Source: Ilex aquifolium
Lineage: Eukaryota; Streptophyta; Magnoliopsida; Aquifoliales; Aquifoliaceae
NCBI GenBank assembly: GCA_951799425.1
Contig: OX637395.1
Location: 41,903,173-41,967,172 of the forward strand
DNA: 64,000 nt
Direction: 5' to 3'
Shown here in pieces: positions 1 through 64,000 of the stretch; position 1 is the first letter of the stretch; each line of letters opens with the position of its first letter. The notes below the pieces were generated by a model. The model did no database searches, was not told where the DNA came from, and was given only the letters and a program-made list of their open reading frames with translations. The translations under genes and the position numbers were made by a program.

Positions 1-1250
1 AGGGGTTTCAACATTTTTGGGTAAGGGTTCCAACTTTTATGGGTGGGGGTTTCAACTTTTTTGGGTAGGGGTTTCAACATTTTTGGGTAAGGGTTCCAAC
101 TTTTATGGGTGGGGGTTTCAACTTTTTTGGGTAGGGGTTCTAACTCTTAGGGGAGGGGTTCTAACTTTTATGGGTGGGGGTTTCAACTTTTTTGGGTAGG
201 GGTTCCAACTTTTATGGGTGGGGGTTTCAACTTATTTGGAGAAGGGTTTCAACTTTTATGGGTTATAGTTCCAACTCTTTTGGTAGGGGTTCCAACTCTT
301 GAGGGGAGGGGTTCCAACATTTTTGAGTACGGGTTCCAACTTTTGTGGGTGGAGGTTTCAACTTTTTTGGATAGTGGTTCCAACTCTTGAGGGGAGGGGT
401 TCCAACATTTTTGGGTACGGGTTCCAACTTTTATGGGTGGGAGTTTCAACTTTTTGGGTAGTGGTTCCAACTCTTGAGGGGAGGGGTTCCAACATTTTTG
501 GGTAAGGGTTCCAACTTTTATGGGTGGGGGTTTCAACTTTTTTGGGTAGGGGTTCCAACTCTTAGTGGAGGGGTTCCAACTTTTTTGGGTAGGGGTTTCA
601 ACATTTTTGGATAATGGTTCCAACTTTTATGGGTGGGGGTTTCAACTTTTTTGGGTAGGGGTTTCAACATTTTTGGGTAGGGGTTTCAACATTTTTGGGT
701 AAGGGTTCCAACTTTTATGGGTGTGGTTCAACTTTTTTGGGTAGGGGTTCCAACTCTTAGGGGAGGGGTTCCAACTTTTTTGGGTAGGAGTTTCAACATT
801 TTTGGGTGGGGGTTTCAACATTTTTGGGTAAGGGTTCCAACTTTTATGGGTGGGGGTTTCAACTTTTTTGGGTAGGGGTTTCAACATTTTTGGGTAAGGG
901 TTCCAACTTTTATGGGTGGGGGTTTCAACTTTTTTGGGTATGGGTTCCAACTCTTAGGGGAGGGGTTCCAACTTTTATGGGTGGGGGTTTCAACTTTTTT
1001 GGGTAGGGGTTCCAACTTTTATGGGTGGGGGTTTCAACTTATTTGGAGAAGGGTTTCAACTTTTATGGGTTATAGTTCCAACTCTTTTGGTAGGGGTTCC
1101 AACTCTTGAGGGGAGGGGTTCCAACATTTTTGGGTACGGGTTCCAACTTTTATGGGTGGGGGTTTCAACTTTTTTGGGTAGGGGTTCCAACTCTTGGGGG
1201 AGTGGATCCAACTTTTGTGGGAGGGGTTTCAACTGTTTGGGGGGGGTAAG
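1..1250. repeat. 22-bp-unit satellite/minisatellite array, open at the left edge
   Basis: The stretch is built from units of about 22 bp whose core reads GGGTTYCAACTTTTWTGGGT, usually paired as 44-bp dimers (one half with TTTTATGGGTG, the other with TTTTTTGGGTA). Variant units carry CAACTCTTRGGGGA or CAACATTTTTGGGT. A longer period exists: the variant run with GGAGAAGGGTTTCAAC followed by GGTTATAGTTCCAACTC appears near 239 and again near 1046, about 807 bp apart. Open frames across it only reflect the repeat and encode monotonous peptides. The array starts outside the window and decays near 1200-1250. Confidence 0.95.
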
Positions 1251-1872
1251 GGTTATTACCGGTTTAGCAGGTAACCGGTATCCACTTTCTAGGCAACCGG
1301 TATTCCTTTAAAAAGTGATCAATGGCTACAAAAATAGGAAAATTCCATCAAAGGTCCAAAATGAACCTCGGTACGGTACCGAAAAGGTAAATACGGTACC
1401 GAAAAGGTAAATTTTTTGGGTAATGAACACATTTTATTAGCACCAAGAAAAAAACTGAAAAATGAAGCTTATCCAAGAGTTTTAAAAAACAAGTCGGTTT
1501 TTTCGAAAGCACTCTAAATAATTCTAAAAGATTTTTTAACTCTTACTTTTTAATTTCACTTTTCAAAACTCTGTTTCGCATCCAAAAAAAACTAGCCCAT
1601 TGAGTCAGATTCTACAGGTGAGAGATTAAATTGATATAAAAATTAATTTATGGACTTAATTAATTGACACAGATCATGTAATTTAGGGGTCATCTATGTA
1701 ATTATCACAACGAAGAAATGATCATCATTTATTCGTGTTATCCAAACGAGCCCTTAACACAACAGCCATTCAAAGTCCACTTGCCACTTGCCACTTGCCA
1801 CCAACCACCCAGCGTTCCGTCAAACAATTCAGGCGATTTATTTTAAAAAATTCAATTCCCCACCACTCACCA

Positions 1873-1876
<4 letters not shown>
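1251..1876. other. Unique intergenic DNA upstream of the squalene synthase exon
   Basis: No gene is recognised. Small features are GGTAACCGGTATCC-like palindromic words near 1260-1310 and a short direct duplication of ACGGTACCGAAAAGGTAAAT at about 1373-1410. A triplicated CCACTTG/CCACTTGCC word lies at about 1777-1800. The right part may contain the distal promoter of the SQS fragment. Confidence 0.5.

Positions 1877-1932
<56 letters not shown>
1877..1932. repeat. Compound (CT)n(CA)n microsatellite
   Basis: About 13 CT dinucleotides are followed directly by about 15 CA dinucleotides. It lies about 300 bp before the squalene synthase start codon, in the presumed promoter or 5' leader, a common place for pyrimidine-rich repeats in plant genes. 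Confidence 0.95.
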
Positions 1933-1935
<3 letters not shown>

Positions 1936-2232
1936 GTAGCTTTTTCCCATCACATCTATCTATTATTTATTTTTTCAATTTTTGTGTACCAAGTTCACAC
2001 ATATATATAGGAATCAACGAACAAGTACACTCATTGGCTCCGTTCTTATTTTACAGACGCCTTCTTAGACCAAACGAGCACAAGGCAGCTCACAGGTACG
2101 GTAATTCAAATCTAATTTTCCGATCAAATTCACTCGTCAGCTTTGGTGAATTCGAACTTAGAATAGATCCGTAATTGAATGATTCATTCGGTTTTTTTTT
2201 TTTGTGCGAAACAACAGAGTGAGTAGTGAAGA

Positions 2233-2427
2233 ATGGGAAGTTTGAAGGCGATTTTGAAGCATCCGGATGATTTCTATCCGATGTTGAAGCTGAAGATGGC
2301 CGCACGGCACGCGGAGAGGCAAATCCCACCGGAACCACACTGGGCGTTCTGTTATACCATGCTCCACAAGGTTTCTCGCAGTTTCGCTCTCGTCATTCAA
2401 CAGCTCGGCACCGAGCTCCGCAACGCT
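2233..2427 (+). pseudogene. SQS: Squalene synthase, exon 1 only (3'-truncated gene fragment)
   Basis: Squalene synthase (farnesyl-diphosphate farnesyltransferase) joins two farnesyl diphosphates into squalene on the ER, the first committed step to sterols. The 65 residues begin [20 protein letters not shown] and continue with the family's [15 protein letters not shown] and [20 protein letters not shown] stretches, which match the N-terminus of plant enzymes almost residue for residue. The reading frame is intact and ends in front of a perfect donor, GTGAGT at 2428, at the usual exon 1 boundary. The next exon (VCIFYLVLRALDTVEDD in relatives) and all catalytic DxxED regions are absent from the + strand of the window; about 45 bp further on transposon-like DNA starts. 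I infer a real former gene cut off by a deletion. Alternatives are a partial duplication or a misassembly. No active enzyme can come from this copy. Confidence 0.9.
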
Positions 2428-2475
2428 GTGAGTCCCGATTCTCCGCAACGCTGTGAGTCCCGCAACGCTGTGCAA
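2413..2475 (+). repeat. Triplicated word at the SQS splice donor
   Basis: The word CCGCAACGCTGTGAGTCCC, spanning the end of exon 1 and its donor, is repeated directly at about 2441-2459 and partly again at about 2460-2473, where it runs into the inverted-repeat element. The duplicated donors suggest slippage or repair synthesis at a broken end. Confidence 0.8.
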
Positions 2476-3155
2476 CTTGGACGGGCTAACCCGAAAAATG
2501 CAGTGCTTGAGTTGAGTTTTTTAAAACTTGGCTTGGTCTTGCGCTAAAAATCCTCAACCTGAATTGAATTCGGGTTGAGGCTTCAGGTTCACAATTCAAC
2601 CCGAGCCCAGATCAAATTACTAAAAATTGGGTTCAACCCAATTTGAACCCGAGTTCTTATTTAAGCATTAACAAATAATGAGTTTTATTTAAGTATTTAA
2701 AAAATATATATAAAGGGCTACACAATAAAATAATATGTATTACCTACATTCATCAACAACCTTTTATAGCATTAGAGGGAGTGCAAACTCCCTTGTTCAA
2801 CCGATGAGGGATGGTGACTAAAGAACAAAAGAAGATGTTTTAAGTTAGAATCCCACATTGGTTGCAAACAAAAAAGTCTCTTCCCCCTCTTGTATATAAA
2901 GAAGGCAAACACAATGTGGCTTTAATGGGCTTGATTTTCATCGGGTCTATGTGAGTTTAATAAAAGGGTTAACGGAATTTACATTTTGGAACCCGAATTT
3001 AACCCAAAAATTGAACCCGATTTAATAACTTGGGCTCAACCAAGCCCGAGCCCGAACAGGCAATACTCGGGTTGAGGTCGGGCTCGGATTGGGCTTGGGT
3101 TGAGAGTTCTATAACTTGGGTTGGCCTCTCAACACGTCCAAGTTGCAGCCCTAAT
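2472..3155. mobile_element. hAT-like non-autonomous DNA element filling the SQS/SH3P2 junction
   Basis: The two ends are inverted copies: TGCAACTTGGACGGGCTAAC at the left, and on the minus strand at the right GCTGCAACTTGGACG followed by a short spacer and GGCCAACCC. The subterminal parts are rich in inverted words such as AACCCGAG, AACCCGA and GGTTGAG. No transposase frame is visible. A TATATAAAG box and CCACATTGGTTGC at about 2850-2905 suggest a second small element nested inside. Clear target duplications were not found. The hAT assignment is a guess from the ends. Confidence 0.55.
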
Positions 3156-3241
3156 TCAAAGTGAAAATGCTTGAAAACTTGACACACAACCGAGTATCAT
3201 TGAGTGCAGCTGTAGAAGAGTTGGGTCCAAGATTGACTAAC

Positions 3242-6200
3242 CTTTCGAACAACAACACAGTCACCAGTCGACAAAGTAAGCTCTACGTCAGATTCAGCTT
3301 GATATGAGTACAACGCCTGCAACAAAATGCAGCAAGCAATGCACAAGAATAAGAAAACAATTAAACAGCCAGCATAAACATCAATGCAATTTATCATTCC
3401 AATACAAAGTAGAACAGGTATTATGATTCCTTACTTCTCCTAAAAAGTAACCCATGCTGTCGGTTGATCCATTATGCAATGGAGAAGTAAATACACCATT
3501 TACTTCTTCATACGATGGAGGTGGAGGCATACTATCCGTACTCGGACTAGGAGCTGCTTCAATTTGTTGGCGCTCCGATATCATCTGTCAATGACAAAGA
3601 AACATAGCATATCATCAGGGAAAGGAAAAAAATATATGAAATCAAGATAACCTGTAGATCCAACTGCAACAGGTAAATAAATGTCATGCAATGAAAGGTC
3701 TTGGTAACATTATACATACCTCACCTTCTAGCCGATCAAGTATCTCCAGTATTCTCTGATGGTAAGCACGTTCTGATTCAACCTTCAATACAGAAGATAG
3801 AATGCCTAAATTTTCTTTATGAAAAGTGCATTTAACTCTATTAGATCAAGAGGTCAGATTACATTACCATGGAAATAAGTCGCTGGAGAGTCAACCGTTG
3901 TTGCTGAGCTTCAACTGCTGTCATTGCTGCAGCAGCCTCCTTCCCCAATATTGCCACGTTCGATTTCAGATCCTGTAGCTTTGCTTCTGCTGCTTCAAGT
4001 TTGAAAGCCATGTCAGGATTGCCTGTTCCTTCTCTCAATTTTGCTTGGCGTTTGGAAACTTCAATAGCCTATCTAGGTTTAAGAGCAAATGCATTTACAA
4101 CAGGTAGAAGAATATGCATCCCATTAACACAGTGAAAAAAGGGATTAAAATACCTGAGCTTCAGCTTCCTGTCTCATTCTATCATATCGTTGAGCAAGAT
4201 GTCGAGCATCTTCCAATGGAGCTCCCATTACCATTGCTCTTAATGGTTCAGCAACCTGGTAATGAGATATCAAGCATCAAACTAAGCACTGATCTGATAA
4301 GGCCAGCACATGGTAGAAAGGACAAGCAAAAGAATGCATAAAAAACAGAGCAAAATCAAATCCCTCTTGATTAATATTTGAATCTAGCAGAATTTAAAGA
4401 ACATATTATACACCTAAAACGGGAACAAGTACTATTATAAACATGATAGGAAAAATTTTACTGCTTATGTGCCACCATGATAATCCACAACAAAAATGCT
4501 AGCAATTTGGATATTAAATGCATGATATTGTCCGAAAAGTGTCCACAAGAAATATAAACCTCTAACCAACTGTTTTCTCAATAGATTGACTTTTAAAATA
4601 AAAGGAATTCATATTAGATATTTTACAATGTCTTGAAAATCCTATCGTCATTAGTTTTTTTAATTCCTTTTTCCTTATGGGGGAAATAGTAAAATATTTT
4701 TATTACTGATAGTTCAGTCAAACTGCACGATGAGCAAACCATGTTACTTATTCAGGCAACGCTTACAAGCAAAATGATTCCATGCCTTACTCAGAATATC
4801 ATCCCTTGTCCAAATTTTGACGAACAGAATGCATCTCATTCCCAATTTTTAGCTGTCTTGGTATGGTGAAGTCCTATAGTATCACATTATGGCCCAGCTC
4901 TCTTGTCTTTGTCATCGATAATCATCCCAAATCTTGAATTTGTGTAATGTGCCCAATTCCACTTTTCTTCTACCTATTTAAGATTGCCCACAAATATTCT
5001 GTACTTTTACCTTTGATTATGCACATATCACAAAGTTTCACCTTATCTAGCCAAAGCAGCAGACATGGTAACTGGCAGTAAGCACAACAAAGCCCATGGT
5101 TGAAATTGTGAGTGTATCCCTTCCTCCTATCCCCTCCCAATGAAAAAAAAAAAACTGTAAAAACAAAGAAACACCAAAATGATTTCAACTCAACTCAACT
5201 CAACATAGTTTTGACCAAACTATTTGGGGTCGGGAACATAGATCTTATTTCGCTATTGTTCTATGAAGGGCCATATTTTCTATTAAACCATAGGCTATCA
5301 TAGTTCATATCATTTTTTTTTTAACAATCTCAATGTAAATTCCGGTTCTCCACTACCCCTGAAATTACGGTCAATAGGCATCCTATCACTCTTCCCTACT
5401 AGTGTGGTATATAGTCTTCTATAAATATGTTTAAACCAAGATATTCAGAAGGATTTATCTCTGCAGAATGCCTTCTATAGTTTATTTACCGGCTATACAA
5501 TAATTCCACTCACCACCCTCATTCTAAAACACATATGTCTACGCAATGTTGTGATGTGCAAAAGTGTGTCTTGGTCATGATACCTAATCTTAGGGGCATC
5601 GTACATATTGGTAAAAGAACAAAAACACATTATTATCAGACCTGTGTGCCAAATGATTTCAATAAATTCCCACGCTCCTTCTCCATCTGAGCACGAGCTC
5701 TACCAAAACTCAATGCAGCTTTTGATAATATACTACCGCTGGTACATGTATTCTCAACTCCATATTTCCTGCCATCTTCTGACAACTTAGTCCCTGATGA
5801 AAAAGTTGTACATAGAAAATTAGTGTCAACACCTTTGACATTGAGTCAAACCCGAATATTAAAAGCTGACATCACAGCTTCAGTATATCACCTATTTCAA
5901 CTTGTTTGGACCCAGTAACAATGTAACCTTCTACACCACGAACAATATCCCTTTGAAAATGCTGAAAAATAAAAGTAAACTTTTGTGAGCCAAGGAAGAA
6001 CACAAGTAACTTCAGAAATAAAACAGAATTCAAAAGATTGAGCAAAATAGTCCTAAGCAGATCTACAAGAGCAAACAAGTTTCAAAAGTTGGGCCATTGC
6101 TCAATGAAGGGATAAAGGTTCTCCTCAAATTGAATCTGTTTTAACAGTAAAGAAAAAGAAAGGAAAGAGAGAGTTCCAAAGCACAGGACTATTTGCAACC

Positions 6201-7232
6201 TTGGCAGCACGTGTTGATATGTAAAGCTTCTCAAGTTTTTGATGCTGCTGGAGTTCAGCTTCATCAGTAACATTATCTGAACCTCCATATCCCCCACCCC
6301 CAAACTGCTTGAGGACAGCCTGAAATTTAACCAAATGATGATAAGCAGTGTGTCTTCAGTTAATCATAGATAAATCATAAATGACATTGTTGATAAGAAA
6401 GTAAAGAAGCAACAGTGGAGATAAACTCTGATCGAAGCTGAAACTACGTACATATCATTGAATGGTCCAAATTCAGTATGCACACTATCTATCTAAATTG
6501 TAAACCCTACCAAGCAACATTAACTGAAAATGAATCCAATTCTTCCATTCACTTAATCAACACCTTAAATTTGGTTGTTATCTTCACCACGAACATAAAT
6601 AAAACAGTATTCCACCAACATAACAGATCCACGTATCTTAACCACCATTAAATTAGCATTGCTTTACATTGTCACCATCAAATATTCATATACACATTCT
6701 CCGTTAGAAAATTCAAATGCATTAGACATTGATCAAACAATTACTATCACAGTGATTAAAGACTAATCTAAAAGTGACCTAATGGAAAAAAAATAAGCAT
6801 TCTCCGTTAGAAAATTCAAATGCACTAGAAATTGATCAAACAATTACTATCACAGTGATTAAAGAATAATCTAAAAGTGACCTAAACGAAAAAAAAGACA
6901 CACACAAGCGCACAGACACACAAACACACTAATTTTCATCGAAATCTACGCAACTGAATAACATTGCCACCAAAAGAATAGAAAACATTAAAGCTGTTTC
7001 AGGAATTGTTTATATTCAAATCTAGGATACACGGAACGAATAAATCGACCACGAACTGAGCAAATTTAAGGATTGACATAAGGACTGAATCACATAACAA
7101 TCAAAATTTTCATCGATCTCTGCCTTGGCCGAATAAGAGAAAATACACATTGATCCACCAAAGGTTTGTGCAGATCCAATCCGAGTTCATACGAATGCGT
7201 ACGAGTATACACGCAATCAATTTTACACACAT

Positions 7233-7266
<34 letters not shown>

Positions 7267-7326
7267 CTGTTGTTGCCTCGCGACCTGTTCCCTGAGTCTC
7301 GTGGCTTGTTTCCTGATTGCTTCCAT
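3242..7326 (-). CDS. SH3P2: SH3P2-type BAR/SH3 domain protein, last exon missing
   Basis: Plant SH3P proteins bind membranes with a BAR domain and act in clathrin-vesicle, ubiquitin/ESCRT and autophagosome traffic. Exons read on the minus strand are 7267-7326, 6200-6319, 5892-5961, 5642-5793, 4154-4255, 3868-4068, 3720-3782, 3435-3584 and 3242-3316, all with GT/AG borders and matching phases (993 nt, 331 codons). The start is MEAIRKQATRLREQVARQQQ. The BAR coiled-coil region covers about residues 20-255 (EKLYISTRAAK, HFQRDIVRGVEGYIVTGSKQ, RAQMEKERGNL, LAQRYDRMRQEAEAQ), then comes a proline-rich linker (SMPPPPSYEEVNGVF) and the first half of an SH3 domain (ALYSYQAESDVELTLSTGD). The expected last exon, about 38 residues with GWAEGECKG and GWFPYGYIERRERVL in relatives, is not in the window. 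The donor GTTAGT after 3242 has no partner; read-through would add 14 unrelated residues, stopping at 3197. Full family members are about 368 aa, so only the SH3 end is lost. Confidence 0.88.
5180..5600 (-). mobile_element. 3' end of an RTE-like non-LTR element in SH3P2 intron 4
   Basis: On the + strand the piece starts with repeated CAACT units (TTCAACTCAACTCAACTC) followed by CCAAACTATTTGGGGTCGGG and GGGCCATATTTTCTATTAAA. This is close to a word order common at the 3' ends of plant RTE-type LINEs (TTGAG tail, then CCCCAACTAGTTTGG on the element strand). The element strand is minus, its tail lies at the left, and it is 5'-truncated; the right limit is uncertain. No coding part is recognisable. 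Confidence 0.5.
6695..6895. repeat. 103-bp tandem duplication in SH3P2 intron 1
   Basis: Two adjacent copies start with CATTCTCCGTTAGAAAATTC at 6695 and 6798 and both contain GATCAAACAATTACTATCAC. They differ at only a few positions, so the duplication is recent relative to neighbouring repeats. Confidence 0.9.
7236..7263. repeat. (GA)n microsatellite touching the SH3P2 intron 1 donor
   Basis: About 14 GA units abut the first coding exon. On the gene strand intron 1 starts GTAC and goes straight into (TC)n, so the polypyrimidine repeat lies within 4 nt of the 5' splice site. Confidence 0.95.
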
Positions 7327-8448
7327 TCACGAAACAATAACTCACAGAGAGAGATGTGGAAGGATCTGGCGAATGTTTCGGTGGCAGTTTAAGAGAAGAA
7401 TCGTCGGAGCTTTGTCCCGTCGTACAGAGAGAGAATTGTCTTCAAATGCTTGGTTTATTTTGAATTTTTTCGGGGGATGTACTGTCTATGCGGGCCATCC
7501 TGTTGGGCAACCCCACAGCCTGTAACCCTGGCCCAACCAGCATATGCCCTTGTGGCCCACCAACCACTTGTGGGGCCTTTACAAATGGTTGCTGCAACAA
7601 GAACCGGGGCCTTATTTTCACTAATTTAGAAAGCCATGGTTTACAAGCAAACTTTATACGGGTTGAAAAGAGATTGAGTAAAAAGATTTACGGCTAGAAA
7701 ATTTGAATTCTTAACTTATAAAATTATAAAAATTATTAAGATCGATATATTTTTTATCTACTTCGATCCAATAATAAAAAATTTATCTCAAAATTTTTTT
7801 CCGTTAAAAAATATCATATTATGTGCACAACTCCCAATACTAGACAACTCCACTAATTCATACTTACCTCTTTTTTATTTTCTCTTTGTCATTTTAATTT
7901 TAAATTAAATAATTAAAGAAAATAATAAAAATAAATTTTTATTTGAAATATATAGTATGATCAATGCTCAATTTTCTGTATTACAGAGTGACTTCAGACT
8001 TGAGTTATTGCTAGTTGATTTATATCTGAACTTCAGATTACACCACCTGTATGTGGGAGTGGTTGAGACAGACTAAAAAGGTTAAATCCGAGGGAATTAC
8101 AACTCTCAAAGCTAATTCTAACCCCTTTTGAGAGGTAATTCCTATTCAAAGAGTGTCACAAGCACCCTTCTAGTTGAGAGAGACTATAAAATGGTCAGAT
8201 TGTTGAGAAACATATTGTTTTTTTTACCATCAGCCATTTTGGGCTCTAGAGAATGGACCCAAAACTTTGTAATACTATAGCCTCAGAAAACCAAACCATG
8301 GCGGATGTGGCTCTCGACTGTTCGAGCCCAACTACATAGTCACGGCCCAATGGTTGAGTCATGAGAATTATTGTATTATTCCGAGAACTTTCTTCCCTTA
8401 AATTCATTAGTATTGGGATCTCGTGTTAAGAAAGTTATAAACGTTTGA
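7327..8448. other. SH3P2 leader/promoter and adjacent DNA without a recognised gene
   Basis: The left 100-150 bp should hold the SH3P2 5' leader (minus strand). The rest is AT-rich with no frame that resembles a known protein, and no paired inverted ends were seen. Confidence 0.4.
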
Positions 8449-8483
8449 CTTTCCGAAAAAAAAAAAAAGTTATAAACGTTTGA
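8431..8483. mobile_element. Ultra-short retroposon stub with poly(A) and 18-bp target duplication
   Basis: The word AAAGTTATAAACGTTTGA occurs at 8431-8448 and exactly again at 8466-8483. Between the copies lie only CTTTCCG and a run of A. This is what target-primed reverse transcription leaves when it stops just after the poly(A) tail. Confidence 0.75.
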
Positions 8484-8561
8484 AGCTGACTACCTCATAG
8501 TTTATTGTCACTGTATCTTCAATCAAAACTCAAAGATATTGAAACATATCAATCACGACAT

Positions 8562-8891
8562 TGTGGAATAGTATGGGGGTGAAATATAAGACACACTAGG
8601 AAAAAGAAAAGGTTGGCCATGGTTGGAGAAAAACGTCATATCTTGACATGCGGAATTCTATTGCAAGATCATACTAGCACTAATGCACCGGATCCCATCA
8701 GAATTCCGCAGTTAAGCGTGTTTGGGCGAGAGTAGTACTAGGATGGGTGACCCCCTGGAAAGTCCTCGTGTTGTACCCCTTAAAAAAGGGGGGGGGGGGG
8801 CGGGGTGAGGTCCTTGAAGGTGCCTGCGGGGGGCGACAAGGGGGCTGCTGAGGGACTTGCCTAGCACACCAGGGACCCTTGCCTAGCAATA
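8562..8891 (+). mobile_element. Candidate solo LTR of a Cassandra-type TRIM carrying 5S rRNA sequence
   Basis: Cassandra elements are miniature LTR retrotransposons whose LTRs of roughly 240-350 bp contain a 5S rRNA gene. Here a 5S copy sits inside a 330-bp interval starting TGTGG, flanked by the direct repeat CGACAT at 8556-8561 and 8892-8897. No internal region or second LTR is seen, so it would be a solo LTR fossil. The right terminus is not a clean CA, so an isolated 5S pseudogene remains possible. Confidence 0.45.
8660..8780 (+). rRNA. 5S rRNA-derived sequence, probable pseudogene
   Basis: The stretch GATCATACTAGCACTAATGC, then CACCGGATCCCATCAGAAT, GCAGTTAAGCGTGTTTGGGC, GAGAGTAGTACTAGGATGGG, TGACC and GTCCTCGTGTTGTACCCCT follows plant 5S rRNA along its whole length of about 121 nt, including the internal promoter region. 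It differs from the usual sequence at several places (start, GAATTCCGC, ACCCCCTGGAAAG) and is single, not in a tandem 5S array. A long G run follows at about 8787-8800. It is probably not a functional 5S gene. Confidence 0.85.
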
Positions 8892-9053
8892 CGACATGCC
8901 TATTCGTTTTACAAAAAAAAAATGTGGACAGTGAATCATTTGGGGGTGCATTGATAGAAATATATAGCATTGGGCATACATGTGGGAGCTGCTAGGACTT
9001 AATTAAAAGATTCCAGGGAAGTTCTAGCTGTTGAGAATCATGAGACTGCTTAA

Positions 9054-9280
9054 TTTTTTTTTTTTTTTTTTGTTCGGCAGTTAAGGATGTCTAAATCAAC
9101 TTACACATATCTTGACTAATTTCTTCTTCAGTCCGATCAAAGGCAGACCATCCACGCCGAGACTAAGGTATTCATGAGGGATAAATTTTTCACGACCTGA
9201 CCCTAAATAATTGTCAAGATTCAAACTCAAGACGTCTGAGTTTACAACTCGTTCCTGTTATCACTTGAACTACGAGAATG
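9054..9280 (-). mobile_element. tRNA-derived SINE, copy 1
   Basis: On the minus strand the element has a polymerase III A-box-like GTAGTTCAAGTGATAACAG, a B-box-like region around GAGTTTGAATCTTGAC, a body with CTCATGAATACCTTAGTC and TTTGATCGGACTGAAGAAG, and ends AACTGCCGAAC plus a long A tail (T run at 9054-9071 on +). The same family recurs at 12441, 13133 and probably 18720. Confidence 0.7.
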
Positions 9281-10649
9281 CTCTTTGGACAAACCAAATT
9301 GCTACCCAGATTAAACCTGACTCCTTCATTTATTAGTTTGTTTAAATGGTAGACATCTCGTTTGACACACATCTGAGCTGGCATGAAATTTGTTTTAGAG
9401 TGTAGGAACATACTTATACATTAAGAGATTTGTTTACTCTTTTGCTAATATCCGAGTGAATGTTTTGTTAGTTTATGAGTGAGTGGCCTATGGATGGACC
9501 ATAAACTATGGATCACTATAAAAGAAGGTCGCATTAGAGTCAACATCTGATATGATTGATTATTACTCGATATAAATCTTAAATACTATGATTTAAATAC
9601 AAGGTAAAACAATTCAATTGTCACCCCTAACCATAAAATGTCGCTATCCCCACAAAAAAATGATATTTTTCGATATTTTTTACGATCTATTATTGACATT
9701 ACGCTTGACTTGGGCCTAAGTTCGCAAAACTCGGCCTAAGTTCGCAAACGATTTCAGATACTATACAAAACATTGAACTCCTTGAATTCATTTTTCTATA
9801 TTGAATTAACAGATATTCATATGTTGTCGATATTCGAGACTCTAAAATTCTATTTATGATATAAAAAAAAAACCTAAATTTAAATCATATATATCTTTTT
9901 TTTTTACAAACAGTGATATGATGTGAACGAACGGTATTTTAAATGTGGTGACATATGAATAACTTATACATTTGAATGTGCGTGAAACAAAGGTAAATCA
10001 CTGTCTTTGTTTGACGAAGTCTCTTCGTTTGAGTTCTTTATTATTATTTTTTACCTTATTTCTTGTTTGAACCAGACTTTTTCTCATCATGCACGCCATC
10101 AAAGAGCTTGGAAGGACTCAAGGATGTTCCTGTCAGAGTTGAGATTTACTTAAAATATGTCATTAATAGGGACATCCAATCCTAACTTTGGTTTAGTTTT
10201 CACGCTGCCGGCATCACTTTCAATAATATATAGCTCCAATCAGTCTAAATCATACCAACATAACTTAATTTATTCTAACCCTCTTATACAAAAATAGAAG
10301 GATTGACTCATACCACCTACCCCTTAAAAAAATTAGATGGCCAAGAAACAATCAAATTTTGATAATATATTATTATATTACTTGTTGGCTTTAATCTAAA
10401 GTTTAACCGTTGAAGAGTGGAATATATACCTTTTTATATGTTCATAACTACCCCCTCCACCCCTTAAATATGTTATATTTTTTTAATGGCACTTCAAATC
10501 TTGATATTTTATGTCTACCCAGATATGTTTTTTTATTTTATCTTATTCGAACACAGTACTGTTGTTGGGTTAGACAACATAGTCTGGAATTTAATAATAT
10601 GATTGTTATCCTACTTAACATTTTTAACAAGTAATTTAAAGTAATAAAA
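9281..10649. other. AT-rich intergenic DNA, nothing recognised
   Basis: No gene, RNA or complete mobile element could be supported. The short duplicated word AAGTTCGCAAA near 9718-9750 is the only local repeat noted. Confidence 0.4.
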
Positions 10650-10658
10650 TAATTTAAA

Positions 10659-10975
10659 GGGTTAATAACATTTTTGATCCCTAAAGTATGCTTATTTTGT
10701 CAGTTTGGTCCTCAACGAATCAATTTTATCAATTTGATCCCTAAAATATTCAATTCGTATTTAAATTATCTTTATATAGACGGCCCGTTAAATTTTTGAC
10801 AGAAATAATCACGTGATACAATCTGAAAGGATGACACGTGGTAATTTTCGTCAAAAAATTAAGGACCATTGAAACACGAATTGAAAATTCGAGGGACAAA
10901 ATTGACAAAATTGATATATTGAAGACCAAACTAACAAAACAAACATACTTTAAGGATAAAAAATAATATTAACCC
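10659..10975. mobile_element. Long-armed MITE (MULE-type), copy 1
   Basis: The element begins GGGTTAATAACATTTTTGAT and its other end, read on the minus strand, begins GGGTTAATATTATTTTTTAT; the arms stay complementary for about 100 bp (CAGTTTGGTCC, ATTTGATCCCTAAAATATTC). It is flanked by 9-bp duplications TAATTTAAA (10650-10658) and TAATTTAGA (10976-10984), one mismatch. Nine-base duplications fit Mutator-like transposition. There is no coding capacity. Confidence 0.8.
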
Positions 10976-11612
10976 TAATTTAGAACCTCTTAATTTTGTT
11001 CCTTTTTTGTGTGCAGTTGGAGAAATGACATGGGAAAATAAAGAATTTCAATACCGCGTTTACTTCAAAGCAATCTATTTCGATATACGATAAGGAGCAA
11101 TGCTATTGAAACCTAATTTACTGACATAATTTGCTGACTTAATTCATTGTGATTTTTGAATTGACTGTAGGCTCTATCAAACATTAGAACTAGAGTTATT
11201 TGTATATTGAACTCACTTGAGCGGTGGCAAACTTGAGTCCAATTAACTTGAGTTAGTGTTTGGATTCAATTTCTCTGTAAAACGAATTTAAAAATCTAAT
11301 CAAATTCGATTCATTATGATTTTAAAGAACATGAATGAGCTAAGGCAAAGGTCTAATCACACTCATACGATTGCCATTTCAAATTTGAATTCCAGCAAGA
11401 CTAGGAAATAGTCAAGAACCCATAGTAAACAGGTTGGGAGGAATTAAAGAATAGTCTACGATTGATATAGCAAGTGACTAACTATACCAATATTTTATAA
11501 TCCAGATCAAAAGAATCTCATAGGCAGTTGAGGCCACCAACAACGTAAGAGTTGACATAAGTTTGTTTATTTTCCATCACAGAGGAGGGGAGACAGAAGA
11601 TATATATATATA

Positions 11613-12312
11613 CTAGTTATTATCTGTGCCTGAAGGCACAAAATAATAAAAAATAATAAACAATAAACATATTTTTATTCATATCCAAAATCAAATCACA
11701 AACATAGAGAAGATATAAAAGAATTTAAGCATCAATTTGTAGTGGGGGTGAGAGGTGGTGGGCGGCAGTGGTGGTGGTAAGAGACGGTGATGGTTGTGGT
11801 GGGTGACAGTGACCGTGGTGGGGGTGGTTATGGTGGTGGCGGAGGCGGAGGCGGCAGCGATGGCGGTGGCGGTGGTGGTGGTGGTAGTGGTGGCGGTGGT
11901 GGAGGTGGCGGTAGTGGCGACGACGGTGGCAACAACGATGATGGGGGGGTGGCGGTGGAGGCGATGGTGGTGGTAAGGGCGGTAGTGGCAACGACGACGA
12001 TGGTAGTTGTGGTGGTTGTGGTGGCGGTGGTAGTGGCGGTGGTGGCGGCGGTGGTAGAGGTAGTAGTGGGGCGGTTTCAAACACTATATTTTTTTTAAAA
12101 GTATTTATGAAAAATAATTTCTAGAAAGTACTTTTAAAAAGTTATTCCAAACACACCCTTAAGGTGCCTATTTTTCCTCTTAAATTTAGGGTGTTAATAT
12201 TAACCGTTAGATTAACTTTAAAGTAAAATTTAAAGTGATCTCAACCGCGAATAACAAAAGTCATTTTGTTTATCTTTTGAAATTTGAATTGTAAACTACT
12301 TTATTTTATAGA
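11613..12312 (-). mobile_element. Small non-autonomous Helitron with GGT-repeat core, copy A
   Basis: Read on the minus strand the element starts TCTATAAAATAAAGTAG and ends with a hairpin (GTGCCTTCAGGCAC, preceded by T) and ACTAG, flanked by host A on the left and T on the right, as Helitrons are. The core at about 11743-12070 is an imperfect (GGTGGY)n minisatellite. No helicase or replicase is encoded. The proline- or glycine-rich frames across the core exist in several phases and on both strands and are not genes. Confidence 0.85.
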
Positions 12313-12440
12313 TATTCTTGCCTAATGACTATCATACAACCTCACAAAATTGATTTATTAGCTGTACTTTGACGTGACATTGTGTGCGAAAGAAAGTACG
12401 GTGTCAGAAACAAAACACGGTAATTAATCATGAATACTTT

Positions 12441-12640
12441 AGAACTAGTTTAAGTGATAGCATGAACGAACTTGTAAACGCAGACGTCTTGTATTCAAAT
12501 CTTGATTATCTTTTGGGGTTAAGACATGAGATATTTATCCTTATGAATACTCTAGTCGTACCGTAAATGATTAGCTTTTGATCGGACTAAAGAGATAAGT
12601 AGTCGAAGTACGCGTAAAATGACCCAAATACATTTGACGA
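12441..12640 (+). mobile_element. tRNA-derived SINE, copy 3 (diverged)
   Basis: The + strand shows AGTTTAAGTGATAGCATGAA (A-box region), GTCTTGTATTCAAATCTTGA (B-box region) and the body word TTTGATCGGACTAAAGAGAT, in the same order as the minus-strand copies at 9054 and 13133. The 3' tail is degraded. Confidence 0.6.
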
Positions 12641-13132
12641 TTAACTAAGAAAAATGTTATAGAGGCGTACAAGCCCAAAGTGAAGCCCAGTAAATTTAAT
12701 GATGAAATCGAGAGGATTCAAATTGATGTTCTATGTGCACTAAATTTATGTATAAAAAATGTGCATTAAATCATTATCAACCGTTGAATAATAATAGAAT
12801 CAATTGATCCAATGGCTGACAATAATTTAGTGCATAATATTGTTAGTGCCCCTCTTGTTGGCCGTTGACTAAATTAAACAAATATCCCTCTTATCTAAAC
12901 ATTTCCTAATCAATAAACTAAGCAACTTCACCAGCATTGCGGCTTCTCCTGAAAATACCTTTAAGATATTATCTTCAAAACAAATTTGATTTGTTTTTTA
13001 TTTTTTCAAAAACAATTCTATTTAGACTCAATTTATTGGTACAATTTACTAATCTAGCGGGAATGATGGATCAGTTTAACAAATTATGAAAAAAATTTGA
13101 ATATGGTGACATTACTCATCTAAAAGTTGTGC

Positions 13133-13356
13133 TTTTTTTTTTTACTTCAACAGTCAGGGGTGTCCGAGTCAGTTTACGCTTACCTCAACTAATTTTCTCC
13201 TCGATTTGATCAAAGACAAGTCATCAACGTCATGACTAAGGTATTCATGAGAGATAAACCACTAATAGTCTAGTCCTAACAAATTGTCAAAATTCGAACT
13301 CAAGACATCTAATATTACAGTTTGTTTCTATTACCACTTGAACTACCCATTGAGGT
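13133..13356 (-). mobile_element. tRNA-derived SINE, copy 2
   Basis: On the minus strand: GGGTAGTTCAAGTGGTAATA (A box), CTTGAGTTCGAATTTTGAC (B box), the body with CTCATGAATACCTTAGTCAT and ATCAAATCGAGG, then ACTGTTGAAGT and an A tail (T run from 13133). The boxes are better kept than in copy 1. Confidence 0.75.
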
Positions 13357-13599
13357 ATAGTTTTTAGTTTCCACTGCTATACACTTTTACGTTTTTATCA
13401 AAGATAAGCATTTAAAAACAAGAAGGACATACGTATATAAAAGGTTTTTGGAAAGAATTCACTATCTAGGTTAGAAGAAAATATTCATTACAACAGTAAT
13501 ACCACATGACAAGGTGATATGGGTGTCCTTAGCCTACAAAATACTCCCGCTTACAAATAGAAACGCAAGTAGAATTTTTCAAATAATTTTAAAAAAAAA

Positions 13600-13941
13600 G
13601 AGTTAACAGTATTTTTGGTATCTAAAATATATATTTTTTGTCAGTTTAGTTCTCATTGCATCAATTTTATTAATTTGATCACTAAAATATTCAATTCGTA
13701 TCATTTTGATCCCTACATAAACAAACCGTTAAATTTTTGACAGAATGATCACGTGTCGCGAATGCAATATTGTCTAAAAAATGATATGTAGTCATTTTCG
13801 TCGAAAAACTTGACGGATTGTCTGATTAAGAACCAAAATAACACGAATTGAATACATTAAGGAACAAATTGATAAAATTGATACAATAAGGACTAAATTG
13901 ATAAAAATACATACTTTAGAAACTAAAAATGCTATTAATCT
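13600..13941. mobile_element. Long-armed MITE (MULE-type), copy 2
   Basis: It is the same family as the element at 10659: GAGTTAACAGTATTTTTGG at the left, the inverse AGATTAATAGCATTTTTAG at the right, and shared internal words CAATTCGTATCATTTTGATC and AACCGTTAAATTTTTGACAG. The flanks are A-rich, so the 9-bp duplication cannot be defined with confidence. Confidence 0.75.
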
Positions 13942-14138
13942 AAAAAATAAAAATCACTATCTAGATTAGGTGGTGTCCTCAACTTATGGAGTATCGTAAA
14001 TGATCGAGGTTGATACGACATCTTAAAGGAAGAAAAAAATACAAAACCTATAGCTAGGGTAGAAAACATTTTCATATTAAAATATTGCAAAGAGGACAAC
14101 TTGCATGAAACTAATGGTATTGGGAATTTGAAGCTTAA

Positions 14139-14188
14139 ACACGTTATTGAAAGTTGACCAAAAAAAAAAAACACACGTTATTGAAAGT
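14139..14188. mobile_element. Ultra-short retroposon stub with poly(A) and 16-bp target duplication
   Basis: The word ACACGTTATTGAAAGT occurs at 14139-14154 and 14173-14188, separated only by TGACC, an A run and one C. Confidence 0.75.
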
Positions 14189-14357
14189 AGTACATGACCT
14201 AATTGATGATAGAGTTAACAAGCCTTGGACTTTGCTCCTTTCTTATCATTGGTAGGAGTACCAACTAATTAATTAATTAATTAATGTTTTATTTCGAATT
14301 GGTGTTACTGCTTTAAGTAGTGACAACCACGTACAATTTCATTTCATAATCTATGTC

Positions 14358-14399
14358 TCAATGATAGATTTTTTTTTTTTGCTGGTTCAATGATAGATT
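14358..14399. mobile_element. Ultra-short retroposon stub, minus orientation, 13-bp target duplication
   Basis: The word TCAATGATAGATT occurs at 14358-14370 and 14387-14399. The 16 bp between are a T run and GCTGGT, which on the minus strand is ACCAGC plus poly(A). Confidence 0.65.
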
Positions 14400-14454
14400 A
14401 TTTAGTATTTATGAACGGAGACTCACTTTTATAAAAAGTGGGTATTGTTTAAAT

Positions 14455-14725
14455 TAAGGGTTTTTTGCACTTTCTATTTCATATGTTCAGAAATTAAATT
14501 TATCACATTATACTTTTAATGTATTAAAAATGTTGTAATGTGACCGTCTGTTAGTTTCTGTTATTTTTTTCATTAAAATTCAACTCATTGTCACTGACAG
14601 AAAACTAAAAGGGTCACGTTGTAACACTTTTGATATATTTAGGATTTAATAAAAAAATTTAATCTTTGAGAATATAAAGTAAGAATCTTAAAATCTTTCG
14701 GGATATAAAATGTAATTCACCCTTA
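14455..14725. mobile_element. Long-armed MITE, copy 3 (related family)
   Basis: The ends are TAAGGGTTTTTTGCA and, inverted, TAAGGGTGAATTACA. Arms of about 90-100 bp remain complementary with gaps, meeting around TTGTAATGTGACC and its inverse GGGTCACGTTGTAAC. No clear target duplication was found. Confidence 0.7.
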
Positions 14726-14728
14726 AAT

Positions 14729-16747
14729 TAATGATATGTGATTTATCATTAAAAGTAGTAGAGTCAATGTGTAGGTATGATGTCACCACTTGGTGAGTTG
14801 GCGTTGTCTGTGGAAGGCAAGGTTCCACCCCGTGGGCCAATACCCGAAAAAATAAAAGGATAAATTCCATATATCCCCCTGAATATTTACCCTTAATTAT
14901 GTTTTGGGTAGACAATTGAGATTGGACTGGATTGGAATTTTAATTCCTACCCAATCCAATTGAAGGCCGACTACAAGGTGGGAAAATGTCTCCTTGTATG
15001 TTCAATCCTCCATTTGAGTATTAGTTTTGTCAAGTGCCCCATGTACCAACTCACCGGAATGGCCAGTCAATTCACATTACTTTGATGGTATGGCATTCAG
15101 AAAAGGATAAAAGCACTAGGAATTTTATTTTTTTGGGGGTGGTAATAATGTAATTTCAATCATATCTCATTGATATAAAATGTCCTAGTAATTTATCCCA
15201 CCTCACCAATGGGTTTATAATATTAAGATCAAAGGTGTGAAATGGACTTTTTAAATAGGCTTGAGTAAATTCAATGACTTCTTTTATCCCGTTGTCTTTT
15301 TGCCAAAAACAAATAAGAGATATGTGGGACCCAAGTTGTTTTTATCCAATCCAACCCAATAATCCTTTTTTTCCATAGAAACAACGGGTCTTTGGGGGCG
15401 TTTAATTTATTTTACTACTCAAGATTTGATTGATTTGGTATGACCATTCTAAACTCATGTAAATGGCTTCTGGGATAAGTTTGGATTGGACTATGATAGA
15501 TATATTTATTCTATTCCATGTATGAAAATGGTTGAATAGGTAAAAAATATGTGGCCGTCGTGATATAATGTCAAATTAGATGTCACTTTTGACAAATATC
15601 ATATTTTTTCAATTAAATATTTGATTTTGAAACAATAGCAAATTAGTAATTTTAATTTTAATCGCAATCCACCTATTTGAATTCGACTTCCATGTGAGTT
15701 TCAGTAACCCCACATAGATAAGATTATTTATAATGATGGTTGTGGGCTTAAATTCATTATCTTATTAAAATTTTTTGTTAAATATCAGATTTGTAGTCCT
15801 CTAGGTTTATTTTAGCCAGTCCTAACTAGATATTTCACCCAATCCGACTAACCAAATAAGCCCTTATAGTCAACTCCTCTCGACTATTGATAACTAATAG
15901 AATTAATGAGAAAACCTCGAATACTATTTTTCCCTTTGATCGAAATTTGACAAAAAACCAAACCCAAACATGAATTGCTAAATATAATGTATCCCTCATG
16001 TTCGTTCATAAAAAAATGAGTTTAAGCCTCAAAACGATATTAAATATGTTTAAAATATACATGTATCTCTTTGTATGTATTCATTAAAAAAAACAAAAAT
16101 CTTGTCCAAAATATAAACACAAAAACCTCTATTTCCACATTGTCTCATGATTTCACCTCTTTCCCCTCTCCACCAAGAGAATTCCCTTGAGAAACCTTAA
16201 CCACCTCCTTCCCATTCCCCGCAACCCCACTCCATAAATCTACCCCTTTGGGGTGAGATATGGATTTTGTTGGGGTGGAGTGGGTTGATTGAATTTGGAT
16301 AAGAGTAACCAAGAGAGAAGGGAGAGAGAGAGAGATAGAAATTTAATTTTTTTTTCTACTTTTTATTTTTATATTATTAAAATTTGTATTTCAAGTTTCA
16401 ACAGGATAAATAGTTATTTTGTGAAAAATATTAATGGCATCAACAAAAACTGGAGTTTACTCATAGAAAATGGTCGATTGGAAGTTGAAATAAAAACCTT
16501 AAGGGACTTTCTTTAATTTTTGAAACCTCAAGGAATAAAGTGTAATAAGCATAAACCTCTTGGACCATTTTTGTATTTCACCCGGAAAAATGCATAGGCA
16601 TGATGTCATTCCATTTGTTTCCTTCCATTTGCCCGGTTGTAAATTCACCTTGTTTTTTTTAATTCCTCACTCCACTCCTGTAGCCCCGTTTATTAATTGT
16701 TTATTCTTCTCACATAAACACTCAAAATAATTATAATTTTTTCCCAT
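14729..16747. other. Intergenic DNA between MITEs, no gene recognised
   Basis: A possible degenerate inverted pair (GGGGGCGTTTAATTTATT near 15396 and the inverse of AACCAAATAAGCCCTTA near 15850) could be an old TIR element, but it is too weak to call. Nothing here encodes a recognisable protein. Confidence 0.35.
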
Positions 16748-16756
16748 TTATGTAAT

Positions 16757-17078
16757 GAAAAAATCATATTTTACCCCTCGAAAGATATAAAAAATTTCAG
16801 TTTGTCTTTTGAATGATTAATTTTTTTACATTGTCACCTCAAAGAAATAAAAACGTTACAATGTGATCAATTATCTTATTTCCGTTTGGTTGTCCATCTA
16901 TTTTGTGTCAAATCAATCTATCGAAAATCAAAAAACAGACGCAAGACCAAACGAAAATACGATAGTGGATCACGTTGTAACGTTTTTATTTCTTTGAAGG
17001 AACAATGTGAAAAAATTAATTATTTAAGGGCTAAATTGAGATTTTTTCTATCTTTTAGGGACAAAATGAGATTTACTC
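16757..17078. mobile_element. Long-armed MITE immediately upstream of the F5H TATA box
   Basis: The left arm (GAAAAAATCATATTTTACCC) pairs with the right arm read inverted (GAGTAAATCTCATTTTGTCC) over about 105 bp, including AAAGAAATAAAAACGTTACA in both arms. It is flanked by 9-bp duplications TTATGTAAT (16748-16756) and TTATATAAT (17079-17087), one mismatch, which points to a MULE-type origin. The right end lies 51 bp before the TATA box of the P450 gene. Confidence 0.8.
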
Positions 17079-17128
17079 TTATATAATCCATTTGAACTGT
17101 ACAAATGCTTATCGACCGATTCAACCCC

Positions 17129-17137
17129 TATATATAT
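17129..17137 (+). promoter_or_regulatory. TATA box of the F5H gene
   Basis: TATATATAT stands 57 bp upstream of the ATG, followed by a CA-rich leader (ACACACAGAGACACACACAGCC). Spacing suits a short plant 5' UTR starting about 30 bp downstream of the box. Confidence 0.6.
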
Positions 17138-17193
17138 CCACCATATCAAACTATTCATAAACACTAATTCTACACACAGAGACACACACAGCC

Positions 17194-19595
17194 ATGGGCA
17201 CTTCTGTTGAATCTCTTCAACCAATGTCCATGTTCTTCATTTTTGTTGTTCCTCTCTTGTTCATCACTATTTTCTTGGCCAAACTCCGGCGAAAACTCCC
17301 ATACCCACCAGGCCCGAAGGGCTGGCCAGTGATCGGAAACATGTTCATGATGGACCAGCTAACTCACCGGGGTCTAGCCGCGTTGGCCAAGAAGTACGGC
17401 GGACTTTGTCACCTGAAAATGGGATCATTACACATGTTCGCCGTATCGTCGCCGGACGTGGCCCGTGAAGTCCTCCAAGCTCAAGACCACGTGTTCTCAA
17501 ATCGGCCCGCTACTATCGCCATAAGCTACTTGACATATGACCGGGCTGACATGGCCTTTGCTCACTACGGCCCGTTTTGGCGTCAAATGCGTAAAATCTG
17601 TGTCATGAAGGTGTTCAGTCGAAGACGGGCCGAGTCTTGGGCATCCGTACGTGAAGAGATTGATTCTGCGATTCGAACCATTGCGGGTCAGGTAGGGTCA
17701 CCGGTGAATATCGGGGAGCTCGTGTTTGGGCTGACGAAGAACATAACATATAGGTCCGCGTTTGGTTCAATGTCAAATGAAGGACAAGACGAATTCATAC
17801 AGATTTTGCAAGAATTTTCAAAACTTTTTGGAGCGTTTAATATCGCTGATTTTATTCCCTCCTTGGGTTGGGTCCAAGGAGGAGAATTCAATAAGAGGCT
17901 AGCAAATGCTCGTAATGCGCTAGATGGGTTCATTGACAAGATTATCGATGAACACATGGAGAAGAAGAAGAACAATAGCGGCGCAGATGACACTGAAATT
18001 GATACTGATATGGTGGACGAGTTACTAGCGTTTTACAGCGAAGACGATCTGAAAAATGACTCTGAAGACTCACTCAAGGTCACCAGAGACAACATCAAAG
18101 CTCTCATAATGGTATGACACTCAAAAACTATAAATCTACTTATTGAATTATTTTTTTTCTATATAATCAGACCTATCTCCAATGAATAAAGGTAATTTGA
18201 TATAAATCGATAATAATAGGATTGACAAAAGTAGGCCGAAAACTAATGAAATAGTGACAAACGATATGATAGTTTATAATTTAACGGATATGTAAAACAA
18301 AATTAATATAGTTGGCCTCAGTTAATTGAAATAAAGATTTTCTTGAATTTCCTTGATAATTTTAGTATACAATCGAATATGGTATGAATTTTGTTTTTCA
18401 GTCTGATACCATTTTATTTGTCTGCATAAGCAAACATGGTAATTAAGACATTTGTTATCTGCTATAAAAAGTTGTAACAACGTTAAAAAAGGAAAAAAAA
18501 TGATTTAATGTGTATGTTGACAGTCGATGCAGAATCATCTCTTGCCAGGCAATAGTACAACTCTGCATGAATCCCTCCTTTATCCAACTTGACAATTAAT
18601 TTATGGGAAGAGAGAGAAGCTTATCTAACTCAGCATGAATCCCACCTTTTTCTTGGGTCTTACTGTCATGTATATCACCATCTTTGAACCTAGAACCAGT
18701 CCACACAAAAAATAATTGCGGGTTTTATATCTTGTGAATATATTAGTTTCGATATGGATGACTTGTTTTTGATTGAATTGAGAAGAGAATTATTCGAAGT
18801 GCACGTAAGTTGACCCGAACACTCCTCACGTGTTTGTTTACTTTGGACACGTAAACAAGTCATTAAAAAAAAAAAGGTGAAAAAAGCCATAAGAAAAAGA
18901 TTTCTTGCATAATACGTATTAGTTTTCCTTTTTCTTTTGTTTTTCTTCATCAAATTTCCAATTTTTTATAGGATGTGATGTTTGGCGGAACTGAAACTGT
19001 GGCATCAGCAATCGAATGGGCCATGGCGGAGCTAATGAAGCGAAGAGAAGACCTAAAGAGGGTACAAGAAGAACTTGAGAACGTGGTGGGCTTTGATCGC
19101 CCCGTTCACGAGTCAGATCTTGAGAAACTCACGTACCTCAAATGCGTTATTAAAGAGACTCTTCGTCTTCATCCTCCAATCCCTCTGCTCCTCCACGAGA
19201 CTGTGGCGGACAGTGTGGTCAACGGATATAAAATACCCGCGAAATCACGCATTATGATCAATGCATGGGCCATTGGCCGTGACCAAACTGCATGGAAGGA
19301 TGCTGACACGTTCAAGCCTTCTAGGTTTCTCAACAATGATGCACCAGATTTCAAAGGAAGCAACTTTGAGTTCATACCATTCGGGTCGGGTCGAAGATCC
19401 TGCCCGGGAATGCAATTGGGGCTCTATGCATTGGAGCTGACAGTGGCTCACCTTTGCCATTGTTTTACTTGGGAGTTACCTAATGGAATGAAGGCTAGTG
19501 AGCTTGACATGAATGATATTTTTGGGCTCACTGCCCCGAGGGCGATTCGACTCAGTGCAGTACCGAGTCATCGCCTGCACTATTCACTGCTTTAA
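17194..19595 (+). CDS. F5H: Ferulate/coniferaldehyde 5-hydroxylase, cytochrome P450 CYP84A
   Basis: F5H hydroxylates coniferaldehyde and coniferyl alcohol at C5 on the ER, opening the syringyl branch of lignin. Exons are 17194-18111 and 18972-19595 (GT donor GTATGA, acceptor TATAG, phase 0), giving 513 aa; Arabidopsis FAH1 is 520 aa. Seen in order: an N-terminal membrane anchor (about residues 10-30, FFIFVVPLLFITIFLAKL), the proline hinge KLPYPPGPKGWPVIGN, the C-helix WRQMRK, the I-helix oxygen-binding motif FGGTET at the start of exon 2, the K-helix KETLR, the PERF-region FKPSRF, and the haem loop FIPFGSGRRSCPG with its cysteine. The intron splits the protein just before the I-helix motif, as I recall for CYP84A. 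No defect is seen. CYP84A is favoured over CYP75 or CYP98 by QLTHRGLAALAKKYGGL and SNFEFIPFGSGRRSCPGMQ. Confidence 0.94.
18720..18850 (+). mobile_element. Diverged SINE fragment in the F5H intron
   Basis: TTTTTGATTGAATTGAGAAG followed by GTGCACGTAAGTTGACCCGA resembles the 3' half of the SINE copies at 9054, 12441 and 13133. The promoter boxes are not recognisable. Confidence 0.4.
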
Positions 19596-19713
19596 AGGGT
19601 GAAGATGAAGATTTTACTGAAAAAGTTAAGCACAATGATTTTTATTTCCTGTGTGAAGTTAATTGTTTATGTACTATGAACTCTTCCTTTATTAAAAAAG
19701 ACCCAAAGTTGTT

Positions 19714-19732
19714 TTGTGTATAATAAAGGTTT

Positions 19733-19775
<43 letters not shown>

Positions 19776-19789
19776 TATAATAAAGGTTT

Positions 19790-19823
<34 letters not shown>
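19714..19823. repeat. Duplicated (CT)n microsatellite block downstream of F5H
   Basis: The unit TTGTGTATAATAAAGGTTTG plus a long CT run occurs twice in tandem (CT runs at about 19734-19770 and 19791-19823; period about 57 bp). It lies about 120 bp after the stop codon, in the presumed 3' UTR or just beyond. Confidence 0.95.
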
Positions 19824-19826
<3 letters not shown>

Positions 19827-20495
19827 CGTGTTGGAATACCAAAATATAATACGAATCGTTAACACTACACGAACATGATACCAAATTAGAGGGTTTTGGT
19901 CTTCCTTAAACGATTCGTTTCATAAACGAGTGGACTCAATATAATACAATTAATAAATGAATCGGACATGAACGAAACAAAAATATTAAATAAGACCTTA
20001 ATAATATTTACTATAATAATATATTACTTTTTTTTTTTGTTATTTGAGATGCAAAAATATGAATTTAATTTTTACATTAATCGTGATTGAGTTTGGAGAC
20101 CGTGTATTAATTTTGTTATTTGGTGAAGACAAGCGAAAATAAAATTGACTTTATTTCGTTAGCAAATTTATTTTATTTACATCAAATGCAAGTAAAAATA
20201 TAAGTATGTTGAATTCATTAGAATAAATATTGTGTGGTTAAAGATTAAAGAGAAATAGAGTTAATTATGTCTAAATGACAAATTATTCAAAGATAAATTA
20301 TGATTATAGTTTGGTTTTGAATAACGAGTTACTTCTACTCATCATTTTCTTGTGATTTTGTGCATCGTAAACCTCTAATTAAGCAACAAATCAAACCCAA
20401 ATCAAAGGGTCTCGATTTTAACCTAAGGAAAAAGTTACAACTCGTAACAATTAGGTGATAGACAATTAATTGACGAATTGATTGTGATTCTAAAA

Positions 20496-21098
20496 TGATG
20501 GGTCAAGTCCAAGGGCTCAACTCATGTTATAAACCCAATTTGAATTAATTGTTCAACTCCAAGAGATCCAACAAGTCCAGCCCAAAGTAGTCCACGCCCG
20601 GTCAAGCTCATCAGGTTCGAGGAGGTACATCATCAGGGGAGTATGCAGGGTCATCCAAGAGTTTCATCCACGTCGCCTTGGAAAGAGTCAACCCCCACGT
20701 CATCCTTTGATCGAATCCTATGGAGAGCACCGTAACTGCCTCATCGGTTGAGAAGAGGGCGCCAGCTCCACTATATTAGCCACTTAGTGACTATTAACTC
20801 GCTCAAATTTGTTACGAGGCGACTATAAATTGTAAGCCTCGCCAACACTTGGGGGGCATATCACACTCAGTCGAGCACAACTCTCCCATCTCTCTCAACT
20901 TGTAATTCCCTGCTCTCCCTACACACTTGAAGTAATAAAATACCTAGCGACCCTAGCCATTCAAAGTGGACGTAGGTCACGTTGACCGAACTACTATAAA
21001 TCATTGTCTTGCCTATGTTTCCAACCCTCTCTAATTCACTACTACATTTATTACTGTTTACTTGACAGGTGGTGTACAAACCAATTTGTGCATCATCA
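20496..21098. mobile_element. Solo LTR, Gypsy-like
   Basis: A 603-bp fossil LTR begins TGATGGGTCAAG and ends TGTGCATCATCA (inverted TGATG/CATCA termini) and is flanked by the exact 5-bp repeat TAAAA at 20491-20495 and 21099-21103. Inside are a TATAAAT box, an AATAAAA signal and a GTGGACGTAGGTCACGTTGACC stretch of the kind seen near the 3' ends of plant Gypsy LTRs. No internal region is present, so it looks like the product of LTR-LTR recombination. The clean termini suggest moderate age. Confidence 0.85.
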
Positions 21099-21103
21099 TA
21101 AAA

Positions 21104-22748
21104 TATCCACAATAATGTGCTAGGAAAGAACTTATGTTTTCTACCTTATATTAATCTGATAAAACAAAAAAAAAAAAGGCCAAAATTGGAATCTTAAATT
21201 TTTTTAATATAGTATTAAATATTTTATATTGTTGCCCCAAAAAATTTCTTTTCATTTGGGGCTAGATAGCCACCTTAGTGGCCTATACCTAAAATCAACT
21301 TTGAATAAACACAAATTTCGACCTAAGTTAAAGTCATGTAGTAAATAAAAATGACGAAAAAAAGAGAATAACGTAAGGTGTTGTCGACAAAGGATTCACA
21401 AAAGGGACCTTGATTTCTTTTGATTTTTTCTACCTATTTGTGTACCGTCTGCAACTTGTCTATTTATATCTATTCTATACTACTTATAAAAGCTAGTATC
21501 TATGAATTTTTTTTTTATTTTCTATTATATATATTTATATATGTGTATGTGTGTGAAGAAATAAAGTCTTATATAAGTTAAATTTTTATACACGTGTAAT
21601 TACTAGATTAAATTTCACAGTCAAATATATGTTATATAAATTTTTTAATATACAATAATATAATAATATTATAAGCGATTTAATCAATCTATTTAACAAA
21701 ATAAAAAACTAATAATTCTATGATATAATTAGATGTGTAAATACCTAAGAGGGTTGGAGAGATATTTAAATAAATGACATATTAAATACTCAAAAACTTA
21801 TAGAATAAATTAATAATCAAAATACGGATTAATTAGTTGACACCTAATTTATTATTTAATTTAATTATACATATAAATAATATTTTTTATAAAAAATATT
21901 ATTTAAATTTGTTTACATCAATTTAGTAACGTAACCTTCAATATTGAAAACACATAAGAAAGAGCAGGAACCTTACAGTTGGGACCAATAAAAAAATGAC
22001 ACATGCCTAAACATGAATAGGAGAATAACCAATTTAATAAGACCTACCTGCCTAATTTAGAAGCTAAAGGGCAAGTCTAAGGAGAGTGACATCAGGGGTG
22101 ATAATCTCATAACTGTCAAAATGTTATCTCAAATTCAAAATTTTTTACTTCAATGGGATAGTATCAAGGGTTGAAAAATGACAATAATGCTCTTGGGGTG
22201 ACAATTTTGGCAACTCTAGAGAGAGAAAGGGAGATGTTGCAAATGAGTTGATGAATATAGATCCATTAAATTGCTGAATGATCTAACGATGAATATAGAT
22301 CCAACGATTTATATAAATTGATGAATGAAAATACGAAAATCACACTCTATTTTGACACCTGTCATTAGAACAGATTTATAATTCAGATATGTCAAAACAC
22401 TGTTCAAGATTACAAATAAATGATTTGACACCCTAAAATGACAACTCCTTTTAGAATTGCTCTAACAGTTTTTTGGGGATGGGGAATGAGAGGATGAGAT
22501 TGAAACAAGCAATCACTTACAGACAAAACAGTGAATTTTACCACTTCTTCACTTCCTAAAGCATTAACATTGTGTCGACATTTTTCAGCTAAATGTCAAA
22601 CAAAAGGTGTGTGTCATCCGTAATCCCATCAGTAATCCCCTAATAATACAAAATCTGCATTATCGGAGTTTCTGATTTAGGATTTGGGATATAAGTTTTG
22701 AAAACATTATTGAGGCAAATATAAACAAGATCCAACCTCACATTTTAG
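21104..22748. other. AT-rich intergenic DNA, no gene recognised
   Basis: Long AT-rich stretches at 21480-21900 and a moderately complex block at 22080-22450 (repeated ATGAATATAGATCCA words) are present. No paired termini or protein-like frame could be supported. Confidence 0.35.
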
Positions 22749-22760
22749 GCTATTCTTATG

Positions 22761-22869
22761 TTGAGGATAAGCGTTAGTCTAATGGTCACTCCAACTTATT
22801 TTTGGACCGTTAAGTTACGAGTTTGAATCTCATCGTCTTTTTCCTTTTCTCAATAATAATAATAAAAAA
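22761..22869 (+). mobile_element. Short tRNA-derived SINE with target-site duplication
   Basis: GCGTTAGTCTAATGGTCACT carries an A box (TAGTCTAATGG) and ACGAGTTTGAATCTCATCG a B box. The 109-bp element ends in (AAT)n and A. It is flanked by 12-bp duplications GCTATTCTTATG (22749-22760) and GCTATCCTTATG (22870-22881), one mismatch. It is a different family from the SINE at 9054. Confidence 0.8.
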
Positions 22870-22881
22870 GCTATCCTTATG

Positions 22882-23123
22882 CTATATTTCCCCACCATTC
22901 ATTCACTTAAATATCGGAAGCACTACGGTGGAAAAATTTTGGGGACCCTCTTGGCCATGTTTTTGGTCTTGTATATTCACAAGTGGTCCCATTAATTGCA
23001 TCATCCCTAGTTGCTTAGAGTTTTCCCCCTCTAGAAAGTATCAGAAAATTGTGCAATGAGAGAAACCTGAGAACTTAAATTATATGAGAGACATGTGAAA
23101 TATTGAGCGCATAGAGTCATGAC

Positions 23124-23154
<31 letters not shown>

Positions 23155-25064
23155 TCGTTTGGAAACATTTTCATTTTTATGAAAATCAAAACAAATCATT
23201 GATTGAATATCAAAATTTCTATGTTTCGAGGTGTTTCAACCTATGTTTCGAGGTGTTTTTCATAAATAAATTTTTAATTTTTTTTGTTTCCATCTTCTTT
23301 TTGTAACATTATCAAAACGTTTTTGTTTTTAAGGTTATCGAAATAAAATTTTGATCCTTAATCATGTCATGCTTAATAATAGCAATTAACACGTGTCTTT
23401 ACTCAATTAGATCGAAAAATATGTCAGCAGTGACACGTGAAATAACTGGGCAATTTTTTGCAGGACAGCCAAAACTCAAGATTCTGTATCAACTGTACAG
23501 TTTATTACCAAATCAAAGAATCCATTCAACTAATCCATTCACATCACTATCAAGTTAAAAGCAAACTCTTTGTCACTCTTATCTCTACATAAATCTTCTT
23601 GTATATATTCATTTGGCATTTTTCTGTTGGTTGCTTGCTGGGCTGGGCAGTCCTTAGTGCAAGGGCGGCTTCATAAAATTATTTTTGAGTTGACACTTCA
23701 ATAAGTTTTAATATTTTTTTTCACCTATCGATAAACATGATGTGATATATTTATATTTAATTAAATCATACTTGATGCTTAGAAATTCAATAATAAAAGG
23801 CTCAAAACTAGTGTACATAGTGTATACAAAGTACAAACAAAACAACAAAAGATCTAATTATAAATCTTAGTAAAAAAGAAGTTTAATAAAATCATTTATT
23901 ATTGACCCTTATTGGTTTTTATACTTTGAAAGTATTGCATAAGAACATAATTACGTATGTCATCAAAAATATTTTTTTGTATATAATCACAATCATGTCA
24001 TTTGTAATCCATTTATCACCAATTCGTATAGACGATTGAATCTTCACAATTTTTATAATAAAAAATGTTTCTCTCTATAGTGGTGATCGCAACTAGTAAA
24101 ATATGTAAACTAAAAAATATAAATAGAACTTCAAATGAATCAAATTGTTCATAAACAAATAGAGGCAAAGTTTTTTTATGTTTATATATTTTTCGAATGA
24201 ACTTAAATTAATCGAGCTCAAGTTTAATTTTAAAGTTCGTTTAATAGATGTGCAAAAATCATTTTTTGAAATGATTAAGCCTAAGCAACGGCTTATCCAC
24301 CTCATTATGCCCATCAATGCCCGTGCTTGTATGTATGTGTAAGTTGTAACATCTTTTACGAATCAAAGGTACAACACAAGATATTTGAAACAAACTCATT
24401 ACGATTTTGAACAAATTCCAAACACTCTTCACGAATGAATGAGCCGAGTCCGAACAAACTAATTCTCGTCTCGTTTCAATTCATTTCCAACCCATGTGCA
24501 AATTGTAGGGATACTTTCACTCAAATAGGACGAATTGCTAAAGGAAGTGATTGAGTTTGGTAGTGCAAAAAACTTGTCATAAACATAGGCAAGGTGGGAT
24601 GTTGTCGGTAGAGTCGAAGGGGAGGGATAAGGATATGCCGATGAGAGCCATTGAGTGAAGAATGGGCTCAATGCTTAACTTTAAGTAGAGCAAGGCTGAA
24701 TATGATAAAGTGTGCCTAGCTCAAAAGGTTTTGGTGTGTGGAGGATAGAGTAATTATTCACTCCATAATGTGTTGGTGTAATTGCATAAATTGAAAAGCA
24801 ATGTATAAAATAATAAAACTTGATATGAAACAATTCAGGCCGAAACGCAGATAGGAGGTTGAAGCCTTCTGTGGATGACAAAGCCCAAATCCGATGCAAC
24901 AGATTTTCTCATTTGACTTGTCCCCTCCAAGATACAACAATCCAACAATTTCTTCGTATGACACTAACCAACTCTGTACAAGTGATTAAGTCCAAAACTC
25001 TACCATAGAAACACCATTTTTTGGCATGAACTCTCAAGTGTTTGTATTATGTTATGAACTGTTG
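22882..25064. other. Intergenic DNA, no gene recognised
   Basis: Small duplications (CTATGTTTCGAGGTGTTT twice at about 23219-23256) and a diverged repeat at about 24630-24770 that resembles 30065-30185 (GAGAGC..ATTG..TGAAGA, TTTTGG.GT.TGG). No supported coding sequence. Confidence 0.35.
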
Positions 25065-25131
25065 CAATGTGTTAGATGATGTTTTATCAGTATCTTGCAA
25101 TGTGTTAGATGATGTTTTATCAGTATCTTGC
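25065..25131. repeat. Short tandem duplication
   Basis: TGCAATGTGTTAGATGATG followed by TTTTATCAGTATCT occurs twice head to tail, with the start of a third copy (period about 37 bp). Confidence 0.85.
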
Positions 25132-25149
25132 AATGTTCATCTTAGAGGT

Positions 25150-25500
25150 CCTATTTATATACTTTTAAATTTCTAGAGTTCATGTATCCAAGTCGTGCAT
25201 GTATACACAAAGTACATAAATGTAATTATACATGCATCTAATAAAATCAATTCATGCATAAAAGTCATAGATGAAATAATGTACATGTAAGTGTGTCTAA
25301 TTATACATGTATGTAGTAAAAAATAATTTATGTATATATTGTCATATATGTATTCAAACAAATTCATGTTTATATATATGCATTATACATTCATCTTATA
25401 AATATTATTTATATATAGGAGCAAGTATAATACATATATCAATAAATCTATATATACAATGTATTCATATAAATAAATGAATTCACATTGATACAATAAA
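25150..25500. repeat. AT-rich degenerate tandem repeat
   Basis: Words such as ATACATG, TCATGTAT, GCATAAA and CAAATTCATG recur at irregular spacing through 350 bp. It looks like a decayed AT-rich minisatellite with no coding meaning. Confidence 0.5.
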
Positions 25501-25644
25501 TTATATATAAATATTAAAATGTAGAAACATAACGTACCTAGATAGAGTACAAATAGGCTCATACACACACAGACACAAACCCACCAAAGAGAAAAACTTA
25601 CATGAAAGAATAGGAAAAATAAGCCTCTAAGGATGTGTTTGGAG

Positions 25645-26382
25645 CAATGTTATCAGAATCAGACCGGTCATCGAACTGGTAGGGGGACCGGGTCAATGGT
25701 TCACTGGTTCAACCGCTGGGTCAACTGGTTGAACCGGTTATATAATAAATAAATTATAAAAATTATAAAAAATAATATTTTAACTAAAAAATATAAAAAC
25801 ATAATATATAATTGCTCAAATGAAATATATTAAATGCATTTTCTAAGAAATTCAACCAATAAAAAACAAAAGAGAGTGAGAGAGACGATGTCGTCTCTGT
25901 GTGTGTAACAGAGAGAAAAAAAAGGGGGGAAGGGGGTTACAGTCGGGCAGCAAAAGGAAGGGAGGAGAAGAAGACTCAGAACTCAGAAGTTAGATTGCTG
26001 AGTGAGAGAAGACTCAGTCAGATCAACTGCTCGATCTAGAACAAAGGAGGAGCTGGTCTGATCGCAATAGCCTGAGTTTTGTCGTTTGTTGTCGTCTTTC
26101 GTCGCCTGGAGCTGGTCGCCTAGAGTTGGTCGTCTGGAGGTGGAGATTGAAGGAAGAAAGTGGAATGAAATTGAAGATTTAGGGCAAAATTACCCAAAAA
26201 AAAAGGATTTTTTTTTTAATATTATTTGTAAAAAAACGTCCGGTTTATTGGTTTGATAAAAAAACCGGCCAGTTTAACGGTTTTTTTCCGGTTTGACTGC
26301 TTATACGGTTCAACTCAAGAACCGGACCAGCTTAGGTCCCGGTTCACGGTTAGACCGGTCCGGTCCGATTTTGATAACACTG
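25645..26382. mobile_element. hAT-type MITE inside Helitron B
   Basis: The element is 738 bp, with ends CAATGTTATCAGAATCAGAC and, inverted, CAGTGTTATCAAAATCGGAC. It is flanked by a perfect 8-bp duplication GTTTGGAG (25637-25644 and 26383-26390), diagnostic of hAT. Subterminal ACCGG-type words (TTGAACCGG, ACCGGTC) recur at both ends. There is no transposase. Confidence 0.9.
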
Positions 26383-26402
26383 GTTTGGAGTGATTTTTTA
26401 AA

Positions 26403-27535
26403 GGAAAATTTGGAGGCCGGTCCCCCTATATGGACTTGTTTGGACTTAAGTTCGTCAAAGAAACTTATTTGTTATGAAGTCCGTTTTTTGTCAATTTTAC
26501 CATACGATCTCTTCCCTTTAGAAGTGAAATAAAACTAAAAATTAAAAATTCATAAATCTTAGGAGCTTGACTAACATTAAAATATTTTCTCTCTCATATC
26601 TATCTATATCCATATATAGGTTAAGAGTTTGACTAACATTAAAATTTTTCGTCTCTCTTATCTATCTATATCCATATATAGGTTAGGTGTATATATATAT
26701 AACATTAAAAATAAAAAATAGTAACATTCAAATACAAAAAAAAATTATCATTTGGACACAAAAAATAATACATTTAAACACAAAAAAATAGTAATATTTA
26801 AACATAAAAAAATTGAAACATTCAATATTAATATTTTTAAAAAATAACAACAGTAACATGTTCAACAAAAATAGTAACATACTTAAGAAAAACTGTAACA
26901 TACTTAACAATAATTATTTCTCTCAAATTCAAACGCAAAAAATAGTATCATTCAAACACAAAAAATAGTAATATTAAAAAACAAAACAAATAGTAACATT
27001 GAATATTAATATTTAGTAACATAATAGTAGTATCATGCTCAACAAAAACAGTAACATGTACAAAATAATAGTAACATGAACAGTAACATACTCAACAAAA
27101 GCAGTAACATGAACAGTAACATAATAAAAAAAATAGTAAAATGAATTTGAATATATATATATATACCATACTTGCATCATATCCATAACAATCCAGCGTA
27201 CATATATATATAGAGAGAGAAAAAAAAAACTTTGAATTTGATATATATATATATAGAGAGAGAGAGAAAGCTTTGAATTTGAATTTTAAATTTATGATGG
27301 AGATTTTATTGGCATATTTTAATATTCAAGATATCCCTTGAATTAAGGGATAACAATTTCCAAAATATGAAATTAATTTAAATTCCTTTCAAGGAAGGGT
27401 ATTTTTGAGATAAAAAAAAAAGTGGACTTAAGTCATTACATATAATTTTAAACATGGACTTAGCCCCTTATAAGTTTCCTTGCAGGACTTATCTCCAAAC
27501 AAGTACATCTAGGGAAACTCACTTCCAATTTTCAC
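26403..27535. mobile_element. MULE-type MITE inside Helitron B
   Basis: The element is 1133 bp. The left end GGAAAATTTGGAGG and the inverted right end GTGAAAATTGGAAGTG continue as related arms of about 80 bp sharing ACTTGTTTGGA and GAAACTTAT. A perfect 9-bp duplication TTTTTTAAA lies at 26394-26402 and 27536-27544. Inside are a 60-bp tandem duplication (26570-26690, with CTATCTATATCCATATATAG in both) and a long array of degenerate AATAGTAACATTCAAACAC units (26700-27130). Confidence 0.88.
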
Positions 27536-28095
27536 TTTTTTAAAAGTATTTTTAGAAATTATTTCTCATAAGTACTTTAAAAAAAAAAATAGTGTTTGAA
27601 ACCGCCTCACCACTATCTCTACCACCACCACTGCCGCCGCCGCCAGCACCATTGCCGCCGTTGCCACCACCGCCATCGCTGTCACCGCCACCAACACCAC
27701 TTCTGCCGTCACCGCCACCACCACCGCCATCGCCACCACCACTGCCTCCGCCACCCCCTTCGCCACTACCACCACCACCGTCGCCACCACTACCATCGCC
27801 ACCACCATCACCGCCACCACCATCGCCATCACCATCACCACTGCTGCCGCCACCACTACCACCATCGTCCCCGCCGTCGCAACCACCATCACCGCCGCCG
27901 CCGCCACGATCATTGCCACCCACCACAACCATCACCGTCTCCTACCATCACCATCTCTCACCCCCACTACAACCGATGCTTAAATTCATTTATCTCTCCT
28001 TTATGTTTGTGATTTGATTTTTGATATGAATACAAATATGTTTATTGTTTACCATTTTTTATTATCCTGTGCCTTCAGGCACAGACAATAACTAG

Positions 28096-28817
28096 TATAT
28101 ATAATAAAGTAGCTTACAATTCAAATTTCAAAAGATAAACAAAATGACTTTTACTTTTCGCGGTTCAGATCGCTTTAAATTTTACTTTAAAGTTAATCTA
28201 ACGGATAATATTAACACCCTATATTTAATAGGAAAAATAGGCCCCTAACAGTGTGTTTGAAGTGGCTTTTTAAAAATACTTCTAGAAATTATTTCTCATA
28301 AGTACTTTAAAAAAAAAAATAGTGTTTGAAACCGCCGCACCACTACCTCTACCACCACCACCATCACTGTCATCGCCGCCACCACCACCACCATTGCCAC
28401 CGCCGCCACCACCACCACCATCGCCACCACCACTGTCGTCGTCGCCGCCATTGCCATCTTTGCCGCCGCCGCCACCACCACTACTACCGTCGCCGCTGCC
28501 GTCACTGCCATCGCCATTGCCATTGCCGCCCCCACCACCACCATCGTCGCCGTCGCCGTCACCGCCATTTCGTCACCGCCACCACCACCACCGTCGTCGT
28601 CGCCCCCACCGCCGCCGTCACCACCACCACGGTCATTGCCACCCAACACAACCATCACCGTCTCCTACCACCACCACCTCTCACCCCCACTACAACCGAT
28701 GCTTAAATTCATTTATCTCTCTTCTATATTTGTGATTTGATTTTGGATATGAATACAAATATGTTTATTGTTCACCATTTTTTATTACTCTATGCCTTCA
28801 GGCACAGACAATAACTA
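28096..28817 (+). mobile_element. Small Helitron copy C, head to tail with copy B
   Basis: It starts at the base after the CTAG of copy B (TATATATAATAAAGTAGC, one base different from the family's TCTATATAATAAAG start), contains GCGGTTCAGATCGC, a (CCACCR)n core at 28330-28690, and ends CTATGCCTTCAGGCACAG, ACAATAA, CTAG. It is a nearly complete family member. Confidence 0.88.
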
Positions 28818-30613
28818 GTATATATGTATATATGAAAAGCGAAGCAACCTTTTTCCACTTTTTTCTTGTAAGTGCTTGTTGGACGACTCGGCCATTTAAC
28901 AAAGTTCATATTAAAAAAAAGAGGTCCAACTTCTCTCTCTTCATTAATGACAACATTTCTCTCTTTTTATTAATAATAACAAATAATTTTACATAATAAA
29001 AAATAGCACACACATACGCCACCAAAAAAAAAACCCTCTCTCTCTCTCTCTCTCTCTCAACTCCACACAACTATCAAAAGAAAAAGAAAAATTGCATTAC
29101 GTGCTTTACTAAGGAAAAACCATAGAGCTAGTTTGTCATCTCTCCGTCCCTCCATTAACAAATATACACATATAAATCATCTTACCCCTACGTTGGATTG
29201 CAAAGACATTAAACTTCTTTTATTTAATAATTTTATATTTTTAATAATATAATTTAATATAATTTCATTGTTCTTCTTATTGGCAAAAATTAGACTTAAT
29301 AGATAATTTGAAATACAAACAAAGAATAAAAGTTTATATGCAATCTCTATTTATCAACTACTATTCTTTTATTTTATTTTTATCAATACTCTAAAGAAAT
29401 TGATGTGAGTTAGTCATATTATCAACTAAAAAATATATTTTTTAACAAAATTTGAATATAGAAACTTAATTATTAATTTTTCATCACAAAAAACCTAGAA
29501 CAATAATTTTTAATGAAATTTTAATCATATATTTTACATATTTATTATTAATTTTAAAGGACCCCATTTATAATTTTTACTTAGAGCCTCAATTTTCATT
29601 GGGGCCTTAGCGTTGTGGTTCATTAGTCTTAGTTTTTTTTTTTTTTCAATAAATTGATAATCTCACATGTTAATAATAACATAATATCACTGTTGTATTT
29701 AATATTTTCCTGTATGGAGGACCTCACGATAGCTTGGTTGACTTGCTTTTCTATTTGCAAGGCCCCGTACCTGGGCCTGAGATAACATACTTTGTGTTTT
29801 ACTATGTAAGTATTGCTCCTGTCTGGCCCAACCCAATATATGGTCACTCCAACTTCTTAAGAGTCCAAATAGGCGCTATACCAAGTAAGTCATTAATAAG
29901 CGAAAAGTTGCATTCTTCCCCTAAGGGTTAGTCACCCTGACCAGCTTAAGTCATGGTGGGCAGCCGTAACTCGAGAGAGTAATCGGCGTAAGCCTAACAA
30001 AAATACACACACACAGCGTAAGCCTGATATATATATATCCACCCAAAAGTAAATTTCTAGAATCGCCCATGAGAGCAATGGACTGAAGACAGAAGTTTAA
30101 ATGATTAGCTTTGCTTAGAGCGAGGCAGATATCATGAAGGGGGATCAACATGGTTTTGGGATTTGGAAAATAGACTAATTATTTTATAAAACCCGTAGCA
30201 TACTTGATAAAATGGATTAGATATGAAATGAATCGTGTCACATCATGTTTTAAAATCGTATGATTTTTGTCATCACAAAATATATTTCAATCAGATCATA
30301 TTTAGTCGAAATCTTTCACTCATTTTAGACGAGTCTAATGAATTACCTATTTATGACCTTAATGGGTTTAAGGCTAACAAACACCTACCCAAAGGAAAAA
30401 AATAAAGAAATAAGACCATACCATGACGAAGTAGACAAAAACATCACACGCCAAAGCAGCCATTTCTTTTTCTCTTCCACTCAAAGTAAGATCTTACCCA
30501 GAAAAAACAACTATCTAACATAGCATTTTAAACTTTTTCAGGCACCCAATGACCTTGAAAAGAATTGCAATGAAGTTTGTTAAAAAGTATAACATTTCAA
30601 TAGTCAAGCTAAC
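28818..30613. other. Intergenic DNA downstream of the DUF1640 gene, no gene recognised
   Basis: A (CT)n microsatellite lies at 29035-29058. The block 29700-30190 has GGCCCCGTACCTGGGCC and the diverged repeat noted at 24630. Polyadenylation of the DUF1640 gene (minus strand) should fall in the last few hundred bases before 30614; no strong AATAAA was pinned down. Confidence 0.4.
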
Positions 30614-33600
30614 CTACATAAGGATGCGGATGACAGCAAGACCAACTGCAGATATGGAGACAAGAGTACCAATGCAATATTTGATAACATCATACTTAGC
30701 TGCTTCCAATTGAGCCCTTAGAGCATGAATTTCCTGTCGACAATGTCGAACAATTTAGAAATCAATGCTTTTAAGTCGAAGTGGTGGAGACATTTGTTTG
30801 TCAAATGAAACCAATAAAACTCACTCGGTCAAGCTTGTTAGTGAGGCTGGTGGTTTCTGCATTCTGATTGGCAAGCTCATCACGTATGCGCCTACAATCA
30901 GTTCCAACTAAGAATGAAGGGAGACAAAATCGATGGAAAGCTGATTCAGAAAGCCAAAGATGGCAAGCACCAGCATTGGAAACGATAAGATGGAATTTCA
31001 CGTCCTTACCCTCTTTCAAGATTTAAGTCCAAACGTTGGCCAGCAGTGACCTTGTCAATCTCATACCTGTGTCAATAGCAATATCCTCTCACTTGGAATG
31101 TAGTTCATATAATAAATCAAAAATTCTTTAACTGAATTTCAAGGACGCACCTCAGTTCACTACGCATTTTCTCTATGTCATTTCGAAGCTTTTCAGTCTC
31201 ACGTTGCAAAGAAGAAAAATGATGATCCTACAGCGAAAAAAATCAAACATATGCTCAAAAAAATAGCAACTCGTACCACATATTCTATACCAAAATCGAT
31301 CATCATTCAGATTTCTAACATGTTGACCACAAGAGAAAAGACGTGCCTGAGATAACTCAATTTAGGGAAAAAAAAATTAGAAATGTACATGGAAAAGAAA
31401 CACATCAATACAAAATTGAAGGTTTAAATTCCTCAGTCTATTTCACTAATGCTAAACCACAAATCCCGAAATTCAGTATAACAGCAAACTGTCTCCAAGA
31501 TTTTCAAGGTCATACAATATTCTGCACCAGATGAAATTTTGCTACCAATTTCATGACATTTGCTATGGTCATATAGACAACAGACCTACTGACTTCAGCC
31601 TTCATTTCTTTGCATTTTCCTTTTTTCCTTATTTCTTTGGTGGTTTTTCAGAAGGGAAGGGGGATTTCTGGAGTGAATCAACACCATGAGTCTCCACCCT
31701 CTTGTTCCTCCAGTGTCTTCCTCCATCCCCCATCCACCAAACACACTCTTTTCCCATTCATTTTGACTTGTGCAGAAAATTTTGGTGCACTTATATTATA
31801 TGTAGTGCATTTACTATGAGTCTCAATATCATACCAATATTTGCCACTAGACTAGATTCTACTCCCAATTTCATGGAATCTAATCAATCTACTCCCATAG
31901 ATAACAGAATCTTCTACCATTCCTTCTTGTTCATGTTTTTAATTTTTCTTTTCCTTTCCTTCTTGCATCAACAAAACATCTCCACCCTCTCTTCCTCTGT
32001 CCCCCAACCCACACAGGCAATCTTTCTCCATCCACTTTTGATTATGAATGCAAATTACTGGTATGGTCATATTTAACGCATGTTAAGTGTGTGACAGATG
32101 AGGATAATACAAAGTCTTAACAATAAGAAAATTCCTACTGCAAAGACTCACAGTTCCATATGAGAGGTGCATTCTTTACAACCACTACTTTGCGTGCATT
32201 ACTGTGTGTAATTCACCTCTTTTTAAGAGAAGCATAGGGCATGAAACGACATTCTTAAATTCCAATGTGTCTTGAGAAAACATGGAATCAGCGCATACAT
32301 ATGTGGCAGTTACAAAAATACCGTGTTAGTCTACTAAACAATCATGTTATTTTTCTAAATCAGTTACAGATGCCAGCTGTAGCATCAATTAGATATCAGC
32401 AGTGCCAATAAGTGTTTTGGCTGGAGACTCTAAGCTCATACAGAAGGGGGGGTGGGGCTTAAGTCTCAGACTTAGGACTAACAAGCTTTCCAGAAATCTT
32501 ACAGCAAAAATGCTACAGTCTCGTCACTATTTTATCATGAAAAAAAATAAATTTGAAATTCGGTTGGAATACAATCAGTGAATCAACTCAAAGTAGTTTT
32601 TATCCTTTTCTCTTCCTGTCTTTTGAGGACATGGATAAAACATATGTAAAGCTGAGAAGAGAAATATATGAGACACCGGACCATATAAATATATGCCTTC
32701 AAAGTAGTGCCAGAAACATAGCAAACCTCCCTATTCCAACACTAGCATCAGAATACCACCTTGAGAACGTATGTATAGGAAGTGAGATATCCTCTAAGGC
32801 AAAAGAATAGTCTGAAGGGCATCACAATGCAAAAGGAGAACTTAATGGAGCTACACTCTCGTCGGCAACCATGATAATCTACAAAATCCAACAGTTCTGA
32901 AATTCTCCAGTGTACACCTTGGGTCATTGAGTCTAACAAATGCCACCACATGATGGTCCCTAAGAGATCATGGGCAGGTGGAACTTCCAATTTCACAGCA
33001 TATGAAACAATCAATCATGTAACAAAGCATGATGACACCTTAAGTTTCCAAGCAAATCAAAAACACAATCCACAATCACAGACAACAACATCTGAGAAAA
33101 ACTGTTATTGAGCGACCTCTATTTCAGAAAAACCAAAGCATAAGTGCTGCCTTTATGCCTCAAAAACAAAAAGACAACCTCTCGAGAAGGACTTCATGAA
33201 CACAAGCGAAACAATTCACTATTCTGTTTTTCCTTTTTTGTTCCTTCTCCCCCACCCCTCCTTTTTCTCTTTCTTCTGTGACGGGTAGAGGGAATTAATG
33301 TCGTCACATAGACTTCCAAGGATCAACGATCTCACCCCCCCAACCCAAAGAATATACCCAAAAAGATCATTTTACAGTGTAATTGGATAACAATGACAGA
33401 GCTACATCAGAGAGGAAAAGTTAGATGAAGATAGTGATTGTTAAGAAATTAGGATTAGAGGACCGGTGTCATCATGGTCTATATGGGCTCTGGGCAACAG
33501 CTCATGGCAGCATTCTATGGGTCTGCTTCATTCAGGGAAAGGAACATTATGAAGGCCAATCTGATCAAGGTGAAGGCATGACTGAAGAGGGTGAGGGCTA

Positions 33601-36600
33601 CTAGGAATTAAGCAATAGGCTTTCCTTATTTTAAGGAAATTAAAGTTGGGGTCCTTCTTATTTAAGGTTGTTTGTAGAGTCAAAGGACGGATTAGACACT
33701 CAAGGTTACTCTAGTGCATGAAATACATATTAAGTCAAGCAACCTTTTTTTCCACTAGTGGAAATTTGATGACTATCAGAAAGCTGTCAGGATTGACATG
33801 CAATATTACTCACAAAGCTTAATGCTCACTTCATCAATACAAAATTAACAGCCTCTCTAAAAAAGTTAGGGTAAATTAGCATTGGAGATGACTGAGGGAA
33901 AAGAAATGGAATGACATGTTGGTGAAAGAAAGTTATTCTTCTAAAGATCAGAAAAATTAAAATCACGCCACGGGATTCTAATAGTAACACACAACGTTGG
34001 ATTTTGTTTTTTAAAATGGAAGCAAATCCCAGAAGCTGAACCTTCAAATTGGTGAATCAAGAAAAATTATCACTTTGTTTACTCAAATAAGAGGAAGGTC
34101 TAGCTTTCGCGACAAAGGTAACTAATCACATTAAAGACAACCCTGAGATGATTTCATGCTAGACTCAAACTGAACTCTCTCTTACCCAAGTCAACTAGAC
34201 CAATGAATTCACCTTGACCCAACTCGGGTTTAAAATCTGACTTGAGTACACTTTAATAACCATTATTTGCTCGCAAACAAGTGCTTTACATCAGTAAGGT
34301 TGGAATTGGAAATAGCTCAAATTCATATTTATTTAGCACGAATGATCGGTTATAAAGATAAAACCTATATCACGGCAGAGATTTTAACATCCCTGAAATG
34401 GTCTTAAAAGCTACTATGACTTGTTCTTTTCAATAGAAACACACTTCCGAAGTAATAAATCTACATCCCAAATAAATGTTGCTTTAGAACCCTCAAAAAC
34501 CACAGATACAAAAGGAATTCAATACAGGCAAACCCAGAATCTCTTCTTAAGCTGGATGATAATCAAGAACTGGACAGGGACAGCAACAAAAGACAGTTGT
34601 ATCACAAGCATTCTTTTTCCTTATGTGCTGCTTGTACTTGAAAGGGATTGGCTTGGTTCAATTTGTTAACATAGTAGATGACTCAAGTACTTTATGCCAA
34701 GGGAGAGTAAAAATGAAAGCTACTAAAAACCAAACCCCATACATCAGTAGATCCAGATGTGCGAATGACGGAATACAATGCAAGAGTCCGAAGTCCATTC
34801 AAACACCACGTTAACATTACCGTGCTTTGTCCTTCTTCAGCCTTCACATGAATATAGTTGCAAAATTCAATCTCGTACTCTTCCAAAACCTCCAAAATCA
34901 AATAGGCCATTCTATTTCACATCCACCAGCCTCCAATCAGATCCAATCAAGCAGTAATTTCCCCTATTTTTTATGAATTCTCCAATAAAGTTTCATTTTT
35001 CATCTTTTCCTTTTTAGGGGTGGTAAGTTCCCTGAAGGATTTCATGAGACCTAAAGATCATAAATACCCTTACCCAAGAATTAAAGCCCACATTTTCCTT
35101 ATCTTTATATGATTTTTCATTGAAGTTGAGCTATTGCTCAAAAAATCTAAGTTGAGCTACAATAACAGTCCTTGACAACATGTACAATTTCAGTTGTTAT
35201 AATCTCTAACTTTAGAAAAAGCCCAATTGGCAATAATTAACACCACAGATCAACCAAGATGACCTAAAAAAATGAATACTCCCAGAGTTTCTCTTGAGAA
35301 CCAAAGAAATTCGCCACCATTTTATCCCTCGATTCTATGCATTGACCACCTTAGGTAAATAATTTCTGTTTGGGATAGAATCTCAATCTTGAGGGATAAT
35401 ATACAGCTTACTTCCAAGTGCGAGGGTTCACAAACCTTACGAGAGAGACCCGAGAAGGGAAATTTTTAGGAGAAGAGAGAGGAGAGGAAAGAAAAGGGAG
35501 AAAACAAAGAAGCTGCCAAGCCCCATGTCTAAACAGATAAATAATGTGTAGAGAGAGATCTCTAGAGAAAGAATAACAGTAAAGTTTCGTCTTCCTGTGA
35601 ATAATAAGCAAATGAGGAGTATTTATAGATTGGCTCACATGGGCATTGCACAATCTATGCACAAGGAGGGAGTGGCCAACGATGGGAGGAATGTGTCATC
35701 TTCAGTAGAGACAAGTAACCCACACTAACTAACCCCTTCTATCTTTGATGTGAATAACAAGCTAGTGGGTACCTACAAGAGACATGGGGATGTGGAACAC
35801 TTGTACCACCAAGGCTACCTATGCTCTTACAACATCAAAGATACGAGCAAGACCATGCAACTCACACGACATTAGAACTCCATGGCACCAAGAGTCGCTA
35901 GCACCCCTGTTGGGCCTACCAAAAACCTCCAAGGAGTCTCCCAAGCCAAGTCATCATCCATATGGCACCCGTGTGGAGAAGGCTTAACTAACTTTCTACA
36001 GAGAACATAATTAACAAGCCAAAACTTTGAATTATCAACCAAGTTCAAAGTACATCAATAAGAATTTATTTAGAAATCACCCCCATAAAACCCCTAAAAA
36101 TGCACATTTTCAAAGGGGGGAAAAAGTAACGGCGAAGAAAGCAATAAACAGTTGATAGAGGAATCCATAAACTTTCATAACACTGCATATTAGGAAAAAG
36201 AGAATGGCAAATCCAATTAGTACCTGAGAACTTTTTACTTCAGATTTAAACTTGCCAAGGTTAGATTCATGGATCATCTGAGTCTACAAAAATAAAAACC
36301 AAAATCATTACTATTCTTTAATAAGATTCAAAGTATTACTCAAGGTAAAATGGTAAACCACAACTATAGGTTCCAATCATTGATAAAAAACAATTATGCA
36401 GAAATTAATAAAAGTGCCAGATAAACACTTACTTTCTGCATTTCAGCTTTTGAAACAAAAGAGTGAGAGACATTTTCTAAACTATCATTCAAAACTTCAG
36501 TAATTGCAGCAGTTATTGCCTCTGCCTGTTTTGAAGGCACACCTTGAGCTTCTAAGCTCCTCACCTGTTACAATAAAGAACAAATTAAAAGGGCATACGC

Positions 36601-36915
36601 CGTGATGTATTAAGTAACCAGAATTGCAAAATCAACCTACTACTTATCAATCACAATATCACAAAAAATGTTAAAAAAAAAATAGATTACCAATGCTAAT
36701 GTATCAACGAGAAACACACGGTTCCCATTAGATGGGACGAGCTGAGACATTTGCCTATGATTGAACCGACCAATATTCGAATGTGAGGACAAAGAACCGT
36801 ACAATTTCACAGAATAACTATCCAATTCAAGCATATTAACAGCAGCAGAAACTCTTGCTACATTGAACCCTCGTAGTTTTGTCCCTAATTGAACCACGCG
36901 CCTACACATAGCCAT
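30614..36915 (-). CDS. DUF1640 (CCDC90/MCUR1-like) coiled-coil membrane protein
   Basis: Seven exons on the minus strand, 36691-36915, 36433-36564, 36224-36283, 31151-31227, 31010-31066, 30825-30891 and 30614-30733, give 245 aa with every border GT/AG and in phase. The N-terminus (MAMCRRVVQLGTKLRGFNVA) is basic and suits a mitochondrial presequence. The DUF1640 core runs from LVDTLAL/VRSLEAQGVPSKQAEAIT through coiled coils (HHFSSLQRETEKLRNDIEKM, DELANQNAETTSLTNKLDR). The C-terminus has one membrane span (IKYCIGTLVSISAVGLAVIR). Relatives are inner mitochondrial membrane proteins (yeast Fmp32/Put7, animal MCUR1); a plant role is not settled. Intron 3 is 4940 bp while the others are mostly short. 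The stop is at 30614-30616. Confidence in the family is high, in the biological role low. Confidence 0.9.
35400..36000 (-). other. Possible LTR-like promoter block in DUF1640 intron 3
   Basis: On the minus strand the block has a TATA-type box CTATAAATACTCC (about 35618-35630), a pyrimidine-rich leader (TCTCTAGAGATCTCTCTCTAC and TCTTCTCC runs) and a non-coding upstream half, unlike the intron around it. This looks like an LTR or captured promoter, but no paired termini or target duplications were found, so the identity is open. Confidence 0.3.
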
Positions 36916-37343
36916 TCTTGTGAGCAGTTAACTATCTTTCACAACTTCAACAAATTAAACAATTAAATCTTCAAATTGTTCCAAACAGTTGCATGAATAG
37001 AAAGAGGAAAAATCACCAAACGTTGTTCATTGTGTCCCGTTGAAGAAATTTCGCTCAAGAAAATCGAATATACAATCTAGTTTTCTCTCTCTAAGATCAA
37101 ACTTGTGGAGAGTTAAACAGGTTTTTGTCTATGGTTCGATCGAAACGTTTGAAGTTTCTCACTAGAGAGAGAGAGAGAGAGAGAGAGAGGCGGCGAAAAG
37201 CTTGACGGAGGGGTTTCGTTAATTGGTTACTGATTGTTTATGGCGGAAAGATAAATTCCTTCTCCCCCCTTTTCCCTATTTATTCGGTTGCTTGCCCAAA
37301 CAGCTTCTTCCTCGTGATTTGATTTTCATTATTCTTTCTACAA
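36916..37343. promoter_or_regulatory. DUF1640 gene leader and promoter with (GA)n
   Basis: A (GA)n run of about 13 units at 37164-37189 lies about 250 bp upstream of the start codon; on the gene strand it is (CT)n. CTCTCTCTAAG at about 37084 repeats the theme. No certain TATA box was picked. Confidence 0.5.
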
Positions 37344-37688
37344 ATGACATTTTACACCCTAAAATATCATTATATTTTTAATTTATACCTTAAAAGATTT
37401 AAATTTTTTATATTTTACCCTTAATCAAATAAAAAAGTAACAATGTGCCCCATTTTTAAGAAAATTGAGTGTGAAATTTTCATTAAAAATACTTAATTGA
37501 GTATCATGCGCATAACTGTTGATAGATATGGAAAACACGAAAAAACTAATTTGTCAAACAAGGCAAGGGACATTTGGTTTTAGACTACATTATTACTTTT
37601 TTTATTTGATTGAGGGTGTAATACGAGAATTTTAATTTTTGAGAATATAAATTAAAAATTTGATAATCTTGTAATGTACAGGGACATT
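37344..37688. mobile_element. Long-armed MITE between DUF1640 and NERD
   Basis: The left arm (ATTTTACACCCTAAAATATC, TATATTTTTAATTTATAC, CCCTTAATCAAATAAAAAAG) pairs with the inverted right arm (AATGTCCCTGTACATTAC, AATTTTTAATTTATATTC, ACCCTCAATCAAATAAAAAA) over about 120 bp. It resembles the elements at 14455 and 16757 in style. Target duplications were not resolved. Confidence 0.65.
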
Positions 37689-37965
37689 CGCCCTCATTTT
37701 TTTTCTTCTTCTTCTTCTTCTTTTTTTGTTTTTTTGGGTGCAGATGTCAAGATAAGGGGGAACAGGTGTGCCTTGTTAACAAAGAAAAGGAGAAATTAGG
37801 AAACTTCAGTAAATGAAAAATATCAGCCAATAGTAATTCCTTATCATTGTTGGGGTTCACTTTCTAAATAACTTTTTTGCACTTGAATTTATAAAAATAA
37901 AAATTGAGAGAAAATGTACTTCAAAAGATCTGAATTTCCCGTGTGTTAAATTTTTTAGGAGAGTA

Positions 37966-38022
37966 TTAAAGAACTTCTAGGTTCACCCATCCTAATACTA
38001 CTCTCACCCAAAAACGCTTAAA
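37966..38022 (-). rRNA. Partial 5S rRNA-derived fragment
   Basis: On + it reads GGTTCACCCATCCTAATACT and ACTCTCACCC, then AAAAACGCTTAA, the inverse of the 5S rRNA stretch TTAAGCGTGCTTGGGCGAGA through GATGGGTGACC. About 55 nt are recognisable and both sides diverge. It is a fossil fragment, possibly from a Cassandra-type element. Confidence 0.7.
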
Positions 38023-38784
38023 GGCTATAATAAGAGTTACATGACATACAAAAGGGGATTAATTATTAACATTAAGACTGATAATCAAATCGAACTACTT
38101 AGACTAAGCTCGAATTTGACTCATAAGACTCGACTTGAGCTCGTTGAATAATTTTTAAGCCCGTTTAGAAAAACGAGCCTAAAAATAGTTCAAATTTGAG
38201 TTCACAAAACTCAATTTAATTATATGTAAAATAATTGAATTATTCAGACTCAGTTCAAGTTCGACTCGTTGTAGGCTTGACCAATTTTTTAGGCAAATTT
38301 ATAAAAACAAGTTCCACTAAAATTCACAGAACTCAAAATAATTATCAGCCCCAACTAGAATTGAAGCCTTCTTGTTAGATTTTTATCTGGGCCACAACTC
38401 AGTAGGGCCTTTCAATGTATTTCATATGTTGCCGTACAAAGGAAACCCAATTAGCTGGGATGGACCTTAGAAGCAGACAGGAAAGCTGCTCCGAAAGATT
38501 TTTTTTGGTCAGAAACCATCAGAAAATTCCTTAAAAGCACCAATAAGAGCACCCATCTCATGGCCATCTACACTGACTGGCCCACCGAGCAGGTTGGGGG
38601 GGGGGTTGGTTGGAGGACTATTTTGCTGCAGCAGTAAAATTGGATTTGACAAGAAATGCGCTGCAAAACTACAAAACTTTGGAAATTATAAAGCATTAAA
38701 GGAGCCTATAGCAAAATGTCAAAATGCCTATTAGGAAATAACTACTGCACAAAATCAACTAATGTCCGCTATAAAATACCAAAG

Positions 38785-41700
38785 CTAAGAGTGCAGATAA
38801 TCACAGGCAGCACCCTTCTTACAATGCCCGTTGATATGGTATGGGCACGGTGTCTGCCTTTTGGGAAGAGATCGGAAAGAACCACCTGACCCTCCTCCAC
38901 TGCCAAATGATGACTGCCTGTTCCAATGACCGTGACCACCAGAACCAGAATTTCCACCCTGACCACCCCCGTCCCTTTGACTCGAGAATCTATCTCCATT
39001 GCGGTGTTGTTCGTTTCCTCTAGTCCCCTGACTCACAGCAGGAGCAGGTGCACCCCAACCTGGATTTGAATTTCCAGGTGCTGGTCCTTGAAAAGTAGCA
39101 CCCGGATTTCCAGCTACTGGAACCCAACCCGAGTTCGCATTCCCGGGTACTGGCCCCTGAACTGTTGCTCCCGTGTTCATGTGTGGAGCAACCCAACCTT
39201 GATTTGCAATCCCAGGTGCCAAACCCTGAACCATAGCTCCTGGATTCCCTGTTGGTGCAACCCAACCAGGGTTCACATTCCCTGGCACTGGCACTGGCAC
39301 TGGCCCTTGAACAGTAGCTCCTGGATTCCCAGTTGGCACAACCCATCCCGGATTGACATTCCCTGGTGATGGCCCTTGAATAGTAGCTCCCCAATTCATA
39401 TTCGTACCTCCTGGTGCTGGTCCCCCCCAGCCCATGTTTGGATTTACCTGTATTGGTCCCCAGCTAGTGTTCTGATTATCAGTTCTTGAAATAGGTACAG
39501 GAATGTTAGGAGCTGAAATGCCTCCACCCCACGGTACATTAGAAGGAGCTGGAGGTTGCATGTTCGATTGATTGCCCGCAATTGGAGGTCTCCAAAAATC
39601 AGGTTGAGGCAAAGCTGAGGTACCAGGAGTCAACAAGTTTCCAGCAGGATCCTGAACACCAGGAGCCAAAAAGTTTCCAGCAGGATTCTGACCCGATGTA
39701 ACACTAACCCAGTGACCATAAGTCTGTGGTTGTCCATGCACAGGAATAGCAGAATTTGGTTCTACATTCTGAGATGGAGCATTAGCCCAAGTATGAGTTT
39801 CAACATGAGGGTTCTGACTATTCACAGATTGAACTGTGTGGGCAGCAGTATCAGGTGCAGGGAGCAGATGGCTCTGTGTCTGCACCACAAGTGATTCTGT
39901 AGTCGCAGTTGGTTGTGAACTTCGTAAAGAATGTGTATCACCCACGAGGACACCTTGTTCAGTGTTAAGTGCCGCATTAAATCCAGTTTGAGAGCTTTGG
40001 GAATAATTTTCAGAATCCCTGGCCAACTGTCCACCAGAATCCAAAGCTGAAGCGAGCGCAGAAGAACGTGTCACTTGGCCACTTTCTGAGGGAGTTGCAG
40101 CAGGTGATTGCAGTGCTCCATTGCCACCAGAAAATGAACTCGCTCCCACTAGAGGACCCACTTCAATGGTAGGAATGGTAGTACTTTGCTTCGGAGTAGG
40201 AGAAGGAAGGTTTGACGAGTCATTCCCACCCCACCTGTCTGTAGAAAGTTTGGGGACCTCAACTGGAGTAGTCATCCAGCCCTTTGATGAACTTAAATTT
40301 GGTTGAGTATTAGTCTTTGGCAATCTATTGCCCCCCTCTGGCAACTCTCTCGGAAACCTTCCAGCCAATGCATCATTCAAAAGCATGGACTCATCTTGAG
40401 TTTTGGTGGTTCTCCAGATTCTAAGATCAGCAGGGAAGTATCCAGTGTTGCTCCATTTGCGCAGCTGCACAATGGAAAATGGTCCTTGAACTTTTCCAGA
40501 TGGATCCTGGTAACGCCAGATTTTTTCTGTTTCACTTGGTTTGGCAGCTGTTTCGGCAACCCCCACAGAGAGAGCTGGCGAAGTTTCTGATGCAACACCA
40601 GAGAATGATTCAGATATTACACCAGAGTGGCTATTCCATCCAACAGTTTCAGAATTAGAAGCTGAGCTTTGCTTCTCCAGCTTTTTTGACTGTTGTGCGT
40701 CTTTGTCTCTTGCAAGATCCCTTAAATTTTCATTCATTATCTCACCACTAAGAGTAGCATCTTCCGCTTTGTTTGAGAAATTTTTACTAGACAGGCTTCT
40801 GTTAAATTCCCAGTTCTTACTTGAATTTGTCCGTGCAGTACTCCAAGAATCTTTTGAAGAGAAATCTCCTGTTCCGGGAGAGAGTGGCTCCCTACCTCTC
40901 CTGTTAAAGCCAGAACTTCTGGGTCTCATGTAAGCCTCTGCATGCACCAGAGTGATGTCAAAAAATATTACCTCAAATACAATATGCAACAAAGATGGAG
41001 TTTGAAAATGACAAGAGAATGAATTAGACCTCGTCTATTATCTTCCTCTTCATTGTCATCTTCTTCAGACTCATAACTTGGATCCATCTTTGGGTCTGCA
41101 TGTATTGTTGGAACTTCCTCTAGTCTACGTTGTCGCTCCTCGGGTGTTTTCAGAAGCTGTAATTTCTCTACACATTCTCTAAGCGTGCAAGTTGGTCAAG
41201 GATTAGAACAAATCTTTTCCCTATGACAATAGATATTATACCTACATACCAGCAATAAGTAACTAGGACCAAACTACAAGTAAAAGATGGACACTGCTAA
41301 ATATGCTTCTATTCAACAAACAATAATTCACCTTCTCTGACATTATTTTTGTTTCCAAGCCTTGTGACAATCAAGATTATCTGTGCAAGGCCCAAAATTC
41401 TAGCACAAAGTCACACAACAGAGCAACGAAGGAACTTGAAAAATAGTCCAGATAAAAAAAGTCTCCACCCTCTTCCTCTTTTCCCCTCATCCCCTGACAA
41501 GAAAACAAAATAGAAAAACGAACAGAAGTGGGAGAGAAAGACCTCCGCTCGCCAGCTCGGCAATAGTCACTTAAGTTTTATACAGCAAAAAAACTGCAGA
41601 GACTCATGCCAGTGTGATTAGAGGCTCAATAAAACACAACTCAGTTGCAGGACAGCATCATATTACATGAGAATCCTGCTCCAGCGCATCACTTCCATGC

Positions 41701-44700
41701 TCGCTGCTTAGAACATTACACTAACAGAAGTTACTTTGCGGAACAACCTCAAATGTAATAAACACACTTTAGTTGCAGAAATAAATCAACAACTCTTGCT
41801 TCACCACAGATCTTCCAATGCTCCCTACCTAAACCCTAGCATGGGTCCAAGTTATTTCGTGATACAACCTCAGATCTAATCATATAACCTTTTACCAACT
41901 TTAGACAAGACATATAGTGCGATGCATCACAGGCAAGTACTCCATAGATGCAGCTTATTTAACAAAATCTCTGCTAGACTCCTACTGCAGACATCAACTC
42001 GGAAACAAGCAACGATTTGAAACTCGTAAGAGAACATATGCTGAACATTTTATCATTATGTACTTAAAACTTAAACTAGCAAAGCTCTGAATGTGAATAA
42101 TGTTCCAGGCATCAAAACCAAACACATATACATGAACGTAAGCAACAAGGATATTCCTTTCTACGCCCTTTTTCACTTGCTCGATCTCGAAGATGACTAA
42201 GTCGCACTGTCTCTGTTTCCAGCCACTGCAACATGGAACAGTATACATCATATTAAACAAAAACGAGAGGAGAGAGAATTTCCAGATATTGTGACAAGCA
42301 AACTAAGAAAACTATAAAGACAGCTTAACTGGAAAACCCTAAATTACATAAATGCAAGCCATCATGAATTCTGCAATGAGAAGGTAATTATTTGAACATA
42401 CACCCTAAACAAACTCATTCAACCAGAACGGTTTAATTCTATTTTACATAGCAAACATTAATCTGAACCAAAAAAAAAAGTCTTTCTCCCAACACCAGAG
42501 GAGGAAAACAAATTAGCACACTGAATCCTTAAGCAGAGTTGGCAGATTTTTAGATTGTTAGTGTGTTACTTTCCTGCTATGTGTTTGTCCTATTATGCTC
42601 TACTTCTTAATATTGTAACTGTCTTCAATATTAATTTAATATAAATAGATGATAGGGTGTTGGCAACACACACCCTGCACACAATTTTATTTCATACTTT
42701 CTTTCTTCCTCTCTTCTTCTTCTCTTTTTTTTCCTTAATCCTAGCATACAAAAATTCAAGTTTTCAACTTGGTATCATAGCAAGATACTTGTTGTCCTCG
42801 CCGAAATCATTAAGTCACAATTTTCCTATAATCGGTATCAACATCAGTTGCTCATCATCTGTTGTGATCATTATCAGTTGTTGTGAGCATGAATGTGAGT
42901 TCGTGTCTCTGGTTTCTAATCATCAATGCGAAATTTAGTGTTTTCAGTCCGGTTTAGTTTCGGTTCAATGATATTCAGCCCAGTTTGGTTTTGGTTTAGT
43001 GATTTTCATCCGGTTCAACTCTGATTTAGTGTTTTTAGCCCGGTTTAGTGTCGATTCGGTGGTTTTCAAGTTTGGTGTTGATTTAGTGATTTTCATCTCA
43101 GTTCAGTATTTTCAACATGATTTAATGTCGGTTTTGTGGGTTTTAGCAAAACTTGGTGCTAGTTTAGTAATTTTCATCCAAGTTCAATTTTGGTTTAATA
43201 TTTTTAACCCGGTTTAGTGATTTTCAGCACAGTTTGGTACTAGTTTATTGGTTTTCGTCTTAGTTCAATTCCAATTCATTGTTTTCTGGCCAGTTTAGTG
43301 TTTGTTCAGTGTTTTCATCCCAATTCAATTTCAGTTCAGTGTTTTCAGTCCGATTTGGTGTCGATTCAGTGGTATTTGGTAGTCTGGTGCTGATTTAGTG
43401 ATTTTTATCCTTGTTCAATTCTGGTTCAGTGTTTTCAACTCGGTTTAGTGTCAAGTAGCAGTTTTCGGCACAGTTTGATTATGATTTAGTGGTTTTCATC
43501 TTGATTCAGTTCTAGCTCAATGTTTTCAGTCTGGTTCAATGCCAATTTGGGAGTTTTCAACTCAATTCAATATTGGTTTATGGTTTTTTAGCATCGATGC
43601 AAGCCCATTTTGGTTGATTCAACTCCATTCGGCTTGGTTTATCCTATGAAATTTAATTTGTTGTTGCATTTGGTTTGTTATGTTGTTGTTGGTTGTGTTT
43701 GGTTGTGTTGGTATCATGTCGGGGGTGTTATGTTTGTCCCTTGCCATTACCGAGTTCTTTTCCTCTGTGTTGTCCTGAGTCATTTGCTATTACTTATTTT
43801 GATGTGGTCATTAATTGCTTCTCTAAAAAACAGATGGGATGTCTTATACTTCAAATGAAGCAACCACATGAATTTATTGCTCGGGGAATATTGTGGTAAT
43901 GTATGTCAATTAAAGAAGTCTCGGAATGAATGGTCTAATGTAGTCACCCAGAGCTTGTTTTTGTCATCATTATTGTCTCCATGGAGATATTATAGACTAC
44001 TAGGTGATTCTCTCACCAAACCATTGGCGCAATCTACCTTTAGTAGCCTATATTTCAAGCTAAGAATATTTTATCTTTATGCTTCAGCTTCAGAAGGAGT
44101 GTTAGTGTGTTACTTTCCTATTGTTCTCCTTTCCTATTGCTCTACTTTCTTATTATGTGTTTGTCCTATTATGTTCTATTTTCGTAATTGTCTTCAATAT
44201 CAATTTAATATAAGAGATAAGGTGTTGACAACACACAACCTACACACAATATTGTTTCATACTTCTTTCTTCCTCTCTTCTTCTTCTCTTTCTTTTCCTT
44301 AACCCTAACATACAATTATTCAAGTTTTTTACTTAGAAAAATAGTGTCTGCCTCTCTTTCCAATATTTCTTCCAGACAAATCATTTGAGAATATCTAAAT
44401 CTCTGTGCAATAATCTTAATCAACGAAACGACAGAGGAACTTATGTACAGGTGGGTCCATACATATACGCAAATAGGCTCTTTATGATCTTATGCTTGGA
44501 GTTACTCTTCAACTCCAAAAATTCAATAGGCATAAATGGTAAATCTAGTTTCCTACTTTCCAGCTAGCCTTAGCCAAGGTCAATGGCAGGCCCCCATTTG
44601 ATACCAACAGACCCCTGTTTTAAGAATTTGTTGACATACATGTTAAAGACCAGTTATGAAAAAATCTAAACACTTGGTGGTCATAAGTTAGTCCACATAG

Positions 44701-47700
44701 CAAACTTCATAGCCTCGTCCAGTTGCACAAGCATGCACGGATAATTCAGATCATTTACACAAACTTGGCCCTGCCAGCTGGGAGAGGAATAGCTAAGAAA
44801 CATTCCAATGTTTGGGAGACCAAGAATGTACAATTGCACCAAAAAAGAGTCCTACATACAATTCAGAAGTATACTCATAAATTTCTTAGAGTTTCAATTA
44901 AAGTTGCCATATTTTCATCAGATTTTTCTTTACTACAATAAAATTTTTCTATAAAGCTCTTCTAAGGTTTACTAATTTTTTCCGCAATTTTTTTTTTTTA
45001 GCTTCAATCCATAAATTTTATTTTTTCTCTTCCACAAGTTTTCAACATAATTAACATCTTAACAATCTTCATACATATGAATGTAGTAGTTTCGACAATG
45101 TCTCCATTTTGTTCAAGCAACACAAGATATGTTGATCTTCACAATGTTTGAACATTTACAAACTTTTGCCTTGGTTAGATTCCAGGCTTAGGCAGAAGAA
45201 AAAGAATCTCTTAAACAATTGACAATGAGAATGCAGACCAAGAGAAACATGTTACAAAAAACTGATGCATGAACAGTAAACAGGCCACAGGGGAGACAAT
45301 TTCCAAGCAACGATGGGTCTAGCCTTATTCTTTTTGTCATTAATTTTAACACACAGAATTTTGGATCAGAACACTAGTTGATAATAATTTTATTTGCAAG
45401 TAAGGACTAGTTTCTAACTTTGCCGAATTCCTCCAATTTAGGAGTCTTCTCTAGGCTGCGATTCAGCAGATTATAGCTCAATACGTTTCTAATTCAGTAG
45501 TTCCTTAAGTTCTAGAGACTGCCTGAGTGTTTTTTTGCATCTCTAAATAAGGTCATATGCTGTAATACGAGATTAGACTTGATGGAATTCTTTTTCTTAG
45601 TTAGGGTTGAGGATGATGCTCATACATACCACTGAGAGTGGACATCAACCAAACCTCACGGAATAGGGTGCTTTTCTTTCTCTTCTGCTCTTATTTGCAG
45701 TTTGCTGAATTTCAGTCGCTACTGAATTTCCACAATTCCATTAATGCTCAAAATATTAAGCAACAGACTTGAAACTTGGGTTCACAAACCCCACACATAT
45801 TCCCTAGTTTGGATCCATCGACCTACCACTATTCCTTCATAGTTCAGCGCTAGAAATAGTGCTAGCTGTCAAAATATCAAACAAATCCGGGCTACAACTT
45901 CCACTAGTACGTAATCATGGTGAACAATTTCTAAAGTACCTGATTATGGTTGAAGTAGCACTTTATCTCATTGAAAATATTACCTGCTAAAGCACATTTA
46001 TATTCACTTTATAAACTTGTCCATTGCATAAGATTAATGGATTTTCTCCCACCTCAACATGTAAAATTTTTTAAAAGTGCCAATTCTGAAGTCTAAAGCA
46101 AGTGCTTACGCACCAAAATCTCTATTGCAGAACATGTAAACATTGATGCCACCACACTACTAAGAACATATTTTTTTTCCTTAGACTTGCTCCTGGCCTT
46201 CTAAACCATGGCACCAAAAAGAACCTTAATAACTTCAGCTCATTTCCATAATTCCTTTCGTTGTTTCAGTTGCTCCACCTTAACAAGAATATATCCTCAA
46301 ACCAATTGGGATTACCATACATACAGTTTATAAATGAAACCAACAAGTGAAAATCAAATGTCTGAAACTTACATCGTTGACTCTTGCAGCCTGGACTTCC
46401 ATGGCCTTGTCAAGAATATCACCCTACAAGCAGCCAATTATGATTTTAGAACAACAATATTTTCCATACATTTAGACCCAAAAAAGAGTGAGAAAACTCT
46501 ATACTTACCACAGTCAGCCTATTGATAAGTCCACATTTTATACTCTGGCGCAAACGCTTGCATTCATCCTAACAGATAAGTCCACATTTTATACTTAGTT
46601 AAGCATACAGTTTTTGGAAATCAAATATGATCAAATGTATCAATATAAATAATAAAGTCTACAAGTTGGGCACCCTTCGGCCCAAAGAGGACAAGTATTA
46701 TTAGTAAACCATTGCACATTCATACCCTTTCCTACCCCAGTTTGAAGCTGTATGTATCAATGAACGCTATTTCCACTGAGGTACCATAGCAGGACACACT
46801 TTACCAATTCTATGGCAAAAGCAAATATAGAAAAACTGTTGAATTGCGGACTTTCTTTTAATGATTTGTATTGACTAAGACAACATAATTTGTATAAAAT
46901 GCTTTAAGTTCAATCACCTCAGTAAACTCCTGATTTGAAATTGTATCAATTGGTACAACCTCTGTTTTGTTCAGATTTAATATTTCTAGCATGATATCAG
47001 TTGACTTTTTCCCCGCTTTATATGGCTCGGCTGCTTTACTGGTACCTGCATACGAAATCATTATAAGAATAGTAATCTTAAAATCTTAGGCCTAGCATTC
47101 ATAGAATCTTATTACATATTGTTTCTCCAAAATCCACAAATCTGAACTAAAATGGAAGAGGGACTGTAATAAATAGTTACCTACGACTTGGACTAGCCTG
47201 TATAAGTCTTGCTTTTGAATGCTACCAGATATCCTTATCCTCACAAAAGTACCAACAACCTTATCCTGGAACTTTTCGATATCTTCAAGCAAATCCTCCA
47301 CCAACTTCCGTCGCAGATAAATTAAGTTAATATTGTGCATATCAATGGCTGCAAAGTCATCGAGATTGGAGAGAGGTCCTCCCCTAACACCTTTTTTACG
47401 TGCTTTACGTTTCTTATCTTTGCCCCCCTTCACTAGGACATCAGTGTTACCATCAGGCTCCAATTGGTCAAATTCAGAATCAACAACACTTCCTTGAATG
47501 TCATCCGTCTGAGACTCCTCTTTTATAAGAAAATGAGATTCAATAAGTTTTAACATTTCAAAATGCCCAACACGGGGTTTTCCAAAGAGATTTGCAAGCC
47601 TTGAGTCGCATATAATTTGACTTTTCCGGCGAGGATCGCGAAGTTTATTTATTTTTATATATTCAAGCAAGAGTGCCTGTACATCAAACTGGGATAAAAC

Positions 47701-50700
47701 AGATCTGTCACCATTTTTCATGTTCATAACGAATTCTAGGAGCTCTTTTGATGCCCAGTCGGTGCTGACAGGTGTTGAAATCCCTTCAGCACGAACTTCT
47801 ACTGCTACACTTGTCGAGGCATCTTCCTTGGTGAGGGACTTCGACCGTTTCTTGGCCCTTTTTCTTTTAGATTTACTTGCTTCTATGTCATCAGAAGAAT
47901 TATCTGAACCAGAACCTCCATCATTGTTAGCGTCAAAGTGTTGAACAACTGATTGCTCTTTGCTGGCTAATACATCAGAATTAGACCCCTTCCAAGGATT
48001 TCTAGCATCTGCAAGTTCAACCGAAGATAGAGATAGCTTCGCTTTTAAATCTATCCAGTAGTCTTTGAAGAGATATTCCCAGCTACTCTTGTCATCAAAA
48101 TCTACTTGGGCCTGCACCAGTAAACGTACGAGATAAGGAAGAAATTAGAATTCCACTACAGAGATTAGATAACCAATCCAATAAATTTATTATGTCTTTG
48201 CAACCACAAACTAAACACCCACTTGCTTTTTATCTACAGAAGAAAAAGACAAAGAAGAAAAAAATATAGCACGTGTGATCTCAACCCAAGTATATTTAAA
48301 TATAAGTAATTAAGTTAAACCTCCAATACCTTAAGCTTTTGGAGTAGATAGTTGTTTAACATAGTATCAGAGCACGAGATGCTGTGTTTGAATCTCGCCG
48401 TCACCCTAATTATTAAAAAAGATTTTCACGGCCCAAAATTTAGCCTAAACGTGAGGGAACGTACTGAAATATAAATACTTAAGTTACACCCTCTCCAACA
48501 GCTTAAGTTTTTGGAGTAGATGGTTGTTTAACAATACCCAAACTCAATCCAAAACATGAGAAGCTAGGCAAATAAGCCTGCTAATCCTTTAAAGGACCTG
48601 AAAATCATTACTTTAAAGTAGATTGCCACAAAATCCTTTGTACATCCCATGAATCCTTCTTGAGATGAGAATTAAATTCAGCATTTAACTTGTTAAGATG
48701 AAACTTCTATGGATGGCTAATTTCATGTTGAAATCAGGAGCAATTTGACAGGAAGAGGGACAGGGCATCTATTGATTTTAACCATGTAATCCAATTTTGT
48801 CCAAATAATGCACGACTTTTTGGGGAATTGGCATTGGCACTATTGTGAGGTGGGCCACATTGAGGAAGTCTCTACAACTAGTTGATTTTGGGTTTTATGG
48901 CCATAACGTATGTGTGAATAGGATTTTAGGTTTTGTAAAAGAGGGAAAAAGGGCAAGGTCTTGAGCTTCTATAAGGAAAGAAGATGGTTGTTTTAGTTAT
49001 TATGGGGACTGTGTACAATAACATTAATAATAAATGCAGGCCCGTGAAGGCTCTAGGTGCTAGCATTGAACAGTTGAAAAAGCTAGATCTTGCGGGTGTT
49101 TACAAACAAGTACACAGTGGGTTTGGGCTCTAAATTAGTTTTCAAAAAGCTAGATGAAGGGTTTAGTTGCAGACAGCAAACAGAACATATGGTTGTGGAA
49201 TACGTGAGAAGAAGAGAAGCACAAAAAATAAAGAAAGATCTGGGTCTTGGCATCACTCCCAAGACGAGATGCATCGCACATCTAATCGACTCAAGATTTC
49301 TTCACACCGGAATTAAAATAGGGATAGTAAAAGGGCAGCCGAGTGCACGAGGATCCTGCCACTGGTGGGTCTGGAAAGGGTCAGATGTAAGAAACATTAA
49401 GTGAGGCTGTTTCAAAATAGAGGCTCAAAATTGAGGACCAATATCATTGTGGCCAGGAAAACTTAAGGACCAAGACACCAACGTAAATTGCATCCTATCA
49501 CTTCCATTCCAACTCCTAGCTAGATTTTGATGGAAACGTAATTTGCTTTCTGTACACCACAAACAAAAAAGTTTACAGAATTAAAAAAGATAAGAGTAGC
49601 TGGATATAAAATTCTTTATTAAAGACAATGCAACTTCTTATATGTTTTTTTGATATAAAAATTTCATCATTTCAATGCATAAAATAAAAGTATTTATTGG
49701 AGCACATTGTCAATATATTTGGACAATCCTCCGTACCAGAGATTCCGAGACATGATTAGTGATGGAACTTTTGTAGCATCAAAAAATCTGAATAAAGAGA
49801 ACCACATTGATTAATACTAGAAGCGAGGGAAGTAAAGAAAATATAAGCCTAGAATTAACAACTGGTGCCAGTTATTGATGACCAGTTTCAACAAAGATTT
49901 CCAATCAAGATTTTCAATCGCCAATCCCAAATATTTCTTCTTTTGGAACTAAAAAGCAAAAAAACTCAAATCTGGAGCCAAACAACTGTGGGCTCATTCC
50001 CAAAAGAGTGGAGAGGGGAGGAAGAGCAGATTGACAGAAAACAAGCTCAGCCCACTCATTCATAATGAACATGAATGTTGAGAGGAGGTCCCCCAGGGGG
50101 CAGGGGGATTTTTTTTTGGGCGGGCGGGGGGAGGGGGGGGGGGGGGGGGGAAGAGAGAGAGAGAGAGAGCACTAAAGACTTTATCAATGGAAGCATTTCA
50201 AGAATTCCAGTATTGTAAGTATTGTAATTCGGAGCCCCAATGCAAAAAAGTGGCCCAATACTGTTTTAAACTAAACCCCAATCCACATTTGTTGTAAAAA
50301 GTGGCATTCAAAAAAACAGAAATTGACTTAAACAGTCTAATTCCAATTCCGGGGCCAAATTCACTAGACACTCAGGGCCTAAGTAAGTTACCATCTAAAC
50401 AGGATATTCACATTCCAACTTCCACGCTTTTCATGTTTTCAACTTTTCACACTACGACAAGGCACTGAACCAAGAAGGCAAGAAAGGGAAATTGGGAACA
50501 AAAGCCCTGAGCAGTTTAATTCAAGCTCCATCCATCCTATTCCCCACAGATGTATTTGCAAAGTAGCAGTTCTGAAGGTCAATGAACTACATGTGCAGAC
50601 AGACAAAAGAAAGCGTACAAATTGAAGTAACAAAACGAAAAACCAAAAACAAAAAATGCTGAAGCTGAATAAATGGGCAATAAAGGGGCTAAAGGCCCAG

Positions 50701-53700
50701 GACCTACTAATCTGTGCTCAAAATCACATCACATACCAATGAAAAAACTAAAATGAATGTGAACCAGCATAAATGTAATGGCCAATATTTCAGTTAATAT
50801 GTTGTAGTGCTGATCAAGGCCATGCGAATGGGCAGGTGTAACCATAATGTAACGTGGAAAAAAGTAAGAATAAATGTCACACAGATCAAGGAAAAAATTA
50901 TCATTTCTTGCATCTCAACAATGAGAATCAACCATGCCCCCTTGCTTTCCCCAAACAGAAAAGGATAGGATGCCGCACATACCTCTTTGTTTCCCAGCTC
51001 CTTGCTCTCAATTAACATGACAGTTTTCATGCAAGTCTCACAAAAGCCTTTGTTTCCTCTAACACACAAGATAACAGCATCTTTAATGCACCCCTTGCAC
51101 AATGAAAATGTACATGTATAACACATATAGTGGGCATTCTTCTCACAAATGCTACAAAGATGCCAGCCTGAAATACAAGTAAGTAATACAGTTAAACCAA
51201 AATAATCCAAGACGAATGAAAATAGGAAAAGCTCACACAACCTTATAGTAAAGATAATGACTGCAAAGAAACTAGAATGTTTGTAATGCCACATCAAAGT
51301 ATTAAGAACCAACTGTATATGACAACAATAATAAGGGGCACTATCAGCAAAATAGATTTAAACTATTTCCTAAACACTCAAAAGTTATTAGATAATAAAT
51401 GCAGATTTCTGCAGAACTTGTCATTATATGTCAACAATGCAATCCCTTTGGAAGAAGAGAAGCAGTTGTGAGGAGAAGATAAGTTGCAAACGGTTAGAAT
51501 TTGACCGCAGCCGAACTAATTGTAAGGAGGCCTACAGAATTCCCTTCTCTATTTTCATCAGTATAGCCAAAGGTTTCAGCCAAATGGAAGGGAGGGAAAC
51601 AAATTCATATCCCAAGTTTGTAATATTTTTAAATTTGAAAATTTTGTACCTTCAATGATATGCTTAAACATCCAGCTGATTGTTTGTAAATTTGAGGCAA
51701 ACGTCTTGGGTGCCCGAAATAACCAGAGAAATTTTTTTATGGTAATCTTTCCTTTGGAATATTTATTTAAATCTCTCCATTATTCATCTCTTTTCTTTTC
51801 TTTTTTTCCTTTTTTTTTTGCTTATTTACAAAAAAGAATATTTCATTAAATGGCAATGCCAACAAATTCTAGTTTTGACACAAATGGAAAGCCCCAATAA
51901 AAGAACACAATTGCCTTAACCCCAAAGATTGGCCTCCACATGCTTCCCCCTTGGTGAATTGAGAGCAATACAAATACATGAACAAAGTGAGAGTCAATGA
52001 TAGGTATCCAAAGTGCAATCAGGCAAGGCAGCTTCTCCATTTTGTCTGTGGCAATATGTTTCTCCTGGTATAATTGTCACAGATACAACTGCAATGACCT
52101 TCAAGGGCCCAACAATTTTTTGTTCAAAAAAAGTCTCAAACGTATGTCTACAAAGTACAAATGAAAATGTAAGTCAGCATACTGCAAACATCTGCATGCC
52201 CTCTTCTGATATTTACTCTACTTGGATGACTGAATTACATACAAAAGCCCTGAAATTTGTTTGGATATTAACAATCAATCATCTTAAGGATGATTTAAGT
52301 CCTACTGGAGGGCAGGCATCAACTTAAACAGCTTGTCAATCACAAAACTGTTGGGCATGCAGGTTCTGCACTGGGACTCCCCATTCCTCAGCACCAGTCA
52401 ATGCCTGCAAGTTTAGCTCCTGTACTTCAATCGTTTAATAAAAAGAAAATCAAAGATAAAAAGTTTGGTGAATACAGAAAAAGATCCCACTAAACCACAA
52501 TGAGTGTCATGTTTTGAAGGTGTTGCATAGTAGTAAATCATCAATCCCTGCTAAAGCTTGATTACTTCGTTTAAAAGATATAAAACAAGATAGGACAAAA
52601 CATGCAGGAGAAAGAGTGGGACTCACCACAATTCCAACGGCCCTTAGCTTGAAAGAATGCCTCATCACGATTAACACAAAAAGGATGATACGCTTTGGGG
52701 CAACCCCTAAAGTCTCAGTAACAAAAACCATTTAGCAATAATCCCAACATTAGCATAAATGCATCTACCAAAAAACTCAATTTCAATGATCTAAAAATTC
52801 AATTTTACAGTCACCAAACTCACCGGCGGTCACACAGCACAAGGTCACCTCCGTCAAAGCAAATGAAACAAACATCCTCTCCCACCGTCTTCCGCTGTGG
52901 AGCTCTAGCTGTTATCTTCGCTGGACCCTTAGAGTGCCTCCCTCTCTTGCGCTTCCCTCCAGCTCCTTTCCATGACTCCCCCACATCCATTTCCGTCTCC
53001 ATTGCAGTGTCCGCATCCGGAATCTCCTCCTCTACTTCAGTCTCCGCAGCTGGAATCTCCTCTTCCGCCACCACATCTCCCTCATCTTGGTCAACAAGAT
53101 TTGAATCTTCAAACTCCTGAACAGATTCCCCTCCACTGCCCCTTCCCGCCTCAGCCTCGGTTTCTGTCTCCCTTTCGGAGTCTGCCATCATAGTATCCTT
53201 ATCAACTGCAGCATCATTCCTCACAATATTGTCTTTGGACGACTCAGTGACCTGTGTGGCCTCCGCCTCTATCTCTGTTTCCATTTTAGTGTCCAGCATT
53301 GGTGTGTCCTCTTTACACAACACCCCGTCATCACTGTTGTTGTCTTTGACTACAATCGATGGCTCGGTACCAACAAATGACGAATCATGTAACTCTGAAA
53401 GATGCTCTTCCCCACCGCCTTTTCCCGCTTCCACCTCCACCTTTGCCTCCATCTCCGTTTTAGTATCTACCTCAGGAACCAATTCATCATTGTCTTCATC
53501 ATCTTTCACACCAATTGGTGACTTGACACCAACATGTTGAGAAGCATCTAGCTCAGGCATATGCTTCTCTGCACCGTCTGCAGTCTCCTCTATCTTTGTC
53601 TCCATTCCAGTGTTCGCTACAGTAGTCTCTTCCGCTACCTTTTCGCTCTCTTTTGCGACAATCAATGACTCAGCGCTAAAGGCTGGCGAACTGCCACCAC

Positions 53701-54358
53701 TGCCTTTCGCCGCTTCCATATTCAGCTCCATTTTTATGTCCACTACTGGAGTCTCCTCCGCCACCACAACCTCCTCACAATTCTCAACAATTGGTGGCTC
53801 GGAACTGACGAGTCGTAAATCGTCTCGACCACCTATCGCCTCCTCTGTCTCCGTCTCAACCAAAATCTCCTCCGCCACCACCGCTTCCTTGTGTTTCGCA
53901 AGAATCGGAGACTCGGCACTAACGATTTGCGATTCGTCTCGACCACCAATCACCTCCTCTGTCTGCGTCTCAATTTCAGTGTTTACAACCGAAGCCTCCT
54001 CCACCACCACCGCTTCCTCATGTTTCGCAACCATCGGAGACTCGGCACTAACGACAAGCGAACCGTCCCGACCGCCAATCGCTCCCTCTATCTTCATCTC
54101 CATTCCAGTCTTTATCACCGGAGCCTCCTCCGCCACAGCCGCTTCCTCAACAATGGGCGATTTAACGCTAACAAGTTGCGAATTGAAAACTGAAACAGAA
54201 TCAGAAGCAGAGTCGCATTGTTCGGTGTTCATAAGCTCTTTGGTCCCTAAACATTCGTTTCCCAAAATTGATTCCTCCACTTCTTCAAGTGAGGGTGGTT
54301 TGTTAACAATATGTGAATTCTCTTCGTCGTCTTTCATGGAAACCAATTCAAAACCCAA
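38785..54358 (-). CDS. NERD: NERD: GW-repeat AGO-hook chromatin protein with PHD, SWIB, Plus3, GYF and CCCH domains
   Basis: NERD links histone H3 recognition and AGO2 binding to RNA-directed, RDR2-independent DNA methylation. Ten exons (minus): 52824-54358, 52627-52706, 50983-51167, 47181-48111, 46918-47045, 46509-46568, 46373-46423, 42155-42225, 41030-41184, 38785-40937. They sum to 5349 nt, 1782 aa; the Arabidopsis protein is about 1770 aa. Domains in order: acidic repeated N-terminus (1-490), PHD finger (CFICFDGGDLVLCDRRGC to CSICEKNAHYMC, about 505-600), SWIB (about 690-780, ASKELLEFVMNMKNGDRSVL), Plus3 (about 850-970), GYF (about 1225-1280, WRYQDPSGKVQGPFSI), a Pro/Gly region with GW/WG motifs (to about 1700) and a terminal CCCH finger (CPYHINGHCKKGAACDYLH). 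Nine phase-matched junctions; intron 8 is AT-AC. ATG at 54358 is used; a second ATG seven codons on is possible. No defect seen. Confidence 0.95.
39040..39400 (-). repeat. Tandem GW-motif repeat within NERD exon 10
   Basis: Five units of about 23-27 residues follow the plan GATVQGPxPGNxNPGWVxP: NPGWVVP, NPGWVAP, NQGWVAP, NSGWVPV and NPGWGAP. At DNA level the period is about 72-81 bp. Such GW/WG peptides are the Argonaute-binding hooks of the family. Confidence 0.9.
41185..42154 (-). other. U12-type (AT-AC) intron 8 of NERD
   Basis: On the gene strand the exon ends AGAAAGGA and the intron starts ATATCCTTG, the U12 5' splice signal. Near the other end TCCTTGAC (41195-41202) matches the U12 branch site, with its A 11 nt before the terminal CAC; the next exon starts GCTTAGAGAATG. 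This joins RRKE to LRECVEKLQLL, as in relatives, whereas no GT donor gives that frame. Confidence 0.85.
42557..44335 (+). mobile_element. Copia-type LTR element, broken, in NERD intron 7
   Basis: Two direct LTRs of about 220-240 bp begin TGTTAGTGTGTTACTTTCCT (42557 and about 44100) and share CACACAATWTTRTTTCATAC. A tRNA-Met-type primer site (TTGGTATCATAGC) follows the first, and a purine-rich tract (CAGAAGGAG) precedes the second. Inside, 42940-43600 is a degenerate array of CGGTTTAGTG/TTTTCA units, and the last part encodes only a polyprotein tail (DSLTKPLAQSTF). The element is largely deleted and not capable of movement alone. It lies opposite to the host gene; LTR divergence suggests it is old. 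Confidence 0.8.
48276..48535 (+). mobile_element. TRIM-like miniature LTR element in NERD intron 3
   Basis: Two related ends of about 85-95 bp share AAGTWTTTGGAGTAGAT and GGTTGTTTAACA. After the first comes ATAGTATCAGAGCACGAG, close to a tRNA-Met primer site. There is no coding region. It is a fossil of a terminal-repeat retrotransposon in miniature; boundaries are approximate. Confidence 0.55.
50118..50169. repeat. G-run and (GA)n in NERD intron 3
   Basis: About 30 mostly G bases are followed by (GA)9. On the transcript strand this is a C-rich and then TC-rich tract. Long G runs are also error-prone in assemblies. Confidence 0.9.
52880..54230 (-). repeat. Degenerate acidic repeats in NERD exon 1
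   Basis: At least six imperfect blocks of about 40-50 residues follow the plan VSxESPIVxKxEEAVVAEE, then a V.T.METE.EE stretch and GGRD or GKGGGE. They are strongly acidic and lack predicted catalytic features. Long antisense frames here are mirror effects of the repeat. Confidence 0.75.
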
Positions 54359-54968
54359 ACCCTAGGTCATGCGTATGTATAGATAGATATAAATACATAC
54401 AAATTCGAATGTACAAATAAGAGTTGCGAAACCTAGTGAATGAAAGATTGTCGTTATCGTTTGATATGAATTGGTTGTGTAAACAAACCCTCTGTGGAGC
54501 CAAAAGCGAGAATTACATAAAAAAAAACAAAAACAAATAAAGTTCTTTCTCTGCTCGGATGAGTCGAAAACAAAAGGGGCTTAGGTTTACAGTTTGCTGA
54601 ATTGTGGAGGGGTTGAAACTTGCAAGTGTCCAGTTACTTACCTGCAATATCCGATATACCCCTGGGCTTGTGGGCCTAGTGGGCTGTCTGGTGGGTTTGG
54701 ATCGCTGTTGAGCAGTTCAAAATGATGTGAAAATTGAAGCCTCCCACCCTTAAATCTTTTTTTTTTTTACCCCGTTTTATTTTTTTACTTCAAACTACTA
54801 AATTCACCACATCTATACTCACTCCATTAATGACTAAGTCTACCTTATTTGTACCCATTAAATTAAACTATTAAATATATATTTAAAAAAATAAAACAAA
54901 AATAATAATTAAAGCGAAATTTCAATGTTTCCAATGTGATAAATGATATTTCGAGATGTTTTTAGATA
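54359..54968. promoter_or_regulatory. NERD leader and promoter region
   Basis: The first 200 bp upstream (minus strand) should be the 5' leader. Beyond about 54650 the DNA turns AT-rich and repetitive. No certain core promoter motif was chosen. Confidence 0.4.
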
Positions 54969-57900
54969 CTAGTTGATGCACACGTGCGTTGCACGTGAAT
55001 AATTTTGATTTATAATTTTTTTTTTTGAAATATGCTTTACAATATTTATTTGTTCAATATAGTTTTTAGACGTAGTTTTTGTATTATTTATTATTTAGGA
55101 ACATGAGACTCTGGAAGGGAATACAGAAGAACAATTGTATATTTGGGAATCAATTGAAAAATTGAATATAATAGCCTATTTAATTCAAAAAAAAAAATTA
55201 AACTTTCTAATTCTAAGAAAATGTCTCTTCAGCTCCCACCAAAAATAGGTAAAAGATAACATATTTTTTAAAAACACAAATGCAAGAATACAAACTAAAG
55301 AGAAAAAGCAAACATGAAGTCTTGTGGAATATTGTTTAAAGAGTTATCATAATAAAACGAACCATAATGTCCACTTCACTTCAAACCAAATTATCACAAT
55401 AAATTACTAAAATAATTGAAAAAAAGAACTAAGTTTGCCAAAATAGTGTATAAAAATAGAAAATCAAAGTGAAACTAAGTTTCAAAGCGTATAAGAAATC
55501 TGATTTTAAATTCTTCAAGAAAACTAAAGTGGAGGGGTGCAGAGAAAAATAACAATGAGTTATGTGGTCAGCCTTAGTGGGCTAACCAATTCGACATGAT
55601 GAACATTGAAAATTTTTGCTTCCCTTTGGATCTGAAAAATACTTCCATATGATGAATAGGCAAAATTCTTATTGCCAAGAACTCTCATTTAGCTGCACAA
55701 AGATTTATTTTTTCCATATTAATGTCTCTTAGTATTTTACACATATTACTCACTAAAACACACCAATGCAATCATTTTACCACAAACAATTAGCTCTTAG
55801 TTGAAACCATAATTAATTAAGCTTTCTCATTAAGGGACCGCAGAAGCTTTAGCTAACTTGAACATCACCAGAGGCCCCATCTCGAAAGGAGAACCATATT
55901 CAAGTGTTTGGGGAAGATGGAAGGATGGTTTTGTCGTTTCCTTGTCAATGAACTTTAAATAACCTTGAGAATAAATTAGAGAAAATGATATGCTTGCAGA
56001 ACTTGAAAAAAATAACTTAAAGAGAAGGATATACTTGAAATTTGACCTGCCAAACTTTTATTGCATAATTCATCAATAAGTGCCTAGAAAAAAAGTGAAA
56101 TTCATTGTTATAGGATTGAGTTGGCTTCTATAGAATCATGGCTTCAACATTGGCTTAGAATTGACCGACTTTAATAGAATCATGCCAAAAGAAATTAGAG
56201 GGTACAAAGTTCACACAAAGAATATAATAACTATGTGATAGATCGCATTATACTTAGAAATACATTTCAGGAACAAACTATAAAAAAGGGGTACGCAAAA
56301 CATAATAATGTCAAAAACTCGATAACAAAATTAAAAAATTTCCATCACTAACAACCCAAAAAAAAAAAAAAAAAGGTACCATATTGCTTTCATGGGTTGC
56401 ATTGACCCGCTCATGAATAAGGTCATCAAAGAGATACCCAACAACCATATCATCTTCATTGTTCCATGCCTGTAATGGTGCTATATTTGTACGGACTTCA
56501 AGAACTCATTTTAGTTAAGTAAAAGTATGAAATTAAAACACGAAGAACGTACATCAAACATGAGCAGTTAAATTTGTTGATTACCTATTATTATCAAAGT
56601 CATATCCCAAGTCTTAACTCTAAAAAATCCTGCCAAATACAAACCTGCTGCAGCCCACAAAGAAGCAAACCAAGAATGAGAAGAACAAAATATATTCCCA
56701 AAAGATGGCGTTGCATTAGTAGCAACAATGACATAACAACTCAGTAGTTGTTCAATATTTCCTTAACTCCTACCACAGTCATTGAATAAAGATAAGTTTC
56801 AACAAATATAAAAAAACTCCAATAACATGAGTTATGTATTTTAATTTTGTTGTATATGAGCTTTTGATGTCAACTTATAAAAATGTGGCACCAGCACGTT
56901 GCTCATAGCTTCGCTGGAAAAAATGAACATGGAGGGCTGAATGTTTAGTAGAAGCCCCAAACATGTAATCTGGTATGTCGTTACTTTTTGAGTTTGGCAC
57001 CTTTCTCATTTCATAGTAGAACATGAAGGGAAAAAATAATATGACTGATCAATATACCAACAAAATTATGTGGTTTTCAATTCTTTTATGAGAAAATATT
57101 AAAGGAAAAATTCATCGAGAACTCTTGTGATTTACCCTAACTTCAATGGGAAAGTGTGAAACATGAGCAGCTAGTTTATGATGTACTGCTTAGTATTGTT
57201 ATTCTATCTTGAAATTCAACGTGCAATAGTGAAATATGTTTGTAAATTAAATAAGGGGGAGTAGAACAAGCACGTTCTTTGACTTCTTTCGCATACAATT
57301 TGGCATCAATCCAGGCAAGGACTTCATGCATTCCAACATGTACGTAGATACAAACTACTTAAGTCTACAAAAAGAATTAAAACACTCGATCAATATCGAA
57401 ACTAACACTTACGAAGTTATGGTGATCAAAAGGAAATTATGCAATGTTTGTATACAAATGATATGAATGACATTTTTTTAATGCGCAATAACTTTGATCA
57501 AGGGATAGACCTTTCACATTAAAGGAGCAAACTAATCTGACACATGATGGGGTTGCCCCTTGTTTTCTCACGTGGCAAAATGTGTTAAGAGTTAAACATC
57601 CACCATTTGGGGGCTTTTAGCATGAGAAGGATAAAAAATTATACTTTTACGCTGTGAGTTTGGAGTTTTCGTCACTCAAATATGTGACCCGAACAATAAA
57701 ACCATTTTAATTTAACAAAGAATATGAAAGGTAAGTTTATAAAAATAAAGTTAGTTGAAAATATTGCTAGCAATGCTTGAACAATACACGCCTAAATGCC
57801 TGACTAATTTTTTTTTTGGTCACATAAACCCTTTGCAATGTATGCGAAAGGCGTGTGTATTGAGTACGACTTTTTTTCACTGTCTAAAACTATAAGCATC

Positions 57901-59835
57901 ATGATAGCTAATTAGTTAAGAAATTAAAAAAACCCAATACATCCATTAAAATAATTAAGCTAACCGAACATCAAACCAAGGTTTTAAACGTATGTGCTAG
58001 TATGCTCTAGACACATTCTACTGTAGTTTTTTTTTGTTGGTGGCAAAAGGGGTGGGGGCAAAGGAGAGCGCCCAGAAACCACACCGATAGATCCTCACTG
58101 GTGGGATCATGAAGCCCCAGACTGTGCTCGTTACACCCTTCTAGAAGGAACCTAGTTACGCTAATACAACGGTCAACCACCAAGCCCTAATGTGGACTCT
58201 AAAACTTGAACATCCAACATTGGGGTGAGAAGTTCGGCCGATACCCCACTGGATAATCCCACTCGGTGGTACATTCCACTATAGTTACTATAGTGTACTC
58301 CTATTCAATTTCTTGTAATGTTAGATCATCACCAACCATGTATAAGTAATGGCAAGAGACCCACCTTAACATAATAGGACACATTTGGATCCATGGCGGG
58401 TGCTATCATCGGATCCACCTTTGTTCTCTAATTTTACCCCTTCGCTACATATCATACCATGAAACATAATACAGAAGACACCATGGATATCACAGATAAA
58501 TTAGGAAAATCTATAGAAAAATAATACCCAATCACCTAATACAGTGCATCATAAAGTACTTTTTATTTTTTCCCAAGAACAAACATTCCAAATCATTGAT
58601 GTCAATGGCAACCTAATGATGCAACTTCCAATGAACAAACTCATTAACAACCCAAAAAATGGCAACCATATCTAATAGACTAAAATAACATGATACTGGC
58701 ATGTAGGAATAAAATGATTGGAGAGGGTGAAAATTGGCCATAAACAAAGATAAGTGTATAAATTCGTAAATTGCTTCTAAGATAAAAGTCGAATAGGCTG
58801 GAGAGCAGTTTACAAAGGCAACCAAATAAACCTTTATAGAACTAAAAAGAATTGAAAAAGATATCAATTAATACGGAACAAAACACCTTTAAGCCTTACT
58901 CAAGAACTACTCTATGATCAATAAATTGAGCAAAGAAAGTTAGCCGAAATACATCCTATAGCCGTACAGGACTAAACACTACAAGGCTCAAAAATTGATC
59001 AGACGTTGATTGCATTTCATGTAGCAAGATGTGTTTAGTTGTAAAACGATCACAAACTAAAAACCAACAAAATAAGCACCAAATAAGAAACAGTAATTAT
59101 ATCAAACACTAAATCAGCACTGCTCCCATTAGATTAAAAATTCAACACAATCACAACAAAATCGCTAAGTTTGACACAATCCATAACTAATAACACATGT
59201 CGAAGCTGGTAGAATTTTAGGAGGGGTGCCTTTGGAAATAAGATTTAAGAAAACATGCCTGCAATCCTAACCCACCGATCTCCTTACGGCAAATTTTATA
59301 ACCAAAGGTTTAAGAATCCCAATTTCGTTTCCCTCGTCAAGCAAAAAAAACCAAAAGAACACAAATATTATCCGAAAAGAGGAATGGAGTACCCGTTGAT
59401 GAAGAAACAGAGTACCGCTGGTTCACAATGGGAACAACCATGGTGTGTCTGCGTTTGGGAGGGGAAGGGAGCAGAAGAAAAGTGCAGAACCTGATGAAGA
59501 ACAACACTGCTGGGCTGTAAATATTCAGATCCCATTTGTAATTGAAGTAGCCATTGATGCGACAACCATTAATGTGTGAAATCCATAGAGCTGAAAGAGG
59601 AAAGATGGAGGATAGCTTCAACCAAAAGAGAGGGAGACGAAGGGTGCTAGTGTGCGTTAGTTTTTTATGTCAAAGGCAGAGTTGAAAGGGCGGCAGTGTG
59701 GGGAGATTAAGGCAGTGATGTTAACGTTAGACTGGCCTAATTAACGAAGTTAGATTTAGGAGGAATTAATTACATTCTGAAAGGGAAAAAAATCAAAATT
59801 TTTTAGACTTAGCAGATATTTTAGAGTAATATAGA
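54969..59835 (-). mobile_element. 4.9-kb non-autonomous Helitron
   Basis: On the minus strand it begins TCTATATTACTCTAAAATAT (59835) and ends with a GC hairpin CACGTGCAACGCACGTG followed by TGCATCAACTAG (54969), with host A before and T after, as expected for Helitrons. No Rep/helicase frame was found in 4.9 kb. Short coding-like pieces on the minus strand (ending near 56380, AWNNEDDMVVGYLFDDLIHE; near 57290, GMHEVLAWIDAKLYAKEVKE) might be captured or relict exons; I cannot name them. A SINE sits inside at 58027. Confidence 0.8.
58027..58270 (-). mobile_element. SINE-like retroposon inside the large Helitron
   Basis: The + strand opens with a T run (A tail of a minus element) after ACATTCTACTGTAG (58013-58026) and closes before ACATTCCACTATAG (58271-58284), a 14-bp duplication with two differences. 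The minus 5' part has CCACCGAGTGGGATTATCC, which may be A-box-like. About 244 bp. Confidence 0.65.
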
Positions 59836-60756
59836 TATAATAATATAAATGAGTGAATTATTAGCCCTGCCTTTTAGTTGCTCTAATCAACAGTTTAGTG
59901 GAGATAGTGGAGGATGGGAGTTATTATGTTATAAATAGCATTTATAAATTATTAACGATGGGTAGAGTTGTCTTTATATATTTTCTCAAGGGTAATAAGG
60001 GAAATAAAATGTTTTTCATATTTCTAGACATTTTAAAGTAGTATAAATTTTAACATATTTTTACCAATGTCTTCGGAATATTTTTAGGTGTTTTAAGATA
60101 TTTTAGAATATTTAAAAAAAAAAAAATTATTTTTTATTTATTTTTATTATGTTTCTGTAATATTTTCATACAAAAATAATAAATTACAATAAAATTTTGA
60201 TCATTACCTATATAGTAGGTTGAAACAAAATTAAATAAATTTTAATTTTTAATTAGTGAATATAGCCCACATTTTTTAATTTATATATTTTTTATGACAA
60301 AAATAACATTTTTTTTCATTAACTTGTTTATCTCTCTTTGCCATCTATTATTCTCTCTCTAATATCTCTTTAGTACACTTACTAGTTGTCTTTATTGGCC
60401 AAAAAATCTAGTTTTATGTACCCGCCACCAAAAAATCTTTAAATGATCGGCAAGTTTTGATCCAATCTACAATACATATACAATTCTAAATGATTTATCT
60501 TTTTTCCTTTTCTTATAAAATCTTTCAATCCAACATTGACGAGTAAATATTTGATAGAAGTGGCTAAGGTGAACCTCAATTCTTTATATAAGGTGATTAT
60601 TTCCTTAAATATATATAGGGTAGTTACAAAATTAAGTGAAATTAACTTATTTATTTATTTATTTGTTATTATATGATGATACCACGTGATAATAGTGACG
60701 TGAATTACATTTAAGAATAATGTTATAGAAATCTAATTTGAGGACCTATAAGAATA
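59836..60756. other. AT-rich intergenic DNA, nothing recognised
   Basis: The words ATTTTTAGGTGTTTTAAGATA and TTTCATATTTCTAGACATTTT recur in loose form. No gene or complete element is visible. Confidence 0.4.
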
Positions 60757-61363
60757 CTAGTTATTATATGTGCCTGAAGGTACAGTGTAATAAAAAATGG
60801 TAAACAATAAACATATTTGTATTCATATCCAAAATTAAATCACAAACATAGAGAAGAGATAAAATAATTTAAGCATCGGTTTGTAGTGGGGGTGAGAGGT
60901 GGTAGACAGCAGTGGTGATGGTAGGAGACGGTGATGGTTGTGGTGGGTGACAATGACCATGGTGGCGGTGATGGTTGCGACAGTGGTGGTGGTAGGAGAC
61001 GATGATAGTTGTGGTGAGTGGCAATAATCGTGGTGGCGGCGACGATGGCGGTGGCGGTGGCGGCGGTGGCGGTTGTAGGGGTGGTGGTGGTGGTAGGGGT
61101 GCCGGTGGTAAAGGTAGTGGTGAAGCGATTTCAAACACTATTATTTTTTTTAAAGTACTAATGAGAAATAATTTATAGAAGTAGTTTTAAAAAATCACTC
61201 CAAAACACACCCTTATGGGCTATTTTTCCTATTAAATTTAGGGTGTTAATATTAACCGTTAGATTAATTTTAAAGTAAATTTTAAATCAATCTCAATCGC
61301 GAATAGGAAAAGTCATTTTGTTTATCTTTTGAGATTTGAATTGTAGCTACTTTATTATATAGA
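60757..61363 (-). mobile_element. Small Helitron copy D
   Basis: Minus strand: start TCTATATAATAAAGTAGC, core (CCACCR)n at 60885-61130, and a hairpin GTACCTTCAGGCAC, whose stem is slightly degenerate, before CATATAATAACTAG. Host A and T flank it. Confidence 0.85.
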
Positions 61364-61462
61364 TTATAAGAATATTGTGTTTATGATATTTATGCAAAAT
61401 ACAATTATTAAATTAATTATAATATTCTTATTGTGCACCTAACATTATAATATATTTAAGAA

Positions 61463-62073
61463 CTAGTTATTGCCTGTGCCTGAAGGCACAGCGTAAAAAA
61501 AAATGGTAAATAATAAACATATTTATATTTATATCCAAAATCAAATCACAAACATAGATGAGAGATAAATGAATTTAAGCATCGGTTGTAGTGAGAGTGA
61601 GAGGTGGTGGGTGACAATGACCGTGGTGGTGGTGGCGACAACGGGGGTGGTGGTGGTGATGACGACGGTGGTGGTGATGGGGGCGGCGAATGCGGCAGTG
61701 GTGGCGACGTTGGTGGCGGCGGTGGTGGTAGTGGTGGCGGCGGCAACGGTGGCGACGGTGATGGTGGTGGCAGTGGTGGTGGTGGTGGTAGAGGTAGTGG
61801 GGGTGGTGGTGGTGGTGGTAGAGGTAATGGTGGGGCGGTTTCAAATACTATTTTTTTTTTTTATAATACTTATGAGAAATAATTTATAGAAGTACTTGTA
61901 AAAAGTAACTCCAAACACACCCTTAGGACTCTATTTTTCATATTAAATTTAGGGTGTTAATATTAGCCGTTAGATTAACTTTAAAGTAAAATTTAAAGCG
62001 ATCTGAACCGCGAAAAACAAAAGTCATTTTGTTTATCTTTTGAGATTTGAATTGTAAGCTACTTTATTATATA
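61463..62073 (-). mobile_element. Small Helitron copy E, head to tail with copy F
   Basis: Minus strand: the 5' end is TATATAATAAAGTAGC directly after the CTAG of copy F, so the family's initial TC is missing. The core at 61590-61840 is (CCACCR)n, and the 3' end has CTGTGCCTTCAGGCACAG, then GCAATAA, CTAG. Confidence 0.85.
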
Positions 62074-62598
62074 CTAGTTATTGCCTGTGCCTGAAGGCAC
62101 AGTGTAATAAAAAATGGTAAACAATAAACATATTTGTATTCATATCCAAAATCAAATCACAAATATAGAGAAGAGATAAAAGAATTTAAGCATCGGTTTG
62201 TAGTGGAGGTGAAAGGTGGTGGTAAGAGACGGTGATGGTTGTGGTGGGTGGCAATGACTGTGGTGGCGGTGATGGCGGCGAGGGTGATGGTGATGGTGGT
62301 GGCGGAGGCGGTGGTGGTGGCGGCAGCGGTGGCAGTGGGGGTAGAGGTAGTGGTGGGGCGGTTTCAAACATTATTATTTTTTTAAAAATATTTATGAGAA
62401 ATAATTTATAGAAGTACTTTTAAAAAATCACTCTAAATACACCCTTAGAGACTTATTTTTCCTATTAAATATAAGGTGTTAATATTAGCCGTTAGATTAA
62501 CTTTAAAGTAAAATTTAAAGCGATCTCAACCGCGAATAGCAAAAGTCATTTTGGTTTATCTTTTGAGATTTGAATTGTAAGCTACTTTATTATATAGA
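62074..62598 (-). mobile_element. Small Helitron copy F
   Basis: Minus strand: start TCTATATAATAAAGTAGC at 62598, short (CCACCR)n core at 62205-62365, a perfect 3' hairpin and CAATAACTAG. The shortest core of the six copies shows that the minisatellite varies in length. Confidence 0.87.
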
Positions 62599-64000
62599 TA
62601 TTTAATATTCTTATATTATATTGTGCAAAATACAATTATTAAATTAATTATAAATTTTAATGTTAGGTGGAGTTAATTTTCAATCGAATGATTGAATTGA
62701 GTTATAGGATGAGGTGCAAATATAATTTTCCTACATTCAATATTTTGAAACTAGTGAAGAATGTGGGCTTTTGGGTAAGTGGGATTCAGTAGCTAAATGG
62801 ACTGGATTAAGTCTCCCTAAATAAGTTAGCCCAAGCTCAAGACCAAGCCCAGACAGATGTTTCCGGAATAAAAGTTGGGGCAGGCCCGAGAACTATCCGA
62901 TAGACCCTTTTGGTTTTGGATCTGGTGGCCGCTCTCTCTCCCCATCTGAGTCGCCTACACCATCCAGTGTTAGGTTATCTACTTCTTTATCCTAATCCTG
63001 CAACGGTAAAGTATCGTCACCGAATCGTCACAGCAGGTTCAATCAGCATCTCTTTTTGGAATTGATCGCAGTTATACTTTTTTTTTTTAAAATCCGGAAG
63101 GTAGATTCACTTTAATTCGTTCTACGTTAAGATTATTTTGCGGTCATACGAATCTAAAATTGTTCGTATATTTGTTGTAATTGAACAATATTTTTGTTTG
63201 ATTCTACTCCAAAGCTGTGATTAGGGTTTTTGATTGTGGAAATTACTCGACTACAAAAGCTAACAAGATATGCTCTAAAAAACTTCGTCGATAATGTATT
63301 TTGCTTTTCTTTCTCCCGAGTTCACTCCCTTTCCCAAGCGTAATCATGGGTATAGGAGTATTTATGTGCGCATACTTACTCTTATTACTTATACATCAAA
63401 ATGTTCATACACTACTTTTAAAGAACTGTTTGTTATCTAACAGTTTTTTTTTTTTTTTCTGGCTTTTGCCAAAGCAAAAAATTTGAATTTTTTTTTTGGC
63501 TTATAGATAGTACTCTAGAAGAGTTGCCAAACGTTGCTTTAAGGTGAAATAACTGTAGGTAAAGACTCTATAATGAGTGCGGTGAGATAACGTTTATAAA
63601 ATTGGCAGGTTGTGTTTGAGTTGTGGATTGTAACTGCATGCCACATGTATAGAGGTGCTTTGTACAATTATAGACACAACAGTAGAAGGACCCATTGGAG
63701 GTGAGTGGTTGTGGGGGATGAGAAGAAAAGAAGAGTGAACAGACAGACAGTGACTCTCTTTTCTATGGTTTCAGTGGAGAAAGAGGGCTCTTAATCATAC
63801 GCGTTAATGCAATTTTATTCTCTATAGAATGGACAGGTGTCTTGCAATTTCCTTCCCATCTATCTTAAAGCTTTGGATGGGCCTGCTAGAGGTTGGAAAT
63901 CATTATGATCTAGGGCTCTGTAATTAGTGGATGAAGTTTTTGAATGTAACTGTAACATGGAGAGTCAATTGATCTCTTACATGCTGTATTTTGATTGATA
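62599..64000. other. Right-edge DNA, possible start of a gene but no coding exon seen
   Basis: From about 62900 the sequence is less AT-rich, with a CTCTCTCTCCCC leader-like tract and CCATCCAGTGTTAGGTTATC. This resembles a 5' leader on the + strand, whose coding exons would lie beyond the window. No frame is convincing. Confidence 0.3.

Follow-up and report, generated by a model that had tools for sequence, protein, structure and literature searches.

A deletion scar joining the remains of squalene synthase and SH3P2 genes in Ilex aquifolium

We analysed a 64,000-nucleotide stretch of the Ilex aquifolium genome (C5:41903173-41967172, called the window) in an assembly of 800 Mb and 103 contigs. 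Near its left end the beginning of a squalene synthase gene (SQS) faces a gene that we take to be SH3P2; both names follow a preliminary description of the locus, and for the corresponding C6 proteins Pfam supports squalene/phytoene synthase and SH3. A search of the assembly with SQS exon 1 found two places, the window and C6:3110616-3110813, which are 88% identical. We took 40 kb of C6 around this match, turned it and then compared it with the window; positions in this stretch are given as c6rc. There are no N letters (0 in the window and 0 in the 40-kb C6 stretch). The features of the locus are as follows.

2009..2232, plus strand: SQS upstream region and 5' UTR, with similarity to the C6 copy retained
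2233..2427, plus strand: SQS exon 1, 65 codons, open (MGSLKAILK...TELRNA)
2428..2440, plus strand: start of SQS intron 1 with intact donor GTGAGT; C6 homology stops at 2440-2443
2441..2472, plus strand: filler of about 32 bases repeated from SQS exon 1 and its donor
2471..3153 (start 2470 or 2471), no strand assigned: non-autonomous hAT element, right end TTGCAGCCCTA intact
3154..3161, no strand assigned: ATTCAAAG, following TTGCAGCCCTA, the presumed surviving single copy of a target-site duplication
3154..3241, minus strand: remnant of the last SH3P2 intron with intact donor GTTAGT; unambiguous C6 homology from 3164
3242..7326, minus strand: SH3P2 exons 1-9, final exon missing and SH3 domain cut
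7326-7267, 6319-6200, 5961-5892, 5793-5642, 4255-4154, minus strand: SH3P2 exons 1-5, borders set by eye
4068-3868, 3782-3720, 3584-3435, 3316-3242, minus strand: SH3P2 exons 6-9, borders set by eye

The preliminary description held that SQS ends after exon 1 with an intact donor, and this is what we find: the exon is open, GTGAGT stands at 2428 and no later exon is present on C5. Positions 2009-2443 match c6rc 11981-12398 at 80% identity (blastn), and 2009-2430 used as a query against the assembly has matches on C5 and C6 only. Between the two copies, exon 1 shows a Ks of 0.42 and a Ka of 0.07 over 65 codons. An exon 1 with its splice donor, homologous to the intact C6 copy, identifies the C5 remnant as part of a squalene synthase gene. 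With an Arabidopsis SQS probe, tblastn detected exon 1 alone in the window and nothing of SQS in the adjoining 10 kb on the left. At E <= 0.1 the C6 SQS protein has 12 matches in the assembly, of which 11 lie on C6. The remaining one, on C5, is exon 1; exons 2 onward are matched on C6 only, and the missing exons are found neither just beyond the left edge nor elsewhere in the assembly outside C6.

In the C6 SQS, each of the 12 tabulated exons has a GT behind it, and AG stands before the 11 that come after exon 1; the exon 13 acceptor was read by eye, and the exact C-terminus is uncertain. Its 415-aa protein carries SQS_PSY (PF00494, Pfam) at residues 46-315 (E 2.8e-51). The C5 copy, with exon 1 only, has no Pfam match at E <= 0.001 and so lacks the PF00494 catalytic domain; read through past exon 1, it gives a 104-aa frame. 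The C5 SQS is dead. Judged by exon-wise matching, one full squalene synthase locus is present in the assembly. Five of the six PF00494 matches, on C2, C4 and C8, were considered as further squalene synthases and rejected: the C6 SQS protein does not match them at E <= 0.1, so they are other members of the superfamily, which we take to be probably phytoene synthases and one NDUFAF6-like gene.

Two further observations concern the SQS copies. At exon-1 residues V2, L45, F53, D61 and S65 the C5 copy agrees with Arabidopsis SQS and the complete C6 SQS departs from it; at residues 5, 29 and 38 the reverse holds. Beside the C5 copy lies a 22-bp tandem array (window 1-1242 and leftwards) of 57 copies, also readable as a 131-bp unit, whose core word has 53 further occurrences in the 10 kb left of the window.

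SH3P2 had been described as lacking only its final exon, with its last donor intact, and that description is accurate. Nine open exons give 331 codons without a stop, and GT follows all nine. When SH3P2 is searched against the assembly, 33 matches are found; the last exon is present on C6 and, in more distantly related copies, on C12 and C3, and has no match on C5. Pfam reports SH3_1 (1.7e-9), SH3_9 and SH3_2 in the C6 protein and no SH3 match in the C5 protein, which lacks a complete C-terminal SH3 domain. A BAR-type N-terminal region would be expected of an SH3P2-type protein; at E <= 0.001 Pfam reports no BAR domain in either copy.

Reading of the C5 gene past its last donor meets a stop after 14 codons. 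If the last intron is read through, the gene could, from its sequence, still encode a protein whose SH3 domain is cut to half. The 14-aa read-through tails of C5 (VSQSWTQLFYSCTQ; window 3200-3241) and C6 (VSKSWIHLFYSCTQ; last SH3P2 intron, c6rc about 23090-23134) are similar and stop at the same position; with copies this little diverged the agreement may be a coincidence, or it may reflect a retained-intron isoform. We considered decay of the C5 SH3P2 and rejected it: Ka/Ks against C6 is 0.116 over 331 codons with no stops, a ratio that averages both branches and carries little information on the time since the deletion. Ks between the two copies is 0.285. The C12 outgroup assigns 11 of their 23 amino acid differences to C5 and 5 to C6, leaving 7 ambiguous; the difference between 11 and 5 is not significant (p 0.21).

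C6 keeps the full arrangement, a 13-exon SQS followed by a facing SH3P2 that includes the last exon. Intact copies elsewhere had been suggested as a possibility, and here both genes are complete. This intact convergent pair indicates that the unbroken order in this genome is convergent SQS and SH3P2. In Arabidopsis, SQS1/SQS2 (At4g34640, At4g34650) adjoin SH3P2 (At4g34660). Homology between the two segments ends at window 2443 / c6rc 12398 and resumes at 3164 / 23056, so that 10,657 bases on C6 correspond to 720 bases on C5. On C5 all the sequence that should separate SQS intron 1 from the last intron of SH3P2 is missing. The locus is confirmed as a real, well-preserved deletion scar, and the C6 comparison supports the earlier proposal that a single deletion took the 3' parts of both convergent neighbours. 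The junction, previously given as an 800-bp stretch, measures about 720 bases; its reported contents, a hAT-type element and copied donor words, are as described.

The left side of the junction consists of filler copied from the SQS side. Positions 2416-2437 are exactly repeated at 2441-2462, and 2417-2429 again at 2460-2472; on C6 the SQS donor word occurs in one copy. At each template switch the adjoining pieces share a few bases (CTC, CCG, and TG or GTG), and the first 3 and last 2-3 bases of the filler can also be assigned to its neighbours. A templated insertion with microhomology at the junction is the pattern of polymerase-theta end joining, and this enzyme would be the probable agent.

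To the right of the filler lies the non-autonomous hAT element. Its inverted ends, 2471-2483 and 3135-3147, are complementary at 13 of 13 positions and form a terminal inverted repeat. The left end lacks its outermost 5-6 bp, which in relatives read TAGGG plus C or G. No target-site duplication is found at this copy, as the best match to ATTCAAAG in 2401-2482 reaches only 5/8, and we attribute its absence to loss of the left side. The element family is dispersed, with at least 50 matches. Among the 40 scored of 362 first-look candidates, the best-scoring relative is 79% identical over 554/705 bases, and shorter parts reach up to 83%.

We surveyed 30 loci, the C5 copy itself and 29 relatives, for target duplications around a similar element. 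Three relatives have 8/8 duplications (L016, L026, L031), three have 7/8 (L015, L029, L034) and one has 6/8 (L028), with outer ends like TAGGG and CCCTA. The 8-bp target-site duplication of the hAT family is therefore seen through the relatives. The remaining 22 of the 29, L027 among them, show no duplication of at least 6/8 round a similar element under the end pattern used; L027 has an 8/8 pair but was left out of the count because that pair encloses a dissimilar element. The ends and the duplications suggest that the element was mobilised by a hAT transposase. On C6, within the stretch lost on C5, c6rc 20260-20595 (between SQS and SH3P2) has ends that look hAT-like by eye, CAGGGGTGG ... CCAACCCTA.

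What order of events produced this junction? The preliminary description did not decide whether the transposon came after the deletion or brought it about, a choice that can be refined: the evidence favours an element already present in the last SH3P2 intron. We think it probable that the locus is a fractionation scar in which the element came first, its left end became a deletion breakpoint and templated end joining sealed the gap. A non-autonomous hAT element would have inserted into the last SH3P2 intron on C5. A double-strand break would then have occurred at or beside its left end, perhaps through an aborted transposase cut; the cut is a guess by analogy, in keeping with known Ac/Ds flanking deletions (PMC3470690). 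The element would have lost 5-6 bp, and the opposite end would have been eroded until only the first few bases of SQS intron 1 remained. End joining of the polymerase-theta type, primed by microhomology, would then have sealed the break and left two copies of the SQS donor word as filler.

Precedence of the element is most likely because the right terminus is whole, the left terminus is short, no left duplication exists and the filler derives from SQS; this order rests on parsimony, since two events suffice for all four features. The same final sequence would also fit a deletion that first joined both introns, followed by a hAT insertion whose left end was later damaged and filled, and small illegitimate-recombination deletions are reported in a study of maize fractionation (PMC2893956). 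That course needs a third event, one removing the left duplication, the left tip and the SQS intron beyond 2440-2443, and we judge it unlikely. One point counts against the element-first reading: when 3154-3163 is compared with the SH3P2 intron, 53% of 540 element 10-mers score as well, so ten bases are too few and intron homology right up to the element is unproven.

The deletion might instead have arisen by alternative transposition or unequal recombination between a hAT copy in SQS intron 1 and another in the last SH3P2 intron, leaving one element. Ac/Ds ends do make flanking deletions, for example of 79 kb in rice (PMC3470690). Both routes should, however, leave the outer left terminus whole, and at this copy that terminus has lost 5-6 bp and has filler in front of it; blastn also finds no element match in the 40-kb C6 counterpart. 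We hold this origin to be distinctly improbable. It is very improbable that the scar is an assembly error or one haplotype of a heterozygote, with the deleted exons present in the plant beside it. The scar is known from one assembly, but there is no N, SQS exons past exon 1 occur on C6 only among the 103 contigs, and the junction carries repair-type filler. With the best relative 79% identical among the 40 of 362 candidates scored, collapse of a repeat is also unlikely. A stronger version of the element-first reading would have one transposase-triggered break at the hAT end cut both genes and the truncated C5 SH3P2 live on under selection, without a working SH3 domain and with the tail VSQSWTQLFYSCTQ; this combination seems rather unlikely to us.

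A further, collinear gene pair supports C5 and C6 as duplicated segments. Subtilase genes at C5:42574930 (plus strand) and C6:2438358 (minus strand) lie 0.670 and 0.672 Mb from the respective SQS copies in matching orientation. The pair was noticed after the fact among 47 matches of a subtilase-like frame. Its members share 87% amino acid identity with a Ks of 0.49; in the C5 subtilase search the best other match is the C6 gene at 86%, and the next best reaches 59%. The SQS/SH3P2 and subtilase pairs thus match in order, orientation and distance, as fractionated homeologs do, and the C5-C6 anchors are limited to SQS, SH3P2 and this one subtilase.

Other neighbours are not shared. The window P450 (17194-19595; Pfam p450, CYP84 by eye; E <= 1e-60) and PHD-like gene (52820-54358; by eye, with no Pfam match; E <= 0.001) match C8 and not C6, and their sole other matches, at C8 8253105 and 8293275, are about 40 kb apart. 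Conversely, two neighbours on C6, named by eye, have no match on C5 near the locus (MATE-like at E <= 0.001, subtilase-like at E <= 1e-40), and the MATE-like exon next to the C6 copy is matched nowhere else at E <= 0.001. Our reading, drawn from few anchors, is that the missing neighbours may reflect loss on either side after the duplication together with an older duplicate on C8.

The processes involved are all known, and the locus is a clean but ordinary case of gene loss after duplication. It offers a base-by-base record of how a copy of an essential sterol-pathway gene was lost together with the end of its neighbour, most simply in one event, and a worked example in which the loss of a duplicated gene is tied to a transposon end and to templated end joining. 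The literature searches that paired SQS with SH3P2, paired hAT with flanking deletion, or looked for neighbouring-gene fusion gave no papers.

Known systems resemble the scar in part. As in maize fractionation, redundant sequence was lost from one homeolog by illegitimate joining while the other stayed whole; the 16 exon gaps in maize span 5-178 bp, and 10 of the 16 have direct repeats, whereas the present loss covers about 10.7 kb and two genes and involves a transposon end with templated filler (PMC2893956). Like the Ac/Ds flanking deletions, a hAT end is joined to a site kilobases away with the intervening DNA lost, but those deletions start from intact termini of closely linked elements, and here the terminus at the junction is cut back and adjoined by filler (PMC3470690). 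The element shares short TIRs, TAGGG / CCCTA ends and 8-bp target duplications with non-autonomous Ds-like hAT elements, and differs in the inner letters of its TIR (PMC3260210). In Arabidopsis, templated inserts matching DNA within 100 bp, together with microhomology, are described as characteristic of polymerase-theta repair (PMC5217109). The filler likewise matches DNA less than 100 bp from the break with a short overlap at each switch, although here the event is natural and the polymerase is suggested by the scar alone (PMC5217109).
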